Part shown: in pieces, positions 1-64,000 of the stretch | How the letters are laid out: each line of letters begins with the position of its first letter | How positions within the stretch are numbered: the first letter of the stretch is position 1 | NCBI RefSeq assembly: GCF_014644315.1 | Contig: NZ_BMKL01000001.1 | Span: 2,057,001 to 2,121,000 of the forward strand | Origin: Tsuneonella deserti | Lineage (GTDB): Bacteria > Pseudomonadota > Alphaproteobacteria > Sphingomonadales > Sphingomonadaceae | Reading direction: 5' to 3' | Length of the DNA: 64,000 bases | Notes under the pieces: model-generated | The model's input: the letters and a program-made list of their open reading frames with translations, nothing else | What the model was told of the DNA's origin: nothing | Databases searched by the model: none | Made by a program: the position numbers and the translations under genes

Positions 1-743
1 CCGGCGCGGGAGATCCCCGCTGCAAGCTGGCGATCGTCATGGGCAAGACCGATCCCGAAGCGCTGGCTCACCAGCAGCAGTCGCAAGTCCTGGTTCCGCT
101 CGACACACCTGGAGTTGAGATTGTGCGCATGCTGCCGGTGTTCGGCTACGATGGCGCTCCGCACGGTCATGCCGAGATCGTCCTTCGCGATGTGCGCGTC
201 CCGGCGGAGAACATGATCCTGGGCGAAGGACGCGGGTTCGAGATTGCGCAAGGCCGGCTGGGACCAGGTCGCATCCACCACTGCATGCGCACGATCGGGG
301 CGGCCGAGCGGGCCATCGAGAAGATGGCCGAACGCCTGCTTTCGAGGGTCGCGTTCGGCAAGCGGCTCGCCGACCAGTCTGTCTGGGAACAGCGCCTCGG
401 CGAAGCGCGGATCGACATCGAGATGGCCCGATTGCTGTGCCTCAAGGCCGCCGACATGATGGACAAGAGCGACAACAAGGCGGCTCGGCTGGAGATCGCC
501 ATGATCAAGGTGGCCGCCCCCCGCGCCGCGCTGCGCGTTCTGGACGACGCAATGCAGGCCCACGGCGCGGGTGGACTGTCAGACGATTTCGGACTGGCCG
601 AAACCTATGCGGGGATGCGCGCGCTGCGCATCGCTGACGGCCCGGACGAGGTGCACCTGCGCTCGATCGCCCGGCTCGAGCTGGGCCGGGTAGGCGATCG
701 GATGGCCGCGTGGCGCGACCGTGCCAGGCCTCTGGGCGTTTGA
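1..743 (+). CDS. Acyl-CoA dehydrogenase, ACAD10/11-like (3' part)
   Basis: The reading frame is open from the window edge (first full codon at base 3) to TGA at 741-743, so only the C-terminal part of about 246 residues is seen. The family oxidises acyl-CoA thioesters to enoyl-CoA with FAD, passing electrons to electron-transfer flavoprotein. Visible hallmarks are the beta-domain stretch [11 protein letters not shown], the segment [20 protein letters not shown] that precedes the C-terminal helical domain, and the C-terminal FAD/tetramer region [13 protein letters not shown] followed by [11 protein letters not shown]. The arginine-rich [14 protein letters not shown] segment resembles the ACAD10/11 group. 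It points toward the molybdopterin genes but is separated from moaD by 87 bp, so co-transcription is possible but unproven. Substrate is unknown. Confidence 0.9.
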
Positions 744-830
744 AGCGATGATGCGCTGTGGCATCCGCCTCCCGGTGGTGTATCCCGCCTGGACACTGCT
801 TACGAACACCCGCGCGATGAAGGTGCCCAA

Positions 831-1076
831 TTGAAGATTTTCCTCTTCGGCAAGCTCGGCGAACTAATCGGGCGCGAAGTGAATTTTGAACCGGAGCCGG
901 GCACGGCGACAATCTCGGATGTGCGGCAAGCACTCGCCCGCGCCCATCCGGCTGCCTCGGACGACCTCCTGTCTCCGCGAGTGCGCGCATGTGTGAACGA
1001 CGCGATGGTGAGCGACCGGCATCCTGTCGCCGCCGACGACGAAATTGCGCTCCTGCCACCGGTGTCAGGTGGCTGA
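831..1076 (+). CDS. moaD: Molybdopterin synthase sulfur carrier subunit MoaD
   Basis: An 81-residue ubiquitin-fold protein ending in the diagnostic Gly-Gly (PPVSGG). Its C-terminus is thiocarboxylated and donates sulfur to precursor Z (cPMP) within the MoaD2-MoaE2 molybdopterin synthase. The start is TTG at 831, the only candidate giving the canonical MKIFLFGKL N-terminus, with a GAAGG ribosome-binding site about 8 bases upstream. The next gene, moaE, starts inside its last codons, the usual coupling for the two subunits of one enzyme. It heads the moaD-moaE-moaB-moeA cluster that serves the nitrate reductase encoded downstream. Confidence 0.95.
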   Translation: MKIFLFGKLGELIGREVNFEPEPGTATISDVRQALARAHPAASDDLLSPRVRACVNDAMVSDRHPVAADDEIALLPPVSGG

Positions 1077-1536
1077 CGCAGTCGAAGCGCGCATAACGGA
1101 CGACGCGCTTGATCCGCGGGCGGAGTTCGACGCGTTCCTTGCGGCTCTCGGGGGTGAAGGCGGGGTTGCCACATTCACCGGGCTTGCGCGACCATCGTCC
1201 ATCCGCGGCGCGGCGGTCGAGCGGCTGTTCCTTGACCACCACCCGGTGTTGACGGAGCAATCAGTGCGGCAGATCGCCGCGGACGCGCGGCAGCGCTTCG
1301 GCGTCAGCGCTGTCCGCGTAGTCCACCGGATCGGTGAGGTAGGCAGCGGCGATGCAATCGTATTCGTGGCCGCTGCCTCCGCTCACCGGCGGGCCGCATT
1401 CGAGGCCGCCGATTACATGATGGATCGACTGAAGACCCAGGCGGTGTTCTGGAAGCGCGAGGACACCGCGATCGGCTCGAACTGGATCGAGCCCACCGAG
1501 GCCGATCATGCTGACACGCAGCGCTGGAGCGACTGA
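1069..1536 (+). CDS. moaE: Molybdopterin synthase catalytic subunit MoaE
   Basis: Catalytic subunit that transfers two sulfurs from MoaD to cPMP to make molybdopterin. GTG at 1069 is the likely start: it overlaps the moaD stop and gives a protein of 155 residues, normal for the family. The centre and end carry the MoaE signature HRIGEVGSGDAIVFVAAAS, then RAAFEAADYMMDRLKTQAVFWKRE, which contains the catalytic lysines. The more upstream in-frame ATG at 1045 would overlap moaD by 32 bases and add residues with no family counterpart. moaB follows with no gap. Confidence 0.95.
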   Translation: MADAVEARITDDALDPRAEFDAFLAALGGEGGVATFTGLARPSSIRGAAVERLFLDHHPVLTEQSVRQIAADARQRFGVSAVRVVHRIGEVGSGDAIVFVAAASAHRRAAFEAADYMMDRLKTQAVFWKREDTAIGSNWIEPTEADHADTQRWSD

Positions 1537-2073
1537 ATGCCCGGAATCGACGCCAGCCTGGCCTTCCACCCACTGCACATCGCGGTCCTGACAATCTCCG
1601 ATACGCGTGACGAGGCGACCGACAAGTCCGGCGCCTTGCTCGCCGACCGTCTTCAGGCGGCTGGCCATGTCCTGGCGGCCAGGTCGATCGTGAAAGACGA
1701 GGTAGACGCCATACGCGCGCAAGTCCGCGCGTGGGTCGCTGACGAAACCATCGACCTGGTGTTGGCCACCGGCGGCACCGGCTTCGCGCCGCGCGACGTC
1801 ACGCCCGAAGCGGTGCGGCCCCTCTTCCGCCGCGAGATGGACGGGTTTTCCGTGGTCTTCCACCAGGCAAGCCTGGGCACCGTGGGTGTCTCGACACTGC
1901 AGTCGCGCGCGTTTGCGGGTCAGATCGAGGATACCTTCGTCTTTTGCCTGCCCGGCTCGACCGGCGCCTGCCGTGATGCGTGGGACCTGGTACTGGGGCA
2001 GGAGCTCGACAGCCGCCACCGGCCCTGCTCGCTTGCGGGACAGATTCCTCGCCTCCGGCACCTGTGCGCATGA
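1537..2073 (+). CDS. moaB: Molybdenum cofactor biosynthesis protein MoaB (MogA/MoaB family)
   Basis: A 178-residue MPT-binding protein. The family adenylylates molybdopterin before molybdate insertion (MogA role), or plays this role in organisms lacking MogA. Visible hallmarks are AVLTISDTRDEATDKSG near the N-terminus and the central VLATGGTGFAPRDVTPEAV loop, followed by PLFRREMDGF. The C-terminal FCLPGSTGACRDAW is the MPT-binding loop. The ATG directly follows the moaE stop, and the moeA ATG overlaps this gene's TGA (ATGA), so the cluster is translationally coupled. Confidence 0.94.
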   Translation: MPGIDASLAFHPLHIAVLTISDTRDEATDKSGALLADRLQAAGHVLAARSIVKDEVDAIRAQVRAWVADETIDLVLATGGTGFAPRDVTPEAVRPLFRREMDGFSVVFHQASLGTVGVSTLQSRAFAGQIEDTFVFCLPGSTGACRDAWDLVLGQELDSRHRPCSLAGQIPRLRHLCA

Positions 2074-3242
2074 TCTCCTTCGACGAAGCGGCGCACCTCG
2101 TGCTCGAGCTTGCCCGACCGGCCGGTAGCGAGCGCGTGCCGATCGCGAGGGCGGCGGGACGGGTGCTGGCGGAGCCGGTCCGCGCGATGATCGATTCACC
2201 TCCTGCCGACGCTGCCGCGATGGACGGCTACGCCTTGCGCAGCGAAGACCTGCCCGGGCCACTGCGCCTGATTGGCGAATCCTTCGCCGGAAGCGGGTTC
2301 GCCGGAACGGTCGAGCCGGGAACCTGCGTGCGGATTTTCACCGGCGCTCCTGTGCCGACCGGCGCGGACCGGGTGATGATCCAGGAGAACGCCGCGCGCA
2401 CGGACGATCGTGTATCGTTCAGTGAGGGTCCGGGAACAGCCCGCCACATCCGCGGCCGCGGGTCCGATTTTCGTACCGGGCAGCTCTTGGTCGATGCGGG
2501 TGAACCCATCACGCCGCGCGCCCTTGTCGCCGCGGCGGGAGCGGACGCGGGCGAGGTTGCGGTCTGGAGGCAGCCGCGACTGGTCGTCCTTGCCACGGGC
2601 GACGAGCTTGCTCCACCCGGAGAGGCGCGCACCAGGCCCGGCCAGATTCCCGAGAGCGTGTCGTACGGGGTGGCCGCGCTCGCCGAGCAGTGGGGCGCAC
2701 GCGTGCTCGAGACCTGCCGCGTCGCCGACGACCTGAAAGCGCTTGAACGCGCCGCGGCCAGCGCACTCGAGCAAGCCGATCTCATAGTCGTAACGGGCGG
2801 CGCCTCTGTCGGGGAAAGAGATTTCGCGAAGACGATGTTCGAGCCAGCGGGCCTTGAACTGTTGTTTTCGAAAGTCGCGATGAAACCGGGAAAGCCAGTG
2901 TGGCTGGGCCGTGCAGCGGGACGGCTTGTAATGGGTCTGCCCGGCAACCCGACGTCCGCGATGGTCACTGCCCGGCTGCTGCTTGCCCCCCTCGTTACTG
3001 GTTTGTCGGGCCGCGGTGGCGCGCTCGAATGGCAACCGGTCCGACTTGCCGCGCCCCTCGCCGCTTGCGGAGAGCGCGAGACATTCGTTCGGGCACGTCG
3101 AAGTCCATCGGGAGCCGAGCCGCTCGGCCAGCAGGATTCAGGAGCGCAGGCGCCCCTGGTCGAGGCGGACCTGCTTTTGCGAACGCGCCCCCAGGAGCCG
3201 GCGCGGCAACCTGGAGATATCGTTGAGGCGCTGGAGTTCTAG
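2070..3242 (+). CDS. moeA: Molybdopterin molybdotransferase MoeA
   Basis: A 390-residue protein that inserts molybdate into adenylylated molybdopterin to give Mo-MPT. Signature segments in order are DAAAMDGYALRSEDL (about residues 50-64), FTGAPVPTGADRVMIQE (about 90-106), VATGDEL-type LVVLATGDELAPPGE (about 170) and the C-terminal GLPGNPTSAMVT. The start is the ATG at 2070 overlapping the moaB stop; a longer in-frame reading upstream is antisense-like and not needed. The TAG stop shares the tetramer CTAG with the stop of convergent mobA. Role with MobA in making the bis-MGD cofactor of NarG is inferred from context. Confidence 0.95.
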   Translation: MISFDEAAHLVLELARPAGSERVPIARAAGRVLAEPVRAMIDSPPADAAAMDGYALRSEDLPGPLRLIGESFAGSGFAGTVEPGTCVRIFTGAPVPTGADRVMIQENAARTDDRVSFSEGPGTARHIRGRGSDFRTGQLLVDAGEPITPRALVAAAGADAGEVAVWRQPRLVVLATGDELAPPGEARTRPGQIPESVSYGVAALAEQWGARVLETCRVADDLKALERAAASALEQADLIVVTGGASVGERDFAKTMFEPAGLELLFSKVAMKPGKPVWLGRAAGRLVMGLPGNPTSAMVTARLLLAPLVTGLSGRGGALEWQPVRLAAPLAACGERETFVRARRSPSGAEPLGQQDSGAQAPLVEADLLLRTRPQEPARQPGDIVEALEF

Positions 3243-3787
3243 GCCAGCCTGGCTTCGGCCATAGCGAGATCGGCCCGAGTGTTGATGTTGTCGAACATCT
3301 CCGCCGCCTCCCACCGGCCGATGGAATATCCCACTCGCTCCGCGAAGCCGATCAGCGACCGGCGCCCGCTGGCGGCGTAATCCGCGATCTCGCCCAATGC
3401 CTCGGTCCGCCATAACCCACATACGGGATGAACCTGTCCGCGTGCCTCAGCCAGTGCTGCGCCGCGGCCGGCGAACGCTTCCATCAGGCGGGGCAGCAGG
3501 TCGGTGGGCAGGAAGGGCATGTCGCACGGTACCGTCAGCACCGCGTCACTACCGGTCGAGCGAGCCGCCGCCAATCCCGCGAGCGGTCCGCCGAGGCCCG
3601 GCTCGTCGAGCAGCAGCGGCAGCCCGGCCGCGCCCACCTGGGCGGCCGATCTGGCCGAAATGAAGATATCGTCGCTCCAACTCCTCGCGCGGTGGATCGC
3701 TCGATCGAGAAGAGTGCGCCCCGCGAGCATCCTCAGAGGCTTCGCCCCGCCCATCCGGCTGCCATCCCCGCCGGCAAGGATGACCAC
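3239..3787 (-). CDS. mobA: Molybdenum cofactor guanylyltransferase MobA
   Basis: Transfers GMP from GTP to Mo-molybdopterin, forming the guanine dinucleotide cofactor used by DMSO-reductase-family enzymes such as NarG. The N-terminal nucleotide-binding motif ILAGGDGSRMGGAKPL is intact, followed by LLLDEPGLGGPLAGL and TVPCDMPFLP (the metal-binding Asp). The start chosen is GTG at 3787: a perfect GGAGG lies five bases upstream and the protein (182 residues) begins MVILAGG as usual. A longer reading beginning with TTG at 3847 would run into fnr and adds nothing recognisable. It lies 34 bases after fnr on the same strand, so fnr-mobA may be one transcript. Confidence 0.93.
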   Translation of the reverse strand: MVILAGGDGSRMGGAKPLRMLAGRTLLDRAIHRARSWSDDIFISARSAAQVGAAGLPLLLDEPGLGGPLAGLAAARSTGSDAVLTVPCDMPFLPTDLLPRLMEAFAGRGAALAEARGQVHPVCGLWRTEALGEIADYAASGRRSLIGFAERVGYSIGRWEAAEMFDNINTRADLAMAEARLA

Positions 3788-3821
3788 GGCAACCTCCGGC
3801 GGAGTCAGGGGAGAAATTATC

Positions 3822-4562
3822 TCAATCGCCCTCGTAACCGGCGGCAACCTCTTCCAGCCGCTCGCGATCGAGTACCTCGACCCGGTTCTGCTGGGCCAAA
3901 CGGATCAAGCCGCGCTGGCGCAGGTCGGCGAGCATCCGGCTCACCGTCTCCTTGGTGAGACCCAGGTAGTCGGCGATATCGAGTCGGCTCATCGGCAAGT
4001 CGACGTTTCGTTCGCTGACCCCGGTGACCCGCTCCTGCCGTCTTTGGAGGTCGAGGAAGAAGCTCGCCAACCGTTCGGCTGCCGTCTTGCGCCCCAACAG
4101 CACCATCTGCTGCTGTGCCGCCGCCAGTTCGTGCGCCGAGAGCCGGTAAAGCTCGTGTTCGACGGTGGGATGATCGGCGATAAAGCGCGCGAACGCATCG
4201 CGCGAGAACCACCACAGTTCGGCGCTGTTCAGTGCCTCGACGGTGAAGGAGTATTCCCCTTCGAGCGAGATGCCCAGGAAATCGCCGGGGAACATGAACC
4301 CCGTCACCTGGCGCCGCCCGTCACCGAGCAGGGTGTAGATCTTGAGCGATCCGAAAGTCAGCATGAACACGCGGCGCGCGGGGTCGCCTTCGTGGAACAC
4401 GGGCTGTCCCGCTTCGAGCTTCTGCATGCTGCCGAGCCGGCGCAGGTCCGCCAGCACGTCCGGCGTCTGGCTGCGGCAGATCGTGATCGGGCGCACCGGG
4501 CAGGTTTCGCAAGGGTGGCCCGCTGGCAGATCGGTCAGCGCGCCGGACGGCGTATAGGGCAC
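3822..4562 (-). CDS. FNR-type oxygen-responsive transcriptional regulator
   Basis: A 246-residue Crp/Fnr-family regulator. The start is GTG at 4562 with GAGGTGGG just upstream. The N-terminus has Cys18-x2-Cys21-x7-Cys29, matching the FNR [4Fe-4S] ligand cluster. A cNMP-binding-type beta barrel follows (VFHEGDPARRVFMLTFGSLKIYTLLGDGRRQ in parts). The C-terminal helix-turn-helix SRLDIADYLGLTKETVSRML keeps the E-x2-SR recognition residues that read TTGA half-sites. Oddly, the protein contains no fourth cysteine: the position of E. coli FNR Cys122 is in ALNSAELWWFSR. A TTGA-N6-TCAA site sits 42 bases upstream, so autoregulation is likely. Target sites near narK, hemN/moaA and nnrS fit a role as master regulator of the block. 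FixK/NnrR-like specificity cannot be excluded. Confidence 0.9.
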   Translation of the reverse strand: MPYTPSGALTDLPAGHPCETCPVRPITICRSQTPDVLADLRRLGSMQKLEAGQPVFHEGDPARRVFMLTFGSLKIYTLLGDGRRQVTGFMFPGDFLGISLEGEYSFTVEALNSAELWWFSRDAFARFIADHPTVEHELYRLSAHELAAAQQQMVLLGRKTAAERLASFFLDLQRRQERVTGVSERNVDLPMSRLDIADYLGLTKETVSRMLADLRQRGLIRLAQQNRVEVLDRERLEEVAAGYEGD

Positions 4563-4603
4563 TTCCCACCTCGGTCAGGATTCGCGGGCAAGCCGGCAGG
4601 TGT

Positions 4604-4617
4604 TTGACATGGCTCAA
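4604..4617. promoter_or_regulatory. FNR-type binding site between fnr and the GNAT-like gene
   Basis: TTGACATGGCTCAA fits TTGA-N6-TCAA, the core of the FNR/CRP-FNR consensus TTGAT-N4-ATCAA. Its centre is 48 bases from the fnr GTG and 66 bases from the ATG at 4677. A class II position (41.5 bases upstream of transcription start) would place a plus-strand start near 4652, giving a 25-base leader containing GGAGAGGG. On the other strand it would leave only about 7 bases before the fnr GTG, so repression or activation of fnr is undecided. Confidence 0.65.
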
Positions 4618-4676
4618 CGCCTCCTACCCCATCGGCTGTAGGGATCAAACACGGCACGATGCTTTGGAGAGGGTTC

Positions 4677-5123
4677 ATGCCGGATTTCCGCGTTTTCGAG
4701 CTGGAGGAGCGCCACTTTGCGCTGGCCTACCCGCTCGCGCGGTCAGCCGCAGGCGTCTCCCTCCCTCGCTGGCAGGCATACGCGCGCCAGGTCACCTTGC
4801 AGGGAGGCGGTGTGCTGGGTGTGGAGTCGCAGGACGACTGCTTTTACGGGCTGGCTGCGTTCAGGACGCAGGAGACACTGCGGCATGGACCGGCCCTGAG
4901 CGTGGACGTCCTGGCAGCCATCGACCTCTCCAGCGATCGCCCTGTGCGCAGCGTGCTCTGCACCCGTCTCGATGAAATTGCGCGCGAGCGTGGGCTCGAC
5001 AGCATTATCCTCACCTTGCGCCCCGGTCGGGTCTCGGCCGGCTGGAACGGGTGTGAGTTGGCAGCCGATACCATCGGGTACCTCAGGTCGCTTGCGGGAC
5101 CGTCGGCCCGCCCGAACCGCTAG
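4677..5123 (+). CDS. Hypothetical protein, weakly GNAT-like, divergent from fnr
   Basis: A 148-residue soluble protein starting at ATG 4677, preceded by GGAGAGGG; an ATG 18 bases upstream lacks a good ribosome-binding site. No certain family was recognised. The layout RVFELEERHFALAYPLAR at the start, an alternating strand region with GLAAFRTQ, a later helix RLDEIARERGLDSIILTLRP and conserved-looking strands resemble a GNAT acyltransferase fold, but no clear acetyl-CoA loop (Q/R-x2-G-x-G/A) is present. It is divergent from fnr across an FNR-type site, so it is probably oxygen-regulated. Its TAG stop shares CTAG with the last gene of the nar operon. A role in nitrate respiration is inferred only from position. 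Confidence 0.75.
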   Translation: MPDFRVFELEERHFALAYPLARSAAGVSLPRWQAYARQVTLQGGGVLGVESQDDCFYGLAAFRTQETLRHGPALSVDVLAAIDLSSDRPVRSVLCTRLDEIARERGLDSIILTLRPGRVSAGWNGCELAADTIGYLRSLAGPSARPNR

Positions 5124-5329
5124 ATGAGGAACCAGATTGCCAGAGCCACGCCGACGATCGTCACGACCAGCCAGATCCAGGGCCAGCCTTCGCCCTCCCC
5201 CTCGCTGGCCGAGGCGGTGTCGATCGGCGCCGGAGTGCTGCGGTTCGTGTCGTAAACGGTTTCCGAAGTGCTCTTGAGCGCGGGGTTGAGCGCCCCCTCC
5301 TCGGCCTTACGGTGCTGCGGATCGTTCAT
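5120..5329 (-). CDS. Small tail-anchored membrane protein at the end of the nar operon
   Basis: A 69-residue protein, unrecognised. The first 45 or so residues are polar and rich in Thr, Ser, Pro and acidic residues (ending SASEGEGEG); one hydrophobic segment, WPWIWLVVTIVGVALAIWFLI, split here as WPWIWLVVTIV and GVALAIWFLI, forms the extreme C-terminus, so it is probably tail-anchored with the N-terminus in the cytoplasm. ATG 5329 has GGAG six bases upstream, and that ribosome-binding site lies inside the coding sequence of the preceding poly-His gene, which overlaps it by 23 bases. It is the last gene of the nar transcript. A membrane-anchoring or assembly role for nitrate reductase is speculation. 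Confidence 0.7.
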   Translation of the reverse strand: MNDPQHRKAEEGALNPALKSTSETVYDTNRSTPAPIDTASASEGEGEGWPWIWLVVTIVGVALAIWFLI

Positions 5330-5675
5330 CGGGCGCTCCGTGGTGGTGGTGGTGATGGTGGTGGCCGGCCGTTCCATGGGTATGTGCCCCGCAGCCTTCG
5401 GCAGTCAATCGCCAGTCGACCATCGCCAGCAGGCAAAGTGTCCCAGGATCGTCGCTGTCGCGAAGCGATGACATCAGCGTGGCCCAGTCTTCCTCCGAAG
5501 CGAAGCGTCCGAAGTCGGCGACCGCCGCGCGGATATAGCCTGCAAAGCTGAGGCCGGTCTGCGCGGCTGCAGCCGCGACGCGCTGCGCCAAGGCGGGGTC
5601 CGTCCGCTCAATCCACGCCTGGAACCCCGCTGCGGACCGCCGCGCGGCGCCCAGGATATCGCCCATCATCGCCAT
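5307..5675 (-). CDS. Small protein with C-terminal poly-histidine tract, nar operon
   Basis: A 122-residue protein starting at an ATG that overlaps the ppiC stop (ATGA). The first 95 residues form a compact alpha-helical region (ILGAARRSAAGFQAWIERTD, LAQRVAAAAAQTGLSFAGYI, SEEDWATLMSSLRDS); the tail holds HTHGTAGHHHHHHHHG, with eight consecutive histidines, then a short polar end. Two cysteines precede the tract (GTLCLLAMVD, TAEGCGAHTH). No enzyme motif or known family was recognised. His-rich tails are typical of metal chaperones such as SlyD, HypB and UreE, so metal delivery or storage during nitrate reductase maturation is a reasonable guess from its place directly after narI-ppiC. Confidence 0.75.
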   Translation of the reverse strand: MAMMGDILGAARRSAAGFQAWIERTDPALAQRVAAAAAQTGLSFAGYIRAAVADFGRFASEEDWATLMSSLRDSDDPGTLCLLAMVDWRLTAEGCGAHTHGTAGHHHHHHHHGAPDERSAAP

Positions 5676-6577
5676 CAGGCGGCAGCGCCTTCGATCAGGA
5701 CACCTTCGACCCGCCCCCGCTTCGCGAGTTCGGCGACGTAGCGCGCCGCCTCCATCGACCAGCTACGCGCCTCCAGCATATCGGCGATTTTCGGCCGTGC
5801 CGCCTCGAACGGCAGCGTCTGGCCGGGTATTTTGCGGTGGAGGCGCAGAACGTGCCAGCCAAACTGCGATCGGACCGGCTCGCGGCCCGTCTCGCCATCG
5901 GCGAGCGCCTCGATCGCGGCCTGCACCGCCGGGACCAGCTCACCCCGGCGGATCTGGCCGAGCGACCCATCCTGCTGTGCGGATGCACAGCCAGACATCT
6001 CGCGTGCAGCTGCGGCGAACTTCGCCTGGTCGTCGCCGATTTCCTCGATCAGCGCGCGGGCACGCTTCTCGACAACCTGCCAGGCCTCATCGGTCTTGCC
6101 TTCGGGTTCGAGCAGGATGTGGGCTGCGTCGAACAGGTCCGGGGTGCGGAAGCGTTCGATATTGGCATCGTAGTAGCGCCGGCACTCGGCCTCGCCCGCT
6201 TCTGCCGGCGCTACCTCGTGTTCGAGCACCGCGGTTATCAGCGCGTCATCCTCGGGCTCGTTCCCGGCCTCGTCGCTTGAATCCCCGAGGCCCAGGCGCC
6301 GCCCCTCCTGAAGCAGCAGTTCGCGCACGGCGAGGGCGCGCGCCGCCTCGGCCCAGGCGGTTTCCGCGTCGGGCGCGGGATGATGCTGGATCTCGCGTGC
6401 GATGGCGTCGGGATCGATCTCAACCCCGTTGACGATCACTTCGCCAAAGCTCGGCGGCGGCGGAAGCAGCGGCTCGGGGCCACCCGAGCAACCGTGGCTT
6501 TCGCACGAGCTTGGCATGACGGGCGCGGATCGCTGCTGCGGATCGCCCAGGTTGATGACGTCGAGCTGGCGGCTCAT
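5675..6577 (-). CDS. Parvulin-type peptidyl-prolyl isomerase (NifM/PpiC-like) of the nar operon
   Basis: A 300-residue protein with an N-terminal Pro-rich stretch, a SurA/NifM-like helical region (about residues 45-135) and a C-terminal rotamase domain (about 150-265) with DAAHILLEPEG, AAREMSGCASAQQDGSLGQI, RGELVPAVQAAIEALADGE and RSQFGWHVLRLH, all parvulin hallmarks. It lacks an obvious signal peptide, so it is probably cytoplasmic. Parvulin genes recur directly after narGHJI in many proteobacteria and are thought to help nitrate reductase folding; NifM does this for nitrogenase Fe protein. The start overlaps the narI stop and its stop overlaps the next ATG. Confidence 0.88.
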   Translation of the reverse strand: MSRQLDVINLGDPQQRSAPVMPSSCESHGCSGGPEPLLPPPPSFGEVIVNGVEIDPDAIAREIQHHPAPDAETAWAEAARALAVRELLLQEGRRLGLGDSSDEAGNEPEDDALITAVLEHEVAPAEAGEAECRRYYDANIERFRTPDLFDAAHILLEPEGKTDEAWQVVEKRARALIEEIGDDQAKFAAAAREMSGCASAQQDGSLGQIRRGELVPAVQAAIEALADGETGREPVRSQFGWHVLRLHRKIPGQTLPFEAARPKIADMLEARSWSMEAARYVAELAKRGRVEGVLIEGAAA

Positions 6578-7368
6578 GCCCCCGCCTCCCCGCTCTCGGC
6601 TTGCTGGCGCAGCACCGCTGGCCCGCCATAGCTGGGCGCGACGCCTGCGGGACCGCGCGTGAGCGAATAGTTGGGCTTGTCAGACCGCCGCGAGCGGACG
6701 ATCTGGTATCCAGGGCGCAGCAGGAACCACACCGGCGCGCTCCAGATGTGCACCAGGCGAGTGAATGGCGTGATGATGAACAGCGTCAGGCCGAGCACGA
6801 TGTGCAGCTTGTAGACCAGCGCGGTGTCCTTGATGATGTCAGGCGCGGCGGGGTTCAGTGTGAGGATGCCGTTGGCCCAGCCCATGAACTTCACCATTTC
6901 GCTGCCGTCGAGATGCTGCAGCGTCCAGTAAGTGGTCGCGATGCCGAGCGTGAGCTGGAGCCAGATCAGCACCAGCACAAGGATGTCGCCAATCGAGGAA
7001 CTGCGCCGGATGCGCGGATCGAACAGCCGGCGATGGAGCAGCAGGGTAGCGCCGACATAGGCGAGCACGCCTGCGATCCCGCCCACTACGAGCGCAGTGG
7101 TCTGCTTGAAGCTGTGGCTCACACCCATGAGGTCGAACACGTTGACTGGCGTGAGAAGCCCGACGAGATGTCCGAAGAACAGGATGATAATGCCCATGTG
7201 AAACAGGTTGGAGCCCAACACCATCTGCTTGCGGCGGAGGAACTGGCTCGATTGCGAGCGCCAGCTGTACTGGTTTGCGTCGAACCGCATCACACTGCCC
7301 ACGACAAGCACGGTGACCGCCAGATAAGGATACCACCCGAACGCCAGCTGGTTGATGAAGTCGGTCAT
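6574..7368 (-). CDS. narI: Respiratory nitrate reductase gamma subunit NarI
   Basis: Membrane cytochrome b subunit that oxidises quinol and passes electrons through two b-type haems to NarH. Five hydrophobic segments are visible (starting YLAVTVLVVGSVM, IIILFFGHLVGLL, TALVVGGIAGVLAYVGATL, ILVLVLIWLQLTLGIATT, LHIVLGLTLFIITPF). Histidines in GSNLFHMGIIILFFGHL and in YKLHIVLGL and TRLVHIWSAP fit the four haem ligands. At 264 residues it is longer than typical (about 225-240) because of a polar tail of about 35 residues after PGYQIVRSRR. Overlaps narJ and ppiC by four bases each. Confidence 0.96.
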   Translation of the reverse strand: MTDFINQLAFGWYPYLAVTVLVVGSVMRFDANQYSWRSQSSQFLRRKQMVLGSNLFHMGIIILFFGHLVGLLTPVNVFDLMGVSHSFKQTTALVVGGIAGVLAYVGATLLLHRRLFDPRIRRSSSIGDILVLVLIWLQLTLGIATTYWTLQHLDGSEMVKFMGWANGILTLNPAAPDIIKDTALVYKLHIVLGLTLFIITPFTRLVHIWSAPVWFLLRPGYQIVRSRRSDKPNYSLTRGPAGVAPSYGGPAVLRQQAESGEAGA

Positions 7369-8060
7369 CGTCCTGCCTCCTGTGCCTTGGCCCGGTTAGC
7401 GGCCCTGATCCGCGCGACCGGACCGGTCGGCCCGCCCATCTCGTGCGCCGCGTGGGCGCTGAACGAGACCGGGGTCTCCTCCCAATCGTCCTCCACGTCG
7501 GGATCGACGGGCGGCGTGTTGTCATCCACCCCCGCGACCGCCGCCATGTCGGGCCGCGCGCCGGCGAGCGCGACGAGCCCGCGGAAGATCGCGGCGTAAT
7601 CGGACCCGCGCTTGTCGAGCCGCTCAGCGAGCGCGGCGAACACATGCGCGGGCTGGCCTATCGTCTCGCGCGCCTCACCCGGCGGCAGGAACGAGGCGTA
7701 TTCGAGGAACACCGGTATAAAGTCCGGCAGTTCGCTTGCTTCGAGGTAGAACCCGCTTTCGATGTACTGCTGCCCGAGGTCGATCATCGCCTGCCCGCGC
7801 TCGCGGCTGTCGCCGTGGACGTGCTCAAACAAGTGCAACGATAGCGAGCGCGAGCGGTCGAACAGCTCGCTGTAGGCCGATTGGGAATCGAGGAGCTCGT
7901 CGTCCGCGAGCCGATCGAGCAGCGGCTGCAGGCGCCGCAGCGCCGCGCGGGGGAGCGCGTCTTCGCTTCGGATGGCTTGGGCAACCTCGCTGGCATGTTC
8001 CTTCAGCTCTTGCGATGGATAGCCAAGCAGCGCGGCGAAAGCCTTGAGGGTGGTCCTCAT
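7365..8060 (-). CDS. narJ: Nitrate reductase assembly chaperone NarJ
   Basis: A 231-residue private chaperone that binds the NarG N-terminus, holds it in the cytoplasm and allows insertion of the Mo cofactor before docking on NarI. It starts MRTTLKAFAALLGYPSQEL and carries the family segment SLHLFEHVHGDSRERGQAMIDL, followed by ELPDFIPVFLEYAS. The C-terminal 50 residues are acidic then basic and variable, as in other NarJ. ATG 8060 overlaps the narH stop (ATGA); a longer frame reading back into narH is a shadow. Confidence 0.95.
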   Translation of the reverse strand: MRTTLKAFAALLGYPSQELKEHASEVAQAIRSEDALPRAALRRLQPLLDRLADDELLDSQSAYSELFDRSRSLSLHLFEHVHGDSRERGQAMIDLGQQYIESGFYLEASELPDFIPVFLEYASFLPPGEARETIGQPAHVFAALAERLDKRGSDYAAIFRGLVALAGARPDMAAVAGVDDNTPPVDPDVEDDWEETPVSFSAHAAHEMGGPTGPVARIRAANRAKAQEAGR

Positions 8061-9589
8061 GTCGTCGGCACCTCCATCCGCGGATCGCGCGGCGCTTTCT
8101 TGGCTCCTCCGCCGAACAGGTTCACCTTGGTCTTGCCGAGCGAGTTTTCCTTGAAGCCGAAGCCTGAGGAACCACGCAGGACAAAGGCGTCCTCGTCGAG
8201 TTCGCGCCGGGCGGTCGGGATGACGTAGCGGTCTTCGTAGGCGGCGAGAGCCATGATCCGGTACATCTCCTCGATCGTCGTGCGGTCGAGCCCGACGCGC
8301 TGCGGGATCGACTCGTCGATCCTCCCCTCCACGCTCTTGGCGCGCATGTAGGAACGCATGGCCAACATCCGCTCGAGCGCGTGGGCGATCGGCTCCTCGT
8401 CGCCCGCGGTAAGCAGGTTGGCGAGATAGCGCAGCGGGATGCGCAAGGAGCGAACATCTGGCATCCCGTCGAGCGCCGAGATCTTGCCCGCTTCCGCTGC
8501 CGACTGGATCGGCGACAGCGGGGGCACGTACCAGACCATCGGCAGGGTGCGGTATTCGGGGTGAAGCGGGAAGGCGATCTTCCACTCCATCGCCATCTTG
8601 TACACCGGCGAGCGGGTCGCAGCCTCGAGCCACTGGTCTGGGATGCCCTCCGCCCGCGCGGCTTCCTGAACTTTGACGTCGTAGGGATCGAGGAACACGC
8701 CGAGTTGCGCGGGATAGAGGTCCTTCGGATCCTCGACGCTGGCCGCCGCCTCGATCTTGTCCGCATCATAGAGCACCACGCCGAGGTAGCGGATGCGGCC
8801 GACACAGGTTTCGGAGCACACCGTCGGCTGGCCCGTCTCGATGCGCGGGTAGCAGAAGATGCACTTCTCGCTCTTCCCGCTCGACCAGTTGTAGTAGATT
8901 TTCTTGTACGGGCAGCCCGACACACACATCCGCCAGCCGCGACACTTTTCCTGGTCGATCAGGACGATGCCGTCCTCCGCCCGCTTGTAGATCGCGCCCG
9001 AGGGGCACGACGCGAGGCAGGTGGGGTTGAGGCAATGCTCGCAAAGCCTCGGCAGGTACATCATGAAGGTCTTTTCGAACTGGCCGTAAATCTCCTTCTG
9101 CACCCCGTCGAAGTTGTAATCGTGCCCGCGTTTTTCGAACTCGCCGCCGAGCATGTCCTCCCAGTTGCCGCTCCATTCGATCTTGTTGAGTAACTCGCCG
9201 GTCACCAGCGACTTTGGCCGAGCGGTCGGCTGCGCCTGCAACTCGGGGGCTGATTGGAGCCATTCGTATTCGAATGTGTAGGGTTCGTAGAAGTCGTCGA
9301 TTTCAGGCAGATGCGGGTTGGCGAACAGCTTCGACAGGATGCGCCACTTGGCGCCCTGTCGGGGAATGATCTTGCCGTTGCCCTTGCGGACCCAGCCTCC
9401 CTTCCACCGCTCCTGGTTCTCCCAGTCCTTGGGATAGCCGATGCCCGGCTTGGTCTCGACATTGTTGAACCAGGCGTATTCGACGCCTTCGCGGTTGGTC
9501 CAGACGTTCTTGCAGGTGATCGAGCAGGTGTGACAGCCGATGCACTTGTCGAGGTTCAGGACCATCGCGATCTGGGCACGGACCTTCAT
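8057..9589 (-). CDS. narH: Respiratory nitrate reductase beta subunit NarH
   Basis: A 510-residue iron-sulfur electron-transfer subunit, essentially the length of E. coli NarH. Four cysteine clusters are visible: CIGCHTCSITCKN at the N-terminus, CEHCLNPTCLASCPSG, CRGWRMCVSGCPYKK (with Trp in place of one Cys, as in the [3Fe-4S] site of NarH) and CIFCYPRIETGQPTVCSETC. It carries electrons from NarI haem to the Mo site in NarG on the cytoplasmic face. The ATG overlaps the narG stop by four bases. Confidence 0.97.
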   Translation of the reverse strand: MKVRAQIAMVLNLDKCIGCHTCSITCKNVWTNREGVEYAWFNNVETKPGIGYPKDWENQERWKGGWVRKGNGKIIPRQGAKWRILSKLFANPHLPEIDDFYEPYTFEYEWLQSAPELQAQPTARPKSLVTGELLNKIEWSGNWEDMLGGEFEKRGHDYNFDGVQKEIYGQFEKTFMMYLPRLCEHCLNPTCLASCPSGAIYKRAEDGIVLIDQEKCRGWRMCVSGCPYKKIYYNWSSGKSEKCIFCYPRIETGQPTVCSETCVGRIRYLGVVLYDADKIEAAASVEDPKDLYPAQLGVFLDPYDVKVQEAARAEGIPDQWLEAATRSPVYKMAMEWKIAFPLHPEYRTLPMVWYVPPLSPIQSAAEAGKISALDGMPDVRSLRIPLRYLANLLTAGDEEPIAHALERMLAMRSYMRAKSVEGRIDESIPQRVGLDRTTIEEMYRIMALAAYEDRYVIPTARRELDEDAFVLRGSSGFGFKENSLGKTKVNLFGGGAKKAPRDPRMEVPTT

Positions 9590-12500
9590 TCCGCCGCCTC
9601 CCTCGTGACGGTTCGGCCGGTGCCGGTTCCCCAGTCGGCGGTCCCTCCCTCGACGTTGGCGCTATCGTCGGCGGCTTTGTCGAACCAGTTCACTTCGCTC
9701 ATCTTTCTCACGATCACGAACTCGTCGCGGTTCGCCCCCACCGTGCCGTAGTAGTTGAAGCCGTAGGCGAGCTGGACGTAGCCGCCGATCATGTGCGTCG
9801 GCTTCATGTTGATCCGCGTCACCGAGTTGTGGATCCCGCCGCGCTGGCCGGTGATCTGCGAGCCGACCGTGTTCACCAGCTTTTCCTGCGCGTGGTACAT
9901 GATTGCCGATCCCGGCATGATCCGCTGCGAGACGATCGCCCGCGCCGTCAGTGCGCCGTTGACGTTGAACACCTCGATCCAGTCGTTGTCGACGATGCCC
10001 GCCGCTTTCGCATCATCCTCGCTGATCCACACGGTCGGCCCGCCCCGGTTGAGGCTGAGCATGATCAGGTTCTCGGTATAGGTCGAATGAATCCCCCACT
10101 TCTGGTGCGGGGTGAGGATGTTGAGCATGATCTCCTTGTTGCCGTTGGGGAGCTTTCCGATCACCTGCAGCACGGTCTTGGTGTCGATCGGAGGGCGCCA
10201 GGTGACGAACCCTTCGCCGAACGCGCGCATCCAGTGGTGATCCTGGTAGAGCGACTGGCGTCCTGACAGCGTGCGCCACGGGATCAGCTCGTGCACGTTT
10301 GTGTAGCCCGCGTTGTAGCAGACATGCTCGCTCTCCAGCCCCGACCAGGTGGGCGAGGAGATGATCTTCCTCGGCTGCGCGGCGACATCGCGGAAGCGGA
10401 TCTTCTCCTCTTCCTTGCCTTCCGCGAGATGGTGATGAGAGCGCCCGGTGAACTCGGCCAGCGCCGCCCAGGCCTTGACCGCGACTTCGCCGTTGGTCTC
10501 GGGCGCGAGCATGAGGATCGTCTCGCAGGCGTCGATGTCGGTATCGATCTTGGGCCGGCCTTCGGTCGGCCCGTCTGCCACTCGCCCGTTGAGGTCGCCG
10601 AGCAGCTCGACTTCCTTCTTCGTGTCCCAGCCGATGCCCTTGCCGCCGTTACCGAGCTTTTCGAGCAGCGGCCCCATCGAGGTGAAGCGCGCATAGGTTT
10701 CCGGATAGTTGCGCTCGACCACCTGCACGTTGGGCATTGTCTTGCCCGGGATCGGCTCGCATTCGCCCTTCAGCCAGTCCTTCGGCTCATAGGGCTGCGC
10801 CATTTCGCCAGGCGTGTCATGCTGGATCGGGGTGAGCACGACGTCGTGTTCCACGCCCAGCACTTCCGGAGCGATGTCGGAGAACTTCTTCGCGATCGCC
10901 CGGAAGATGTTCCAGTCACTCTTTGTCTCCCACGCCGGGTCCACCGCCGCCGACAGCGGGTGGATGAACGGGTGCATGTCGGAGGTGTTGAGGTCGTGCT
11001 TCTCGTACCAGGTCGCGGTCGGCAGGACGATGTCGGAATAGATGCTGGTGGTCGACATTCGGAAGTCGATGTTGACCATCAGGTCGAGCTTCCCGACCGG
11101 CGCCTCATCGTGCCAGACGATGTCCTGCGGCCGGTCGATACGCGGGTCCTCATCGGTGCCGACGACGCCGTGCATCGAGCCGACGAGGTGCTTGAGAAAA
11201 TACTCATGCCCCTTGCCGCTCGCGCCCAGCACGTTCGAGCGCCAGAAGAACATGTTCCGCGGCCAGTTTACCGGGTTGTCGGGATCGAGTGTGGAAGGCT
11301 TTATCTCGCCAGATTTCCATCCGTCCGACACCACGGTCGCCGGATCGGCGCCGGTTTCGTGAATGTGGCGGCCCAGTTCGATCGGGTTGAGCTGGAGCTG
11401 CGGCGCGGAGGGCAGCCAGCCCATCCTTTCGGCCTTGGCATTGTAGTCGATGAGGCTCGCGGACCAGTCCCCTTCCGGCGCGACCGGAGAAAGGATTTCC
11501 GACATCTTGAGCGTCTCGTAGCGCCACTGGTCGGTGTGCGCGTAGAAAAAGCTGGTCCCGTTCATCTGCCGCGGCGGGCGGGTCCAGTCGCTCGCGAAGG
11601 CGAGGGGTAGCCAGCCGGTCTGCGGGCGCAGCTTCTCCTGGCCGACGTAGTGCGACCAGCCGCCGCCCGACTGGCCGATGCAACCGCACATCACCAGCAG
11701 GGCGATGATGCCACGGTAGCTCATGTCCATGTGGTACCAGTGGTTCAGCCCCGCCCCGAGGATGACCATCGAGCGGCCATTGGTCTTCTCGGCGGTGTCG
11801 GCGAACTCGCGCGCGACCTGGATGATCGCCTGGCGCGGGACGCCCGTTACCTTCTCGGCCCAGGCAGGCGTGAACGGTACGTCGTCGTCATAACTCGACG
11901 CCACGTTCTCCCCGCCGAAGCCCCGATCGACGCCATAATTGGCGCAAAACAGGTCGAACACCGTGGCGACATAGCCGCTCGTTCCGTCCGCGAAGTCGAG
12001 CCGCTTGAGCGGGACGTTGCGCATGAGGATCTCGTCGTGCCCGGTGGCGACGAAATCGTGCGGCGCGGTGCCCCCGAAATAGGGGAACGCGACCGGCTCG
12101 ATCGCGTCGGCATGATCCTTGAGCGTGGTGCGCAAGCGCACGTCGCGGCCCTGCCCGTCCTTCTCCTCGAGGTTCCATTTGCCCTTGTCGCCCCAGCGGA
12201 AACCGGCCGATCCAAGCGGGGCGACCAGTTCGCCGGAAAGCTCGTCGAAGGCGACCGTCTTCCAGTCCGGGTTGATGTTCTCGCCCAGGCCGTCAGCCAG
12301 GTCCGCCGCGCGAAGCTGGCGGTCAGGCACCAGCCTTCCATCGCGCTCTACGATCTTCACCAGCAGCGGGAAGTCGGAATACTTGCGAGTGTAGTCGGCG
12401 AAATATTCCGGCTGCCGGTCGACGTGAAACTCGCGCAGCACGACGTGGCCGAGCGCGAGCGCCAGTGCTGCATCGGTGCCCTGCTTGGGATGGAGCCAGA

Positions 12501-13377
12501 TATCCGAGAACTTGGCTGCCTCGTTGTAGTCAGGCGAGATGACCGCGCTCTTGGCCCCGCGATAGCGCACTTCGGAATAGAAGTGCGCGTCGGGGGCGCG
12601 GGTCATCGGGATATTGGAGCCCCACACCAGCAGGAAGCCGGCGTTGTACCAGTCCGCGCTTTCGGGAACGTCGGTCTGCTCACCCCAGGTCTGCGGGCTC
12701 GAGGGCGGCAGGTCGCAGTACCAGTCGTAGAACGACAGGAGGTTGCCGCCGATCAGCGAGAGGTAACGGCTGCCGGCCGCGTAGGAGATCATCGACATCG
12801 CCGGGATTGGCGAAAAGCCTGCGATCCGGTCCGGCCCGTATTTCTTGATGGTATAGGCGTTGGCCGCGGCGATGATCTCGGTCACCTCGTCCCACCCGGA
12901 GCGGACGAATCCGCCGCGTCCACGCTTGGAGACCCAGTCTCGCCGCTTGTCGGTATCCTCTACGATCGACTGCCATGCCGCCACCGGCGTCATGGTCTTG
13001 CGCGCTTCACGCCAGTGGCGCACCAGCCTTGCTCTCACCAGCGGGTATTTGATGCGCGTGCCCGAATAGAGGTACCAGCTATAGCTCGCCCCGCGCGGGC
13101 AGCCACGCGGTTCGTGGTTGGGTAGATCAGGGCGGGTGCGCGGATAATCGGTCTGCTGGGTCTCCCAGGTGACGATCCCTCCCTTCACGTAGATCTTCCA
13201 CGAGCACGAGCCGGTGCAGTTCACGCCGTGGGTCGAGCGCACGACCTTGTCCGCCGCCCAGCGCTTGCGATAGGCGTCCTCCCATTCGCGCGGCTCGTCG
13301 GTGGTGATCCCGTGACCGTCGGAAAACTTTTCCCGCGTGCGGCGAAAGTAGGTCAGGCGGTCGAGGAAATGGCTCAT
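9586..13377 (-). CDS. narG: Respiratory nitrate reductase alpha subunit NarG
   Basis: Catalytic 1263-residue Mo-bis-MGD subunit reducing nitrate to nitrite in the cytoplasm. The start is ATG 13377 giving MSHFLDRLTYF, with AGGAG upstream; further upstream sequence lies in narK. The unusual FS0 cluster ligands are visible as His50, Cys54, Cys58 (THGVNCTGSCSW) and Cys93 (PRGCPRG). Asp222 in YDWYCDL matches the E. coli Mo ligand exactly. The C-terminal cofactor-binding domain includes QRGGIHNSVTRINMKPTH, which I give in part as GQRGGIHNSVTR. No twin-arginine signal in the cleavable sense, normal for NarG. The gene follows narK by 19 bases. Confidence 0.98.
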   Translation of the reverse strand: MSHFLDRLTYFRRTREKFSDGHGITTDEPREWEDAYRKRWAADKVVRSTHGVNCTGSCSWKIYVKGGIVTWETQQTDYPRTRPDLPNHEPRGCPRGASYSWYLYSGTRIKYPLVRARLVRHWREARKTMTPVAAWQSIVEDTDKRRDWVSKRGRGGFVRSGWDEVTEIIAAANAYTIKKYGPDRIAGFSPIPAMSMISYAAGSRYLSLIGGNLLSFYDWYCDLPPSSPQTWGEQTDVPESADWYNAGFLLVWGSNIPMTRAPDAHFYSEVRYRGAKSAVISPDYNEAAKFSDIWLHPKQGTDAALALALGHVVLREFHVDRQPEYFADYTRKYSDFPLLVKIVERDGRLVPDRQLRAADLADGLGENINPDWKTVAFDELSGELVAPLGSAGFRWGDKGKWNLEEKDGQGRDVRLRTTLKDHADAIEPVAFPYFGGTAPHDFVATGHDEILMRNVPLKRLDFADGTSGYVATVFDLFCANYGVDRGFGGENVASSYDDDVPFTPAWAEKVTGVPRQAIIQVAREFADTAEKTNGRSMVILGAGLNHWYHMDMSYRGIIALLVMCGCIGQSGGGWSHYVGQEKLRPQTGWLPLAFASDWTRPPRQMNGTSFFYAHTDQWRYETLKMSEILSPVAPEGDWSASLIDYNAKAERMGWLPSAPQLQLNPIELGRHIHETGADPATVVSDGWKSGEIKPSTLDPDNPVNWPRNMFFWRSNVLGASGKGHEYFLKHLVGSMHGVVGTDEDPRIDRPQDIVWHDEAPVGKLDLMVNIDFRMSTTSIYSDIVLPTATWYEKHDLNTSDMHPFIHPLSAAVDPAWETKSDWNIFRAIAKKFSDIAPEVLGVEHDVVLTPIQHDTPGEMAQPYEPKDWLKGECEPIPGKTMPNVQVVERNYPETYARFTSMGPLLEKLGNGGKGIGWDTKKEVELLGDLNGRVADGPTEGRPKIDTDIDACETILMLAPETNGEVAVKAWAALAEFTGRSHHHLAEGKEEEKIRFRDVAAQPRKIISSPTWSGLESEHVCYNAGYTNVHELIPWRTLSGRQSLYQDHHWMRAFGEGFVTWRPPIDTKTVLQVIGKLPNGNKEIMLNILTPHQKWGIHSTYTENLIMLSLNRGGPTVWISEDDAKAAGIVDNDWIEVFNVNGALTARAIVSQRIMPGSAIMYHAQEKLVNTVGSQITGQRGGIHNSVTRINMKPTHMIGGYVQLAYGFNYYGTVGANRDEFVIVRKMSEVNWFDKAADDSANVEGGTADWGTGTGRTVTREAAE

Positions 13378-13396
13378 TGCGTCGTCGCTCCTGTGA

Positions 13397-16138
13397 TCAC
13401 GCCGGGAGAGGGTTCGCGGGGCGCAGGCGAGCCCCTTCGCTGCGATGGAGGATGCCGCGCGGCCCACTGTAGGCGAACCACGTCAGCGCGGCGCAGCTTA
13501 CGTAGAAGACGAGGAAGCCCCAGAGCGCCGCATCGGCCGTGCCTGTGAGATCGATCGACGATCCGTAGGCCTTGGGAATGTAGAACGCGCCGTAGGCGGC
13601 GATCGCCGAGGTGAAGCCGATCACCGCCGCGCCTTCGCGCTCGGCCTGGAGCCGGCGCTGCTCATCGCTCAAGCCCGGCTCCGCGAGGTCGACCGCCCGG
13701 CGCATGATCCCGGGGACCATCTGGAAGGTAGAGGCGTTGCCCACGCCGCTCACGAAGAACAACAGCAGGATCATCGCGAAGAATCCCGCAAAGCTCGCCT
13801 GGTCCAGGAAGTAAATCATTCCCACGATTGCGATAATCTGCACCACGAAGACCCAGAAGGTCACCCGCGCGCCGCCCAGCCGGTCCGATATCCAGCCCGC
13901 CCCGGCGCGCGACAGCGCGCCGAGCAGCGGTCCGACGAAGGCGTACTTGAGCGCGTCGACCTCGGGGAAGACGAGCTTCGCCAGCAGCGGGAATCCCGCA
14001 GACATGCCGATGAAGGTGCCGAACGTGCCGGTGTAGAGCCAGCACATCAGCCAAGTGTGCGCGCGACCGAAGATCGTCGCCTGGTCGGCGAACGAGGACT
14101 TGGCCGAGAGGATGTCGTTCATCCCGAACCACGCCGCGAGCGTGCCGATCCCGATCAGCGGCACCCACACGAAGCCTGCGTTCTGCATCCAGAGCTGGGT
14201 ACCGTCCGCCGCCGTCTGCGCCTGGCCGCCGAGCGCGCCGAACAGGCTCATCGTCACCACCACGGGCACGAGGAACTGCATCAGGCTGACACCGAGATTG
14301 CCGAGCCCCGCGTTGATCGCCAGCGCGTTGCCCTTCTCGGACTTGGGAAAGAAGTAACTGATGTTCGCCATCGAGGAGGCGAAGTTCCCCCCGCCGAACC
14401 CGCACAGCAGCGCGAGCACGAGGAAGATGAGGTACGGCGTCTGCGGATCCTGCACCGCGTAGCCGATCCCGAATGCGGGAATCAGCAGCGAGGCGGTCGA
14501 CAGCGTGGTCCACAGCCGTCCGCCGAAGATCGGCACCAGGAAGGCGTAGAAGATGCGCAGCGTCGCCCCCGACAGGCCGGGCAGCGCGGCGAGCCAGAAC
14601 AGCTGGTCGGTCGAGAAGGCGAACCCGATCGCCGGGAGCCGCGCGACCACCACGCTCCAGACCATCCACACCGCAAACGAGAGCAGCAGGCAGTACGTCG
14701 AGATCCACAGGTTCCGGCGCGCGATCGGCCGTCCGGTCGCTTGCCAGAACGCCGGCTCCTCGGGACGCCAGTCGCCGATCGGACCGGCCTTGCGGGGCGG
14801 GGCGACGAAGCCGGGCTCGCCCATGCCTTGCATCTCGGGCAGCTCGGGCACCGCGGCTGCGGTGCCGCGGCGCGCCGCGACCGCCTCCATGTAGCGGATG
14901 GCGAAGTGCATCCACACCAGCGCCACCAGCACCAGCACGAACAGCAGGGCGAACGCGCTCGTCCATACCCCGGTGAGGTCGAGCAGCGCGCCGAACGCCA
15001 GCGGCAGGAAGAACCCGCCGAGCCCGCCGACCATGCCAACCAACCCGCCGACCGCCCCGACATGGTTCGGGTAATAGACCGGGATGTGCTTGAACACGGC
15101 TGCCTTGCCGAAGCTCATGAACAGCCCGAGCACGAAGATCGTCACCAGGAAGGGGACAAGGCCCATCTCGGTGTGGAACGTGATCCGCCCGCGCACGCCC
15201 TCGACGATGTAGGTCGTCGGCGGGTAGGCGAGCATGAAGGTCGTCAGGACGGAGATGCCGAACGTGACGTAGAGCACCGAGCGCGCGCCGTAGCGATCGG
15301 ACAGCCTGCCGCCGTAGATGCGAAACAGGCTTGCCGGCACGGAGTAGAACGCCGCGAGCATTCCCGCCGTCTCGACGTCGAGGCCGTAGACGCCCATGAG
15401 GTAGCGCGGCAACCACAGCGCCAGCGCGACGAACGCGCCGAATACGAAGAAGTAATAGAGCGCAAAGCGCCAGACCTGGATGTTCTTGAGGACTGCGAGC
15501 TGCGCGCCCATCGCGGCCGCCTTGCGCCCTTCGCGCTGGCGGGCCACCTGCTCGGGATCCTCCTTGGTGAACAGGAGGAACAGCACCGCCATCGCGAGCA
15601 GCGCCGCGGCCCATACTTGCGCGACCGCTTGCCAGCCGGCCGCGACCATCACGAACGGCGCGATGAACTTGGTCACCGCCGCGCCGACGTTGCCCGCCCC
15701 GAAGATGCCGAGCACGGTGCCCTGCTTCTGCGGCGGGAAGAACTTTGAGACGTATGTCACCCCGATCGAGAAGGTGCCGCCCGCCAGTCCCACGCCAAGC
15801 GCCGCGAGAAGCAGTGTCTCGTAACTATCGGCGTAGGAGGTCAGGAATGTCGCGATCGCGGCGAAGACCATGACCGCCGCGAACACCCGCCGCCCGCCGA
15901 TCTGGTCGGCCCAAATGCCCAGCAGGACTCGGGCGAGCGAGCCGGTAAGGATCGGGGTGCCGACGAGAAGCCCGAACTGGGTTTCGCTGAGCCCGAGCTC
16001 GTCCTTCACCCCCAGTCCGATGATCGAGAAAATCGTCCACACCGCGAAGCAGGCAGTGAAGGCGATCGTGCTCGTCCACAAAACGCGTTCAGCTCCGGGC
16101 GCCGAAGTGGCCGGAGCAGTGGTTACGACTTCGGACAT
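13397..16138 (-). CDS. narK: Fused NarK1-NarK2 nitrate/nitrite transporter
   Basis: A 913-residue protein made of two complete major-facilitator domains: residues about 15-430 and about 465-880, about 24 membrane segments in total. Domain 1 carries the nitrate signature stretch GNVGAAVTKFIAPF with GLAGGTFSIGVTYVSKFFP; domain 2 has GFGGGNFASSMANISYFFP and GNLGVSLMQFLVP. In Paracoccus the same fusion pairs a nitrate/proton symporter (NarK1) with a nitrate/nitrite exchanger (NarK2). The start chosen is ATG 16138 (MSEVVTTAPA) with GGGCGAGGG upstream; a longer form from 16168 would begin upstream of the promoter start predicted from the FNR site. First gene of the nar operon. Confidence 0.95.
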   Translation of the reverse strand: MSEVVTTAPATSAPGAERVLWTSTIAFTACFAVWTIFSIIGLGVKDELGLSETQFGLLVGTPILTGSLARVLLGIWADQIGGRRVFAAVMVFAAIATFLTSYADSYETLLLAALGVGLAGGTFSIGVTYVSKFFPPQKQGTVLGIFGAGNVGAAVTKFIAPFVMVAAGWQAVAQVWAAALLAMAVLFLLFTKEDPEQVARQREGRKAAAMGAQLAVLKNIQVWRFALYYFFVFGAFVALALWLPRYLMGVYGLDVETAGMLAAFYSVPASLFRIYGGRLSDRYGARSVLYVTFGISVLTTFMLAYPPTTYIVEGVRGRITFHTEMGLVPFLVTIFVLGLFMSFGKAAVFKHIPVYYPNHVGAVGGLVGMVGGLGGFFLPLAFGALLDLTGVWTSAFALLFVLVLVALVWMHFAIRYMEAVAARRGTAAAVPELPEMQGMGEPGFVAPPRKAGPIGDWRPEEPAFWQATGRPIARRNLWISTYCLLLSFAVWMVWSVVVARLPAIGFAFSTDQLFWLAALPGLSGATLRIFYAFLVPIFGGRLWTTLSTASLLIPAFGIGYAVQDPQTPYLIFLVLALLCGFGGGNFASSMANISYFFPKSEKGNALAINAGLGNLGVSLMQFLVPVVVTMSLFGALGGQAQTAADGTQLWMQNAGFVWVPLIGIGTLAAWFGMNDILSAKSSFADQATIFGRAHTWLMCWLYTGTFGTFIGMSAGFPLLAKLVFPEVDALKYAFVGPLLGALSRAGAGWISDRLGGARVTFWVFVVQIIAIVGMIYFLDQASFAGFFAMILLLFFVSGVGNASTFQMVPGIMRRAVDLAEPGLSDEQRRLQAEREGAAVIGFTSAIAAYGAFYIPKAYGSSIDLTGTADAALWGFLVFYVSCAALTWFAYSGPRGILHRSEGARLRPANPLPA

Positions 16139-16170
16139 GGTGCCCTCGCCCGTTGGTTGATCCCGCACGG

Positions 16171-16211
16171 GTAATAGCTTGCGCAGTGGGGCATCGATTG
16201 ACGCGGATCAT
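16171..16211 (-). promoter_or_regulatory. FNR-dependent promoter of the nar operon
   Basis: TTGACGCGGATCAT at 16198-16211 matches the FNR consensus TTGAT-N4-ATCAA at eight of ten positions. On the minus strand TATTAC at 16176-16171 is a -10-like hexamer placed so that transcription would begin near 16163, exactly 41.5 bases from the centre of the dyad, the class II activator geometry. That start lies downstream of the ATG at 16168 and 25 bases upstream of ATG 16138, which supports the shorter NarK. The 120 bases between narK and moaA hold nothing else recognisable. Confidence 0.7.
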
Positions 16212-16259
16212 TTGCGCTTGGGAAGGAGCGCCGCCCCGCAGGATCCGGCGCCGCCTGCC

Positions 16260-17276
16260 TCATCCGCCGGTAACGCTCATGTGGCGGGCGACCGCGGGTT
16301 CGCTCGCCTTGGCGATGCGGAACTCATGGCGGCGCGGTTTCTCCGCCAGCAGCCGGTTGAGCAACGCATCCACTTGCGCGGCACCGCCCTCGCGCAGCGC
16401 GTCGCGCAATTCCACTTTCTGGTCGTGGCCGAGGCACCCGTAGACGGTCCCGGTCGCAGCGACCCGGATGCGGTTGCAGCCATCGCAGAAATTGTTGGTG
16501 AGCGGGGTGATCAGGCCGAGGCGGACGCCAAGATCCGCGACATCGTAATACCGCGCAGGCCCGCCCGTCCGGCGGAGCGAAGGAACCAGATCAAACTGCT
16601 TCTCCAGCCCGCGCCTGACCCGGTCGAGCGGCAGGTAACGGTCGGTGCGGTCTTCCTCGACTTCGCCCAGGGGCATTGTCTCGATCAGGGTGAGGTCGTG
16701 GCCTTCGCCGCCGCACCAGCGCAGCATGTCGGCGATCTCGTCCTCGTTGAGACCGGCGAGCGCGACCATGTTGATCTTGACCGCCAGCCCCGCCGCGCGT
16801 GCCGCCGCAATACCGCGCAGAACTACGGAATGATCACCGCCGCGAGTGACATGCGCGAATCGTTCCGGGCGCAGGCTGTCCAGGCTGACGTTGATCCGCC
16901 GCACACCCGCATCGTGCAGACCGCGCGCAAAGTGTTCCAGACGAGTGCCGTTAGTTGTCACCGTAAGCTCATCGAGACCGTCGCCAATGCGCGACCCGAT
17001 CGCAGCGGCCAGATCAAGAACGCCGCGCCGCACAAGTGGCTCGCCCCCCGTCAGCCGAATCTTCCGCACGCCGCGCGCGATGAAAATATCGGAGAGCTTG
17101 GCGATCTCCTCGAGCGTCAGAATTTCGCGCCGCGGGAGGAACTGCATTCGCTCCGCCATGCAATAGCGACAACGAAGGTCACAGCGGTCGGTGACCGAAA
17201 TTCGCACATAGCTGATCGTGCGGCCGAAGCTGTCAACCAGAGTGGGCTGAATGCCTGAAGATTCGGCGACCCTCAC
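16260..17276 (-). CDS. moaA: GTP 3',8-cyclase MoaA
   Basis: Radical-SAM enzyme that, with MoaC, converts GTP to cPMP in the first molybdopterin step. Cys32-x3-Cys36-x2-Cys39 (TDRCDLRCRYCMAE) binds the SAM cluster; the C-terminal cluster is in NNFCDGCNRIRVAATG and YGCLG; the protein ends in the functionally important Gly-Gly (SVTGG). GTG 17276 is the preferred start (338 residues). Readings back to TTG 17309 would include a 12-base palindrome and a GGAGG. It lies apart from the moaDE-moaB-moeA group, between nar and hemN, and no moaC is in the window. An FNR-type site about 70 bases upstream may act on it as well as on hemN. Confidence 0.95.
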   Translation of the reverse strand: MRVAESSGIQPTLVDSFGRTISYVRISVTDRCDLRCRYCMAERMQFLPRREILTLEEIAKLSDIFIARGVRKIRLTGGEPLVRRGVLDLAAAIGSRIGDGLDELTVTTNGTRLEHFARGLHDAGVRRINVSLDSLRPERFAHVTRGGDHSVVLRGIAAARAAGLAVKINMVALAGLNEDEIADMLRWCGGEGHDLTLIETMPLGEVEEDRTDRYLPLDRVRRGLEKQFDLVPSLRRTGGPARYYDVADLGVRLGLITPLTNNFCDGCNRIRVAATGTVYGCLGHDQKVELRDALREGGAAQVDALLNRLLAEKPRRHEFRIAKASEPAVARHMSVTGG

Positions 17277-17294
17277 GATTATGTCCGTACGCCT

Positions 17295-17306
17295 CCAACT
17301 AGTTGG
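17295..17306. repeat. 12-base perfect palindrome upstream of moaA
   Basis: CCAACTAGTTGG is a perfect palindrome in the moaA-hemN intergenic region, 33 bases from the FNR-type dyad and 19 bases from the moaA GTG. It could be an operator for a dimeric regulator or chance; no known regulator consensus was recognised. Confidence 0.4.
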
Positions 17307-17338
17307 CAACCACTTCGAGCACTTTTGTGGCCAACATC

Positions 17339-17352
17339 GTGATTTGAATCAA
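17339..17352. promoter_or_regulatory. FNR-type binding site upstream of hemN (and moaA)
   Basis: GTGATTTGAATCAA matches TTGAT-N4-ATCAA at nine of ten positions. Its centre is 42.5 bases before the hemN ATG. GATTAT at 17372-17377 is a plausible -10 element, giving transcription start within a few bases of the hemN ATG. Read the other way, a class II start would fall near 17304 and leave a 28-base leader with GGAGG before the moaA GTG. Anaerobic activation of hemN by FNR is established in several proteobacteria. Confidence 0.75.
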
Positions 17353-17387
17353 CGGCGGAATCTGTTTCGCGGATTATCGCGCCGGAG

Positions 17388-18752
17388 ATGACTTACCCCA
17401 CCCTCTCCCGCGAAACGTTCACCCGCTACGCAACCGCCAACGTGCCGCGCTACACCAGCTACCCGACCGCCCCGGCCTTTTCGCCCGCGGTGGGAGAGGC
17501 TGAATATCGCGCCTGGCTGGAGGCGATCCCCGACGCCTCCGGCATCTCCGTTTACGTGCATGTGCCCTTCTGCAGGGCCATGTGCCTGTACTGCGGTTGC
17601 CACACCACCGTGACCGCGCGCGACGAGCCGATCGAGCGCTATCTCGATGCGCTCGAGCAGGAGATCGATCTTGCGGCCGCCGCGATGCCGAAGAGTCTCG
17701 TGTTGAAGCACCTCCATTTTGGCGGGGGCTCTCCCACGCTGGTGCCGCCGGAGCGGATGACCGCGCTGATGCAGCGGCTGCGGGGTCATTTCCAGTTCGC
17801 GTCCGACGCCGAGATCGCGATCGAGGTCGATCCTCGCACGCTGAGCCCTAAACTGGCCGAAGCGCTCGGACAGGCCGGCTTCAATCGCGCAAGCGTCGGG
17901 GTGCAAAGCTTCGATCCCGCCGTGCAGATGGCAATCAACCGGGTGCAAAGCTTCGAGGTGACCCGAGCTGCGATCGAATTGCTGCGCCAGGCGGGACTGG
18001 CGCGCATCAACCTCGACCTGATCTACGGCCTTCCGCATCAGACCGTAGAATCGTGCCGCAAGACGGTCGCGCAGGCGCTGGAACTCGCACCCGATCGCTT
18101 CGCGGTATTCGGCTATGCCCATGTCCCCGCGTTCAAGAAGCACCAGCGCCGAATCGATGAGGGTGCATTGCCGGGCACGGACGAGCGCCTTGCCCAATCC
18201 CAGGCCATCGGTGCGGCGCTGACCGACGCAGGCTTTGCGGAGATTGGCCTCGATCATTACGCACGAACGGACGATCCGCTGGCCAAGGCGTGGCGGAACG
18301 GCAGCCTGCACCGCAATTTCCAGGGCTATACGACCGATAGTGCCGAGGTCCTGGTCGGCTTCGGTTCCTCCGCCATCGGCCACCTGCCGCACGGGTACGT
18401 GCAGAACACCGTCCTCAATTCCGACTACCTCACGCGCGTTGCCGAAGGGCGCCTGCCCGTTGCGCGCGGCTACGGGACGAGCGCGGAAGACCGGGTCCGC
18501 GCGGCAGTGATCGAACGGATCATGTGCGATCACAAAGTCGATCTCGAGGCGGTTTGTGGCCGCTTCGCGTGGGCCCCGGAGAGCATAGTCGACAGCGACT
18601 ACCTCGCCATGCTCGAAACCGACGGCCTGCTCCGGCGCCGCGGCTCGGTCCTCGAAGTGACGACCGAAGCCTATCCGCTGGTCCGCTCGGTCGCGGCGGC
18701 TTTCGACGCCAGCCTGGCGCAGAACCGCGAGCGCTACTCCCGCGCAGTGTGA
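17388..18752 (+). CDS. hemN: Oxygen-independent coproporphyrinogen III oxidase HemN
   Basis: Radical-SAM decarboxylase of 454 residues that makes protoporphyrinogen IX without oxygen. Cys62, Cys66, Cys69 and Cys71 (VPFCRAMCLYCGC) reproduce the E. coli cysteine spacing and numbering. HVPRYTSYPTAPAF-type N-terminus, FGGGSPTL (SAM-binding), GVQSFDPAVQ and LDLIYGLPHQT are further signatures. Present next to nar genes it supplies haem for anaerobic cytochromes. The predicted transcription start lies at the ATG itself, so the message may be leaderless. It is convergent with nrdJ, 7 bases apart. Confidence 0.97.
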   Translation: MTYPTLSRETFTRYATANVPRYTSYPTAPAFSPAVGEAEYRAWLEAIPDASGISVYVHVPFCRAMCLYCGCHTTVTARDEPIERYLDALEQEIDLAAAAMPKSLVLKHLHFGGGSPTLVPPERMTALMQRLRGHFQFASDAEIAIEVDPRTLSPKLAEALGQAGFNRASVGVQSFDPAVQMAINRVQSFEVTRAAIELLRQAGLARINLDLIYGLPHQTVESCRKTVAQALELAPDRFAVFGYAHVPAFKKHQRRIDEGALPGTDERLAQSQAIGAALTDAGFAEIGLDHYARTDDPLAKAWRNGSLHRNFQGYTTDSAEVLVGFGSSAIGHLPHGYVQNTVLNSDYLTRVAEGRLPVARGYGTSAEDRVRAAVIERIMCDHKVDLEAVCGRFAWAPESIVDSDYLAMLETDGLLRRRGSVLEVTTEAYPLVRSVAAAFDASLAQNRERYSRAV

Positions 18753-18759
18753 ATTTGTT

Positions 18760-20982
18760 TTAGCCGCACTTCGAATAGCCGCATTCGAGGCAGTTGGAGC
18801 AGCCTTCCACCTTGATCACCGCGGCAGCGCCGCACTGGCTGCAGCAGTCGCGCGGTGAGAGCGTCGGCTGAAGCTGGACGGGCTCGTCGAGAGGAAGCGA
18901 AGCCTGCGCCAGCCCCATGTGCCGCTCGATCACCCCGCCGATCGCGGCGAGAAGCGAGGGCACGTACTTGCCCTGCATCCACGCGCCGCCGCGGGGGTCG
19001 AAGACGGCCTTCAGTTCTTCCGGCACGAATGAAACGTCGCCGCCGCGGCGGAACACAGCCGAGATCATGCGGGTCACGCCGACCGTCCAGGCGTAATGCT
19101 CCATGTTCTTGGAGTTGATGAAAATCTCGAACGGGCGCCGCCCCGCCGGCGTCTCGACGTCATTGATCGTGACATAGACCGCGTGCGCGCTGTCGGGCCA
19201 CTTGAGCTTGTAAGTGCGGCCCTGCAGGTCCTCGGAACGGGCGGCGAGCGCCATCTCCGGCTCCGGCGCGGGTACAGCGGCCGCCTTCTCCTCTACCTTG
19301 AGCACCGATCCGGTGATCGCGTTGGGGCGATAGGTCGTCAGCCCCTTGCACCCCAGGTGATATCCTTCGACGTAGATGTCGCTGAACTCATCGAAGGAGA
19401 TATCCTCGGGGCAGTTCACCGTCTTGGAAATGGAGCTGTCCACCAGCGCCTGCGCGGCCGCCTGCATCGTAAGGTGATCCGACGGCTTCAACGTCTGGGC
19501 ACTGACGAACAGCTCCTCCGGTGGCGGCGTGTCTCCCCGCACGCTCCGCCAGACCCGCATCGCGTAATCCTCGACCGGCTCCATACGGGCCGACCCGTCG
19601 GGCTGCAGGATTCGTCGTTCGTACGCGTATGCAAATACCGGCTCGATGCCTGAGGAAACGTTGCCCGCCAGCAGCGACGTGGTACCGGTCGGCGCGATCG
19701 ACGTGAGACAGCCGTTCCTCAGTCCATGCTCGGCGATCAGGGCGCGCACGTCCTCGTCGAGGCCGGCCAGGTTCGGCCGGTCGAGCATGACCCGATCGTA
19801 TAGCGGGAACGGCCCCTTCTCAGCCGCCAGAAGCGCCGAGGCACGATAGGCCTCGCGCTTGATCACGCCGAGCCAGCGCTCCGTGAGTTCCACCGCTTCG
19901 CCGCTGCCATACGCAGCGCCGCAAAACAGCAGTGCGTCGGCAAGACCGGTGATGCCGAGGCCGATCCGCCGCTTGGCTTTCGCCTCGGCTTCCTGCTGCG
20001 CGAGCGGGTAGCGCGAGATGTCGATAACGTTGTCGAGCATCCGCACCGCCGTTCGCGTCAAGTCGGCGAGCGCCCATTCATCGAGCAGTGCATCGGGCTC
20101 AAAGGGGTTCTCAACGAGCGCTGCCAGGTTGATCGACCCGAGCAGGCATGCGCCATAGGATGGCAGCATTTGCTCCCCACACGGGTTGCTGGCGCTGATC
20201 GTCTCGCAATGGGCAAGGTTGTTCGCCTGGTTCACCCGGTCGACGAAGATCACTCCGGGTTCGGCGCAGTCGTAAGTGGCCCGCATGAGGCGATCCCACA
20301 GGTCACGCGCGCGAACGCGCCGGTATTCGCGCCCGCCGAACACCAGCGGCCAGTCGGCATCCGCCGCCAGTGCCGCCATGAAGGCATCGGTAACCAGGAC
20401 GGACACGTTGAAGTTGCGCAGCCGCGCGGGATCGCGCTTGGCATCGATGAACGCCTCGATGTCGGGATGATCGATGCGCAGGCAGCCCATCATGGCCCCG
20501 CGGCGCTGGCCAGCGGAATGGACGGTGCGGCACATCGCGTCCCAGCAATCCATGAATGACAGCGGGCCCGAGGCATCGGCGCCGACGCCTTTCACCTCGG
20601 CCCCGTTCGGGCGGATGGTCGAAAAATCCATGCCCACGCCGCCGCCCTGCTGCATGGTGATCGCCGCTTCGCGCAGATGGTCGAAGATGCCGCCCAGGCT
20701 GTCGGGTATGGTGCCCATGACGAAGCAGTTGAACAGCGTGACATTGCGCCCGGTGCCCGCCCCGGCAATCACCCGCCCGGCGGGAATGAACCGGAAGTCC
20801 CGGATCGCCTCATGGAAGCGCCCCTGCCACTCCTCGCGTACATCGGGCGCCTCTGCTTCGGCGATCGCACGCGATACTCGCAGCGCGGTGGCGCCGTAGT
20901 CTTCGTCCCCGTCTCCGGAAGCAGGCGCGAAGCGGTACTTCGATTGCCAGATTTCCTCTGCAAGTGTCACTTCGAAGTACAT
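18760..20982 (-). CDS. nrdJ: Adenosylcobalamin-dependent class II ribonucleotide reductase
   Basis: A 740-residue reductase that makes deoxynucleotides with or without oxygen using a B12-derived thiyl radical. FNCFVMGTIPDS carries the first redox cysteine, SNPCGEQMLPSYGACLLGS the second active-site region, and MLDNVIDISRYPL and the substrate loop PTGTTSLLAGNVS follow. The C-terminus has the zinc-ribbon-like cysteines CSQCG, CSNCLECGYSKCG. ATG 20982 has GGAAGGGG upstream. Its place among nar, hemN and nnrS fits DNA synthesis during anaerobic growth. No cobalamin riboswitch fits in the 107 bases upstream. Confidence 0.96.
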   Translation of the reverse strand: MYFEVTLAEEIWQSKYRFAPASGDGDEDYGATALRVSRAIAEAEAPDVREEWQGRFHEAIRDFRFIPAGRVIAGAGTGRNVTLFNCFVMGTIPDSLGGIFDHLREAAITMQQGGGVGMDFSTIRPNGAEVKGVGADASGPLSFMDCWDAMCRTVHSAGQRRGAMMGCLRIDHPDIEAFIDAKRDPARLRNFNVSVLVTDAFMAALAADADWPLVFGGREYRRVRARDLWDRLMRATYDCAEPGVIFVDRVNQANNLAHCETISASNPCGEQMLPSYGACLLGSINLAALVENPFEPDALLDEWALADLTRTAVRMLDNVIDISRYPLAQQEAEAKAKRRIGLGITGLADALLFCGAAYGSGEAVELTERWLGVIKREAYRASALLAAEKGPFPLYDRVMLDRPNLAGLDEDVRALIAEHGLRNGCLTSIAPTGTTSLLAGNVSSGIEPVFAYAYERRILQPDGSARMEPVEDYAMRVWRSVRGDTPPPEELFVSAQTLKPSDHLTMQAAAQALVDSSISKTVNCPEDISFDEFSDIYVEGYHLGCKGLTTYRPNAITGSVLKVEEKAAAVPAPEPEMALAARSEDLQGRTYKLKWPDSAHAVYVTINDVETPAGRRPFEIFINSKNMEHYAWTVGVTRMISAVFRRGGDVSFVPEELKAVFDPRGGAWMQGKYVPSLLAAIGGVIERHMGLAQASLPLDEPVQLQPTLSPRDCCSQCGAAAVIKVEGCSNCLECGYSKCG

Positions 20983-21089
20983 CGCCGACCCCTTCCCCTG
21001 CTGCCGGTGCGATCATGCCAGATCGGCGCGTGAGCAGGTTTGATCTGGCGCATTGCGAAGCCGTTTTTTCGGTCTCTGGACGACGCGCT

Positions 21090-22304
21090 TCAGGCCTTTT
21101 CGCCCAACCTCGGTGCGAACAGGATCGGGCCGTAGGCGGCCAGGAATACGAGAAACGCCCCGCCCCAGAACACCGCCGAGACCTCCATGCCGAGCGTATA
21201 GTCGATCAGGCCTAGCGGGGCGGTCACCCGCAGGACGGCGCCCAGGCAGACGAACAGGTACAGGGCGACCGTTGCCGGCCCGGCGCGCAACTCGCGCCCG
21301 GTATGGCCGAGAGTTGCCCGCGTCATCACCGCCAGGATCATCGTCGCCATCGCGCCCGCCGTCAGCGCATGGACCGCCGCCGAGCGCAGGATCATCGGAT
21401 CAAAAATCGAAGCCGCGAGCAGCGCCAGCCCGACCGGCACCCAGAGGTACCCGATATGCAGGATAATCACGAGCGGGTCGCTGACCGTGCGCCAGCCCTT
21501 CCAGCGCGCAAGCCGGGCGAACTGAAGCGCCGCGGCCAGCGCCAGAAGATCCCCCGTCACGACATTGTCGGGCAACACGACCCACGCGGCGAGCGCGGTG
21601 GCTGTCACCCCGATGGCGGCAAGATCGAAACGGGTCGGCTGGCCCGGCAACCCCTCGCGCACCCCCTGCTTCACCAGCCAGTTGCGGGTGAAGGAGGGGA
21701 TAATGCGCCCGCCGATAAGCGAGATCATCACAACCACCAGCGACAGACCCGAGCGCCAGCCGAGACCATCGTCGGCGATCGCTCCCATTCCGATCGCGTG
21801 GTCGAGCGCGTTGGCGACCCCAAAGAGAAACACCACCCCGACGATCGGCACATTCCGGTTCTTGGCCGCCAGCACTTCTCTCAACGCCAGCGCCACCAGG
21901 ACGAGGTAGAAGACGACATCGACAACGGCCGCCGGTGCCATGCCGACGCGCGATGAGCAGAACACCGCGATCCGCCCGGCGAGCCACACGGCGAAAAGGG
22001 CAAGCAGTGGCGGGCCCGCGATCGGCAACCTGCCCGTCCAGTTCGGGATTGCAGTGAGCAGGAACCCCGACACTATCGCGCCGACGAAGCCGAACAGCAT
22101 CTCGTGCCGATGCCAGGCGAGCGGATCGAACGCAGTGGGCAGGGTTATCGCGCCAGCGAGTGCTGTCAGCCACAGCGCCAGCACGACGACCGCCCACACG
22201 GCGCCTCCCAGGAAGAACGGCCGGAAGCCCCCGCGCAAGATCGCCGGAGCCGACGCCATGCGCGAGCGCCGCAGCGCCAGCATTTGCTCACCCCTGGTCT
22301 GCAT
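21090..22304 (-). CDS. nnrS: NnrS family haem-copper membrane protein
   Basis: A 404-residue protein with about 12 hydrophobic segments. NnrS proteins bind haem and copper and relieve nitric-oxide and nitrosative stress in denitrifiers. Hallmarks are GGFRPFFLGGAVWAVV near the N-terminus, WHRHEMLFGFVGAIVSGFLL, and IPSFTRNWL. ATG 22304 has GAGGAG six bases upstream. An FNR-type site lies 60 bases upstream. No nitrite or NO reductase is in the window, so its NO source would be side-reactions of nitrate reductase or genes elsewhere. Confidence 0.93.
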   Translation of the reverse strand: MQTRGEQMLALRRSRMASAPAILRGGFRPFFLGGAVWAVVVLALWLTALAGAITLPTAFDPLAWHRHEMLFGFVGAIVSGFLLTAIPNWTGRLPIAGPPLLALFAVWLAGRIAVFCSSRVGMAPAAVVDVVFYLVLVALALREVLAAKNRNVPIVGVVFLFGVANALDHAIGMGAIADDGLGWRSGLSLVVVMISLIGGRIIPSFTRNWLVKQGVREGLPGQPTRFDLAAIGVTATALAAWVVLPDNVVTGDLLALAAALQFARLARWKGWRTVSDPLVIILHIGYLWVPVGLALLAASIFDPMILRSAAVHALTAGAMATMILAVMTRATLGHTGRELRAGPATVALYLFVCLGAVLRVTAPLGLIDYTLGMEVSAVFWGGAFLVFLAAYGPILFAPRLGEKA

Positions 22305-22357
22305 TGCGAACTCCTCTCAATTGCAAACCTCGCATGGCCCCTATCAGGGCGGGAGTC

Positions 22358-22371
22358 TTGACCCAGATCAA
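22358..22371. promoter_or_regulatory. FNR-type binding site between nnrS and cysD
   Basis: TTGACCCAGATCAA matches TTGAT-N4-ATCAA at nine of ten positions. A class II position would put the nnrS start near 22323 with a 19-base leader containing GAGGAG. No convincing -10 hexamer is seen at the expected place, so an Nnr-type regulator or a weak promoter is possible. Effects on divergent cysD are unlikely but not excluded. Confidence 0.68.
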
Positions 22372-22448
22372 CACACAGCACCTGAGCTTGCATCCCGGTT
22401 ATCATTGTTGTCTTGCGCTCGGCCCGGCGCTGGGCGACTTGTCGCGCG

Positions 22449-23363
22449 ATGACAGCGCAGCTTACGCACCTCCAGCGGCTCGAGGCCGAGGCGATCCACA
22501 TCATGCGCGAGGTCGTCGCCGAGGCGGAGCGGCCGGTCATGCTCTATTCGGTGGGCAAGGACAGCGCGGTCATGCTGCACCTCGCGCGCAAGGCATTCTA
22601 CCCGTCGCCGCCGCCCTTCCCGCTGCTTCATGTCGATACGACCTGGAAGTTCCGCGCGATGTATGAGTTGCGTGACCGGATGGCAGACGATTCCGGCATG
22701 CAACTGCTGGTCTGGCAGAACCGGGAAGCGGCTGAGCGCGGCATAAACCCGTTCGATCACGGTCCGCTGCACACCGACATGTGGAAGACCGAAGGGCTGA
22801 AGCAGGCGCTCGACCATTACGGCTTTGACGCTGCGTTCGGTGGCGCCCGGCGCGACGAGGAAAAGAGCCGTGCCAAGGAGCGGGTTTTCTCGTTTCGCAC
22901 GGCCAGTCACGGCTGGGATCCCAAAAACCAGCGGCCCGAGCTGTGGAACCTCTACAACGCCCGAAAGAACAAGGGCGAGAGCATCCGCGTCTTCCCCATC
23001 AGCAACTGGACCGAGCTCGACATCTGGCAGTACATCATGGCCGAGGGGATCGAGATCGTACCGCTCTATTTCGCCGCGCCGCGTCCAACGTTCGTGCATG
23101 ACGGGCTGCTGCTGATGGCGGACGACGTCGAGCGGCTCGAGCGCGTGCTCGGTTACCGGCCCGAGATCACCGAGCGCTCGGTCCGCTTCCGCACGCTGGG
23201 CTGTTTCCCGCTCACCGGAGCGGTCGAGAGCGAGGCGGCGAGCCTGAGCGAAGTCGTCCAGGAAACGCTGCTCACCACCACATCCGAACGGCAGGGCCGC
23301 GCGATCGACAAGGACGCCGGGGGCGCGGGCATGGAAGTCAAGAAGCAGCAGGGATACTTCTGA
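22449..23363 (+). CDS. cysD: Sulfate adenylyltransferase subunit CysD
   Basis: A 304-residue PP-loop ATPase subunit forming adenylylsulfate from ATP and sulfate. [21 protein letters not shown] holds the SGKDS-type PP-loop; [20 protein letters not shown] and [15 protein letters not shown] are strongly conserved in CysD. ATG 22449 gives the family N-terminus [14 protein letters not shown]; the frame open further upstream is not needed. cysNC follows two bases after the stop, so the subunits are co-translated. Confidence 0.96.
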
Positions 23364-23365
23364 CG

Positions 23366-25276
23366 ATGAGCGAGCCGATCTACCAGACCGATGCGCTCAT
23401 CGCCGAGGACATCGAGGCCTATCTCGACCAGCATCGCAACAAGACGATGCTGCGCTTCATCACCTGCGGCAGCGTCGATGACGGCAAGTCCACCCTCATC
23501 GGGCGCCTGCTCTACGACAGCAAGATGATTTTCGAGGACCAGCTGGCCGCGCTCGAAAGCGACAGCAAGCGGGTCGGCACGCAGGGGCAAGAAATCGACT
23601 TCGCGCTGCTGGTGGATGGTCTTGCTGCCGAACGCGAGCAAGGCATCACGATCGACGTCGCCTATCGCTTCTTCGGAACCGAGAAACGCAAGTTCATCGT
23701 CGCGGACTGCCCGGGGCATGAACAGTACACCCGCAACATGGTCACCGGTGCCAGCACCGCCGACCTCGCGGTGATCCTCGTCGATGCACGCAAGGGCGTG
23801 CTCGTCCAGACCCGCCGCCACAGCTACCTTTGCCACCTGATCGGCATCCGCAACGTGGTCCTCGCGGTCAACAAGATGGACCTCGTCGATTACTCGCAGG
23901 AGGTATTCGACAAGATCGTGGCGGACTACTCGGCTTTCGCGTCGAGCATCGGCATCGAGAGCTTCACAGCGATTCCCATTTCCGGGTTCCGGGGCGACAA
24001 CATCACGCTCGCACCGAGCGCGAACACGCCTTGGTACGCGGGGCCGAGCCTGGTCGATCATCTCGAGACGGTCGAATTGCGCACCGCGGCCGACGCCGAA
24101 AAGCCGTTCCGCCTCCCGGTCCAATGGGTCAACCGTCCCAACCTGGACTTCCGGGGGTTCGCAGGACTGGTCGCGACCGGCCGCATCGCGCCAGGAGATC
24201 CGGTGCGCGTGCTGCCTTCCGGCAAGACCACCTCGGTGGAGCGGATCGTCACGCTGGAGGGCGACCTCGGCGAAGCCGTCGCCGGACAATCGGTGACGCT
24301 GACTTTCGCGGACGAGATCGACTGCAGCCGCGGCAACGTCATCGCTGCAGCCGGCGACCCGCCCGAGGTTGCCGACCAGTTCGAAGCGACGGTGGTGTGG
24401 ATGGCAGACGATGCCATGCACGTTGGCCGCGGATACTGGCTCAAGCTTGCTACGCAGACCGTTTCGGCCACCGTCGCGCAGCCGAAATACGAGATCGACG
24501 TCAACAGCCTCGAGCACCTCGCTGCCAAGACGCTGGAGTTGAACCAGATCGGCGTGGTAGAGTTGACCACCGACAAGCCGATCGTGTTCGAAAACTACGC
24601 CCAGAGCCGCGCGCTGGGCGGGTTCATTCTGATCGACAAGCTGACCAACGCCACTGTCGCAGCCGGGATGCTGCACTTTAGCCTGCGCCGCAGCCAGAAC
24701 GTCCACTGGCAGCCGACCGACATTGGCCGCGACCACCACGCGGCGCTCAAGAACCAGACGCCGAAGGTGCTGTGGTTCACCGGCCTTTCGGGATCGGGCA
24801 AGTCAACCATCGCCAACGAGGTCGAGAAGCGTCTCGCGCTGATGAACCGGCACACCTTCCTGCTCGATGGCGACAACGTTCGCCACGGGCTCAACAAGGA
24901 TTTGGGCTTTACCGAGACCGACCGGATCGAGAACATCCGCCGCGTGGGCGAAGTGGCGCGGCTGATGGCGGATGCCGGCCTGATCGTGCTCACCGCCTTC
25001 ATCAGTCCGTTCCGGGCGGAGCGCGAGATGGTCCGCGCCATGTTGCCTGCGGGCGAGTTCGTCGAAATCTTCGTCGATACCCCTCTCGAAGTCGCCGAGG
25101 CACGTGACGTGAAGGGTCTCTACAAGAAGGCCCGCGCCGGTGAGCTCAAGAACTTCACCGGCATCGACAGTCCTTACGAACCGCCGGAAAACCCGGACAT
25201 CGTGGTCGACACCGTAACAATGACGGCCCAGGAAGCTGCGCAACACATCGTCGACAGGCTGCTGCCGCTCAAATGA
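23366..25276 (+). CDS. cysNC: Fused CysN-CysC: sulfate adenylyltransferase large subunit / APS kinase
   Basis: A 636-residue bifunctional enzyme. Residues about 1-440 are the GTPase CysN, with P-loop GSVDDGKS (35-42), [12 protein letters not shown] and NKMDLVD. Residues about 465-636 are APS kinase, with a second P-loop [24 protein letters not shown] and [13 protein letters not shown]. It drives ATP sulfurylation by GTP hydrolysis and then phosphorylates APS to PAPS. This fusion is common in alphaproteobacteria. Its stop overlaps the cysQ ATG. Confidence 0.97.
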
Positions 25277-26004
25277 ACGATCACGAACTGGCCGCCCACC
25301 TCGCGTCCGAAGCCGGGCGCATCCTTCTCGAGGTACGTGAGAGCGGCAAGCATCACGGCAAGGACCTCGGCCGTGCAGGCGATGCCGAAGCGAACGCGCT
25401 GCTGGTCGCGGCACTTCGCGAATTGCGGCCCGACGACGGATTGTTGTCGGAGGAGGAGAAAGACAGCCCGATGCGCCTCGGCAAGCCGCGCACGTGGATC
25501 GTCGATCCGCTCGACGGTACGCGCGAATATGGAGAGGGCCGGAGCGATTGGGCGGTCCACGTCGCCCTGGCAGTGGAAGGACAGCCTGCGATCGGTGCGG
25601 TCGCCCTGCCAGCGCTGCGCGAAGTCCTGCGCACCGATCGCCCCTCTTCAATGCCACCCGCAGTCGCGACGCCGCGCATGGTAGTCAGCCGCACCCGCCC
25701 CGCGCGCGAGGCGGAACTGGTGGCTGAAGCACTGGGCGCCGAACTGGTGCCGATGGGGAGTGCCGGGGCGAAGGCCATGGCCGTGGTGCGGGGCGAGGCC
25801 GAGATCTACCTCCACACCGGCGGACAATACGAATGGGACAGCTGCGCGCCCGCCGCGGTGGCCCTGGCGCACGGTTTCCACGCCTCCCGCATCGATGGCA
25901 GCCCGCTGCTCTACAATCAGGCCGATGTCTACATGCCGGACCTGCTGGTCTGCCGGCCCGAGCTGGCAAGGCAGGTTCTCGACCTGGTGCGCGAACTGGG
26001 CTGA
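25273..26004 (+). CDS. cysQ: 3'(2'),5'-bisphosphate nucleotidase, CysQ-like
   Basis: A 243-residue member of the inositol-monophosphatase superfamily that hydrolyses PAP/PAPS and so prevents build-up of toxic PAP in sulfate assimilation. Metal-binding motifs are visible: LLSEEEKD (about residues 57-64), [12 protein letters not shown] (about 75-86) and the C-terminal [13 protein letters not shown]. Overlaps cysNC by four bases, giving operon cysD-cysNC-cysQ. The substrate assignment rests on that context; related inositol phosphatases share these motifs. Confidence 0.9.
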
Positions 26005-26014
26005 ACAGGTTCAG

Positions 26015-26035
26015 GCCAATGCCCCTCCCATTGGC
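26015..26035. repeat. Inverted repeat between cysQ and the TonB receptor gene
   Basis: GCCAATG and CATTGGC form a perfect 7-base inverted repeat around a 7-base spacer, 11 bases after the cysQ stop and 53 bases before the receptor ATG. No T-run follows, so it is not a good intrinsic terminator; an operator is possible. Confidence 0.4.
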
Positions 26036-26087
26036 GCCGGCTCTGGGGCAAGGGTCAAGCAGCTCCTACGTATCGAGAATAGCTTCC

Positions 26088-28124
26088 ATGTCCCCGCGCA
26101 CCGTGTCCGTCCGCCTGCTCGCCTGTATCGCTCCATGCGCGGTGCTCCCTGCTGCTCCGGCCGCGGCGCAAAGCGGAACGCAGAAGAGCGACGAGCCGGT
26201 CATAGTCGTCACCGGGGTTGGCCTCCCCGATACCCCCGCCATTCCTGCATACGACACCGTAGTCCTCACTCGCGATACGCTCGTTTCGACCGCATCTGGC
26301 CGGATCGAGGACGCACTCGGCTCGGTCGCTGGCTTCCAGCAGTTCCGCCGGTCGGACAGCCGCTCATCCAACCCCAGCGCGCAAGGGGTCACCCTTCGCG
26401 CGCTCGGCGGCAACGCGTCCAGCCGCGCACAGGTGCTGCTTGACGGGGTGCCGATGGCCGATCCGTTCTTTGGCTATATTCCGCTCAGCGCCATCGTACC
26501 CGAGCGCCTCGCCAGCGCGCGCGTCACGCGGGGCGGCGGTTCGGGCCCGTTCGGAGCGGGCGCGCTTGCGGGCACGATCGAGCTGACCAGCGCCGATGCC
26601 GATGCGCTCGGCCTCGTCAGCGGCCAACTGCTTGCAAGCGGCCGCGGCGATACCGAGGCCAGCGCGACGATTGCACGCAGGCTTGGGTCAGGTTTTGCCG
26701 TCCTGTCCGGTCGGTGGGATAGAGGCGACGGGTTCTGGACCACGCCTGCGGCGCAGCGGGTTCCGGCCAGCGTGCGCGCTGGGTACGATTCATGGTCAGT
26801 CCAGTTACGCGCGGCGGCGCCTCTCAACGATACGATCGAGTTGCAGGCACGCGGCCTGGCCTTCCACGATGTCCGGACGCTGCGCTTCGCCGGGGCGGAC
26901 ACGTCCATGGAAGGCAGCGACGCCTCCCTCCGGCTGGTCGGGCGCGGAGAGTGGCAGTTCGACCTGCTCGGCTACGTCCAGGCGCGAAACTTCACCAACG
27001 TGGTGGTCAGCTCCTCTTCCTTCGTGCCGACGCTCGACCAGCGGAACACGCCCGCCACCGGAATCGGCGGGAAGTTCGAGCTGCGCCCGCCGACCGGCGA
27101 GGCGAACGTCCTGCGGCTCGGCATCGATTACCGAAAATCGAGCGGAGAGCTGTTCGAGAACGCAATCAGCACGGTGACCGGAGCGATCACCCAGCGGCGC
27201 AATGCAGGCGGGGTCAACACCGACCTCGGCCTGTTCGCCGAAAACGATCTGACCCTTGGCATGGTGACTCTCACCGCGGGCGCCCGGGCCGATCGCTACA
27301 CCATCCGGGATGGCTTCTACGTCGCTCGCAACGCTGCCGGTCTGCCGGTGAGCGATTCTGCCTATCCCGACCGTTCGGGCTGGGAAGGATCATTCCGCGG
27401 GGGTGCGGTCGCCCGTCTGGGCGCCGGCCTGCGGCTGCGCGCGGCGGGCTACACAGGTCTGCGCCTGCCGACGCTCAACGAACTTTATCGCCCGTTCACG
27501 GTGTTCCCGGTGGTCACCCAGGCGAACGCCGCACTCCGCAATGAGCGGCTGGTGGGTTACGAGGCGGGCATAGACTATGCGCCTTCCCCCGCCGTGGACT
27601 TGTCGCTGACAGGGTTCGATAACCGGGTGAAGCACGCAGTCGCGAATGTAACGCTTGGACCGAACCTGCGCGAGCGGCAGAACATCGATGCGATCCATGC
27701 GCGCGGGATCGAAGCAAGCGCACAAGTGAGGCGGGCGCAGTTCAGCCTCGCCGGCTCCCTCGCCTATACCGATGCCGCAGCGCGCGGTTCAGGCGCAGCG
27801 GCGGCGCTTGACGGAAATCGGCCCGCCCAGACGCCGCGGTGGGCGGCCAGCAGCACATTGAGCTGGCGTCCGGCTGCCAATGCCGTCGTCGCCGCAACCC
27901 TGCGTCACGTCGGCGCGCAGTTTGAAGACGACCTGGAAACAGATGTACTTCCCGCAGCCACCACGATCGACCTTTTCGCGCAGGTACCGGTTGGCGGGCG
28001 ACTGGCGCTCGTACTGCGCGGCGAAAACCTGACCGATGAGACGGTCATCACGCGGAACCAGGGCGGCTCGATCGATCTGGGCGCGCCCCGCACTCTCTGG
28101 GCCGGGATCAAGCTGGGCCTATGA
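26088..28124 (+). CDS. TonB-dependent outer-membrane receptor
   Basis: A 678-residue receptor. ATG 26088 begins a signal peptide (SVRLLACIAPCAVLPAAPAAAQ), then a TonB box-like DEPVIVVTG, a plug domain (about residues 45-160: IEDALGSVAGFQQFRR, GVTLRALGGNASSRAQVLLDGVP, ARVTRGGGSGPFGAGALAGTIEL) and a long beta-barrel ending in a typical C-terminal strand (LGAPRTLWAGIKLGL). Ligand cannot be read from sequence. Its position 83 bases after the sulfate-assimilation operon suggests a sulfur source, while the nearby B12-dependent reductase leaves cobalamin as another option; both are guesses. Confidence 0.9.
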   Translation: MSPRTVSVRLLACIAPCAVLPAAPAAAQSGTQKSDEPVIVVTGVGLPDTPAIPAYDTVVLTRDTLVSTASGRIEDALGSVAGFQQFRRSDSRSSNPSAQGVTLRALGGNASSRAQVLLDGVPMADPFFGYIPLSAIVPERLASARVTRGGGSGPFGAGALAGTIELTSADADALGLVSGQLLASGRGDTEASATIARRLGSGFAVLSGRWDRGDGFWTTPAAQRVPASVRAGYDSWSVQLRAAAPLNDTIELQARGLAFHDVRTLRFAGADTSMEGSDASLRLVGRGEWQFDLLGYVQARNFTNVVVSSSSFVPTLDQRNTPATGIGGKFELRPPTGEANVLRLGIDYRKSSGELFENAISTVTGAITQRRNAGGVNTDLGLFAENDLTLGMVTLTAGARADRYTIRDGFYVARNAAGLPVSDSAYPDRSGWEGSFRGGAVARLGAGLRLRAAGYTGLRLPTLNELYRPFTVFPVVTQANAALRNERLVGYEAGIDYAPSPAVDLSLTGFDNRVKHAVANVTLGPNLRERQNIDAIHARGIEASAQVRRAQFSLAGSLAYTDAAARGSGAAAALDGNRPAQTPRWAASSTLSWRPAANAVVAATLRHVGAQFEDDLETDVLPAATTIDLFAQVPVGGRLALVLRGENLTDETVITRNQGGSIDLGAPRTLWAGIKLGL

Positions 28125-28169
28125 CAGCTCCCGCCGGCCCCATCGGCGCAATCCGCACGTTGGAGCCCC

Positions 28170-28802
28170 ATGTGTAACGATTACGAACGTCACATCGAAT
28201 GGAAAGCCTATTGCGAGGCGGTCGCCGCGGCGGGCCTCGGCATGCCGACCGATGCCGGCCCGGGGCAGGTCCCGCCGGCGGATGACGTTCGGGTCAACGA
28301 TTCCGCGCCGGTCATGCGCGCCCGCGGCAACGTTGTCGAACTTGCGACCATGCGCTGGGGCTTTACGCCACCCCGAGCAGGCGCGGCGCCGGTTTTCAAC
28401 TTCAAGTCGGAAGGCCGCAGCTTCGCCAACAGCAACCGCTGCCTGATCCCGGCGTCTGCTTTTTTCGAATTTACCGGAGCCAAGTCTCCCAAGAGCAAGT
28501 GGCGGTTCGCGCTTACCGAAGCCCCGGTGCTTGCGGTCGCGGGGTTGTGGCGGGAGGACGCCGCGGGCGCCGCGTTCACCATGCTGACGACCGCTCCCGG
28601 CCCGGACGTGGAACCGTTCCACGATCGGCAGATCGCCGTTCTGCCGGCAGGCGACTGGGCTGCGTGGCTCTATCTGGAGAGGCCGGAAGCCGAGCTCTTG
28701 CGGCCGCTTCCCGCAGGGTCGCTGACCGTAACCCTCGCCCGGCCAGGTCGGGAAGCGCCTGGGGCCGAGCTGCTCGATCTCACCACTCGCTCGGCGCCAT
28801 AG
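28170..28802 (+). CDS. SRAP family (YedK/HMCES-like) DNA abasic-site protein
   Basis: A 210-residue SOS-response-associated peptidase-like protein. After removal of Met, Cys2 (MCNDYE) would crosslink to abasic sites in single-stranded DNA. Conserved pieces are MRWGFTP, FNFKSEGRSFANSNRCLIPASAFFEF (cited here as FNFKSEGRSF and CLIPASAFFEF) and the active-site His in EPFHDRQIAVL. The second residue pair is Asn-Asp rather than the Gly-Arg of E. coli YedK. ATG 28170 has GGAG upstream. The 3' end overlaps the convergent PilZ gene by 23 bases. Confidence 0.9.
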   Translation: MCNDYERHIEWKAYCEAVAAAGLGMPTDAGPGQVPPADDVRVNDSAPVMRARGNVVELATMRWGFTPPRAGAAPVFNFKSEGRSFANSNRCLIPASAFFEFTGAKSPKSKWRFALTEAPVLAVAGLWREDAAGAAFTMLTTAPGPDVEPFHDRQIAVLPAGDWAAWLYLERPEAELLRPLPAGSLTVTLARPGREAPGAELLDLTTRSAP

Positions 28803-29142
28803 CCGACCGAAGGGGAACGGCGAACAAGCCACGGGTTTCGTGGTGGCCAAGCCAGGGATAGCGCTCCAGGTCGATCGGCGATCGAAACTGGAATCCCGCT
28901 TCGCCATCCTGGGACCAGCGAACGCGCGCACGCAAGATGCCGTGGCCCGGCAGCTCCGCACCAAGCCACAAACCCGGGCTTAGCTGGTGCGCACATTTGC
29001 CCATGAAACCCTGCGGGGACAGGTTTTCTATGTGCACCGGAACGACCTCGTCGCTGGGGAGCACCAGCGACGCCGCAAGGTTGACACCGACACGCGGATT
29101 CCGCGGCAAGAATCGTGGCGGCCGCTTGAGCGCAAGTACCAT
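28780..29142 (-). CDS. PilZ domain protein (first of two)
   Basis: A 120-residue single-domain protein. The PilZ pattern is seen as basic PRNPRVGVNL at the N-terminus and IENLSPQGFMG (the N/D-x-S-x2-G element), with RVRWSQDGEAGFQF at the end of the barrel. The basic motif is weaker than the RxxxR consensus, so binding of cyclic-di-GMP is uncertain. ATG 29142 is preferred because GGGAG lies six bases upstream; the ATG at 29148 touches that site directly. A second PilZ gene lies immediately upstream on the same strand. Confidence 0.8.
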   Translation of the reverse strand: MVLALKRPPRFLPRNPRVGVNLAASLVLPSDEVVPVHIENLSPQGFMGKCAHQLSPGLWLGAELPGHGILRARVRWSQDGEAGFQFRSPIDLERYPWLGHHETRGLFAVPLRSAMAPSEW

Positions 29143-29191
29143 GCTCATCTCCCGGCGACCTGTGTGAAGACGCGTCTTACCACCCAGAAGG

Positions 29192-29575
29192 TTAAGCGCA
29201 CATCGCCTCAGGGGGTTCGTATTCCGACATATCGGCCCAGCTTGATGCGGGCCTGGCGATCGCCGCGATCACCTCAGCCTCCTTTTCGCGGCTCAGCGGG
29301 TAGAGAAACTCGCATCCAACCGATGACGAGCCCTTCCAGCGGATTTTCGCCGGAAATGGTTCCATGCCGGGAATTCTCAGCCACAAGCTGTTCCCGACGG
29401 CGGCGAAGCTCAGGTGGGCGATCCTGAAACCGCTCGCCGAGATGTCGCACAGGAGTGCGTGGCCCCAGTTATCTCCCCCGCCTTTGACATCGACCACGAG
29501 CTCGCATTGCGTGCGCGGTGCCAGTCGCCTCCCGATCAGCTCACTTGGGTCCCGGGCATGGCTGGAATGGTTCAT
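29192..29575 (-). CDS. PilZ domain protein (second of two)
   Basis: A 127-residue PilZ protein with RRLAPRTQCELVVDV (the basic loop), LLCDISASGFRI (D-x-S-x2-G) and PAKIRWKGSSSVGCEFLYPL, a typical PilZ barrel end. It lies 49 bases upstream of the first PilZ gene on the same strand, so the pair probably arose by duplication and is co-transcribed. No partner domain is fused, and the output is unknown. Confidence 0.83.
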   Translation of the reverse strand: MNHSSHARDPSELIGRRLAPRTQCELVVDVKGGGDNWGHALLCDISASGFRIAHLSFAAVGNSLWLRIPGMEPFPAKIRWKGSSSVGCEFLYPLSREKEAEVIAAIARPASSWADMSEYEPPEAMCA

Positions 29576-29711
29576 AAGGCTGCGATCCTCTCACCGGGCA
29601 AAAATCCGCCCGTCGTGAGCCAGTTCCCTGTTAACTTTGAATTTTTCCTCCGCAGTCGGCGAACCATGCAATTGGGGTGGTCGCGTTAACCACGTGTCGT
29701 GCCGTCTTTCG

Positions 29712-30191
29712 TCAGGCCGGGGTTTCGCCTTTCTCATCAGGCGGTGTCAGGGCGGGCGAGTCGACGTCGGCTTCGCGGCAGGTTTCGAGCAACTCCTCCA
29801 CGGTCGCATCCGGGGTCGAAGGATCATCGGGCGCCGCTTTCTTGAGCACCTCGCGTTCCAGCGCCGATTTGATCTGGCCGATCTCGACATCCGTGAGATG
29901 CTCGATCCCGACGAAGCCGGTGCGCGCTTCGGCGACGGAGCGCAGGATCTCGTCCAGCTTGGTCTGGATTGCCGCGCCATCGCGGTTCTGACTGTTCTGG
30001 ATCAGAAACACGGCGAGAAAGGTCAGCACGGTGGTTCCCGTGTTAATCACGAGCTGCCAGGTGTCCGAATAGTTGAAGATCGGCCCGGTCGCTGCCCAGA
30101 CCACGCACGCAAGGGTAGACAGCAGGAAGGCCATCGGGTGACCCATGAGATAGGCGCTGCGCGATGCGATGCCCGCGAAGAAGCGCTGCAT
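29712..30191 (-). CDS. Low-affinity iron permease family protein
   Basis: A 159-residue protein of the PF04120-type family. Two or three N-terminal hydrophobic segments are seen (PMAFLLSTLACVVWAATGP, TWQLVINTGTTVLTFLAVFLI), followed by the family stretch QNSQNRDGAAIQTKLDEILRS. The C-terminal 60 residues are acidic and soluble. In bacteria the iron-transport function of this family is not established. ATG 30191 has GGAG seven bases upstream. The 136 bases between it and the PilZ gene contain only short imperfect repeats. Confidence 0.85.
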   Translation of the reverse strand: MQRFFAGIASRSAYLMGHPMAFLLSTLACVVWAATGPIFNYSDTWQLVINTGTTVLTFLAVFLIQNSQNRDGAAIQTKLDEILRSVAEARTGFVGIEHLTDVEIGQIKSALEREVLKKAAPDDPSTPDATVEELLETCREADVDSPALTPPDEKGETPA

Positions 30192-30373
30192 TGACGGTCT
30201 CCGAAATTTTGCCGCTGTTCCCCCGGATCGGCGATTCGACTAACAACGGATAATTTCGGCGTCCGGATTTTGTTCCGGGGCCGCCGGTCCCTGCAGGCTG
30301 GGAATGCGACGGCGAGGGGCGCTACGGACGCTTTCCCAATGTCGGCTAACCCCCGGCCACCCTCGGGTCAGCG

Positions 30374-32179
30374 TCAGCCGAAGGCGAGCCCTTCGAATGC
30401 TCCCGATCTGCGCCACGCGTCGATGTGGGCGAAGTAGCCGAGCGCACCGCCGGGATGTCCGACGAACAGCGGTGCCTCGTCGCCCCATCCCGCCCCTTCG
30501 TTGTTGTAGTATCCGGGCGTGCACTCAGTGCCACCGATCGCCCTCGCCGGTGCGGTGGCGAGGAGGTCCAGCCATGCCTGTTCGGCCTCCGCCGTGGGCT
30601 CGACCGTCGCGGCATGACGTCGCTCTGCTTCACCGACGACCGCCGCGATCGTATCGGCATGGTCGACGATGTTGTGCGGCACGTTGGCGATGAAGTTCGC
30701 CGCCTGCGCGGGCTGGACCATGAACAGGTTGGGGAACCCGCGAATGTGGAGCCCGTGGAGGGTGCGCATCCCCTTCCCCCAGTACCCTGACAGAGTTTGC
30801 CCTTCGCGTCCCACGGCATCGAAGCCCGCGCGCGCGACGTAATCGGTCGAGACCTCGAAGCCCGAGGCGTAGACGATGCAATCCGCCTCGTATTCGACGC
30901 CGTTCGCCACCACGCCGTTTTCGGTGATCCGCTCGACTCCCTTTCCCCCGGTGTCGATCAGCCGCGTCCCGGGTTGGTTGAACGCCTGAAGGTACTCGTC
31001 GTGGAAGCACGGACGCTTGCACAGCTGGCGGTACCAGGCCTTGAGATGCTCGGCGGTCTCGGGATCATCGACGAGCTCTTCGGCGCGGCGGCGGATCTGC
31101 TCCATCTTTTCGAAATCGGCATCCTCGAACGCAGCCATCATGGTCTGTGGCGTCCACTCCGACGGCGGCACTTCCCGCAAGTTGGCGCGCATCCGCTTGG
31201 CGAGGTCGGTCCAGCCGTCGTTGACCAGGTCCTCGTTCGGGAAACCGGCCCCCAGGTTGGCAGCGAAGTTGTCCTGCCACTTGCGCTGCCAGCCCTCGCC
31301 CGCGACTTGCGCAAACCAGTCGGGATCGATGGGCCCGTTGTCTCGCCGGTCGACCGAGGACGGGGTGCGCTGGAATACCAGCAGCTCCTTCGCATCGCGC
31401 GCGAGGTGGGGCACGCACTGCACCGCGGTGGCGCCGGTTCCGATGATGGCCACGCGCTTGTCGGCCAGCCCGGTCATCGGCGCGCCTTCGGGGTTGCCGC
31501 CGGTATATGCATAGTCCCAGCGGCTGGTGTGGAAACTCTTGCCCTTGAACTTCTCGATCCCGGCAAGTCCGGGCAGCTTCGCGACGTGGAGCGGACCGGT
31601 TCCCATGCCTACATACTTTGCCGTGAACGCATCGCCGCGGTTGGTGCGGACGACCCAGACCTTGCGATCCTCGTCCCACTCGAGCCCCGTCACCTCGGTA
31701 TGGAACAAAGCCTTTCCATAGAGCCCGAAAGTCTCGCCGATGCGCGAGCAGTGATCGCGGATTTCCGGAGCGTGGGCATATTTCTCGCTCGGCCGGTGGC
31801 CGGTCTCCTCCAGCAGCGGCATGTAGATCATCGAGGCGGTGTCGCACTGCGCCCCGGGATAACGGTTCCAGTACCAGGTACCGCCGAAATCTCCGCCTTT
31901 CTCGACGATCCGGACGTCGTCGATGCCGGCCTGCTTCAGCCGCGCACCGACCACCAGGCCGGCAAATCCCCCGCCGATGAAGGCGAAGGTTACGTGATCG
32001 GTGACCGGATCGCGCGGGACCAGCGGCGTGTAGGGATCAGTGGCAAGATCCGCGAACTCGGTTTCGAGGCGGATGTACTGCGCCGAACCTTCGGGCCGAA
32101 TGCGCTTGTCACGCTCCTCGGCGTATTTGCGCTTGAGAGCTTCCTTGTCGATCGTCAGAGCGCCTGCGGGCATGTTCAT
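30374..32179 (-). CDS. Flavin monooxygenase, Baeyer-Villiger type
   Basis: A 601-residue FAD- and NADPH-dependent monooxygenase. The first Rossmann motif is FIGGGFAGLVVGARL (about residue 68), the second VAIIGTGATAVQCVP (about 240). The fingerprint FKGKSFHTSRWDY fits the type I Baeyer-Villiger signature F-x-G-x3-H-x3-W-P/D. Such enzymes turn ketones into esters or lactones; the natural substrate is unknown. An N-terminal extension of about 60 residues precedes the FAD motif, as in the cyclododecanone/phenylacetone group. ATG 32179 has GGGAGAG upstream; another in-frame ATG lies six bases further. The 182 bases downstream hold nothing recognised. Confidence 0.9.
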   Translation of the reverse strand: MNMPAGALTIDKEALKRKYAEERDKRIRPEGSAQYIRLETEFADLATDPYTPLVPRDPVTDHVTFAFIGGGFAGLVVGARLKQAGIDDVRIVEKGGDFGGTWYWNRYPGAQCDTASMIYMPLLEETGHRPSEKYAHAPEIRDHCSRIGETFGLYGKALFHTEVTGLEWDEDRKVWVVRTNRGDAFTAKYVGMGTGPLHVAKLPGLAGIEKFKGKSFHTSRWDYAYTGGNPEGAPMTGLADKRVAIIGTGATAVQCVPHLARDAKELLVFQRTPSSVDRRDNGPIDPDWFAQVAGEGWQRKWQDNFAANLGAGFPNEDLVNDGWTDLAKRMRANLREVPPSEWTPQTMMAAFEDADFEKMEQIRRRAEELVDDPETAEHLKAWYRQLCKRPCFHDEYLQAFNQPGTRLIDTGGKGVERITENGVVANGVEYEADCIVYASGFEVSTDYVARAGFDAVGREGQTLSGYWGKGMRTLHGLHIRGFPNLFMVQPAQAANFIANVPHNIVDHADTIAAVVGEAERRHAATVEPTAEAEQAWLDLLATAPARAIGGTECTPGYYNNEGAGWGDEAPLFVGHPGGALGYFAHIDAWRRSGAFEGLAFG

Positions 32180-32324
32180 CGAATATCTCTCCCGGCCGTT
32201 TTCCCGGCTTCGGTATGAGATTGTCGCATACCCGCGCTTGGCGCAAGCACCCAGAGAGAGCGGAAGCCTCGGCCTCGCCGAGCAGCGCATCTTTCTAACG
32301 TGCGGTATGCCGCCGGCGATAAGC

Positions 32325-34868
32325 TCATCGCCTCAGCCGGTCGACATGCTGATAGTATACTCGCTTGGTAACCTCGGTGGCGGCGGCGTAGCCGGCGACG
32401 ATGGCCACCGCGCATGCCAGCAGTAGCAACGACGGTCTTGCGAAGCCGAACAATGCATCGAAGCCCGGCACGAACGGGACGGCCAGTCCGACCCCCATCA
32501 GGACAGCCGTCGTCCACAGCAGGATCTTGCTCGGCAGGCTGCGGAAGCAGGACCGTTGGGTGCGCAAGATCAATACCACGACCAGTTCGGTCTGCAGCGA
32601 GATGACGAACCACATGGTCTGAAACAGCCCTGCATCGGTGTGGAAGAGCGACCGGAGAATCACGAACGTCAGGAGATCGAACAGCGAACTTACGCAGCCG
32701 AACACGATCATGAACCGCTGGATGCTTCTGACGCTCCACCGCTGGGGCACCCTCAGGTGTTCGCGGTCGACGTTGTCGGTGGAGATCGTGATCGACGGAA
32801 TGTCGGACAGGAAGTTGTTGAGGAGGATCTGCTTGGGCAGCAAGGGCAGGAAAGGCAGCAGCGGGGTCGCCAGCGCCATGCTGATCATGTTGCCGAAGTT
32901 GGCGCTGGTCGTGATGGCGATGTACTTGAGCGTGTTGGCAAAGGTCCTCCGTCCGTCGAGCACGCCCTTGCGCAGCACGTCGAGATCGCGCCGCAGCAAA
33001 ACGATATCGGCGCTTTCGCGCGCGACATCGACAGCGGTGTCGACCGAAATCCCCACGTCCGCCAGTCGCAACGCGGGAGCATCGTTGATCCCGTCGCCCA
33101 TGTAGCCGACCGCGTGCCCGGCTTCCTGCAGGGCGCGGATAATGCGCTCCTTCTGCTGCGGATCGATTTCGGCGAAAATGGCGGTCGCGCCCACCCGGTG
33201 GCGCAGCGCATCGTTCGACATCCGGGACAGCTGGTCACCGGTGAGGATGGCTTCCGGGTCGATTCCGATCCCGGAGGCGACGTGAGCGGTGACATGGCGG
33301 TTGTCCCCGCTGATGATCTTGATCCCGATGCCAAGCTTTGCGAGCTCCGCTATGGTCTGCGCTATCCCGGGCTTGGGAGGATCGAGAAACAGCAGCAGAC
33401 CGAGGAGAACCATTCCCGCTTCTTCGTCCCGGTTTATCCGTTCGCCTTCGATGTCCGGCCGGTTAGCCAGCGCCAGGACGCGGAAGCCGGCTTCGCTCTT
33501 TTCCCTGAACTGTCTCTCGATCCGCGCGCGGGATTCCGCAGTAAGGGCCTGGTCCTCCTGCCCCGCGCGATAGCGATCGCAGATCGCCATGACTTCCGCG
33601 AAGGCTCCCTTGGTGATGATCCGGCGGCGTGCTTCGCCCTCGCCCTCCTCGACCAGGATGCTGAGCCGCCGCCTTTCGAAATCGTACGGAATCTCGTCGC
33701 GTTTGCGGCTGGAACCGATCGCAACGCCGGCGCTCGTTCCGGCCGCCACGATGGCGTCGTCGAGAGGGTTGGCCATGCCCGACTCGAACGAGGAATTGAG
33801 GAAGGCGTCGCGCAGCACCTCCGCCGAAGGCGCACCCTCCAGGTCGATGGCGCTGTCGAGCCTGGCCACGCCGAGCGTGAGAGTACCGGTCTTGTCGGTG
33901 CACAGGACATCCATGCTGCCGAGGTTCTCGATCGCATCGAGCCGCCGCACGATAACGCCACCCGCAGCGAGGTGGCGGGCGCCCGCCGCGAGAGTGACGC
34001 TGATGATGGCAGGAAGCAGCTCGGGCGACAGGCCCACCGCAAGAGCGACCGAGAACAGCAGCGAATCCACCACCGGACGGCCGAGCATCTGGTTGATCGT
34101 CAATACCGCGAGGACAATCAGGATCATCACGCGCATCAGCATGACGCCGAACTTGCGCACGCCGCGCTCGAATTCGGTAACCCCGTCCGCCGCGCCGACT
34201 TCGGCGGCAATCCTGCCGAACTGGGTTTTCTTGCCCGTGAGGAAGACGAGCATCCGGGCGGACCCGCTGCGAAGCGAAGATCCGGTGAAGAGGGCGTTCG
34301 GCCGCGCGGCGACGGGCGCGTCCGCCGCGGCGATGCCGGGCCGTTTCTCCACCGGCACCGATTCACCGGTCAGGACAGCTTCGGTAACCATGCAATCGCG
34401 CGCATCGAGCAGCAGGCCGTCGGCGGGAACCAGATTGCCGGCCGAGAGCAGGACGATGTCACCGGCAACCAGATCGCGCGCCGGAATATCGACAGTGGTC
34501 CCAGCGCGGACAACCCGTGCTTTCAACGCAAGACGGTCTTTCAAGGCGGCCACCGCCTTGGTCGCGCGAAACTCTTGGGTGAAGCTCAGGAGCGCGCTGC
34601 CCCCAACGATCGTAAGGATGATCGTCGCATCCAGCCCTTGCCTCAGCACGAGCGAGATCGCGGCGCCAAAGACAAGGATCAGCGCCAGCGGGCTTTCGAA
34701 CTGGCGCAACAGCAGCTTGATTGCCGACTGCCGTCCCGTTTCCTCAACGCTGTTGGGGCCGTCCCGCTCGAGCCGGGCCGCTGCGACCGCATGGTGCAAT
34801 CCCTCAGGGCTGCTGCCCGCCGCGGCCAGGGCATCGCTCGCCGAGAGGCTCCAGAACGGCTGGATCAT
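32325..34868 (-). CDS. mgtA: Magnesium-importing P-type ATPase, MgtA/MgtB-like
   Basis: An 847-residue P-type ATPase. Visible are LTGESVPVEKRP (actuator), the phosphorylation motif MDVLCTDKTGTLTLG, and the hinge YMGDGINDAPALRLADVGIS followed by VDTAVDVARESADIVLL, which is the MgtA/B-specific pattern. Ten membrane segments fit, with NFGNMISMA in the ion-binding M5 to M6 region. It is slightly shorter than E. coli MgtA (898). ATG 34868 overlaps the stop of the upstream UPF0104 gene (ATGA), so the two were evolved as a translationally coupled pair. No Mg2+ riboswitch-like leader is possible in that overlap. Confidence 0.92.
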   Translation of the reverse strand: MIQPFWSLSASDALAAAGSSPEGLHHAVAAARLERDGPNSVEETGRQSAIKLLLRQFESPLALILVFGAAISLVLRQGLDATIILTIVGGSALLSFTQEFRATKAVAALKDRLALKARVVRAGTTVDIPARDLVAGDIVLLSAGNLVPADGLLLDARDCMVTEAVLTGESVPVEKRPGIAAADAPVAARPNALFTGSSLRSGSARMLVFLTGKKTQFGRIAAEVGAADGVTEFERGVRKFGVMLMRVMILIVLAVLTINQMLGRPVVDSLLFSVALAVGLSPELLPAIISVTLAAGARHLAAGGVIVRRLDAIENLGSMDVLCTDKTGTLTLGVARLDSAIDLEGAPSAEVLRDAFLNSSFESGMANPLDDAIVAAGTSAGVAIGSSRKRDEIPYDFERRRLSILVEEGEGEARRRIITKGAFAEVMAICDRYRAGQEDQALTAESRARIERQFREKSEAGFRVLALANRPDIEGERINRDEEAGMVLLGLLLFLDPPKPGIAQTIAELAKLGIGIKIISGDNRHVTAHVASGIGIDPEAILTGDQLSRMSNDALRHRVGATAIFAEIDPQQKERIIRALQEAGHAVGYMGDGINDAPALRLADVGISVDTAVDVARESADIVLLRRDLDVLRKGVLDGRRTFANTLKYIAITTSANFGNMISMALATPLLPFLPLLPKQILLNNFLSDIPSITISTDNVDREHLRVPQRWSVRSIQRFMIVFGCVSSLFDLLTFVILRSLFHTDAGLFQTMWFVISLQTELVVVLILRTQRSCFRSLPSKILLWTTAVLMGVGLAVPFVPGFDALFGFARPSLLLLACAVAIVAGYAAATEVTKRVYYQHVDRLRR

Positions 34869-35868
34869 TTCCGCGTGCCTGGGGGATACAGGCCCGCCCG
34901 GAGCAGGAGCAGGCCGGGTATCAGCGGCAGCCACAAGGTCAGCCCACGCAGGAGCAAGACCCCCGTCAGCGCGGCCTCGAACGGAATGTGCAGGGCAACC
35001 AGCATCGCGGTCGCGCTTGCTTCGAACGTGCCGAGGCCGAGCGGAATGGGAGCCAAGGTCGCAGCGATCGACCCTGCCATCAGTCCGAGGAAGCGGTTGC
35101 CGGCAGGAACGGCAAGCCCAGCGCATGGAGACACAGCGCGAGTGTCGCCGCGTCGGCGAGGAAGACTGAAGCGTTTAGCGCGGTGACAATCGTCAGGAGA
35201 CGGCGATTTCCGGCCAGCGTGGCCGGTGCTTCTCCGATGATCCCGATCAGGTTCCTCACGGGCCCGAGGTGTTCGACTTGCGCGGGCAATGGGCGGCTGC
35301 CACGGTGCCGCAACCACAGCGCCAGGGACGGGATGGCGATTGCTACCAGCAGCAGGGTGGTGATGACGCCTGTCAGCAGCGCTGTTGCTGCCTGGTGAAG
35401 CCACAGGATCACCAGCATGGCGAGCGCGAGCAGTGCATAGGAAACATAGTACCCGATCATCGACACGAGCAGTGCGGCCATTGCCGACCCGCGCGGAGCG
35501 CCCAGCGCGGTCAGTCGATTGACAAGGAGGAGATTGCCGCTCAGCCCTGCTCCAGGGAGAGCCTGGTCGGCAAACAGCTTGCTTACGGCGACGGGCAGAA
35601 GCCTCCGCAGCGGAAGCCGGTATCCGGAGAACCGCAGTACCGTTCGCCAACCGGCCGCAACCGCTGCATAGGTGCCCAGCTGAAAGCCCGCTGCGAGCAA
35701 TAGCCACACCGGCTGCGCCCGTCGTGCCAGCTCCAGGAATCGTTGCAGATCACCGAAATGGAGCACCAGAAGAACGGCCGAGGCTAGAACCATCGATGCC
35801 GCGAGCAACTGGAACAGCAGATGACTGCGAGACCGCCGAGCCGGAGAGTGCTTCGGGACCGTCATCAT
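34865..35868 (-). pseudogene. UPF0104/lysylphosphatidylglycerol synthase-like membrane protein, frameshifted
   Basis: Two overlapping frames together encode one protein. Bases 35868 to about 35100 give an N-terminal membrane region (LLFQLLAASMVLASAVLLVL to LCLHALGLPFLPA), then a stop. Another frame continues NRFLGLMAGSIAATLAPIPL, GLGTFEASATAMLVALHIPF and GVLLLRGLTLWLPLIPGLLL to TGA at 34865-34867, which is the expected C-terminus of this family. One missing base around 35085-35100 (on the minus strand within CTGCCGGCAACCGC) explains the break. Restored length would be about 333 residues. It may be a real inactivation or a sequencing/assembly error; intact coupling to mgtA argues that any inactivation is recent. 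Confidence 0.8.
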
Positions 35869-36172
35869 TATGCTGCGCGCGGTCTCGCCAAAAGAAGCCG
35901 GTCTGCGTTCACTACAGCGGCGACGAACCTAGGATCGGCGGAAGAATACATTGGCGCCTCGGGTCAGCCGGGCCAAGCCGGGAACGAAGGCCATTTCCCA
36001 ACCGCCGCCCGCATTGCTTTGTCGTCCGCGGTTGAAGCGGGGAGAGGCTGCCGGGAGAATTGGTATAGTTACGGAAAAGGAACGACTGCGCGTCTTGCGC
36101 GGTCACTATCGATGCAGCAACAGCATCCGAGTTGGCACCGCAGCCGCGGCGATCGGGAAGTTCGGACGCAAG
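35869..36172. other. Intergenic region without recognised gene
   Basis: About 304 bases between the frameshifted membrane-protein gene and the tRNA gene. Short open frames exist on both strands but none has a ribosome-binding site, recognisable motif or convincing codon pattern. It may carry the promoter of the minus-strand UPF0104-mgtA pair; no clear -35/-10 pair was seen. Confidence 0.5.
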
Positions 36173-36262
<90 letters not shown>

Positions 36263-36417
36263 GCGAGGGTTCATGCACTTGCCTCTGGCGAGGCCGGTCG
36301 AAACGAGCGCGCCGCCTAGCCGAGCGCCGCTGCCTTGCCAAGTCCCAACTGCCGGCATCGGGGAACAACCGGCGCGTCCGCCTTGTTACACTTATTCGCA
36401 AGGCTTATATTTGCTCC

Positions 36418-36798
36418 ATGGACCGCGCACAGTTCTTTTCCGCCCAGGCAGGCCGCACGATCGAGGCGCCGCGTCACGCCTCGGCGCGGTTCGCGGTGGG
36501 CGAGGTCGTACGCCATCGCCTGTTCGACTTCCGCGGGGTCGTCTTCGATGTCGATCCCGTGTTCGCCAATAGCGACGAATGGTACGAGGCGATCCCCGCG
36601 GCCGTCCGGCCCAGCCGGGACCAGCCGTTCTATCACCTGCTGGCCGAGAATGCGGAGAGCAGCTACGTCGCTTACGTCAGCCAGCAGAACCTGCTGCCGG
36701 ATGCCGAGAACGGACCCGTGGATCATCCTCAGGTTGCCGAGCTGTTCGAACGCTTTGCGGACGGACGCTACCGGCTGCGCCCGCGCCTGTCGCACTGA
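36418..36798 (+). CDS. hspQ: Heat shock protein HspQ (YccV-like)
   Basis: A 126-residue protein with the hemimethylated-DNA-binding YccV domain: FAVGEVVRHRLFDFRGVVFDVDP, then WYEAIP, QPFYHLLAE and SSYVAYVSQQNLLPD, all closely matching HspQ. In enterobacteria HspQ adapts substrates for Lon and influences DnaA; here the function is inferred from family. ATG 36418 begins the domain; sequence further upstream belongs to the tRNA region. Convergent with the ABC permease gene, four bases apart. Confidence 0.9.
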   Translation: MDRAQFFSAQAGRTIEAPRHASARFAVGEVVRHRLFDFRGVVFDVDPVFANSDEWYEAIPAAVRPSRDQPFYHLLAENAESSYVAYVSQQNLLPDAENGPVDHPQVAELFERFADGRYRLRPRLSH

Positions 36799-36802
36799 CT
36801 GC

Positions 36803-37705
36803 CTAGCTCTTCAGCTTCCATCCTGAGCGCAGCAACAGGTAGGTGGCGAGCGCGAGCAAGGTATTGAACACGCCAAGCCCGAGCGCGCTCTGCACCACCG
36901 CCATGTTGGTATCGCCGATATCGCTGCGCCCGAGGAAGCCGAAGCGGAAGCCCGAGATCACGTAGAAGAACGGGTTGGCGCGGCTGATCGCCTGGAAAGC
37001 CGGCGCGAGGTTGTGGATCACGTAGAACGTGCCCGACAGGAGGCTGAGCGGAGCCACGACGAAGTTTGTCACGGCGGCAGCGTGATCGAACTTCTCCGCC
37101 CATATCGACGTGATCAGGCCCAGCAGCGCCAGCATGGACGCGCCCATGAGGCCGAACCAGACGACCGCCCACGGATGGGCGACCGACAGGCTTACGCCTG
37201 GAAACATGGCCATCGCCGCGCCCACCGCAAGTCCGACCAGGATCGCGCGCGTCACCGCGGCGCCGACGATCCCCGCCATCAGCTCGCCATTAGAGAGCGG
37301 GGGCATCAGCAAGTCGATGATCGTTCCCTGGATCTTGCCGGACAGGAAGCTGAAGCTCGAATTGGCGAAGGCATTCTGCATCATGCCCATGACAATGAGG
37401 CCCGGGGCGATGAAGGTCGCGAACGGCACGCCAAGCACTTCTCGCCCGGCGCGCGAGCCCGAGCCGCCGCTCAGCGCGACGGTGAATATGACCAGAAACA
37501 GCAGCGTGGTGACCGCGGGCGCCCAGATCGTCTGCGTCTGCACCTTGAGAAACCGGCGAACCTCCTTAATATAGAGGCTCCACAGTCCCACACGATTGAT
37601 GCCGTGGATCAGCGGCTGCCCGCGCGGGTTGAATTGCTGGCGGGGGGCGGGACCGGCAATGGCTTCTGCCTCGGCAGGCGCAAGTGAGTGGGCTTGATCG
37701 GCCAT
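36803..37705 (-). CDS. ABC-2 type transporter permease
   Basis: A 300-residue integral membrane protein with six hydrophobic segments. Signatures are LYIKEVRRFLKVQTQTIWAP-type N-terminal amphipathic region (cited in part), FIAPGLIVMGMMQNAFANSS, and LLSGTFYVIHNLAPAFQAIS followed by NPFFYVISGFRFG, as in the YadH/NodJ group. ATG 37705 fits; longer readings run into gcrA in antisense. No ATPase gene is next to it, so its partner must lie elsewhere. The substrate is unknown. Confidence 0.87.
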   Translation of the reverse strand: MADQAHSLAPAEAEAIAGPAPRQQFNPRGQPLIHGINRVGLWSLYIKEVRRFLKVQTQTIWAPAVTTLLFLVIFTVALSGGSGSRAGREVLGVPFATFIAPGLIVMGMMQNAFANSSFSFLSGKIQGTIIDLLMPPLSNGELMAGIVGAAVTRAILVGLAVGAAMAMFPGVSLSVAHPWAVVWFGLMGASMLALLGLITSIWAEKFDHAAAVTNFVVAPLSLLSGTFYVIHNLAPAFQAISRANPFFYVISGFRFGFLGRSDIGDTNMAVVQSALGLGVFNTLLALATYLLLRSGWKLKS

Positions 37706-37759
37706 GGCGCCGCGACTAGGGCCAAGCGCCCCGAGAAACAAGAAACTTGGGGCGGCGCC
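37706..37759. repeat. Inverted repeats in the gcrA / ABC permease divergent promoter region
   Basis: GGCGCCGC at 37706-37713 is the exact complement of GCGGCGCC at 37752-37759; inside them CGCCCC can pair with GGGGCG. The region separates two divergent starts by only 87 bases. Possible operator or alternative RNA hairpins; no GANTC methylation site (the CcrM target that GcrA reads) is present here. Confidence 0.35.
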
Positions 37760-37792
37760 TCCCCAGGAAACGACAGGATCCAAACCGACCCG

Positions 37793-38467
37793 ATGAGCTG
37801 GACCGACGAACGCATCGCCACCTTGAAGAAGATGTGGGAAAGCGGCTCGACCGCGAGCCAGATCGCCGACGAGCTCGGCGGGGTCAGCCGCAATGCCGTG
37901 ATCGGCAAGGCTCACCGCCTCGGCCTCAAGGCGCGCCCTTCTCCCGTCAAGCCCAACGAGGAGAAGCCCGAGGTCAAGAAACCGGCCGCAGCTCCGGCGC
38001 CCAAGCCGGCTGCCAAGCGTCCTCAGGTGGCCGCGACGCCCGCGCCTGCCCACACGCCCGAACCAGAGCCGCGCCCTGCTCCGCGCGCAGAGATACCCAG
38101 CCAGCCTGTTCCCAATCCGACCGGCGACATGCCGCGCATCGTTTCCGTCGGACCCGGCGGCTTCCTGCGCCAGGGTCCGGGCGACCAGCAGCCGCCGATC
38201 CCCCCCGCCCCGCCGCGTCGCCTGGTACCGGCCAAGCCCAGCCCGGAGATCGCGGACAAGACCAGCCTGCTCGATCTCAATGACAAGGTGTGCCGCTGGC
38301 CGATGGGCCACCCGGGCGAAGCCGATTTCCACTTCTGCGGGGAAGCAGTGAACCCCGGTTTCCCGTACTGCGTCGAACACTGCGGACGCGCCTACCAGGC
38401 GCAGCTGCCGCGCGGCGCGCGCCGTCCACCGCCGCCGCTGCCGTTCGGCGGCCCGCGGGTCCGCTGA
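37793..38467 (+). CDS. gcrA: Cell-cycle transcriptional regulator GcrA
   Basis: A 224-residue GcrA-family protein. The N-terminal helix-turn-helix MSWTDERIATLKKMWESG, then ASQIADELGGVSRNAVIGKA and HRLGLKARPSP, is diagnostic. The middle (about residues 45-150) is a Pro/Ala-rich linker. The C-terminal sigma-70-interacting domain contains CRWPMGHPGEADFHFCGE and YCVEHCGRAYQ with conserved cysteines. In Caulobacter GcrA works with sigma-70 at CcrM-methylated promoters. ATG 37793 is the start; a strong terminator follows the gene. Confidence 0.95.
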   Translation: MSWTDERIATLKKMWESGSTASQIADELGGVSRNAVIGKAHRLGLKARPSPVKPNEEKPEVKKPAAAPAPKPAAKRPQVAATPAPAHTPEPEPRPAPRAEIPSQPVPNPTGDMPRIVSVGPGGFLRQGPGDQQPPIPPAPPRRLVPAKPSPEIADKTSLLDLNDKVCRWPMGHPGEADFHFCGEAVNPGFPYCVEHCGRAYQAQLPRGARRPPPPLPFGGPRVR

Positions 38468-38477
38468 TTTCAGTTCC

Positions 38478-38512
38478 AGGCCCGGTCGTCGCGTGACGGC
38501 CGGGCCTTTTTC
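38478..38512 (+). terminator. Intrinsic terminator after gcrA
   Basis: AGGCCCGGTCGTC and GACGGCCGGGCCT form a 13-base stem with one G-T pair and a 4-base loop, followed by TTTTTC. It lies 11 bases after the gcrA stop and directly before the DUF1993 gene. Confidence 0.9.
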
Positions 38513-38529
38513 TTGCCGGGAGGAAATAC

Positions 38530-39051
38530 ATGCCGCTTTCGCTTCACGCCGCTTTCGTCCCCAGCGCGCTGCAGATGCTGGGCACCGCCCATCACCTGAT
38601 CGACAAGGCCGAGGCCTGGTGCGGCGAGCAGGGCGGCGAGCCAGGCGCAATCATCGGCGCCTGCCTGCATGAAAAGATGCTGCCGTTCGCCTACCAGATC
38701 AAAAGCGTCGCCGACCACACCGGCGGAGCGATCGATGGGCTACGCGAGGGCCTGTTCTCACCGCACATGGACGCCCCTCCGCAGGATTTCGCGGGACTGC
38801 GCACGCGCCTCGACCAGGCCATCGCGACCATGGAGGCAGTCACCGAAGAGGAGCTGGAGGCGAAGATCGGCGCACCGATGACGTTTCAAATGCGCGATTT
38901 CCGGATGCCGTTCACCGCGGAGAACTTCCTGCTGAGCTTTTCCCAGCCCAACTTCTATTTTCACACGGCAACCGCCTACGACATCCTGCGGATGAAGGGC
39001 CTCGATGTCGGCAAGCGCGACTTCCTCGGCAGAATGCGGCTCGCCAGCTAG
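38530..39051 (+). CDS. DUF1993 family protein
   Basis: A 173-residue soluble helical protein of the DUF1993 group, distantly like DinB/YfiT four-helix bundles. Recognisable parts are LSLHAAFVPSALQMLGTAHHL-type first helix (cited in part), LPFAYQIKSVADHTGGAIDG and NFLLSFSQPNFYFHTATAYDILR near the C-terminus (cited in part as FSQPNFYFHTATAYDILR). ATG 38530 has GGGAGG upstream. No function is known. Its TAG overlaps the convergent gene's TAG in CTAG. Confidence 0.85.
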   Translation: MPLSLHAAFVPSALQMLGTAHHLIDKAEAWCGEQGGEPGAIIGACLHEKMLPFAYQIKSVADHTGGAIDGLREGLFSPHMDAPPQDFAGLRTRLDQAIATMEAVTEEELEAKIGAPMTFQMRDFRMPFTAENFLLSFSQPNFYFHTATAYDILRMKGLDVGKRDFLGRMRLAS

Positions 39052-39728
39052 ACCCGCCGCGCAAACCAGATCGTGTGGCGCGGCCCCTTGTTGTTGGGGC
39101 GCGCGCGCACGGTCCGCTCCTCGACATCGAGACCTGCGTCCTTCAGCCTGCGGCTGAACTTGGGGTCCGGGGCGGCTGACCAGACCGCCAGCAGGCCGCC
39201 GGGGGCCAGCGCGTCGCGCGCACGGGCGATGCCGGTGCGGGTGTAGAGCCGCTCGTTCCCGGTACGCACGATGCCGTCGGGACCGTTGTCCACGTCGAGC
39301 AGGATGGCATCGTACGGGGGCGAGGTGCCATCGACGGCATCGTCGATCAACGCGGCCACGTCGCACAGCTCGATGGTCGCGCGCGAGTCTTCGAGCGAGT
39401 TTCCCGTGAGCTCAGCCAGCGGACCCCGCGCCCAGTCCAGGATCTCGGGGACGATCTCCGCCACCGTCACGTGCCCCGTCGGACCGAGGCGGGCCAGAGC
39501 AGCGCGCAGGGTAAACCCCATGCCATAGCCACCGATCAAGACCCGAGGGGAGGGCGTCTCCAGCCTGTCGAGCGTGAGTTCGGCCAACTGCTGCTCCGAG
39601 AACGCCATTCGCGTTCCCATCAGCTCGTCACGACCGAGCATGACAACGTGATCGGTACCGTGGCAGACGAGGGTAAGGGTTTCGCCCCCGGGGATGCGGG
39701 CGGTGGCGATGGTTTCGCGCGGTATCAT
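39048..39728 (-). CDS. Spermidine-synthase-like methyltransferase-fold protein
   Basis: A 226-residue Rossmann-fold protein like the SpeE family: VLIGGYGMGFTLRAAL (nucleotide loop, GGxGxG-like), VTVAEIVPEILDWAR, and YDAILLDVDNGPDG (the D-x-D region). The N-terminal tetramerisation domain of true spermidine synthases is short, so polyamine synthesis is uncertain; an aminopropyl- or methyl-transferase is possible. ATG 39728 has GAGG upstream. It lies just after the pnp terminator on the same strand. Confidence 0.82.
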   Translation of the reverse strand: MIPRETIATARIPGGETLTLVCHGTDHVVMLGRDELMGTRMAFSEQQLAELTLDRLETPSPRVLIGGYGMGFTLRAALARLGPTGHVTVAEIVPEILDWARGPLAELTGNSLEDSRATIELCDVAALIDDAVDGTSPPYDAILLDVDNGPDGIVRTGNERLYTRTGIARARDALAPGGLLAVWSAAPDPKFSRRLKDAGLDVEERTVRARPNNKGPRHTIWFARRV

Positions 39729-39760
39729 GCGGATCGTCCTCGCAGCGCGGGAGGGAAAAG

Positions 39761-39795
39761 AAAAGGGCCGCCGGATCTCTCCGACGGCCCCTTTT
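39761..39795 (-). terminator. Intrinsic terminator after pnp
   Basis: AAAAGGGCCGCCGG and CCGACGGCCCCTTTT form a long near-perfect stem with a 6-base loop; on the minus strand it is followed by TTTTCTTTTCC, a good T-rich tail. It lies 15 bases after the pnp stop. The flanking A- and T-runs could let it work in both directions. Confidence 0.88.
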
Positions 39796-39809
39796 CTGGT
39801 CAGGCCCGA

Positions 39810-42125
39810 TCAGTCCTTGAGGAAATCGGGAATGTGGCTTTCGCCGCCGCCACAGTCTTCGCGCGGGCCGCGATCGTCGCGACGCGGACCGCGGTCACCG
39901 CCGCGCCCGCCGCGATCACCGCCGCGTCCACCACGGTCGCCGCCGCCGCGCGGGCCGCGCCGGTCGCCGCGATCGCCGCCGGGGCGGTCACCACGGGGCT
40001 CGCGGGGAGGACGGGTGTCCTCCAGCTCCTCGCCGGTTTCCTGGTCGACGACACGCATCGACAGGCGGACCTTGCCGCGGTTGTCGATCTCGAGGACCTT
40101 GACCTTCACGGCCTGGCCTTCGCTGACAACGTCGGTCGGCTTCTCGACCCGCTCGTTCTTCATTTCGCTGACATGGACGAGACCGTCCTTGCCGCCCATG
40201 AAGTTCACGAACGCGCCGAAATCGACGATGTTGACGACCTTGCCGTCGTAGATCTTGCCGACTTCGGCCTCTTCCACGATGCCCGAGATCCACTTGCGAG
40301 CGGCCTCGATCTGGCTGAGGTCGGACGAAGAGATCTTGATCAGGCCTTCATCGTCGATGTCGACCTTGGCGCCGGTTTCGGCGACGATCTCGCGGATCAC
40401 CTTGCCGCCGGTGCCGATGACGTCGCGGATCTTCGACTTGTCGATCTGCATCGTCTCGATGCGCGGCGCGTGGGCCGACAGCTCGGTGCGGGCAGAGCCC
40501 AGCGCCTTGGTCATCTCGCCCAGGATGTGCGCGCGGCCGGCCTTCGCCTGCTCGAGCGCCTGCGCCATGATCTCGCGGGTGATCCCGGCGACCTTGATGT
40601 CCATCTGGAGCGAGGTGATGCCCGCTTCCGTTCCGGCCACCTTGAAGTCCATGTCGCCCAGGTGATCCTCGTCACCGAGGATGTCGCTGAGCACGGTGAA
40701 CTCGCTGCCTTCGAGGATCAGCCCCATCGCGATGCCCGAAACCGGGCGCGTGATCGGCACGCCGGCGTCCATCATCGACAGACAGCCGCCGCAGATCGTC
40801 GCCATCGAGGACGAGCCGTTGCTCTCCGTGATGTCCGACAGCACGCGGATCGTGTAGGGGAAGTCTTCCTTGCTCGGCAGCACCGCACGCAGCGCGCGCC
40901 AGGCGAGCTTGCCGTGGCCGATGTCACGGCGCGAAGGCGCCCCGAAGCGGCCCACTTCACCGACCGAGTACGGCGGGAAGTTATAGTGCAGCATGAAGTT
41001 CGAGTAGGAGAGACCCTCCAGCCCGTCGATCATCTGCTCGGCGTCCTTGGTGCCCAGCGTGGTGGTGCAGATCGCCTGCGTCTCGCCGCGGGTGAACAGC
41101 GACGAGCCGTGCGCGCGGGGCAGGAAGCCGACGATCGCCTCGATCGGGCGGACCTGGTCGGTCTTGCGGCCGTCGATGCGCTGGCCGTCCTTGAGGATCG
41201 CGCCGCGGACGATGTCCGCCTCGATCTTCTTGGTCAGCTTGTTGGCGACCATCCGGGTCTGGCCGTCGAACTGGTCCGAAGCGTAGTGCGCCTTGACCTT
41301 GTCGCGGGCCGCATTGAGCATGTCCGAACGATCGGACTTGCTGGTGGTCTTGTAGGCTGCCGCGATGTCGTCGCCGATCATCGCCTTGATGGCGGCTTTC
41401 ATCTCGGTCTGGTCGTCGGCCTGATTGACCTGCCACGGTTCCTTGGCAGCCTGCTCGGCGAGATCGACGATCAGGTTCACGACCTTCTTGATCTCGTCGT
41501 GCGCGAACATCACGCCGCCGAGCATGATCTCTTCCGAAAGCTCCTTGGCTTCGGATTCGACCATCATCACCGCATCGCCGGTGGCGGCGACGATCAGGTC
41601 GAGCGCGCCATCGGCCGCTTCGCTCTGCTTGGGGTTGAGCGTGTACTCACCATCGACATAGCCGACACGCGCCGCGCCGATCGGGCCCATGAAGGGCACG
41701 CCCGATATGGTCAGGGCAGCCGAAGCCGCGATCATCGCAACGATATCGGGCTCGGTCTCGCCGTCGAACGACATGACCTGCGCGATCACGTTGATCTCGT
41801 TGTAGAACCCTTCCGGGAACAGCGGACGGACCGGACGGTCGATCAGGCGGCTGGTCAGCGTTTCCTTTTCGGTCGCGCCGCGCTCACGCTTGAAGAAGCC
41901 GCCCGGGATGCGCCCGGCGGCAGAGAACTTTTCCTGGTAGTGGACGGTGAGAGGGAAGAAATCCTGCCCCTCCTTGACCGACTTGGCGGCGGTCACGGCG
42001 CACAGCACCACGGTTTCGCCGTAAGTGGCCAGAACGGCCCCGTCGGCCTGGCGAGCGATACGCCCAGTTTCTAGGGTGAGGGTCTTTCCGCCCCACTCCA
42101 TCGATACGGTCTTGGTGTCGAACAT
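39810..42125 (-). CDS. pnp: Polyribonucleotide nucleotidyltransferase (PNPase)
   Basis: A 771-residue phosphorolytic 3'-5' exoribonuclease and degradosome component. Two RNase PH domains (about residues 10-230 and 310-540; [12 protein letters not shown] and the catalytic [18 protein letters not shown], cited in part as [16 protein letters not shown]), a KH domain ([15 protein letters not shown]) and an S1 domain ([16 protein letters not shown]) are all seen. After residue 700 a glycine/arginine/aspartate-rich tail with repeated [17 protein letters not shown] units ends in IPDFLKD. Such tails are common in alphaproteobacterial RNA enzymes and may bind RNA or RNase E. Confidence 0.98.
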
Positions 42126-42257
42126 GTAGTCTTTTCCTTCGCCCGCCTGCCCTATTGCAAGGCGGGGTTTGCTGCCGGGGATGCCGTCCCGGTCCGGTGC
42201 GGGGCTTTTCTCTCGCCCCCGGGCAGCAGGCCGGATGCCCGCGAGCCCAAATGCAAG
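42126..42257 (-). promoter_or_regulatory. Structured leader between rpsO terminator and pnp
   Basis: The 132 bases upstream of pnp contain several GC-rich potential hairpins, for example GCCCGCCT at 42141-42148 pairing with AGGCGGG at 42160-42166, and CCCCG/CGGGG-type pairings around 42200-42230. In E. coli the pnp leader is processed by RNase III for autocontrol; whether this leader does the same is inference only. Confidence 0.35.
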
Positions 42258-42280
42258 AAGGGCGGCTTCGAGCCGCCCTT
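42258..42280 (-). terminator. Hairpin after rpsO (terminator or processing site)
   Basis: AAGGGCGGCT-TCG-AGCCGCCCTT is a perfect 10-base stem with a 3-base loop, 10 bases after the rpsO stop. The minus-strand tail (CTTCTTGC) is only modestly T-rich, so partial read-through into pnp is likely. Confidence 0.75.
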
Positions 42281-42290
42281 CCCGCGAAAC

Positions 42291-42560
42291 TTACTTGCGA
42301 AGCCCGAGCTTCTGGATGAGCGCGTTATACCGCTCGACATCGATCTTCTTGAGATAGGCGAGCAGGCTGCGGCGCTTGTTGACCATCATCAGGAGACCAC
42401 GACGCGAGTGGTTGTCCTTGTGGTGGTCCTTGAAGTGCTCGGTCAGGTTGCGGATACGCTCGGTGAGGATCGCGACCTGCACTTCGGGAGATCCGGTATC
42501 GCCCTTCTCGCGGGCGTTGTCCTTGATGATCTCTTGCTTCTTTTCAGCGGTAATCGTCAT
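42291..42560 (-). CDS. rpsO: 30S ribosomal protein S15
   Basis: An 89-residue protein matching S15 along its whole length: [40 protein letters not shown] and [17 protein letters not shown] are family signatures (the second being the 16S-binding region). It follows truB directly, with the ATG adjoining the truB stop, and precedes pnp, the classical order truB-rpsO-pnp. Confidence 0.99.
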
Positions 42561-43487
42561 TCAATCGTCTTTCGCGGCATCGGGGAAGTGGAAGCCGCGG
42601 ACGACTTTCGCCGTCCCCCCTTCGGCCTCCATCAGCGCCACCGGCACGCCGGCGCATCGCGCGAGAAAGAGCCCGTCGGGCAAGGCTTGACCGGACAAGA
42701 CCCGGCCCTGGCGGGCCGCCTGCGCGTCTGTCCGATCGAGTTCGTGGGCCGGGATACCGTCCAGCCCCGCCTCTAGCGGCAGGAGGTGGTCTTCAAGGGG
42801 CGCGCCCTTACCGATTTCATTGAGCGTGTCCAGCGAAATCGCCTGTTCCAGGCCGAACGGGCCCGCCCTGGTGCGCCTTAGATAGGTCACGTGACCCACG
42901 GTTCCAAGGGCGCGCGCGATGTCGCGCGCCAACGACCGGATGTAGGTGCCCTTCGATACGTGCGCCCGCAGGGTGGCCGAGACGTCGTCCGCATCGACCA
43001 GGTCGAGCGCGTGGACCGTGACCGCGCGGCTCGCCAGCTGTACCGCGTGCCCGGCCCGCGCGAGGTCGTAGGCCCGCTCACCACCTACCTTGAGCGCAGA
43101 ATAGGCTGGCGGCATTTGCTCGATCGGTCCGGTGAAGCGCGGCAGGACCGCTACGATATCCGGCCGCGTGGGCCGGTGCTCGCTTGTCGCCACGACCCTA
43201 CCCTCGGTATCGAGCGTATCTGTCTCCTCGCCGAAGCAGACGGTGAATTCATAGACCTTGCTCGCATCGAGCATGCGGCCCGCAAGCTTGGTCGCTTCGC
43301 CCAGCGCGATCGGGAGCACCCCCTCGGCCAAGGGGTCAAGAGTGCCCCCGTGGCCGATCCGCGTCTTGCCTTGGCCACCTTCGCGCAGGTTGCGCTTCAC
43401 CGCCGCCACCGCCTGGGTCGAGCCGAGGCCGCGCGGCTTGTCGAGCACCAGCCAGCCGTGGGGGATCACGAAGCGCCCGCGACCCAT
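42561..43487 (-). CDS. truB: tRNA pseudouridine(55) synthase TruB
   Basis: Makes pseudouridine 55 in the T-loop of tRNAs. GWLVLDKPRGLGSTQAV, then GHGGTLDPLAEGVLPIALGE with the catalytic Asp, and the insert YIRSLARDIARALGT are diagnostic. ATG 43487 gives 308 residues and overlaps the upstream protease gene by 22 bases; a GTG at 43469 is an alternative that would nearly avoid the overlap. It belongs to the infB-rbfA-truB-rpsO-pnp cluster. Confidence 0.96.
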   Translation of the reverse strand: MGRGRFVIPHGWLVLDKPRGLGSTQAVAAVKRNLREGGQGKTRIGHGGTLDPLAEGVLPIALGEATKLAGRMLDASKVYEFTVCFGEETDTLDTEGRVVATSEHRPTRPDIVAVLPRFTGPIEQMPPAYSALKVGGERAYDLARAGHAVQLASRAVTVHALDLVDADDVSATLRAHVSKGTYIRSLARDIARALGTVGHVTYLRRTRAGPFGLEQAISLDTLNEIGKGAPLEDHLLPLEAGLDGIPAHELDRTDAQAARQGRVLSGQALPDGLFLARCAGVPVALMEAEGGTAKVVRGFHFPDAAKDD

Positions 43488-44152
43488 TCGGCGAGCGCGA
43501 AGAACCAGCCTTGCAGCCATTCGACCGGCGGGCCGACGACCTTTTCGATGATGCCCGCGTCCGGAAATGCCCAGTTCGCCGCGATCAGCGCAACGAACAG
43601 CAGCATCCCGACATTGCGCAGCTTGGCATACTGCGCGGCAAGACTGCGCGGCAGCATTCCTTCGACGATATGCGATCCGTCGAACGGCGGAATGGGCAAC
43701 AGGTTGAACAGGGCGAGGAAGCCGTTGATCAGGATGAACAGCTGCAGCCCGGCGAAGACGTATTCACTGACGCCTGCGGGCGGCGCGACCAGTGTCCCGG
43801 CGTAGAGCCCGAGCGCCACCGCGCCGAGCGTCGCCAGCAGCAGGTTGGTTGCCGGGCCGGCGGCCGCCACCAGCATCATGCCGAGGCGCGGATTGCGCAG
43901 CCGGTTGAAGTTTACCGGCACCGGCTTGGCCCAGCCGAACACGGGACCGCCGAACAGCGCAAGCGCGCCGGGCACCAGCAGGGTGCCCACCGGATCGACG
44001 TGGCGGATCGGATTGAGCGTCAGCCGCCGCCGCTCCTTGGCGGTCGGGTCTCCCAGGGCGAGCGCGGCCCAGCCGTGAGCGACCTCGTGAAAGACGATCG
44101 CGATCACCAGGCAGGGGATCAATAGCAGGGCGAGTTGCAGCGTTTCGGACAT
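43466..44152 (-). CDS. Site-2 protease family (M50) membrane metalloprotease
   Basis: A 228-residue intramembrane protease. HEVAHG in the first membrane segment is the zinc-binding HExxH, and NLLPIPPFDGSHI supplies the third metal ligand (Asp) in the NPxDG-like motif. About five hydrophobic segments are seen and there is no PDZ domain, so it belongs to the short SpoIVFB/Rv-type group. ATG 44152 gives MSETLQLAL. The substrate is unknown, and its place inside the translation cluster is unusual. Confidence 0.92.
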   Translation of the reverse strand: MSETLQLALLLIPCLVIAIVFHEVAHGWAALALGDPTAKERRRLTLNPIRHVDPVGTLLVPGALALFGGPVFGWAKPVPVNFNRLRNPRLGMMLVAAAGPATNLLLATLGAVALGLYAGTLVAPPAGVSEYVFAGLQLFILINGFLALFNLLPIPPFDGSHIVEGMLPRSLAAQYAKLRNVGMLLFVALIAANWAFPDAGIIEKVVGPPVEWLQGWFFALAEWVAGAS

Positions 44153-44157
44153 GGCGC

Positions 44158-44739
44158 TTATCTGGTGGCTGCGAGCGCTTCGCTGAAGTGCTTGCGACAC
44201 AATGCGACATAGCGTTCGTTGCCGCCGACTTCGGTCTGTGCGCCCTCGCGCACCGCTGCGCCGGTTTCATCCACCCGCAGGTTCATCGTCGCCTTGCGGC
44301 CGCAATGGCACACGCCCTTCAGCTCGACCAGCTTGTCGGCGATGCCGAGCAGCGCGGCCGAACCGGGGAACAGCTCGCCCTGGAAATCGGTCCTGAGGCC
44401 GTAGCAGACCACCGGTATGGCCGCCTCGTCCGCCAGCCGCGCGCATTGCCAGACCTGCTCCTTCGTCAGGAATTGCGCCTCGTCGATCAGCACCGCATCG
44501 AGCGGTTCCGCAAGGTGCGCGGCCATGATCGCCGACCAGATATCGGTCTGGGGCGTGTAGCGATGCGCATCGGCCTCGAGCCCGATGCGGCTTCGCACCA
44601 TTCCTTCGCTGCGGATGTCGAGATCGGCCGTCCACAGCGAGGTGCGCATCCCGCGCTCCCGGTAGTTGAAATCCGCCTGCAGCAGGGTCGAAGACTTTCC
44701 GGCATTCATGCTGGCGTAGTAGAAATAGAGCTTGGCCAT
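44158..44739 (-). CDS. tdk: Thymidine kinase
   Basis: A 193-residue type II thymidine kinase. The P-loop YASMNAGKSSTLLQ, the DEAQF box (VLIDEAQFLTKEQVW) and the zinc-binding CHCGRKATMNLRV plus ALCRKHF are all present. The lasso-loop residues and total length agree with the E. coli enzyme. The ATG overlaps the rbfA stop. It salvages thymidine to dTMP. Confidence 0.96.
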   Translation of the reverse strand: MAKLYFYYASMNAGKSSTLLQADFNYRERGMRTSLWTADLDIRSEGMVRSRIGLEADAHRYTPQTDIWSAIMAAHLAEPLDAVLIDEAQFLTKEQVWQCARLADEAAIPVVCYGLRTDFQGELFPGSAALLGIADKLVELKGVCHCGRKATMNLRVDETGAAVREGAQTEVGGNERYVALCRKHFSEALAATR

Positions 44740-45152
44740 CAGTCCCGAAGCTCATCCGTGTCTGCATCGAGATCGCGCGCGACTTTCGGGTCGCTCAGCA
44801 GACGCTCGATCCGCTCGGCCTCGTCGAAGCTCTCGTCGGGCTTGAACTGCAGCCTGGGCGCGAACTTGAGGCCCAGCCTTTTTGCCACCTCGCGCTGGAA
44901 GAACGCGGTGTTGGTGCGCAGCGCCTTGAGCACTGCGGTCTCGTCCTCGCCCAGCAGAGGCTTCATATAGGCGCTGGCGTTGCGCAGGTCGGGCGTCATG
45001 CGCACCTCGGTCACGCTGACCGAATGGGCGGTCAGCACGTCGTCGTGCGCTTCCCCGCGCGCGAGCAGCTCCGACAGGATGTGCCGCACACGCTCGCCTA
45101 CCTTGAGCACGCGGACCGACTGCTGCTCGGGTGTCGCGGGGTTGCGGGCCAT
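44739..45152 (-). CDS. rbfA: Ribosome-binding factor A
   Basis: A 137-residue KH-like protein for 30S maturation. It shows [17 protein letters not shown] at the start, [21 protein letters not shown] in the centre (cited in part as [17 protein letters not shown]), and [20 protein letters not shown]. The acidic C-terminal tail is typical of alphaproteobacteria. The ATG overlaps the DUF1697 stop and follows GGAGGAGG. Confidence 0.96.
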
Positions 45153-45697
45153 CAGTCCCCCTCCTCCATCTTGGCGAGAATGCGCTTGAGCGAGGTCATG
45201 TTGCGCGCCGTGCTCCGGCAGCCAAGCCGCCGCTCGATGAATGCGCCCGTCAGCCTGCTGTTGCCCACGCCTTCCACGTAATCGACGTAGAGCGCGCGGT
45301 CACCCGGCGCGATCCTTTCAGGGCCGCGCCCTTCGTAGGCGGCGACGAGATCGGCGAACTGCGCCTCGCTCGGCATGCCAGAGAGGAAATGGGTGTGGAC
45401 CTGCTTGTCCTCGCCCGTCCCATGGAACGGGTTTCCGTCGATCGCTGCGCGCAGTTCCTCGCGGCTGCGGACCGCGGCGAAGCTGTCGATGTCGAAGCGG
45501 TCGCGCAGGATATAGGCGAACTTGTCGCCCAGGCCCTGCGAGGGGCGCTCGTCGTGCGAGAAGAGCACATTCCCGCTGGCGACCACCGTCTCGACCTCCT
45601 CGATGTCCTCGCGCTCCAGCGCATGGCGCAGGTCCGCCATCAGCAACCGGTTGCCGCCGACGTTGATCGAACCGAGGAACGCGACGTAGCGAGCCAT
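45152..45697 (-). CDS. DUF1697 family protein
   Basis: A 181-residue protein with the DUF1697 start [20 protein letters not shown], then [15 protein letters not shown] and the C-terminal [22 protein letters not shown] (cited in part as [13 protein letters not shown]). The function is unknown. It lies between infB and rbfA, three bases after infB, and is translationally coupled to rbfA, so it is co-expressed with translation genes. Confidence 0.85.
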
Positions 45698-45700
45698 GCG

Positions 45701-48253
45701 TTACAGGACCCGCTCGCGCTCCTCGACCTCGAACACCTCGAGCTGGTCGCCGGCCTTGATGTCGTTGGTGTCGGCCAGCACGACGCCGCACTCGAGGCCC
45801 GTGCGCACTTCGTCGACATCTTCCTTGAACCGGCGCAGCGACTGGATGGTCGTTGCCGATACGATGACGTCGGCGCGGGTGAGACGCGCGTGCAGCCCCT
45901 TGCGGATCGAACCTTCGACGACCAGCAGGCCGGCCGCCTTGTCCTTCTTGCCCGCGGGGAACACCTGCTTGACCTCCGCACGGCCGAGCACGTTCTCGAT
46001 CCGCAGCGGGCCGAGCACGCCGGCCATCTCCTTCGAGATTTCCTCGGTCAGGTGGTAGATGACGTCGTAGTACATCATCCGCACCTTGTCGCGCGCCACC
46101 AGGTCGCGGGCCTTGGGATTGGGACGGACGTTGAAGCCGATGATCGGCGCCTTCGAGGCCGCCGCCAGCGTCACGTCGCTTTCGGTAATCGCACCAACCC
46201 CTGCGTGCAGCACGCGGACCTTGATGTCGTCGTTCGAGATCGCGTGGAGCGCGTTGACGATCGCCTCGACCGAACCCTTCACGTCGGCCTTCACCACCAC
46301 CGGGAACTCGACCACGTCGCTCTTCAGGTTGGAGAACATCGTGTCGAAGTTGGTCGGCGCCAGCGCGGTGCGCTTGGCGGTCGCCTGCTCCTGGCGGTAC
46401 TGCGCCACTTCGCGCGCCCGCTGCTCGTTCTCGACCACGGTCATCTGCTCGCCCGCATCAGGCACGCCGCCGAGGCCCAAGACCTCGACCGGGACCGACG
46501 GGCCGGCTTCCTTCACCTGCTTGCCCTTGTCATCGACCAGGGCGCGCACGCGGCCGCTTTCGGTGCCGACGACGAAGGTATCCCCACGCTTGAGGGTGCC
46601 GCGGGTGACAAGAACGGTCGCGACCGGGCCGCGGCCCTTGTCGAGTTGCGCCTCGATCACGGTCGCCTCGGCGGCGCGATCGGGGTTGGCCTTTAGCTCG
46701 AGAAGCTCGGCCTGGAGCAGGATTTTCTCGATCAGCTCGTCGAGACCCGCGCCCGTCTTGGCGGAGACCTCCACGTCCTGCACGTCGCCGCTCATCGCCT
46801 CGACGATGACTTCGTGCTCGAGCAGGCGCTCGCGGATCTTCTGCGCATTGTATTCCGGGCGGTCCGACTTGGTGATCGCCACGATCATCGGCACGCCGGC
46901 GGCCTTGGTATGGCTGATCGCCTCGATCGTCTGCGGCATGATTGCGTCGTCACCGGCAACGACCAGGATGACGATGTCGGTCACGTTCGCGCCGCGAGCG
47001 CGCATCTCGGTGAATGCGGCGTGGCCGGGAGTATCGAGGAAGGTGATCTTGTCCTTCCCCTTGGTGGTGATCTGGTAAGCGCCGATGTGCTGGGTGATGC
47101 CGCCGGCCTCGCCCTTGACCACATCGGTCCCGCGCAGCGCGTCGAGCAGCGAGGTCTTGCCGTGATCGACATGGCCCATGATCGTCACGACCGGCGGACG
47201 CGGCTTGAGCGTGTCCTCGGGATCGACGTCGCCGCTATTCACGATATCGACGTCGCTCGCCGAAACGCGGGTGAGGTTGTGGCCGAATTCCTCGACCAGC
47301 AGCTCGGCGGTGTCCTGGTCGATGGTCTGGTTGACGGTGACCATCATGCCCATGTTGAACAACGCCTTCACGAGGTCGGCGCCCTTTTCCGCCATGCGGT
47401 TGGCGAGTTCCTGTACGGTGATCGCCTCCGGCACGACCACGTCGCGAACCTGCTTCTCGCGCGGCTTCGACGGGCCGCCGTGAGTGCGGCGTTCCTTCTC
47501 GCGGGCCCGCTTTAGCGCGGCGAGCGAGCGCGCGCGGCGGCCTTCGTCCTCGTTGAGGGCGCGGGTGACCGTCAGCTTGCCCGAACGACGCTTGTCGTCC
47601 GCTGTCGCACCGCGTTCGGGGCGTTCGGGGGCGCGCTTGTCGTCCTTTTTCTTGACTTCCGGACGCTTGATTTCAGGGCGCGCGACGGGGGTAAACCGGC
47701 GCGGAGCTGTGGTGGTTTCAGCCGGTTCCGCGGCGGCGGGGGCGGCATCAGCGGCAGCCTCGGCAGCGGGCGCTTCGGCCGAAACGGGCGCGGATTCATC
47801 GGCAGCCACGGGCTCTGCCGCCGGAGCCGCGGGCTCGGCGATTTCGTTTTTCGCTTCGGCGCGCCGCTTCTCTTCCTCGATCGCGCGAAGACGTTCCTCC
47901 TCCTCGCGCTTGCGGGCTTCCTCGGCCAAGCGCAGGCGATCCTCTTCGGCCTCGCGCTGAAGGCGCGCGACGCGCTCCTGCGGAGTCTCGTTCGAAGCGG
48001 CGGGCTTGCGCGCGGCAGGGGCCGGAGCGGGTTGCGGCGGGGGCGGAGGAGGAGGCGGCGGAGCGGCCTCGACAGGCGGCGGAGTCGGCGCGGCGGCCTC
48101 ACCGGGCTTGCCGACCAGTCGGCGACGCTTGACCTCGACCACCACCTTGTTGGTGCGGCCGTGGCTGAAGGTCTGCTTGACCTCGCCCGCGTCGACCGAA
48201 CGCTTGAGCCCAAGCGGCTTGCGTTCGCGCGGAGTGTCGGTGCTGTCGGTCAT
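45701..48253 (-). CDS. infB: Translation initiation factor IF-2
   Basis: An 850-residue GTPase that places fMet-tRNA on the 30S subunit. The N-terminal third is low-complexity: a polyproline run (residues about 60-75) and charged Glu/Arg and Ala/Pro blocks. The G domain has IMGHVDHGKTSLLDALRG (about residue 355), FLDTPGHAAFTEMRARG and AITKSDRPEYN. The C-terminal fMet-binding domain is complete (KVRMMYYDVIYHL). It is preceded by ylxR, as usual. Confidence 0.98.
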   Translation of the reverse strand: MTDSTDTPRERKPLGLKRSVDAGEVKQTFSHGRTNKVVVEVKRRRLVGKPGEAAAPTPPPVEAAPPPPPPPPPQPAPAPAARKPAASNETPQERVARLQREAEEDRLRLAEEARKREEEERLRAIEEEKRRAEAKNEIAEPAAPAAEPVAADESAPVSAEAPAAEAAADAAPAAAEPAETTTAPRRFTPVARPEIKRPEVKKKDDKRAPERPERGATADDKRRSGKLTVTRALNEDEGRRARSLAALKRAREKERRTHGGPSKPREKQVRDVVVPEAITVQELANRMAEKGADLVKALFNMGMMVTVNQTIDQDTAELLVEEFGHNLTRVSASDVDIVNSGDVDPEDTLKPRPPVVTIMGHVDHGKTSLLDALRGTDVVKGEAGGITQHIGAYQITTKGKDKITFLDTPGHAAFTEMRARGANVTDIVILVVAGDDAIMPQTIEAISHTKAAGVPMIVAITKSDRPEYNAQKIRERLLEHEVIVEAMSGDVQDVEVSAKTGAGLDELIEKILLQAELLELKANPDRAAEATVIEAQLDKGRGPVATVLVTRGTLKRGDTFVVGTESGRVRALVDDKGKQVKEAGPSVPVEVLGLGGVPDAGEQMTVVENEQRAREVAQYRQEQATAKRTALAPTNFDTMFSNLKSDVVEFPVVVKADVKGSVEAIVNALHAISNDDIKVRVLHAGVGAITESDVTLAAASKAPIIGFNVRPNPKARDLVARDKVRMMYYDVIYHLTEEISKEMAGVLGPLRIENVLGRAEVKQVFPAGKKDKAAGLLVVEGSIRKGLHARLTRADVIVSATTIQSLRRFKEDVDEVRTGLECGVVLADTNDIKAGDQLEVFEVEERERVL

Positions 48254-48275
48254 AAAACTGGTCTTCGTCCTTCGA

Positions 48276-49052
48276 TCAATCGTCTGTCCCGGCGAGCGCG
48301 GGCTCGTCCGGGTCCGTCATGGGGCGCTTACCGCCGAGAAAATGCATCAGGCGCGAGAGCGCGAGAGACACCCGCGCGGCAGCGGCCGGGTCGGCCAGCG
48401 CCATGTGGACGACGTTGTCGCGGCCCATTGCCACAGACAAAGCCGCCCGGTCCAGTGGCAACACGGTTCCCGCGAGGCCCGATCCTTCCGCCTCGCTGCC
48501 GACGCGCCACGCCTGGTCGAGCTTGCGGCTGCCGTCTGAACTGGCGTCGGACGCGTGGAGCAGCAGCTCCACCGCCCCGCCGCGCGCGTGCTCGGCGATC
48601 CGCTCGGACCCCAAGATAAGGTGCCCGGCGCGCATTTCGAGGCCCAGGCGGTCAAGCAGCACGCGGCGCAGGCCATCCTCTACAAGTTGAGGCAGGTCGT
48701 CAGGAACCGTCAGCGCGGCGCCCTTGAAGGCCCGGGTGAGCGCGCCCTTGAGCTTGCCGCCACCTTTGCCGGCGCCCATCGCCGCTTCGAGTTCGCCGCG
48801 CGACACGCCGAGCCACGCGCCGCGGCCGGGTGCGCGGGCAAGCGGGTCGGGCAGAACCAGGCCATCCGGAGAGATCGCCAGCCGCACAAGTTCGCCCCGC
48901 CCGCCATGCTCTCCCGAAAGGATGCAGCGGCGTTCGGGCTCGGACTTGCGCGCACGCGGGGAGGCTTCCGCGGAGGATGCACCCCCACGGCCGCGTTGGC
49001 TCGACGCCTCAGCGATGTCGGACGTCAGGCGCTCATTGTTCGGAGTCCGCAT
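48276..49052 (-). CDS. YlxR/DUF448 RNA-binding protein with L7Ae-like domain
   Basis: A 258-residue protein. The DUF448 part (about residues 35-110) shows SEPERRCILSGEHGGRGELVRLA (in part), SPDGLVLPDPLARAPGRGAWLG and KLKGALTRAFKG. An L7Ae-like segment follows (about 115-230): GLEMRAGHLILGSERI, RDNVVHMALAD. This fused layout is typical between nusA and infB in alphaproteobacteria. ATG 49052 overlaps the nusA stop by 20 bases. Function is probably nucleic-acid binding. Confidence 0.88.
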   Translation of the reverse strand: MRTPNNERLTSDIAEASSQRGRGGASSAEASPRARKSEPERRCILSGEHGGRGELVRLAISPDGLVLPDPLARAPGRGAWLGVSRGELEAAMGAGKGGGKLKGALTRAFKGAALTVPDDLPQLVEDGLRRVLLDRLGLEMRAGHLILGSERIAEHARGGAVELLLHASDASSDGSRKLDQAWRVGSEAEGSGLAGTVLPLDRAALSVAMGRDNVVHMALADPAAAARVSLALSRLMHFLGGKRPMTDPDEPALAGTDD

Positions 49053-50703
49053 GGGCGGCCTCCTCGGTGTCGGCATCCGGGGCAGTGGCGTCAGCGGTGG
49101 CCGGCTCGTCATCGAACCAGTGCGCGCGGGCGGCCATGATGATCTCGTTGCCCTGCTCTTCGGTCAGGCCATACTCGCCGAGCACGCCCCCCTTGTCTTC
49201 TGGCTTGGGCCGGTCGCTGCGCAGGCGCGGGCCATCGGTCGGCGCGGGCTGGCGGCGGCGCGGAGCCTCGCGCTTCTTGGCGATGAGCTCGTCCGTGGCC
49301 AGATCGGCAAGATCGTCGAGCGTCTTGATGCCACCCTTGCCGAGCGTCACCAGCATCGCTTCGGTCAGGTGCGGAATCTCGGCCAAAGCATCTTCCACGC
49401 CGAGCGCGCGGCGTTCCTCGCGGTAAGCGGCGTCGCGGCGTTCGAGCGCCTCGAGCGCGCGGCTCTGAAGCTCTTCGGCAAGTTCCTCGTCGAAGCCTTC
49501 GATGCTCGCCAGTTCGGACAGATCGACGTAAGCGACTTCCTCCAGTTCGGCGAAACCTTCTGCGACGAGCAGCTGCGACAGCGTCTCGTCGACGTCGAGC
49601 TCTTCCTCGAACGTCTTGGAGCGCTCCGAGAACTCGCGGCTGCGCTTCTCGCTCGCCTCTTCCTCGGTCATGATGTCGATCTGGTGGCCGGTCAGCTGGC
49701 TCGCGAGCCGCACGTTCTGGCCGCGGCGGCCGATCGCGAGGGAAAGCTGATCGTCAGGCACCACCACCTCGATCCGGCCATCTTCTTCATCGAGCACGAC
49801 GCGGCTGACGGTGGCGGGCTGGAGCGCGTTGACGACGAACGTCGCAGTATCCTCGCTCCAGGGGATGATGTCGATCTTCTCGCCCTGCAGTTCCTGCACG
49901 ACGGCCTGGACGCGGCTGCCCTTCATGCCGACGCAGGCGCCGACGGGATCGATGCTCGAATCGCGGCTGATCACGCCGATCTTGGCGCGGCTGCCCGGGT
50001 CGCGGGCGGCGGCCTGGATGGTGATCACGCCGTCATAGATTTCGGGCACTTCCTGCGCGAACAGCTTCTTCATGAATTCCGGGTGCGCGCGGGAGAGGAA
50101 AATCTGCGGTCCGCGGTTGTTGCGCTCGACCTTGGTGATGAGCGCGCGCACGCGCTCGCCGACGCGGGCGGCCTCGCGCGGGATCTGCTGGTCGCGGCGG
50201 ATCACGCCCTCGGCGCGGCCGAGGTTGACGATCACGTGGCCGAATTCGACCGACTTGATCACGCCGGTGATGATCTCGCCGGCGCGGTCCTGGAATTCAT
50301 TGAACTGGCGCTCGCGCTCGGCATCGCGGACCTTCTGGAAGATCACCTGCTTGGCGCTCTGCGCGTCGATGCGGCCGAGATCGACCGGCGGCAGCGGATC
50401 GACGATGAAGTCGCCCAGCTTGGCGTCGGCCTGCAGCTTTTGCGCCTGTTCCAGGTTCACCTGCTTGAAGTAGTCGTCCACTTCCTCGACCACCTCGACC
50501 ACGCGCCAGAGGCGCAGATCGCCGGTCATCGGGTCAAGCTTGGCGCGGATGTCGTTCTCGTTGCCGTAGCGCGCGCGGGCGGCCTTCTGGATCGCTTCTT
50601 CCATCGCCTCGATGACGATGGCCTTGTCGATCATCTTCTCCGAAGCGACCGAGTTGGCGATCGCGAGCAGCTCGGCGCGGTTGGCGGAAATCGAGGTTGC
50701 CAT
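49033..50703 (-). CDS. nusA: Transcription termination/antitermination factor NusA
   Basis: A 556-residue elongation factor. The RNAP-binding N-terminal domain ([20 protein letters not shown]), S1 domain ([20 protein letters not shown]), KH domains ([21 protein letters not shown] and [20 protein letters not shown], cited in part) and two C-terminal acidic repeats ([20 protein letters not shown]) are visible. The Lys/Arg linker and acidic tail end the protein. ATG 50703 gives [13 protein letters not shown]. It follows rimP by 7 bases. Confidence 0.97.
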
Positions 50704-50710
50704 GGTGGTC

Positions 50711-51265
50711 TTACTCTTCCTCTGTCTCGAGAATCTCGTCGGCACCTGTCGTGTCGAGCGGTCTGGTGGCGGCGATAAGCGCGTCGGTGAGGACGAGCTT
50801 GGCCGAATGGATCTTGTCGAGCGGTAGCGTCACGCGGCCTGCCGAGCGGTCTTCGATGGACACCTTGTCGCCCTCTATGCCGACCAGCGTCCCACGGAAG
50901 TTGCGCTGCCCTTCGGCATCCTTGGCGAGGCTGATCTTCGCCTCGTGGCCGGCCCAGTTGGCATAGTCCTTCGGCCGGGTCAGCGGACGGTCGATTCCGG
51001 GGCTGCTGACTTCGAGGTGATAGGCGCCCTCGATCAGTTCCTCGCCTGCTTCCTCGGCCTCGTCGATCACCGCCGACACACGGCGGGAGAGCGCGGCGCA
51101 CTGGTCGATCACCAGCTGTCCCGTCGCCGGGTCCTCGGCCATGATCTGCAGCGCCATGCCTCCGTCGCCCGCCTCGCTCGCCATCATCTTCACCCGCACG
51201 AGCTCGAACCCGAGCGCCTGCGCTTCGGGCTCGATCAACTGGGTCAGGCGGGCGATATCGGTCAA
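50711..51265 (-). CDS. rimP: Ribosome maturation factor RimP
   Basis: A 184-residue two-domain protein for 30S assembly. LTDIARLTQLIEPEAQALGFELVRV (in part) is the normal N-terminus, followed by YHLEVSSPGIDRPLTRPKDY and GTLVGIEGDKVSIED. TTG 51265 is the likely start since no ATG or GTG lies near the domain edge; a reading from 51457 would add 64 residues with no family match. First gene of the rimP-nusA-infB cluster. Confidence 0.93.
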   Translation of the reverse strand: MTDIARLTQLIEPEAQALGFELVRVKMMASEAGDGGMALQIMAEDPATGQLVIDQCAALSRRVSAVIDEAEEAGEELIEGAYHLEVSSPGIDRPLTRPKDYANWAGHEAKISLAKDAEGQRNFRGTLVGIEGDKVSIEDRSAGRVTLPLDKIHSAKLVLTDALIAATRPLDTTGADEILETEEE

Positions 51266-51595
51266 ACTCGTGCTTTCGAATGGTCCTGCCGCAAGCGCCC
51301 GCTGCGCCGGCCCCTTGCGGCGCCAGCCCCTCAGTGTCGCGACAATGTGGGATTGATCGCGCAGATAAGCGCAAGCCGCCGCAAAGGCAAGCGGCAAGAA
51401 CGGCATTCCCACCCCGGGTTTGACACCGGCAGCGGTCGGTGACAGCATCGCATGCATGACGACCTTCTTTCGACACCTCGGCGGTCAACTCCTCGCGGGC
51501 ATCTAGCCCCGGCCGGCGCGGTACGCCCCGGACCGGGGCAAGGAACCGCCCGCGCCGCGCAAATGCGGCGCCACGACCAGTCGAAAGAAACCTCC
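51266..51595. other. Divergent promoter region between rimP and rnk
   Basis: About 330 bases without a convincing gene if rimP starts at TTG 51265. It contains a consensus TTGACA at 51420-51425 reading rightwards, without a good -10 partner, and the hairpin GCCCCGGACCGGGGC near 51525-51539. No initiator tRNA (as precedes this cluster in enterobacteria) was found. Confidence 0.45.
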
Positions 51596-52000
51596 ATGGC
51601 TACCCAGCAAGCCGCCACGCGGCCCCCGATTCTCATTGCCGAAGGCGAGGCCGACGCGCTCGCCGACCTGGCGGTTGCCGTCGCCGACCGTCATCCGATC
51701 GTCAGCAGCCTGCTGCTCGAGGAACTCGACCGCGCCGAAGTGCGCCCTTCTTATGACATACCGTGTGACGTGGTGACGATGGGGTCCACGGTCGAATTCC
51801 TGGTCGAGGAGACCGGGGAGAGGCGGACAGTGGAACTGGTTTATCCCAGGGACGCCGACATCGAACAGGGCCGGGTATCGATCCTCACGCCTGTCGGAGC
51901 GGGCCTGCTCGGGCTGCGCACCGGACAGTCCATCTCATGGCCCGACCGGGGTGGACACGAACGGGTGCTGACGATCGTGAAGGTCGCCCGGCCGGCCTAG
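51596..52000 (+). CDS. rnk: Rnk-like nucleoside diphosphate kinase regulator (GreA/B C-terminal fold)
   Basis: A 134-residue protein with a short N-terminal helical region and a GreA/GreB C-terminal domain: VVTMGSTVEFLVEETGERRTVELVYP (in part), ISILTPVGAGLLGLRTGQSISWP (in part). It lacks the long Gre coiled coil. Rnk binds RNA polymerase in competition with Gre factors in E. coli; the function here is inferred. ATG 51596 has GAAAG upstream. Its TAG shares CTAG with the stop of convergent pspF. Confidence 0.85.
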   Translation: MATQQAATRPPILIAEGEADALADLAVAVADRHPIVSSLLLEELDRAEVRPSYDIPCDVVTMGSTVEFLVEETGERRTVELVYPRDADIEQGRVSILTPVGAGLLGLRTGQSISWPDRGGHERVLTIVKVARPA

Positions 52001-53046
52001 GCCGCCTCGCCCTCGCCTGCTCGCTCGGCCAGCCCGTGCTTGCGGATGCAGTGGCGAAGCTGGTCGTAGCTGAGACCCAGCGCCTTGGCCGTCTGGCGCT
52101 GGTTCCAGCGATGACGGCCGAGCGCGTGCTCGACGATCGCGCGCTCGTGCGCCTCCACCGCTGCGCGCAAGTCCGCGATGCTGTCGTAATCGGTCGCCGG
52201 CGCCGCCGGCTCGCCCCGCTGGGCGGAGGGCGCCTGATGGACGCGTGGCTGGCCGCCGGCGCCCGACGGCTTCCACGGGCTTTCGAACGGGTCGAACACG
52301 ATGTGGCCGATCGGGCTGCGCGGATCGTTCCACCGATAGACCGCGCGCTCGATCACGTTGCGCAACTCGCGCACGTTGCCGGGCCACTGGTAGCCCTCGA
52401 GTTGCTCGCACACATGGTCAGCGAAGCCGGGCCATTGATCCCAGCGCATCTCGGAAGCCATCCGCCGCCCGAAGAATTCCGCCAGCACGAGAATGTCCCC
52501 CTCGCGCACCCGCAACGGAGGCAGTGTGATGACCTCGAAACTCAACCGGTCGAGCAGGTCGGCGCGAAACTCGCCCCGATCGGCCAGGGCGGGCAGGTCC
52601 TCGTTGGTCGCGGCGACGATGCGCACATCTACCCGGATCGGACGGTTCGAGCCGATGCGGGTAACCTCGCCGTATTCGACGGCGCGCAGTAGGCGTTCCT
52701 GCGCCTGCATCGACAGCGTGCCAAGCTCGTCGAGGAAAAGCGTGCCACCGTCGGCCTCCTCGAAACGACCCTCGCGGGCGCGGGTGGCACCGGTGAAGGC
52801 GCCTGCTTCGTGCCCGAACAATTCAGCCTCGATCAGCGTTTCGGGCAGCGCGGCGCAGTTCATTGTGACGAGCGGCTCGCCCCAGCGGGTGGACAGGCGG
52901 TGGAGACGCTCGGCGATCAGTTCCTTGCCCGTCCCGCGCTCGCCGACCACCAGCACCGGGCGGTGCATCGGGGCGGCCTGGCTGGCGCGCTCCACCGCGT
53001 CGAGGAACGCTCCCGATTGGCCGATGAACTGGCTTTCCCGCTCCAT
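51997..53046 (-). CDS. pspF: Phage shock protein operon activator PspF
   Basis: A 349-residue sigma-54 enhancer-binding protein without a receiver domain. [19 protein letters not shown] is Walker [25 protein letters not shown] carries the GAFTGA sigma-54 loop, and [11 protein letters not shown]alker B. A C-terminal Fis-type helix-turn-helix ([21 protein letters not shown]) binds DNA. ATG 53046 gives [11 protein letters not shown]. It is transcribed divergently from the psp operon it should activate; in E. coli, PspA holds it inactive. Confidence 0.96.
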
Positions 53047-53071
53047 GCCCAACCTATAGCGAATTACGCCA

Positions 53072-53083
53072 TTTGTCGGCAAA
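53072..53083. promoter_or_regulatory. Candidate PspF upstream activating dyad
   Basis: TTTGTCGGCAAA is a 4+4 inverted repeat with a 4-base spacer, between the divergent pspF and psp starts and about 65 bases upstream of the sigma-54 -24 element, where an enhancer would be expected. It does not obviously match the enterobacterial PspF site, so the call is tentative. Confidence 0.3.
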
Positions 53084-53135
53084 CGAAACCATCATGTCGT
53101 TCGTCGAAATCGCACGCGCATCCGTAAATCGAAAT

Positions 53136-53152
53136 TGGCACGCCCCTTGCTG
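53136..53152 (+). promoter_or_regulatory. Sigma-54 promoter of the psp operon
   Basis: TTGGCACGCCCCTTGCT fits the sigma-54 consensus TGGCAC-N5-TTGC exactly, with GG at 53138-53139 (-24) and GC at 53150-53151 (-12). Transcription would begin near 53163, about 24 bases before the ATG of the small first gene. Confidence 0.92.
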
Positions 53153-53186
53153 AATGGTGAACATCATTCACGGGAGCACCCATCAA

Positions 53187-53339
53187 ATGTTCGACCGCCG
53201 TTTCCTGCAGACCCGCCTTGGACAGGCCGCGACCGCGAGCATCGCCGCGATGGCCCTGTTCGTGGCGCTGAGCAGCCAGATCCAGGCGACCCCGGCCTAC
53301 GCCGCCGATCCCGTTCTCCACTCGGTGGAACTGGCGTGA
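53187..53339 (+). CDS. 50-residue exported or membrane peptide, first gene of the psp operon
   Basis: ATG 53187 has GGGAG 8 bases upstream and lies about 24 bases after the predicted sigma-54 start, so it is the first open frame on the transcript. Residues 1-14 are basic (MFDRRFLQTRLGQA), residues about 15-35 hydrophobic (TASIAAMALFVALSS), then ATPAYA-ADP looks like a signal-peptidase site; the mature remainder would be only about ten residues. It could be a signal peptide of a tiny secreted peptide or a single-span membrane protein. Its TGA overlaps a GTG that opens into pspA. No family was recognised. Confidence 0.72.
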   Translation: MFDRRFLQTRLGQAATASIAAMALFVALSSQIQATPAYAADPVLHSVELA

Positions 53340-53575
53340 ACGCTCCGACCTCCGACGGCCCTTTCGGCGACGATCCGTTCGACCCCCTAGGGCCGGAGCG
53401 CACTACCCCCCCGTCCCGCGGATACCAGTCCCCCCGCGACGATAGCGCTCCGGCCCGACCTTCCCGCCTCGGCGGGAAGAGCCGGATCGAGCAGGAAGTC
53501 GAACGGCTGCGGCGCAGCCCCACCCCCACCCAGTCCCCCATCCAGCGGGACATCGCCAACTATGGAGTCGCCTTC
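53336..53575 (+). other. Open in-frame extension upstream of pspA (possible longer PspA)
   Basis: From GTG 53336 (overlapping the small gene's TGA as GTGA) the frame runs without a stop into pspA. The 80 extra residues are Pro/Asp/Arg/Ser-rich and probably disordered (DGPFGDDPFDPLGPE, TPPSRGYQSPRDD), ending in a basic helix IEQEVERLRRSP. Third codon positions are mostly G or C as in real genes here, which favours translation, although PspA proteins normally start at the MGIFSRTRD equivalent. Two starts on one message are possible. Confidence 0.5.
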
Positions 53576-54280
53576 ATGGGTATCTTCAGCCGCACCCGGG
53601 ACATCATCGCGGCCAATTTCAACGACATGCTCGACAAGGCCGACGATCCGGCGAAGATGATCCGCATGATCATCCTCGAGATGGAGGAAACCCTGGTCGA
53701 GGTGCGCGCCAGCGCCGCTCGCACGATCGCCGACCAGAAGGAAATGCACCGCCACACGATCAAGCTGGAACGGCTTCAGTCCGACTGGGCGGAAAAGGCC
53801 CAACTCGCGCTCAGCAAGGATCGCGAGGACCTGGCCCGCGCGGCGCTGGTCGAAAAGAAGAAGGCGGCCGACATGGCCGAGCAGCTCAAGCAGGAAATCG
53901 CCGTCCTCGACGATGCCCTGCGCGCCTACGAGCAGGACATCGAAAAGCTCCAGGTCCGCCTGCGCGAAGCGCGCAGCCGGCAGACCGCGATCGCCGCGCG
54001 GCTGGAGAGCGCGGAGAACCGCGTCAAGCTGCGCAGCCTGATGACCAACGAACGGGTGGACGACGCCCTCAGCCGCTTCGATCAGCTCGAGCGCCGGGTG
54101 GATTACGCCGAAGGCCGGGCCGATGCCCTGAGCATTGCCGACGGCACCGGCAAGCCAAGCCTTTCGGACGAAATCGCGGCGCTGGCCGGTCAGGACCAGA
54201 TCGACGACGAACTTGCACAGATGAAACGCGCACTCGGCCTCGACGACCAGGCGGGTGACGACGAAACCAGGGAGGGCTGA
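53576..54280 (+). CDS. pspA: Phage shock protein A
   Basis: A 234-residue PspA/IM30 (ESCRT-III-like) protein. ATG 53576 gives the canonical MGIFSRTRDIIAANFNDML, the amphipathic membrane-binding helix, with GGAG upstream. MIRMIILEMEETLVEVRASA, then long coiled coils (MAEQLKQEIAVLDDALRAYE) follow. The last 30 residues (DEIAALAGQDQIDDELAQMK) form the C-terminal helix. It binds PspF in unstressed cells and forms membrane-repairing assemblies under stress. A possible 80-residue N-terminal extension is described separately. Confidence 0.95.
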   Translation: MGIFSRTRDIIAANFNDMLDKADDPAKMIRMIILEMEETLVEVRASAARTIADQKEMHRHTIKLERLQSDWAEKAQLALSKDREDLARAALVEKKKAADMAEQLKQEIAVLDDALRAYEQDIEKLQVRLREARSRQTAIAARLESAENRVKLRSLMTNERVDDALSRFDQLERRVDYAEGRADALSIADGTGKPSLSDEIAALAGQDQIDDELAQMKRALGLDDQAGDDETREG

Positions 54281-54285
54281 GGGCC

Positions 54286-54582
54286 GTGGATACCATAGTA
54301 GTCGTGGCGATACTTTTCATCGCCCTTCCGTGGATCATTCTCCACTACATCACGAAGTGGAAGACCGCTTCGACCATCACGACCGACGACGAATCGCTGC
54401 TGGATGAGCTGTACCACCTCGCCAAGCGCCTCAACGACCGGATGGAAACCGTGGAACGCCTCGTTGCCTCGGACAACCCCGAGTTCAAGCCCGCTCGCCT
54501 GACTCACGAGCGCGAGCTCGACGACGAGCCGCTGCGCGAACTCGACCGCATGATTGCCGAAAAGAAGGGAGCCCGCTCGTGA
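54286..54582 (+). CDS. pspB: Phage shock protein B
   Basis: A 98-residue protein: an N-terminal membrane helix (TIVVVAILFIALPWIILHYI), the conserved PspB transition HYITKWK, then a cytoplasmic helix LDELYHLAKRLNDRMETVERL, typical of PspB. The start is GTG 54286, five bases after pspA. With PspC it senses envelope stress and sequesters PspA. It is longer than E. coli PspB (74) by an acidic-basic tail (HERELDDEPLRELDRM). Confidence 0.93.
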   Translation: MDTIVVVAILFIALPWIILHYITKWKTASTITTDDESLLDELYHLAKRLNDRMETVERLVASDNPEFKPARLTHERELDDEPLRELDRMIAEKKGARS

Positions 54583-54956
54583 ACAGCCCGCGCACCACGC
54601 TCTACCGCGACAAGCAGAATGCCAAGCTGCTCGGCGTATGCTCGGGCATCGCGGACTACACCGGGGTCAACGTCCTGTGGGTCCGGCTCGCCTTCATCAT
54701 CCTGCTGCTGACGGTCGCGCCGATCCTGCTGCCGGGATATTTCCTGGCCGGGATGGTCCTGAACAAGAAGCCGGCGCACCTCTACGTCGATCACGAAGAG
54801 CAGAGGTACTGGCAGCGCGTCCGCCAGAGCCCGCAGCGCACTGCGCGCGAGATCCGCGGCAAGTTCCGCGAGATCGACCGCCGCCTGGCCGACGTGGAGA
54901 CGTACTACGTCACCAGCAATCCGCGCCTTTCGGCTGAAATCGAGCGGCTGCGCTGA
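54579..54956 (+). CDS. pspC: Phage shock protein C
   Basis: A 125-residue PspC-domain protein: TTLYRDKQNAKLLGVCSGIADYTGVNVLWVRL (in part) is the PspC signature, followed by a membrane segment (FIILLLTVAPILLPGYFLAG) and a soluble C-terminal helix RTAREIRGKFREIDRRLADV. The GTG start at 54579 overlaps the pspB stop (GTGA). In E. coli, PspC works with PspB at the inner membrane. Confidence 0.94.
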   Translation: MNSPRTTLYRDKQNAKLLGVCSGIADYTGVNVLWVRLAFIILLLTVAPILLPGYFLAGMVLNKKPAHLYVDHEEQRYWQRVRQSPQRTAREIRGKFREIDRRLADVETYYVTSNPRLSAEIERLR

Positions 54957-54985
54957 AACCGCCGCTCTTCGAGGGGAATTTTGAA

Positions 54986-55297
54986 ATGGAAGATTTGACC
55001 GGGCTCGTGGCGGTGATGGCACCCTTCCTGATGGTCTTCGGGATCGTCTGGGTCAGGAGCCGCAGCAAGCTGGAGGAAAAGCGCCTTCACGCGACCGCGG
55101 AAAGCAGCGCCGAAAAGGCCGCCCAGTACGTCAGCCACGTGGCCGAGCTGGAGGACCGTGTGCGCGTCCTGGAGCGGATCGTGACCGACCGCGGCTACGA
55201 CGTGGCGACCCAGATCGAGGCGCTGCGCGACCAGCGCCGGGTTGAGAGCTCTGACAACGGAGTGGCGATCGACAATATTCGGCGGGAGCGCGTGTGA
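54986..55297 (+). CDS. PspB-like small membrane protein 1 of the psp operon
   Basis: A 103-residue protein with an N-terminal membrane helix (LTGLVAVMAPFLMVFGIVWV) and a C-terminal coiled coil ending AELEDRVRVLERIVTDRG then YDVATQIEALRDQR. The segment resembles the PspB coiled coil (METVERL). ATG 54986 has GAGGGG upstream. It follows pspC by 29 bases and overlaps the next gene (TGATG). It probably arose by duplication of pspB and was kept as an extra stress-sensing subunit; this is inference. Confidence 0.85.
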   Translation: MEDLTGLVAVMAPFLMVFGIVWVRSRSKLEEKRLHATAESSAEKAAQYVSHVAELEDRVRVLERIVTDRGYDVATQIEALRDQRRVESSDNGVAIDNIRRERV

Positions 55298-55632
55298 TGC
55301 CAGATGAAGTCGTCATGCTGATAACCTTCTGCCTGATCGCGGCCGTGCTGGTGACCGGGGCGCTGGTTTATGGCTGGGTTCACACGACCAAGCTCAAAAT
55401 CCGTCACGGCTATCCGCTGCAGAGCATGTGGGGCCAGCCTCTCCGGCCCAGCACCACCGCCGAAGCGGAAGAGCGGGTCAGCTTGCTCACGCAGGAAAAC
55501 GCCCAGCTCAAGGCTCAGGTCGGCTCGATGCGCGAACGGCTGGAAACGGTCGAACGGATCGTCACCGATGGCGGCTACCGTCTCACTCACGAGATCGAGC
55601 GGCTGCGGGACGGATCGGAGAAGGTGCAATGA
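55297..55632 (+). CDS. PspB-like small membrane protein 2 of the psp operon
   Basis: A 111-residue protein: membrane helix MLITFCLIAAVLVTGALVYG, a basic linker (HTTKLKIRHGYP), then a coiled coil (ERVSLLTQENAQLKAQVGSM) ending RLETVERIVTDGGY and LTHEIERLRDGS. The ending is nearly the same as in the preceding gene and in pspB. ATG 55297 shares bases with the previous stop; GTG 55294 is an alternative. Confidence 0.85.
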   Translation: MPDEVVMLITFCLIAAVLVTGALVYGWVHTTKLKIRHGYPLQSMWGQPLRPSTTAEAEERVSLLTQENAQLKAQVGSMRERLETVERIVTDGGYRLTHEIERLRDGSEKVQ

Positions 55633-55901
55633 GCCCCGGAACTGCCCTCGTCGCGATCATCGCCATCCTCGCGGTCATGATCATGCGGATCGTGAAGTAC
55701 AACACCGACCGGCGATCTTCCCCGCCCGAGGCATTGCCGGACACTGCCGAGAACGTCGCGCTGCGCCGCGAAGTCGAGGACTTGCGCGAACGGGTCCGCG
55801 TGCTCGAGCGTATTGCGACGGACGCGAACACGACGACCGCGCTCGAAAGCCGCCGCGTGGCCGAAGAAATCGAAGCTCTGCGCGACACGCGCCAATCCTG
55901 A
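55629..55901 (+). CDS. PspB-like small membrane protein 3 of the psp operon
   Basis: A 90-residue protein: membrane helix TALVAIIAILAVMIMRIV, linker, and coiled coil REVEDLRERVRVLERIATD followed by VAEEIEALRDTR. The ATG overlaps the previous TGA (ATGA). The repeated ERI-x-TD and EIEALRD elements tie it to the neighbouring genes. Confidence 0.82.
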   Translation: MSPGTALVAIIAILAVMIMRIVKYNTDRRSSPPEALPDTAENVALRREVEDLRERVRVLERIATDANTTTALESRRVAEEIEALRDTRQS

Positions 55902-55929
55902 ACATCACGGTGCAACAAGGACCTGGCAG

Positions 55930-56181
55930 ATGGACCAACAGATTGTTCTTGCCGCCACATCGCTGACCGCCATCGCGATCGTCGCCTTCGCGACCCTGCG
56001 CGGGTGGCAGGGCTGGCTCGCACTCAAGGAGCACGAGCTCGAACGCGGTGTGAACCACCTCCGCGAACGGCACAGCGGGCCCGAAACGGGGAGCGCGCTC
56101 GGCGCCGCCCGGATCGAGATCAGCGACCTCAAGGAACGAATCCGCAAGCTCGAGGCCATCGCCAGCGGGGTCGATCTGTGA
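55930..56181 (+). CDS. PspB-like small membrane protein 4 of the psp operon
   Basis: An 83-residue protein: membrane helix QQIVLAATSLTAIAIVAFAT, a helix GWLALKEHELERGVNHLRER and a short C-terminal coiled coil ISDLKERIRKLEAIASGVDL (same register as the LERI segments of its neighbours but truncated). ATG 55930 lies 28 bases after the preceding stop. Most diverged of the four PspB-like copies. Confidence 0.78.
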   Translation: MDQQIVLAATSLTAIAIVAFATLRGWQGWLALKEHELERGVNHLRERHSGPETGSALGAARIEISDLKERIRKLEAIASGVDL

Positions 56182-56354
56182 GCGCGGTCCGCAACGGTGC
56201 GGCGCAGGCCGGCATCGGACTTGGCAGCGCTATCGCGGTGGCCATCAGCTGGAGCTTGCATAAGTCGATCGTGTGGGCCGCGATCCAGGGATTCCTCGGC
56301 TGGTTCTATGTGATCTACTATGCCCTCACCCGCCCGGGAGGGTTGTCCGGCTGA
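56178..56354 (+). CDS. 58-residue membrane protein at the end of the psp operon
   Basis: The GTG start at 56178 overlaps the previous TGA (GTGA). The protein has Gly/Ala-rich GIGLGSAIAVAISWSLHKS and a second hydrophobic stretch WAAIQGFLGWFYVIYYAL, ending in a short polar tail. Two membrane passes, or one plus a re-entrant segment, are possible. It lacks the coiled coil of its neighbours, and no family was recognised. Confidence 0.75.
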   Translation: MSAVRNGAAQAGIGLGSAIAVAISWSLHKSIVWAAIQGFLGWFYVIYYALTRPGGLSG

Positions 56355-56403
56355 ACCCAGCCGGGACTAGGCCGCGCCCGCCCGCTCGGCTACGGCGCGC
56401 GCC

Positions 56404-56829
56404 ATGCGCGACCTTGCCGACATCGCAGAGGAATACGATTTCCTCGATCCCGACGACCGTTACCGCCTGTTGATCGAGCTTGGCCGCGAGCTCGAGCCGA
56501 TGCCCGATGCGCTGAAGACCGACGCCACCCTCGTACGGGGCTGCTCGGCCAGCGTGTGGGTCTATCCCACCGGGGATGCGGAGAAGCTCCATTTCCTCGC
56601 CGACAGCAACGCCGCGATCACCAAGGGAATCGTCGCGCTGGTGATCGCCGCCGTGCAGGACCGGTCCGCCGCTGAAGTGGCGGCGATGGATGTGGCGAAA
56701 GCGCTGGCGCCGTTCGATCTGAAGAACCAGCTCAGTTCGAACCGTACTCAGGGCGTTCCCAACATGATCGCGCTCGTCCAGGCGCATGCCGCGCGGCTGG
56801 CAGGCGAGTCGCCCGTTCGGCGCGCGTGA
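56404..56829 (+). CDS. sufE: SufE-like cysteine desulfuration protein
   Basis: A 141-residue sulfur acceptor that takes persulfide sulfur from a SufS-type desulfurase. The catalytic Cys47 lies in LVRGCSASVWVYP; YDFLDPDDRYRLLIELGREL is the SufE N-terminal signature, and NRTQGVPNMI closes the fold. No suf operon is adjacent. The start region lacks a strong ribosome-binding site, but ATG 56404 gives the normal N-terminus. Confidence 0.92.
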   Translation: MRDLADIAEEYDFLDPDDRYRLLIELGRELEPMPDALKTDATLVRGCSASVWVYPTGDAEKLHFLADSNAAITKGIVALVIAAVQDRSAAEVAAMDVAKALAPFDLKNQLSSNRTQGVPNMIALVQAHAARLAGESPVRRA

Positions 56830-56877
56830 ACCAATCGGGCAGGAGCGAGTTAACCCCCCGATAGCTGGGAGGGCACG

Positions 56878-57804
56878 CTGCCTCACGATTCATCCGAAGC
56901 GCATCTGCTGGAGCTGCTCGCGTGGCTCTCGCAGGAGAACTACGCCTTCCGCTCGGTCACTCCCGCGACCCACGCCAGGGTGGTCCGCAAGAGGCCGCCG
57001 GCAGCAAGCGTGCGCGACGTTCTGGGGTGGAGCATGCCCTTCCGGCCGGACGCCCTTCCCGCCGAATTGCTCGACCTGCTGCGCCGTGCCGATGCGCTCG
57101 AGTCTTGTTCCGAAGGTTTCCGCAGCAGGTTCCGTGTGTCCAGCCTTGGCCAACGGCTGTTCCTGCATTCGGCCTATCCCACCTCCAGCGAAGACGCCGT
57201 GTTCTTTGGACCTGACACCTATCGCTATGCCGCCCTCATCGAAAACGAACTGCCGGGCCTTGGCCCCAAACGGAGGATCGTCGATGTCGGCGCGGGCACC
57301 GGCGCGGGCGGGATTGTCGCAGCGAAGCTGTGTTCCGGCGCGCGCCTCACGCTCACCGACGTGAACCAGGCGGCTCTCCGCCTCGCGCGGATCAACGCCG
57401 CGTTCGCCGGGGTCGAGGCCGAACTGGTCGAAGGAGAGGGGCTGGACCGGGTTGACGGACCGATCGACCTCATCCTCGCCAACCCGCCCTATATCATGGA
57501 CGAAAAAGGGCGCGCCTACCGCGATGGGGGCAACATGCATGGCGCGCGGTTATCGTTCGACTGGGCGCTGGAGGCAGCCCGCCGGCTCGCGCCCGGAGGC
57601 CACATGGTGCTCTACACCGGCGTCTCCATCATCGATGGCGAAGACGAACTGCGCGCCGCCCTCGCCCGCGACCTGCCCGGGCTCGGCTGCTCGCTGCGGT
57701 ATCGCGAGCTCGACCCGGATGTCTTCGGAGAGGAGCTGGAAAAGCCGCCCTACCGGGACGTGGAGCGCATCGCCGCAGTCGCAGCGGTCATCACCAGGAA
57801 CTGA
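56878..57804 (+). CDS. HemK/PrmC-like SAM-dependent methyltransferase
   Basis: About 308 residues if translation begins at CTG 56878. The C-terminal half has the SAM loop RIVDVGAGTGAGGIVAA, the acidic loop TLTDVNQAALRLAR and the catalytic NPPY motif (LILANPPYIMDEKG), as in N5-glutamine or N6-adenine methyltransferases. The N-terminal half is a helical domain (LLELLAWLSQENYAFR and later SMPFRPDALPAELLDLL). GGGAGGG is placed four bases before the CTG and no ATG, GTG or TTG lies in frame until GTG 56980, which would cut the helical domain. The substrate is unknown. Confidence 0.83.
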   Translation: MPHDSSEAHLLELLAWLSQENYAFRSVTPATHARVVRKRPPAASVRDVLGWSMPFRPDALPAELLDLLRRADALESCSEGFRSRFRVSSLGQRLFLHSAYPTSSEDAVFFGPDTYRYAALIENELPGLGPKRRIVDVGAGTGAGGIVAAKLCSGARLTLTDVNQAALRLARINAAFAGVEAELVEGEGLDRVDGPIDLILANPPYIMDEKGRAYRDGGNMHGARLSFDWALEAARRLAPGGHMVLYTGVSIIDGEDELRAALARDLPGLGCSLRYRELDPDVFGEELEKPPYRDVERIAAVAAVITRN

Positions 57805-57828
57805 AGGAAGAGCCGGATTGGGGGCCGG

Positions 57829-58368
57829 TCAGGCGTCGGCGCTGTCGCGCACCACCGCGATGCCCGCCTCGCGCTGGCGCCGAAGCTCGGCCTTGAGCCG
57901 CGCCGGATCGCGGGCGAGGACGAACCCGAAGCTTACACCGCCTTCCTTGCCGATCGTCGCGTGGTGAAGCTTGTGCGCCTGGACCAGCCGCTTGGCATAG
58001 CCGCGCCTGGGCACCCAGCGGAACCAGCGCTGGTGGACCAGCCCGTCGTGCACCAGCGTGTAGATCACCCCGTAGAGCAGCACCCCGAGCCCGATCCACG
58101 TGCCCGGCCACCAGGCATTCGTGCCCATCACCAGCGGGCTGCCGAGCGCGAACATCGATATGCTGATCGCCGCGCCGACCAGCGCATAGAGGTCGTTCTT
58201 CTCGAGTGCGCCATCGTGGGGCTCGTGATGGTCGCGGTGCCAGCCCCAGCCGAACCCGTGCATGACATATTTGTGGCTGGCCCAGACGACCAGCTCCATC
58301 CCGACCAGCGCGGCGAGGGTTATGGCAAAGGCAGCAATCGGCAACACCCGGTCGATATAGGCGATCAT
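57829..58368 (-). CDS. crtZ: Beta-carotene hydroxylase CrtZ
   Basis: A 179-residue diiron membrane hydroxylase adding 3-OH groups to beta-ionone rings (zeaxanthin formation). The histidine boxes are complete: HKYVMHG, HRDHHEPH, HDGLVHQRW and HKLHHAT. Four hydrophobic segments fit. ATG 58368 begins MIAYIDRVLP. No other carotenoid genes are nearby, so the rest of the pathway lies elsewhere. Yellow-orange carotenoids are typical of sphingomonads. Confidence 0.95.
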   Translation of the reverse strand: MIAYIDRVLPIAAFAITLAALVGMELVVWASHKYVMHGFGWGWHRDHHEPHDGALEKNDLYALVGAAISISMFALGSPLVMGTNAWWPGTWIGLGVLLYGVIYTLVHDGLVHQRWFRWVPRRGYAKRLVQAHKLHHATIGKEGGVSFGFVLARDPARLKAELRRQREAGIAVVRDSADA

Positions 58369-58491
58369 CGCACCGTCCGCGACGGTTTCTTGCCGCAAAC
58401 CGTCAATTGCATTCGCGATCCGTTCATATTCGCAGCCCCATTCATGAACGCGAGGCCAGGCACCGGCCCCCAACAAAAAAGGAACTGCGAC

Positions 58492-58908
58492 ATGAATACC
58501 CGCGCCCGAATCATCCTTTCCGCCTTGCTCGGCAGCGCCGTGCTCGCCTCCGCCATGCCTGCGCAGGCGCAGGTCTATTCGCAGAACCATGACCGCTACG
58601 AACAGCGGCGGGACTACAACGATCGCTACGACCGTTATGACCGGTACGATCGCGGAGAGGCCAACGCCATTCGCGTGCAGATCGAGCAGCTCGAGCAGCG
58701 CGTCCGGCATCTCGACAACCGCGACCGCATTTCCGAGCGCGAGGCGGCCACCCTCCGCCGCGCGGCATCCGACTTGCGCTACCAGTATCGCAACTACGCC
58801 CGCGACGGCCTGTCGCGCGGAGAGTCGCGCATCCTTCGGGACCGCATCCAGCGCCTCCATCAGCGTGTCGCGTACGAACGCCGCGATAACGACGGCCGCC
58901 GCTGGTAA
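58492..58908 (+). CDS. Small exported protein with Arg-Tyr-Asp repeats
   Basis: A 138-residue protein with a clear signal peptide (MNTRARIILSALLGSAVLAS, cleavage near AQAQ-VYS). The mature part starts with YDRYDRYDRGE-type repeats and continues as Arg/Gln/Glu-rich helices (IRVQIEQLEQRVRHLDNRDR, GLSRGESRILRDRIQRLHQR). It is probably periplasmic. No family was recognised. ATG 58492 has AAGGA upstream. Confidence 0.8.
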   Translation: MNTRARIILSALLGSAVLASAMPAQAQVYSQNHDRYEQRRDYNDRYDRYDRYDRGEANAIRVQIEQLEQRVRHLDNRDRISEREAATLRRAASDLRYQYRNYARDGLSRGESRILRDRIQRLHQRVAYERRDNDGRRW

Positions 58909-58925
58909 GGACCGACCGGTCAATC

Positions 58926-58960
58926 GAAGGCGCCCCGCTCAAGCGAGCGGCGGCGCCTTC
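58926..58960. terminator. Hairpin between convergent genes (likely bidirectional terminator)
   Basis: GAAGGCGCC and GGCGCCTTC pair perfectly, with CCGCTC/GAGCGG extending the stem around an AAGC loop. It lies between two convergent stops (58908 and 58967). T-runs are weak on both sides. Confidence 0.7.
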
Positions 58961-58966
58961 GTCGCG

Positions 58967-59374
58967 TCAGCCCTGCTCGGCGGTCGGAAAGAAGAAGCGG
59001 GCGATTTCCTCGCCGATCCGCGCCGGCCGCAGGGTGCCTGCGTCGACGCAGCACCAGCTCGATCGCACTTCGGCCAGCACCTCTTCCCCGCGCTCGATGA
59101 CCGTGTGGTAGAATGCGCGCGCGCCGTGGATCTTTTCGAGCACCGTGCGCGCGATGACGTCGTCTTCCAGGAAAGCAGGGCGCCGGTAAGTGATCTCGTG
59201 CTTCAGGGCGACCCACAGCCGCTCGGCCACCGCCTCGGCCGGGGCGAGCTTGTTCCAGTGGGCCAGTACCGCGTCCTGCACCCAGCCGAGATAGCGCGCG
59301 TTGTTCACGTGCCCCATGAAATCGATGTCCGCAGGCACGATGCGAATCGGGAAGCTGAAAGGGGCTGCTGACAT
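58967..59374 (-). CDS. Acyl-CoA thioesterase, 4HBT hotdog family
   Basis: A 135-residue hotdog-fold thioesterase. PADIDFMGHVNNARYLGWVQDAV (in part DFMGHVNNARYLGW) contains the active-site Asp of the 4-hydroxybenzoyl-CoA thioesterase group, and ITYRRPAFLEDDV follows. The acyl-CoA substrate is unknown. ATG 59374 starts the protein; the ribosome-binding site is weak. Confidence 0.88.
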   Translation of the reverse strand: MSAAPFSFPIRIVPADIDFMGHVNNARYLGWVQDAVLAHWNKLAPAEAVAERLWVALKHEITYRRPAFLEDDVIARTVLEKIHGARAFYHTVIERGEEVLAEVRSSWCCVDAGTLRPARIGEEIARFFFPTAEQG

Positions 59375-59469
59375 GCGTGTAAGCTAGCTACGGCGAGCCC
59401 GTAATTCCATGCCTATCGCGACTCGTTCACCTTGCGGCGAGGTTTCGGCTAAACGCCCACCGCTACCGA

Positions 59470-59492
59470 GGACAAGATTTCCCATCTTGTCC
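59470..59492. repeat. Perfect 9-base inverted repeat upstream of leuC
   Basis: GGACAAGAT-TTCCC-ATCTTGTCC, a perfect dyad with a 5-base centre, ends 30 bases before the leuC ATG. No T-run follows. It could be a repressor operator or a leader hairpin affecting leuC translation. Confidence 0.5.
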
Positions 59493-59522
59493 GTGTTCCG
59501 TCCGCGGGCCTAGCCAACCGGC

Positions 59523-60956
59523 ATGGCCAGCCGCCCGCGCACGCTCTACGAAAAGATCTGGGACGCCCACGTCGTCGAGACGCGGGAGGACGGTACCAGC
59601 CTGGTCTACATCGACCGTCACCTGGTGCACGAGGTGACAAGTCCGCAGGCTTTCGAGGCGCTCCGTATCGCCGGACGGACGGTGCGCCGCCCGGATCTGA
59701 CGCTGGCGGTGCCCGATCACAACCTGCCGACCACCGCGCGGCGCGACGCTTCGGGCAATCGCCTTCCCATCGCCGATCCCGAAAGCGCTGCGCAGCTTGC
59801 CGCACTCGAACGCAACGCGCCCGAATTCGGCATCGCCTACATCGGGCCCACCGATGCGGCGCAGGGCATCGTCCACGTCGTGGGTCCCGAACAGGGCTTC
59901 TCGCTTCCGGGCGCGACCATCGTCTGCGGCGATAGCCATACTGCATCGCACGGGGGCATCGGCGCGCTGGCATTCGGCATCGGCACCAGCGAGGTCGAGC
60001 ACGTGCTGGCGACCCAGACGCTGCTGCTGCAGCCGTCGAAGACGATGGAAGTGCGGGTCGAGGGAGAGCTCCCCGCAGGCGTGACCGCCAAGGACCTGAT
60101 CCTGCATATCATCGGCCGCATCGGGACCGCCGGCGGGACCGGCCACGTCATGGAATATCGCGGCCCGGTGTTCGACGCGATGAGCGTCGAGGGAAGGCTG
60201 ACAGTCTGCAATATGAGCATCGAGGCCGGCGCCCGCGCGGGCCTGATCGCGCCCGACGAAACGGTGTTCGCTTATCTCGAGGGGCGCCCCTTCGCCCCGC
60301 GCGGTGATGCCTGGGACCGCGCGGTCGCCTGGTGGCGCAGCCTGGGCACCGATCCCGGCGCGCGCTTCGACAAGTCGGTGGTGATCGACGCCCGCGAGAT
60401 CGAGCCCACGGTCACCTGGGGGACCAGCCCGGAGGACGTCGCGCCCATCGGGGCGAGCGTGCCGCATCCCGACAGCTTCGCTGACCCCGGCAAGCGCGAC
60501 GCGGTTCGCCGGAGCCTGGCCTACATGGGGCTGGAGCCGGGCCAGAAACTCGCTGAAGTGCCGATCGAGAACGTCTTCATCGGAAGCTGCACCAACAGCC
60601 GGATCGAGGACTTGCGCGCTGCCGCCCAGGTGCTTCGCGGCCGCCGCAAGGCCGAAGGCGTCAAATGGGCGATCGTCGTGCCCGGCTCGGGCCTGGTGAA
60701 GGCGCAGGCCGAGGCCGAGGGCCTCGACCAGGTATTCATCGAGGCCGGACTGGAATGGCGGGAACCCGGCTGCTCGGCGTGCCTCGCGATGAACCCGGAC
60801 AAGGTCCCGCCGGGCGAACGCTGCGCCTCGACGAGCAACCGCAACTTCGTCGGGCGCCAGGGACCGGGCGCGCGCACCCACCTCCTGTCTCCCGCCATGG
60901 CCGCCGCTGCCGCCGTGACCGGCAAGTTGACCGACGTGCGCGAGCTGGTCGGCTGA
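59523..60956 (+). CDS. leuC: 3-isopropylmalate dehydratase large subunit LeuC
   Basis: A 477-residue aconitase-family enzyme of leucine synthesis. It isomerises 2- to 3-isopropylmalate with LeuD. The [4Fe-4S] cysteines are in [12 protein letters not shown] and [30 protein letters not shown] (in part) is a family signature. ATG 59523 begins [18 protein letters not shown] (in part). The stop overlaps a CTG that appears to start the next gene. Confidence 0.97.
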
Positions 60957-61447
60957 GCGAACGCAAATCCGCATTCGCCCCGGTCGCGGAGCGGGACGCG
61001 CGGGTCCTGATCCTCGGCAGCCTGCCGGGCGAGGCCTCGCTCGCCGAGCGGCGTTACTACGCGCACCCGCGCAATCGCTTCTGGCATCTGGTGGGACACA
61101 CAATCGGCCAGGATCTTGTCTCGCTCGCCTACGAGGCGCGGCTCGATGCGTTGAAGGTTGCCCGGATCGCCTTGTGGGATACGGTCGCTTCCGCGCGGCG
61201 CGAGGGCAGCCTCGACGCGGCGATCCGCGAGGCCGACCATGCGCCATTGGCCGAACTGGTCGCCACGTTGCCCGATTTGCGCGCGGTCGGCTTCAATGGT
61301 CGGACCAGCGCCGCCATCGGCCGGCCGCAGCTCGCCGCAAGCAGGCTTGCGCTGATCGACCTGCCGTCCTCCTCTCCCGCGTACGCGGCGATGCCACTGG
61401 CCGACAAAGAGCGGCTTTGGGCCCGTCTAGCCGATTTCCTCGCCTGA
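60953..61447 (+). CDS. Mug/hypoxanthine-type DNA glycosylase (UDG superfamily), probable CTG start
   Basis: About 164 residues. [32 protein letters not shown] (in parts [14 protein letters not shown] and [14 protein letters not shown]) is the active-site region of family-6 UDG-like/Mug glycosylases that remove deaminated bases; [19 protein letters not shown] and [11 protein letters not shown] match later motifs. No ATG, GTG or TTG exists between leuC and the domain; CTG 60953 overlaps the leuC TGA (CTGA), mimicking the usual ATGA coupling. An upstream in-frame start within leuC cannot be excluded. Confidence 0.82.
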
Positions 61448-61475
61448 CCCCTTGCGCCCCTATCCGCAGCGCCGC

Positions 61476-61646
61476 ATGGATATATCCATGACCAGCAAGA
61501 TTTCCGGCAAGGCCATCGCCGCGGGTGCGGCTATCGGCTCCGCCGCCATCGCCGCCGCGCTGCTCTATGCGAACAAGCGCAAGGAGCGCAAAACGCCCGA
61601 TCAGCTTCCCTCCATTCCCTCCGGCGAGCCGCCGGAAACCGACTGA
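61476..61646 (+). CDS. Small single-span membrane protein before leuD
   Basis: A 56-residue protein (52 if it starts at ATG 61488). A hydrophobic Ala/Ile-rich helix ([19 protein letters not shown]) is followed by a basic stretch [11 protein letters not shown] and a polar tail. Its TGA overlaps the leuD ATG (TGATG), so it is co-translated with leuD. No family was recognised. Confidence 0.68.
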
Positions 61647-62248
61647 TGGAGCCTTTGCGCGAGGTAGACGGCCGGGCGATCCCGTTCGGCGCCCGAAACG
61701 TCGATACCGACGTCATCATCCCCGCGCACTGGCTCAAGACCGTCACCCGCGATGGGCTTGGCCGCGGGGCGTTCGAGACCGTGCGGGCCGAGCCCGGCAA
61801 CGTGTTCGACGATCCGCAGTTTGCCGGCGCCCCGATCCTGATCGCCGGCGACAACTTCGGCTGCGGATCGAGCCGCGAGCACGCGGCCTGGGCCCTGCGC
61901 GACATGGGCGTGCGCGCAGTCATTGCGCCCAGCTTTTCGGACATCTTCTCGGGCAACGCGTTCAAGAACGGCATCCTCACCGTGGCCCTGCCGCAGGAGC
62001 AGGTCGACAGGCTGATCGAAATCGCGCGGACCGACCCGATCGCCGTCGACCTTGAATCGCAGGTCGTCACGACGCCCTTCCAGGATCGCTTCGCGTTCGC
62101 GATCGATCCTTTTCGCAAGCAATGCCTGCTGGAAGGGCTCGACGAAGTCGGCCTGACGCTCGCGCGGGATACCGCGATCGCGAACTACGAAGGCCGCCAG
62201 GCACGCGAGATGCCGTGGCTGGCGCACGGAACCGACAAAGCTGCATGA
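61646..62248 (+). CDS. leuD: 3-isopropylmalate dehydratase small subunit LeuD
   Basis: A 200-residue swivel-domain subunit partnering Leu[17 protein letters not shown] and [17 protein letters not shown] are the family motifs, followed by [16 protein letters not shown]. It is separated from leuC by two short genes but on the same strand with near-continuous coupling. Confidence 0.97.
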
Positions 62249-62261
62249 AGGCTACGAACAC

Positions 62262-63260
62262 ATGAAAGCACTGCGCACTCACGCCGTTGGCGGACCGGAA
62301 ACCCTTACCCTTGACGAGCTTCCTGATCCGGTGCCGGGCAAGGGCCAGGTGGTGGTCGCGGTAAAGGCCTGCGCGATCAACTTCCCCGACACGCTGATCA
62401 TCCGCGATCTCTACCAGTTCAAGCCCGAGCGGCCGTTCGCGCCGGGCGGCGAGATCGCCGGCGTGGTCGAGGCGGTCGGCGAAGGCGTCGAGCGCTTCAA
62501 GGTGGGCGACCGGGTGTTCGGCGGCATCGGCAACGGCGGCCTGGTCGAGAAGATCGCCGTCGACGCGCAGCGCCTGTTCCCCGTGCCCGACGGGGTGCCG
62601 CTGGAAAAGGCCGCGTCGCTGATGATGACCTATGGCACCACGATCCACGGGCTGAAGGATCGCGGCCACATCAAGCCCGGGGATGTCATGCTCGTCCTCG
62701 GCGCGGCGGGCGGGGTCGGCCTATCGGCGGTCGAGCTCGGCAAGGCGTTCGGCGCACGCGTCATCGCGGCGGTTTCCAGCGAGGAGAAGGGCGAAGTCGC
62801 CCGGCGCGCCGGAGCCGACGAGGTGGTGATCTACCCGCGCGAGGCGATGGATAAGGACGCGTCGAAGGATCTCGCCAACCGCTTCAAGGCCGCGTGCGGG
62901 CCGAACGGTGCGAACATCGTCTACGACATCGTTGGAGGACAATATTCCGAACCCGCGCTGCGCGCCATCGCGTGGGAGGGCCGGTTCCTCGTGGTCGGCT
63001 TCCCGGCCGGCATCCCCAGGATGCCGCTCAACCTCACCCTGCTCAAGAGCTGCGACATCTGCGGCGTGTTCTGGGGCGCTTTCACCGCGCGCGAGCCGGA
63101 GAAGTTCCGCGCCCAGGCGGCCGAGTTGTTCGAGCTTCTCAAGGCCGGCAAGATTGATCCGTTGATCTCCGAGACTTTCCCGCTGGAACGCGGAGGAGAA
63201 GCGATCGCCAAGCTGGAAAACCGCGAGGCTGTGGGCAAGCTCGTCGTCACGATGGAGTAG
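62262..63260 (+). CDS. NADPH:quinone oxidoreductase, zinc-independent MDR family
   Basis: A 332-residue medium-chain dehydrogenase/reductase. ACAINFPDTLIIRDLYQ, PGGEIAGVVEAVGEGVERFK (in part) and the nucleotide loop LVLGAAGGVGLSAVELGK are typical of QorA-like NADPH:quinone reductases; no catalytic zinc cysteines are seen. The physiological acceptor is unknown. ATG 62262 has GAAGG upstream. Confidence 0.9.
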   Translation: MKALRTHAVGGPETLTLDELPDPVPGKGQVVVAVKACAINFPDTLIIRDLYQFKPERPFAPGGEIAGVVEAVGEGVERFKVGDRVFGGIGNGGLVEKIAVDAQRLFPVPDGVPLEKAASLMMTYGTTIHGLKDRGHIKPGDVMLVLGAAGGVGLSAVELGKAFGARVIAAVSSEEKGEVARRAGADEVVIYPREAMDKDASKDLANRFKAACGPNGANIVYDIVGGQYSEPALRAIAWEGRFLVVGFPAGIPRMPLNLTLLKSCDICGVFWGAFTAREPEKFRAQAAELFELLKAGKIDPLISETFPLERGGEAIAKLENREAVGKLVVTME

Positions 63261-63352
63261 CGCGGAGGCCGGGTGCGCGCCCGAGCGGTCTTGCCGCTCC
63301 CGCGCGCGCGCCCTATGCCTGCCCGCACACAGACTTCTTTCAAAGGGCAACC

Positions 63353-63676
63353 ATGACCACTTTTGACGATCGCGAGCGCGGCGAGGAACGCAAGTTCGCG
63401 ATGGACGAGGAAACCGCCTTCCGCATCGCGGCGCGGCGCAATCGGTTGCTCGGCCAGTGGGCCGCGCAAAAGATGGGCCTGACCCCTGAAGAAACCGATG
63501 CTTATGCAAAGGCGGTGGTCCAGGCCGACTTCGAGGAAGCCGGCGACGAGGACGTGATCCGCAAGGTCCTGGGCGATCTCACCGGCGCGGGTTGCGATGT
63601 CGACGAGGCGGAGGTCCGCGCGGCGCTCGACGAAAAATCGGTCGAGGCGCGCCGCCAGCTGATGAGCGAGAGCTGA
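63353..63676 (+). CDS. DUF1476 protein (ATP synthase zeta-type inhibitor)
   Basis: A 107-residue all-helical protein of the DUF1476 family. In Paracoccus this is the zeta subunit that blocks ATP hydrolysis by F1Fo. FDDRERGEERKFAMDEE and FRIAARRNRLLGQWAAQKMG are diagnostic. ATG 63353 has AAGG upstream. The bolA gene follows by four bases. Confidence 0.92.
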   Translation: MTTFDDRERGEERKFAMDEETAFRIAARRNRLLGQWAAQKMGLTPEETDAYAKAVVQADFEEAGDEDVIRKVLGDLTGAGCDVDEAEVRAALDEKSVEARRQLMSES

Positions 63677-63680
63677 TCGC

Positions 63681-63914
63681 ATGGCGATGGCGGCGGCCGA
63701 GATCGAGGCGCTGATCCGCGCGGCGCTGCCCGATGCGGTGGTGGAAATCCGCGATCTTGCCGGGGACGGAGACCACTACGCTGCGCATGTCGTCTCGCCT
63801 GCGTTCGCGGGACTGTCACGCGTTGCCCAGCACAAGCTGGTGTACGAGGCGCTTGGGGGCCGCATGGGCGGCGCCCTCCACGCCTTGCAACTGACAACCG
63901 CCGTTCCCAACTGA
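63681..63914 (+). CDS. bolA: BolA family protein
   Basis: A 77-residue BolA-fold protein: AEIEALIRAALPDAVVEIRD, then GDGDHYAAHVVSPAFAGLSR with the conserved His, and VAQHKLVYEALGGRMG. BolA proteins partner monothiol glutaredoxins in Fe-S handling, and grxD follows 33 bases downstream. Confidence 0.94.
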   Translation: MAMAAAEIEALIRAALPDAVVEIRDLAGDGDHYAAHVVSPAFAGLSRVAQHKLVYEALGGRMGGALHALQLTTAVPN

Positions 63915-63947
63915 ACAGCAAGTCAGCACCACCAGGAGGGTTCGCTC

Positions 63948-64000
63948 ATGTCCGACGTCAACCAGCGCATCAGCGACATCGTCAAAGGTAACGACGTGGT
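63948..64000 (+). CDS. grxD: Monothiol glutaredoxin Grx4-like (5' end only)
   Basis: Only 17 codons are in the window. ATG 63948 has AGGAGGG upstream, and the start MSDVNQRISDIVKGNDV matches monothiol glutaredoxins. Position directly after bolA supports the call, since the two proteins form Fe-S-bridged heterodimers. Confidence 0.85.
   Translation, partial: MSDVNQRISDIVKGNDV

Follow-up and report, generated by a model that had tools for sequence, protein, structure and literature searches.

In the window analyzed here, a stretch of 64,000 nucleotides from Tsuneonella deserti, the phage-shock (psp) operon continues past pspC into five small genes, referred to as T1 to T5. This locus raises the question of where the five genes come from and what their products could contribute to the Psp response. 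A sequence-only reading had described the tail as a serial duplication of pspB. It looks, rather, as if a third PspB/PspC-like family entered the operon and multiplied there, because a tree places the array genes apart from PspB, and T3-type genes that do not neighbor psp are found in other, mostly PspC-bearing genomes.

The psp locus and its tail

The locus contains a sigma-54 promoter, a divergent pspF, and pspABC, which together define a psp operon, and the T genes form one tight cluster downstream of pspC. The gene order given by the sequence-only reading (sigma-54 site, 50-residue ORF, PspA, PspB, PspC, and five small ORFs) was recovered. The features, with their coordinates in the window, are as follows.

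51997-53082, - strand: pspF, sigma-54 activator of the psp operon, divergent (TIGR02974, 481.9 bits; cut-off 443.55)
53136-53151, + strand: sigma-54 (-24/-12) promoter element TGGCACGCCCCTTGCT, near-consensus (sequence)
53187-53339, + strand: leader ORF of 50 aa with a hydrophobic stretch, without family (ORF and family search)
53336-54280, + strand: pspA, extended in frame by about 80 N-terminal aa from GTG 53336, core start 53576 (TIGR02977, 280 bits over residues 81-299; cut-off 243)
53480-53533, + strand: SRIEQEVERLRRSPTPTQ motif in the PspA extension (pattern and hhalign)
54286-54582, + strand: pspB, canonical (TIGR02976, 86.2 bits; cut-off 51.7)
54579-54956, + strand: pspC, canonical (TIGR02978, 126.2 bits; cut-off 104)
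54864-54953, + strand: final 30 residues of PspC, containing the stretch common to PspC and T1-T3 (alignment)
54986-55297, + strand: T1, PspB/PspC-like membrane coiled-coil protein, 103 aa (NCBIfam PspC C-terminus E 0.0011, PspB E 0.0052, both below cut-off)
55294-55632, + strand: T2, PspB/PspC-like, 112 aa with start GTG 55294, 111 aa with start ATG 55297 (NCBIfam PspC E 0.0022, PspB E 0.035, both below cut-off)
55629-55901, + strand: T3, PspB/PspC-like, 90 aa (NCBIfam PspB E 0.0052, below cut-off)
55930-56181, + strand: T4, shorter relative, 83 aa, ending in RKLEAIASGVDL (no PspB or PspC match; T3-class profile similarity)
56178-56354, + strand: T5, 58 aa, with two helices predicted and no PspB likeness (without family)
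56404-56829, + strand: sufE, flanking gene (PF02657, 120.4 bits; cut-off 27)

At loci with a called PspA, a sigma-54-form element lay at most 700 bases upstream of pspA in 56/57 loci of the source's family and 27/29 loci of order-mates, counts that carry no shuffle control, and a small ORF (<80 aa) was called directly before pspA in 40/57 family loci. No + strand terminator-like site was found between 52900 and 57000; two such sites, both on the - strand, were detected in this interval, with 3.2 expected by chance. The same interval contained one weak sigma-70-like + strand site at 55251-55279 (0.6 expected).

Prediction agreed with the PspB layout that had been ascribed to four of the tail proteins: in each of T1 to T4, a single N-terminal membrane helix precedes a coiled coil. 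Hydropathy and the K/R bias (positive-inside rule) would place these coiled coils in the cytoplasm, and in 398/406 T1-T4 proteins K/R were more numerous on the C side of the helix than on its N side. The AlphaFold2 model of T2 has helices at 3-38 and 56-110 (mean pLDDT 83). The motif noticed earlier in three proteins was likewise found, as [LV]ERI-x-TD and then xIExLRD, in T1 (LERIVTD...QIEALRD, with Q rather than E), T2 (VERIVTD...EIERLRD), and T3 (LERIATD...EIEALRD). T4 stops after RKLEAIASGVDL and lacks the PspC-type helix. T5, in which the shared motif is absent, is unrelated to PspB; it has 1050 relatives at E <= 0.001, and among the 120 listed, those with a name were called "hypothetical" or "uncharacterized protein."

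Relationship to PspB and PspC

T1, T2, and T3 scored 12.9/17.0, 11.9/14.4, and 15.9/17.0 bits with the PspB models PF06667/TIGR02976 (cut-offs 25.6/51.7 bits). Scans with these two models listed no PspB match for T4 or T5, and the PspC domain PF04024 was not listed for T1-T5 in the Pfam scan. In Pfam, T1, T2, and T4 scored higher with unrelated coiled-coil or membrane models than with PspB or PspC; in NCBIfam, PspB or PspC was the top match of T1-T3. A genome-wide search with the Pfam PspB model returned five places, with PspB first (4e-21), T3 second, T2 fourth, and T1 fifth. The E-values of T3, T2, and T1 were weak (0.05, 0.39, and 0.48), and 12/14 control genomes gave matches too when all E-values up to 10 are counted; the weight is therefore placed on controlled class profiles and on the conservation of T1-T4 across the source's family.

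Profile comparison aligned the T1 class with outgroup PspB over 62 columns (E 3e-10) and the T2 class with the PspC C-terminus (E 7e-8), both being single-pair E-values, some of which shift about tenfold on exchange of query and target. In the control run, all 13 class pairs scored 31-55, against at most 22.5 for reversed and 20.8 for heptad-shuffled profiles. The T1-T3 classes scored 32-55 with PspB (reversed <=19.6, shuffled <=20.8) and 31-42.5 with the PspC C-terminus (reversed <=22.5, shuffled <=20.4). These scores show that T1-T3 are related to both PspB and the C-terminal end of PspC, beyond coiled-coil periodicity, and that they match the PspC end about as well as PspB. The kinship with PspB that the sequence-only reading had claimed is retained for T1-T3, whereas serial duplication of pspB is disfavored by the tree and the distribution described below. 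The T4 class gave no direct match to PspB or PspC profiles (E 0.02-0.12) and was aligned by hhalign with the T3 class (E 4e-9, reversed control 0.024); it is linked to PspB only indirectly, via T3 and T1. Querying solved structures with PspB and PspC brought up no relative of either protein.

T1-T4 share with PspB a short N-terminal membrane helix that leads into a coiled coil, but T1-T3 fall below the curated cut-offs, are separated from PspB in the tree, and carry an additional PspC-type C-terminal helix. The C-terminal part of PspC (TIGR02978, about positions 71-121) has a coil, a V-T-S/D turn, and an xIExLR helix that recur in T1, T2, and 10 unlinked relatives, and in the T3 class by profile; in contrast to PspC, T1-T5 are without its PF04024 domain. 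A pattern of the SRIEQEVERLRRSPTPTQ type was also present in 23/26 PspA extensions called. This motif resembles the helix at the C-terminal end of PspC, T3, and T2 (hhalign E 2e-5, 4e-5, and 8e-5; reversed controls 0.003, 0.32, and 0.27).

Distribution and evolution of the T genes

A search of wider genomes found the array throughout the source's family and T3-type genes in other families too, but away from psp there. Taking sufE as the marker for the array end and counting only loci with both pspC and sufE on the stretch, T-array genes (1-9 per locus) were present in 50/51 (window included) and 76/76 family loci in two sets that share 9 loci, compared with 0/18 order-mate loci. T3 is single-copy in most of the family, and adjacent array genes overlap in 269/367 pairs. 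T1-T5 are under purifying selection, with median dN/dS in ten chosen species pairs of 0.09-0.17 for T1-T4 and 0.05-0.17 for T1-T5. Phylogenetic analysis of 107 chosen rows and 86 columns (for which the program warned of few columns), rooted on PspB by the analyst, separated the array genes from canonical PspB of the family and outgroup by a branch with an SH-aLRT of 100. The array duplications are mostly old, because paralogues grouped by class across genera, not by genome, and their median within-locus identity was 34%.

Outside the source's family, T3-type genes numbered 1-3 per genome and did not adjoin psp; two order-mates (f8) with one psp-linked T gene also carried an unlinked one. Canonical PspC was found in 32/33 unlinked-T carrier genomes outside the family vs. 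63/376 genomes overall, a co-occurrence with P of 1e-27 by genomes and 7e-16 by genera, where kinship is handled solely by counting genera. Because 31 of the 63 PspC-bearing genomes outside the family had no detected T gene, the Psp system does not need T in order to function. Ten chosen unlinked relatives all matched both NCBIfam PspB and PspC at E <= 0.1, none above cut-off, and one of these two models was the top match in 9/10; in Pfam, other coiled-coil models equaled or exceeded PspB in 4/10. No consistent sigma-54 site was found upstream of the 21 unlinked T genes tested, where the best sites were mostly within shuffle range and 6/21 had a shuffle fraction of 0.05 or less. Unlinked T genes are thus not evidently PspF-controlled outside the source's family.

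Possible origin and role of the tail

From the relatedness, conservation, operon position, purifying selection, and co-occurrence established by computation, we propose, at about even chances, that the tail codes for additional membrane-anchored subunits of the Psp sensor complex, with T1-T4 derived from a PspB/PspC-like family that moved next to pspC, diversified, and docks PspA. In the ancestor of the source's family, a PspB/PspC-like gene would have come to adjoin pspC, the direction of this move being presumed, and diversified into the four classes T1-T4. The T proteins would most likely assemble with PspB and PspC via membrane helices and coiled coils, and T1-T3 may offer PspA the PspC-type helix in several copies as a docking site. 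Different membrane segments, possibly responding to different signals, could then feed one output, in which PspA is pulled off PspF and held at the membrane. In E. coli, a PspC fragment (40-119) binds PspA, its leucine zipper is needed for binding and induction, and PspB self-associates and binds PspC, not PspA (PMC3068692). The same study considered the C-terminal part of PspC possibly periplasmic or switching, which counts against the proposal. So do the scores of T1-T4, all below the PspB and PspC cut-offs, the T4 class with neither a direct profile match nor the PspC-type helix, the unlinked relatives with no consistent sigma-54 site, and the PspC-bearing genomes in which no T gene was detected.

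In-place serial duplication of canonical pspB, with all four tail genes as drifted copies, would account for the PspB layout, the detectable PspB similarity, and a tail that adjoins pspB and pspC. It is unlikely, since the SH-aLRT 100 branch puts the array and canonical PspB on opposite sides, the PspC-type end of T1-T3 is absent from PspB, and T3-type genes lie away from psp outside the family, including in the two order-mates that also have a linked one. Coiled-coil periodicity alone, acting on unrelated single-pass proteins, is a very improbable source of the resemblance: single-sequence scores are low, and other Pfam coiled-coil models do as well as or better than PspB for T1, T2, and four unlinked relatives, but reversed and heptad-shuffled controls fell far lower in every pair and the NCBIfam top matches point to PspB and PspC.

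A different function for the array also has to be weighed. The T proteins might be effectors rather than sensors, acting directly on the membrane by pore plugging or as a PspA scaffold, without a regulatory part, on the model of the protection that PspBC gives against secretins. In Yersinia, PspBC associates with secretin multimers in a complex and has a protective role separate from regulation (PMC5596341), dosage expansion fits an effector, and T4 and T5 are without the PspC-type helix. We regard this account as rather improbable given that T1-T3 keep the PspC-type C-terminal stretch under purifying selection, although such retention is still compatible with an effector. Beyond the sensor-subunit proposal, it is possible, if doubtful, that T is an undescribed third Psp membrane component across Proteobacteria, normally encoded off-operon and multiplied here as a sensor set whose members share a single output helix; in many of these genera PspA, bearing a copy of the helix on its N-terminal extension, would compete in cis with PspC and T to dock at the same place.

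A single clause in Ravi et al. 2024 (PMC11237479) already mentions "PspB duplicates" in psp operons; the available main text of that paper describes neither classes nor distribution, and neither unlinked relatives nor a co-occurrence. The enterobacterial PspD and PspG are, like the T proteins by description, extra small Psp-associated proteins. PspF controls pspG as an orphan gene (PMC9239133), from which the unlinked T genes differ in showing no consistent sigma-54 site. The T array is not mentioned in the available portions of Popp 2022 (PMC9239133), and a PspC has been named in prophage regions (PMC5443232). A literature search on phage-shock PspB in Sphingomonas or PspB-like proteins with PspA returned nothing on the array, and the T-type family, which is sensor-like, is hardly described.

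It has long been debated how membrane stress is sensed by PspB and PspC and how they switch PspA. The unlinked relatives point to a further component, present in many PspBC bacteria, that lies below the PspB and PspC cut-offs of domain surveys. Loci with one to nine diverged sensor-like genes, set against order-mates with none or one, form a natural series that could separate sensing, by the membrane part, from output, by the shared helix.

Composition of the operon and its tail

The sequence-only reading had described a sigma-54 site followed by a 50-aa peptide, PspA, PspB, PspC and five small ORFs, and this layout was borne out. The gene order after the sigma-54 element was the 50-aa ORF, pspA, pspB, pspC, the five small ORFs (T1-T5) and sufE. 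PspF, PspA, PspB and PspC each exceeded the NCBIfam cut-off, and none of T1-T5 reached one.

51997-53082, pspF, divergent from the operon, passing the NCBIfam cut-off
53136-53151, sigma-54 element, upstream of the 50-aa ORF
53187-53339, 50-aa ORF, first gene of the operon
53336-53575, in-frame N-terminal extension of PspA, carrying the motif EVERLRRSPTPTQ
54986-55297, + strand, T1
55294-55632, + strand, T2
55629-55901, + strand, T3
55930-56181, + strand, T4
56178-56354, + strand, T5
after T1-T5, at the end of the tail, sufE

A small ORF was called at the position of the 50-aa ORF in 40 of 57 loci of the family (Sphingomonadaceae). A different leader ORF of ~55 aa, beginning with MNI and ending in an arginine-rich stretch, lay between pspF and pspA in several loci of other families of the order (L056, L071, L074, L111, and others).

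Among 78 loci with a called tail that were found with the window's PspB as query, 269 of 367 adjacent array pairs (T1-T4 type genes) overlapped and another 43 lay within 30 bases. In 398 of 406 T1-T4 proteins, the side C-terminal to the helix was richer in lysine and arginine than the N-terminal side; the coiled coils are therefore predicted to be cytoplasmic. The AlphaFold2 model of T2 contained two helices, 3-38 and 56-110 (mean pLDDT 83, pTM 0.40). Median dN/dS was taken over ten chosen species pairs, from orthologues that were at least 60% identical and had a dS of 0.02-3; it was 0.10 for T1 (17 pairs), 0.17 for T2 (14), 0.13 for T3 (10), 0.09 for T4 (9), and 0.05 for T5 (8). T5 is 58 aa long, has two predicted helices, and is strongly conserved in the loci that have it; it had 1050 relatives at E <= 0.001, and no family model for it was found in Pfam or NCBIfam.

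Relationship to PspB and PspC

Profile searches of the small proteins gave a mixed outcome for the proposed kinship with PspB. As single sequences against NCBIfam, T1 (PspC C-terminus, E 0.0011; PspB, E 0.0052), T2 (PspC, E 0.0022; PspB, E 0.035), and T3 (PspB, E 0.0052) matched weakly, and T4 and T5 matched neither model; in a Pfam scan, unrelated models outscored PspB and PspC for T1, T2, and T4. When the Pfam PspB model was searched against the whole genome, PspB ranked first, T3 second, T2 fourth, and T1 fifth among the five places listed, the three T proteins at E 0.05-0.48. Two Tsuneonella T3 proteins carry the UniRef label "Phage shock protein B".

Class profiles were built from 87 psp loci of relatives plus the window, with genes called by a codon-score script; clustering of the 246 downstream proteins gave four large classes (48-65 each) and a T5 class with 13 members, with 5 proteins left over. 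In single-pair comparisons, the classes were related to each other (T1-T2, E 2.5e-20; T1-T3, 1.7e-17; T2-T3, 2.3e-22; T3-T4, 4.4e-9), and T1 matched the outgroup PspB profile (3.2e-10) and T2 the PspC C-terminus profile (7.2e-8). Matches were weaker or absent for T3 against outgroup PspC (1.2e-4), T4 against PspB (0.02) or PspC (0.12), and PspB against the PspC C-terminus (0.009). The 13 class pairs put through controls scored 31-55, against <=22.5 for reversed profiles and <=20.8 for within-heptad shuffles. Relatedness to PspB was sustained for T1-T3, whose profiles stood above both controls, and for T4 only indirectly, by way of T3 and T1. As judged from these profiles, T1-T3 are a PspB-like body with a PspC-type end, the C-terminal helix stretch that they share with PspC.

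Serial duplication of pspB, as previously proposed, was disfavoured by the tree and by the gene distribution. A phylogeny with 107 proteins (from 16 chosen family genomes, plus seven outgroup PspB; 86 columns; root placed on PspB) put canonical PspB and the array genes on opposite sides of one branch (SH-aLRT 100), and the array genes clustered by class rather than by genome, with low support for T1 (46) and T2 (58) and higher values for T3 (92) and T4 (100). Most array duplications are old, since T1-T3 paralogues within a locus were at most 61% identical (median 34%, 583 pairs).

Distribution of the array and of unlinked relatives

The family set comprised 59 genomes including the window; PspC was present in 57 of them, and in 51 the retrieved stretch held SufE as well as PspC. 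These 51 loci contained 0 (1 locus), 1 (3), 2 (3), 3 (3), 4 (22), 5 (11), 6 (5), 7 (2), or 8 (1) T1-T4 type genes; T3 was single-copy in 48 and T4 in 47, T1 and T2 varied from 0 to 3 copies, and T5 was present in 14. Six loci without SufE on the stretch had 2-5 T1-T4 type genes. A second set consisted of the best 80 of 174 loci found with the window's PspB. The 76 with both ends, nine of which were also in the first set, contained 1 (1 locus), 4 (11), 5 (37), 6 (21), 7 (4), 8 (1), or 9 (1) T genes, the maximum being in Altererythrobacter segetis; T5 occurred in 40 of the 76. Of the four without SufE on the stretch, two had four T genes, and L188 and L192, both short stretches, had none.

In a wider search of 289 genomes drawn from the class, multiple T1-T3 profile matches occurred only in the family (5/5 family genomes, 3-5 each), and nine non-family genomes had one each. 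Among 31 loci from other families of the order, PspC was present in 30, and array genes were absent from all 18 that had both PspC and SufE. Among the 12 remaining PspC loci, two (L058 in genome G071 and L094 in G081) had a second, short PspC followed by one T gene, with another T gene elsewhere, possibly an intermediate stage.

Matches to the T3-type profile A4, which contains rows from genomes G249, G071, and G081, turned up in 54 of 397 Pseudomonadota genomes. All 21 family genomes were among them, with 2-5 matches each; the remaining 33, from outside the family, had 1-3 each. Twenty regions from 18 non-family carriers had a T gene with no psp gene recognised within ~3 kb. Two tandem T genes away from psp were seen at L228, L241, and L203 (the last two in genomes of the class), those at L203 after a dut-like gene.

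Canonical PspC (E <= 1e-20) was present in 32 of the 33 non-family carriers, the exception (G404) being a weak match within a 1185-aa frame, and in 63 of 376 non-family genomes overall. This co-occurrence was significant by genomes (Fisher P 1e-27) and by genera (carriers 18/19 vs 35/220, P 7e-16), in counts that combine two tables whose draws were taken as the same 397 genomes. Among the places listed, the T genes and pspC of the 32 carriers were on different contigs or separated by 27 kb or more (G717 having the shortest distance); one extra weak match adjoining pspC in G541 is probably PspB. Of 39 genomes of the order outside the family, 24 had a T gene (23/31 PspC-positive vs 1/8 PspC-negative): 21 had psp on another contig or far off, two (G071, G081) had one linked and one unlinked gene, and one lacked PspC (G093, 71% complete). 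A T match was absent in three family genomes, G027 and G045 (no PspC) and G058 (pspC then sufE). Absences and distances are uncertain, as a limited number of candidates was scored for each genome and several of the assemblies are in fragments.

For ten unlinked relatives, the NCBIfam PspB and PspC models each matched all ten, and Pfam PspB matched nine, with other models scoring higher in four of those. Of 1710 relatives, 120 were listed, and most of these bore the label "hypothetical protein"; others were labelled "Phage shock protein B" or "phage shock protein C", and a few had a different label. Thalassotalea, Colwellia, Pseudoalteromonas, Ferrimonas, and others were named.

PspA extension and putative role

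In Tsuneonella, the open frame of pspA reaches upstream to a start that overlaps the stop of the leader ORF. Among the 57 family genomes with PspA called, there were 26 in which the called protein had an extension of 21-119 residues. R[LIF][DE]xE[VIM]xx[LA]R followed by SPxP occurred in 23 of the 26 extensions. The motif matched the C-terminal helix of PspC (E 2e-5; reversed control 0.003), T3 (4e-5; 0.32), and T2 (8e-5; 0.27), and matched poorly T1 (0.004), T4 (0.04), and PspB (0.17). This likeness, a match of 16-23 residues set against reversed controls only, is taken as a lead only.

Ravi et al. (2024; PMC11237479) already mention "PspB duplicates" in psp operons in one clause; searches of open-licence papers turned up no account of the division into classes, the conservation throughout the family, the co-occurring relatives away from psp, or the PspA motif. 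As reported for E. coli in PMC3068692, PspC fragment 40-119 binds PspA, and both this binding and induction require the PspC leucine zipper; PspB associates with itself and with PspC but does not bind PspA. The membrane side of the 40-119 part is left open in that paper. With their PspB-like body and PspC-type end, T1-T3 may join the PspBC complex and would supply additional PspA-docking ends on differing membrane segments.
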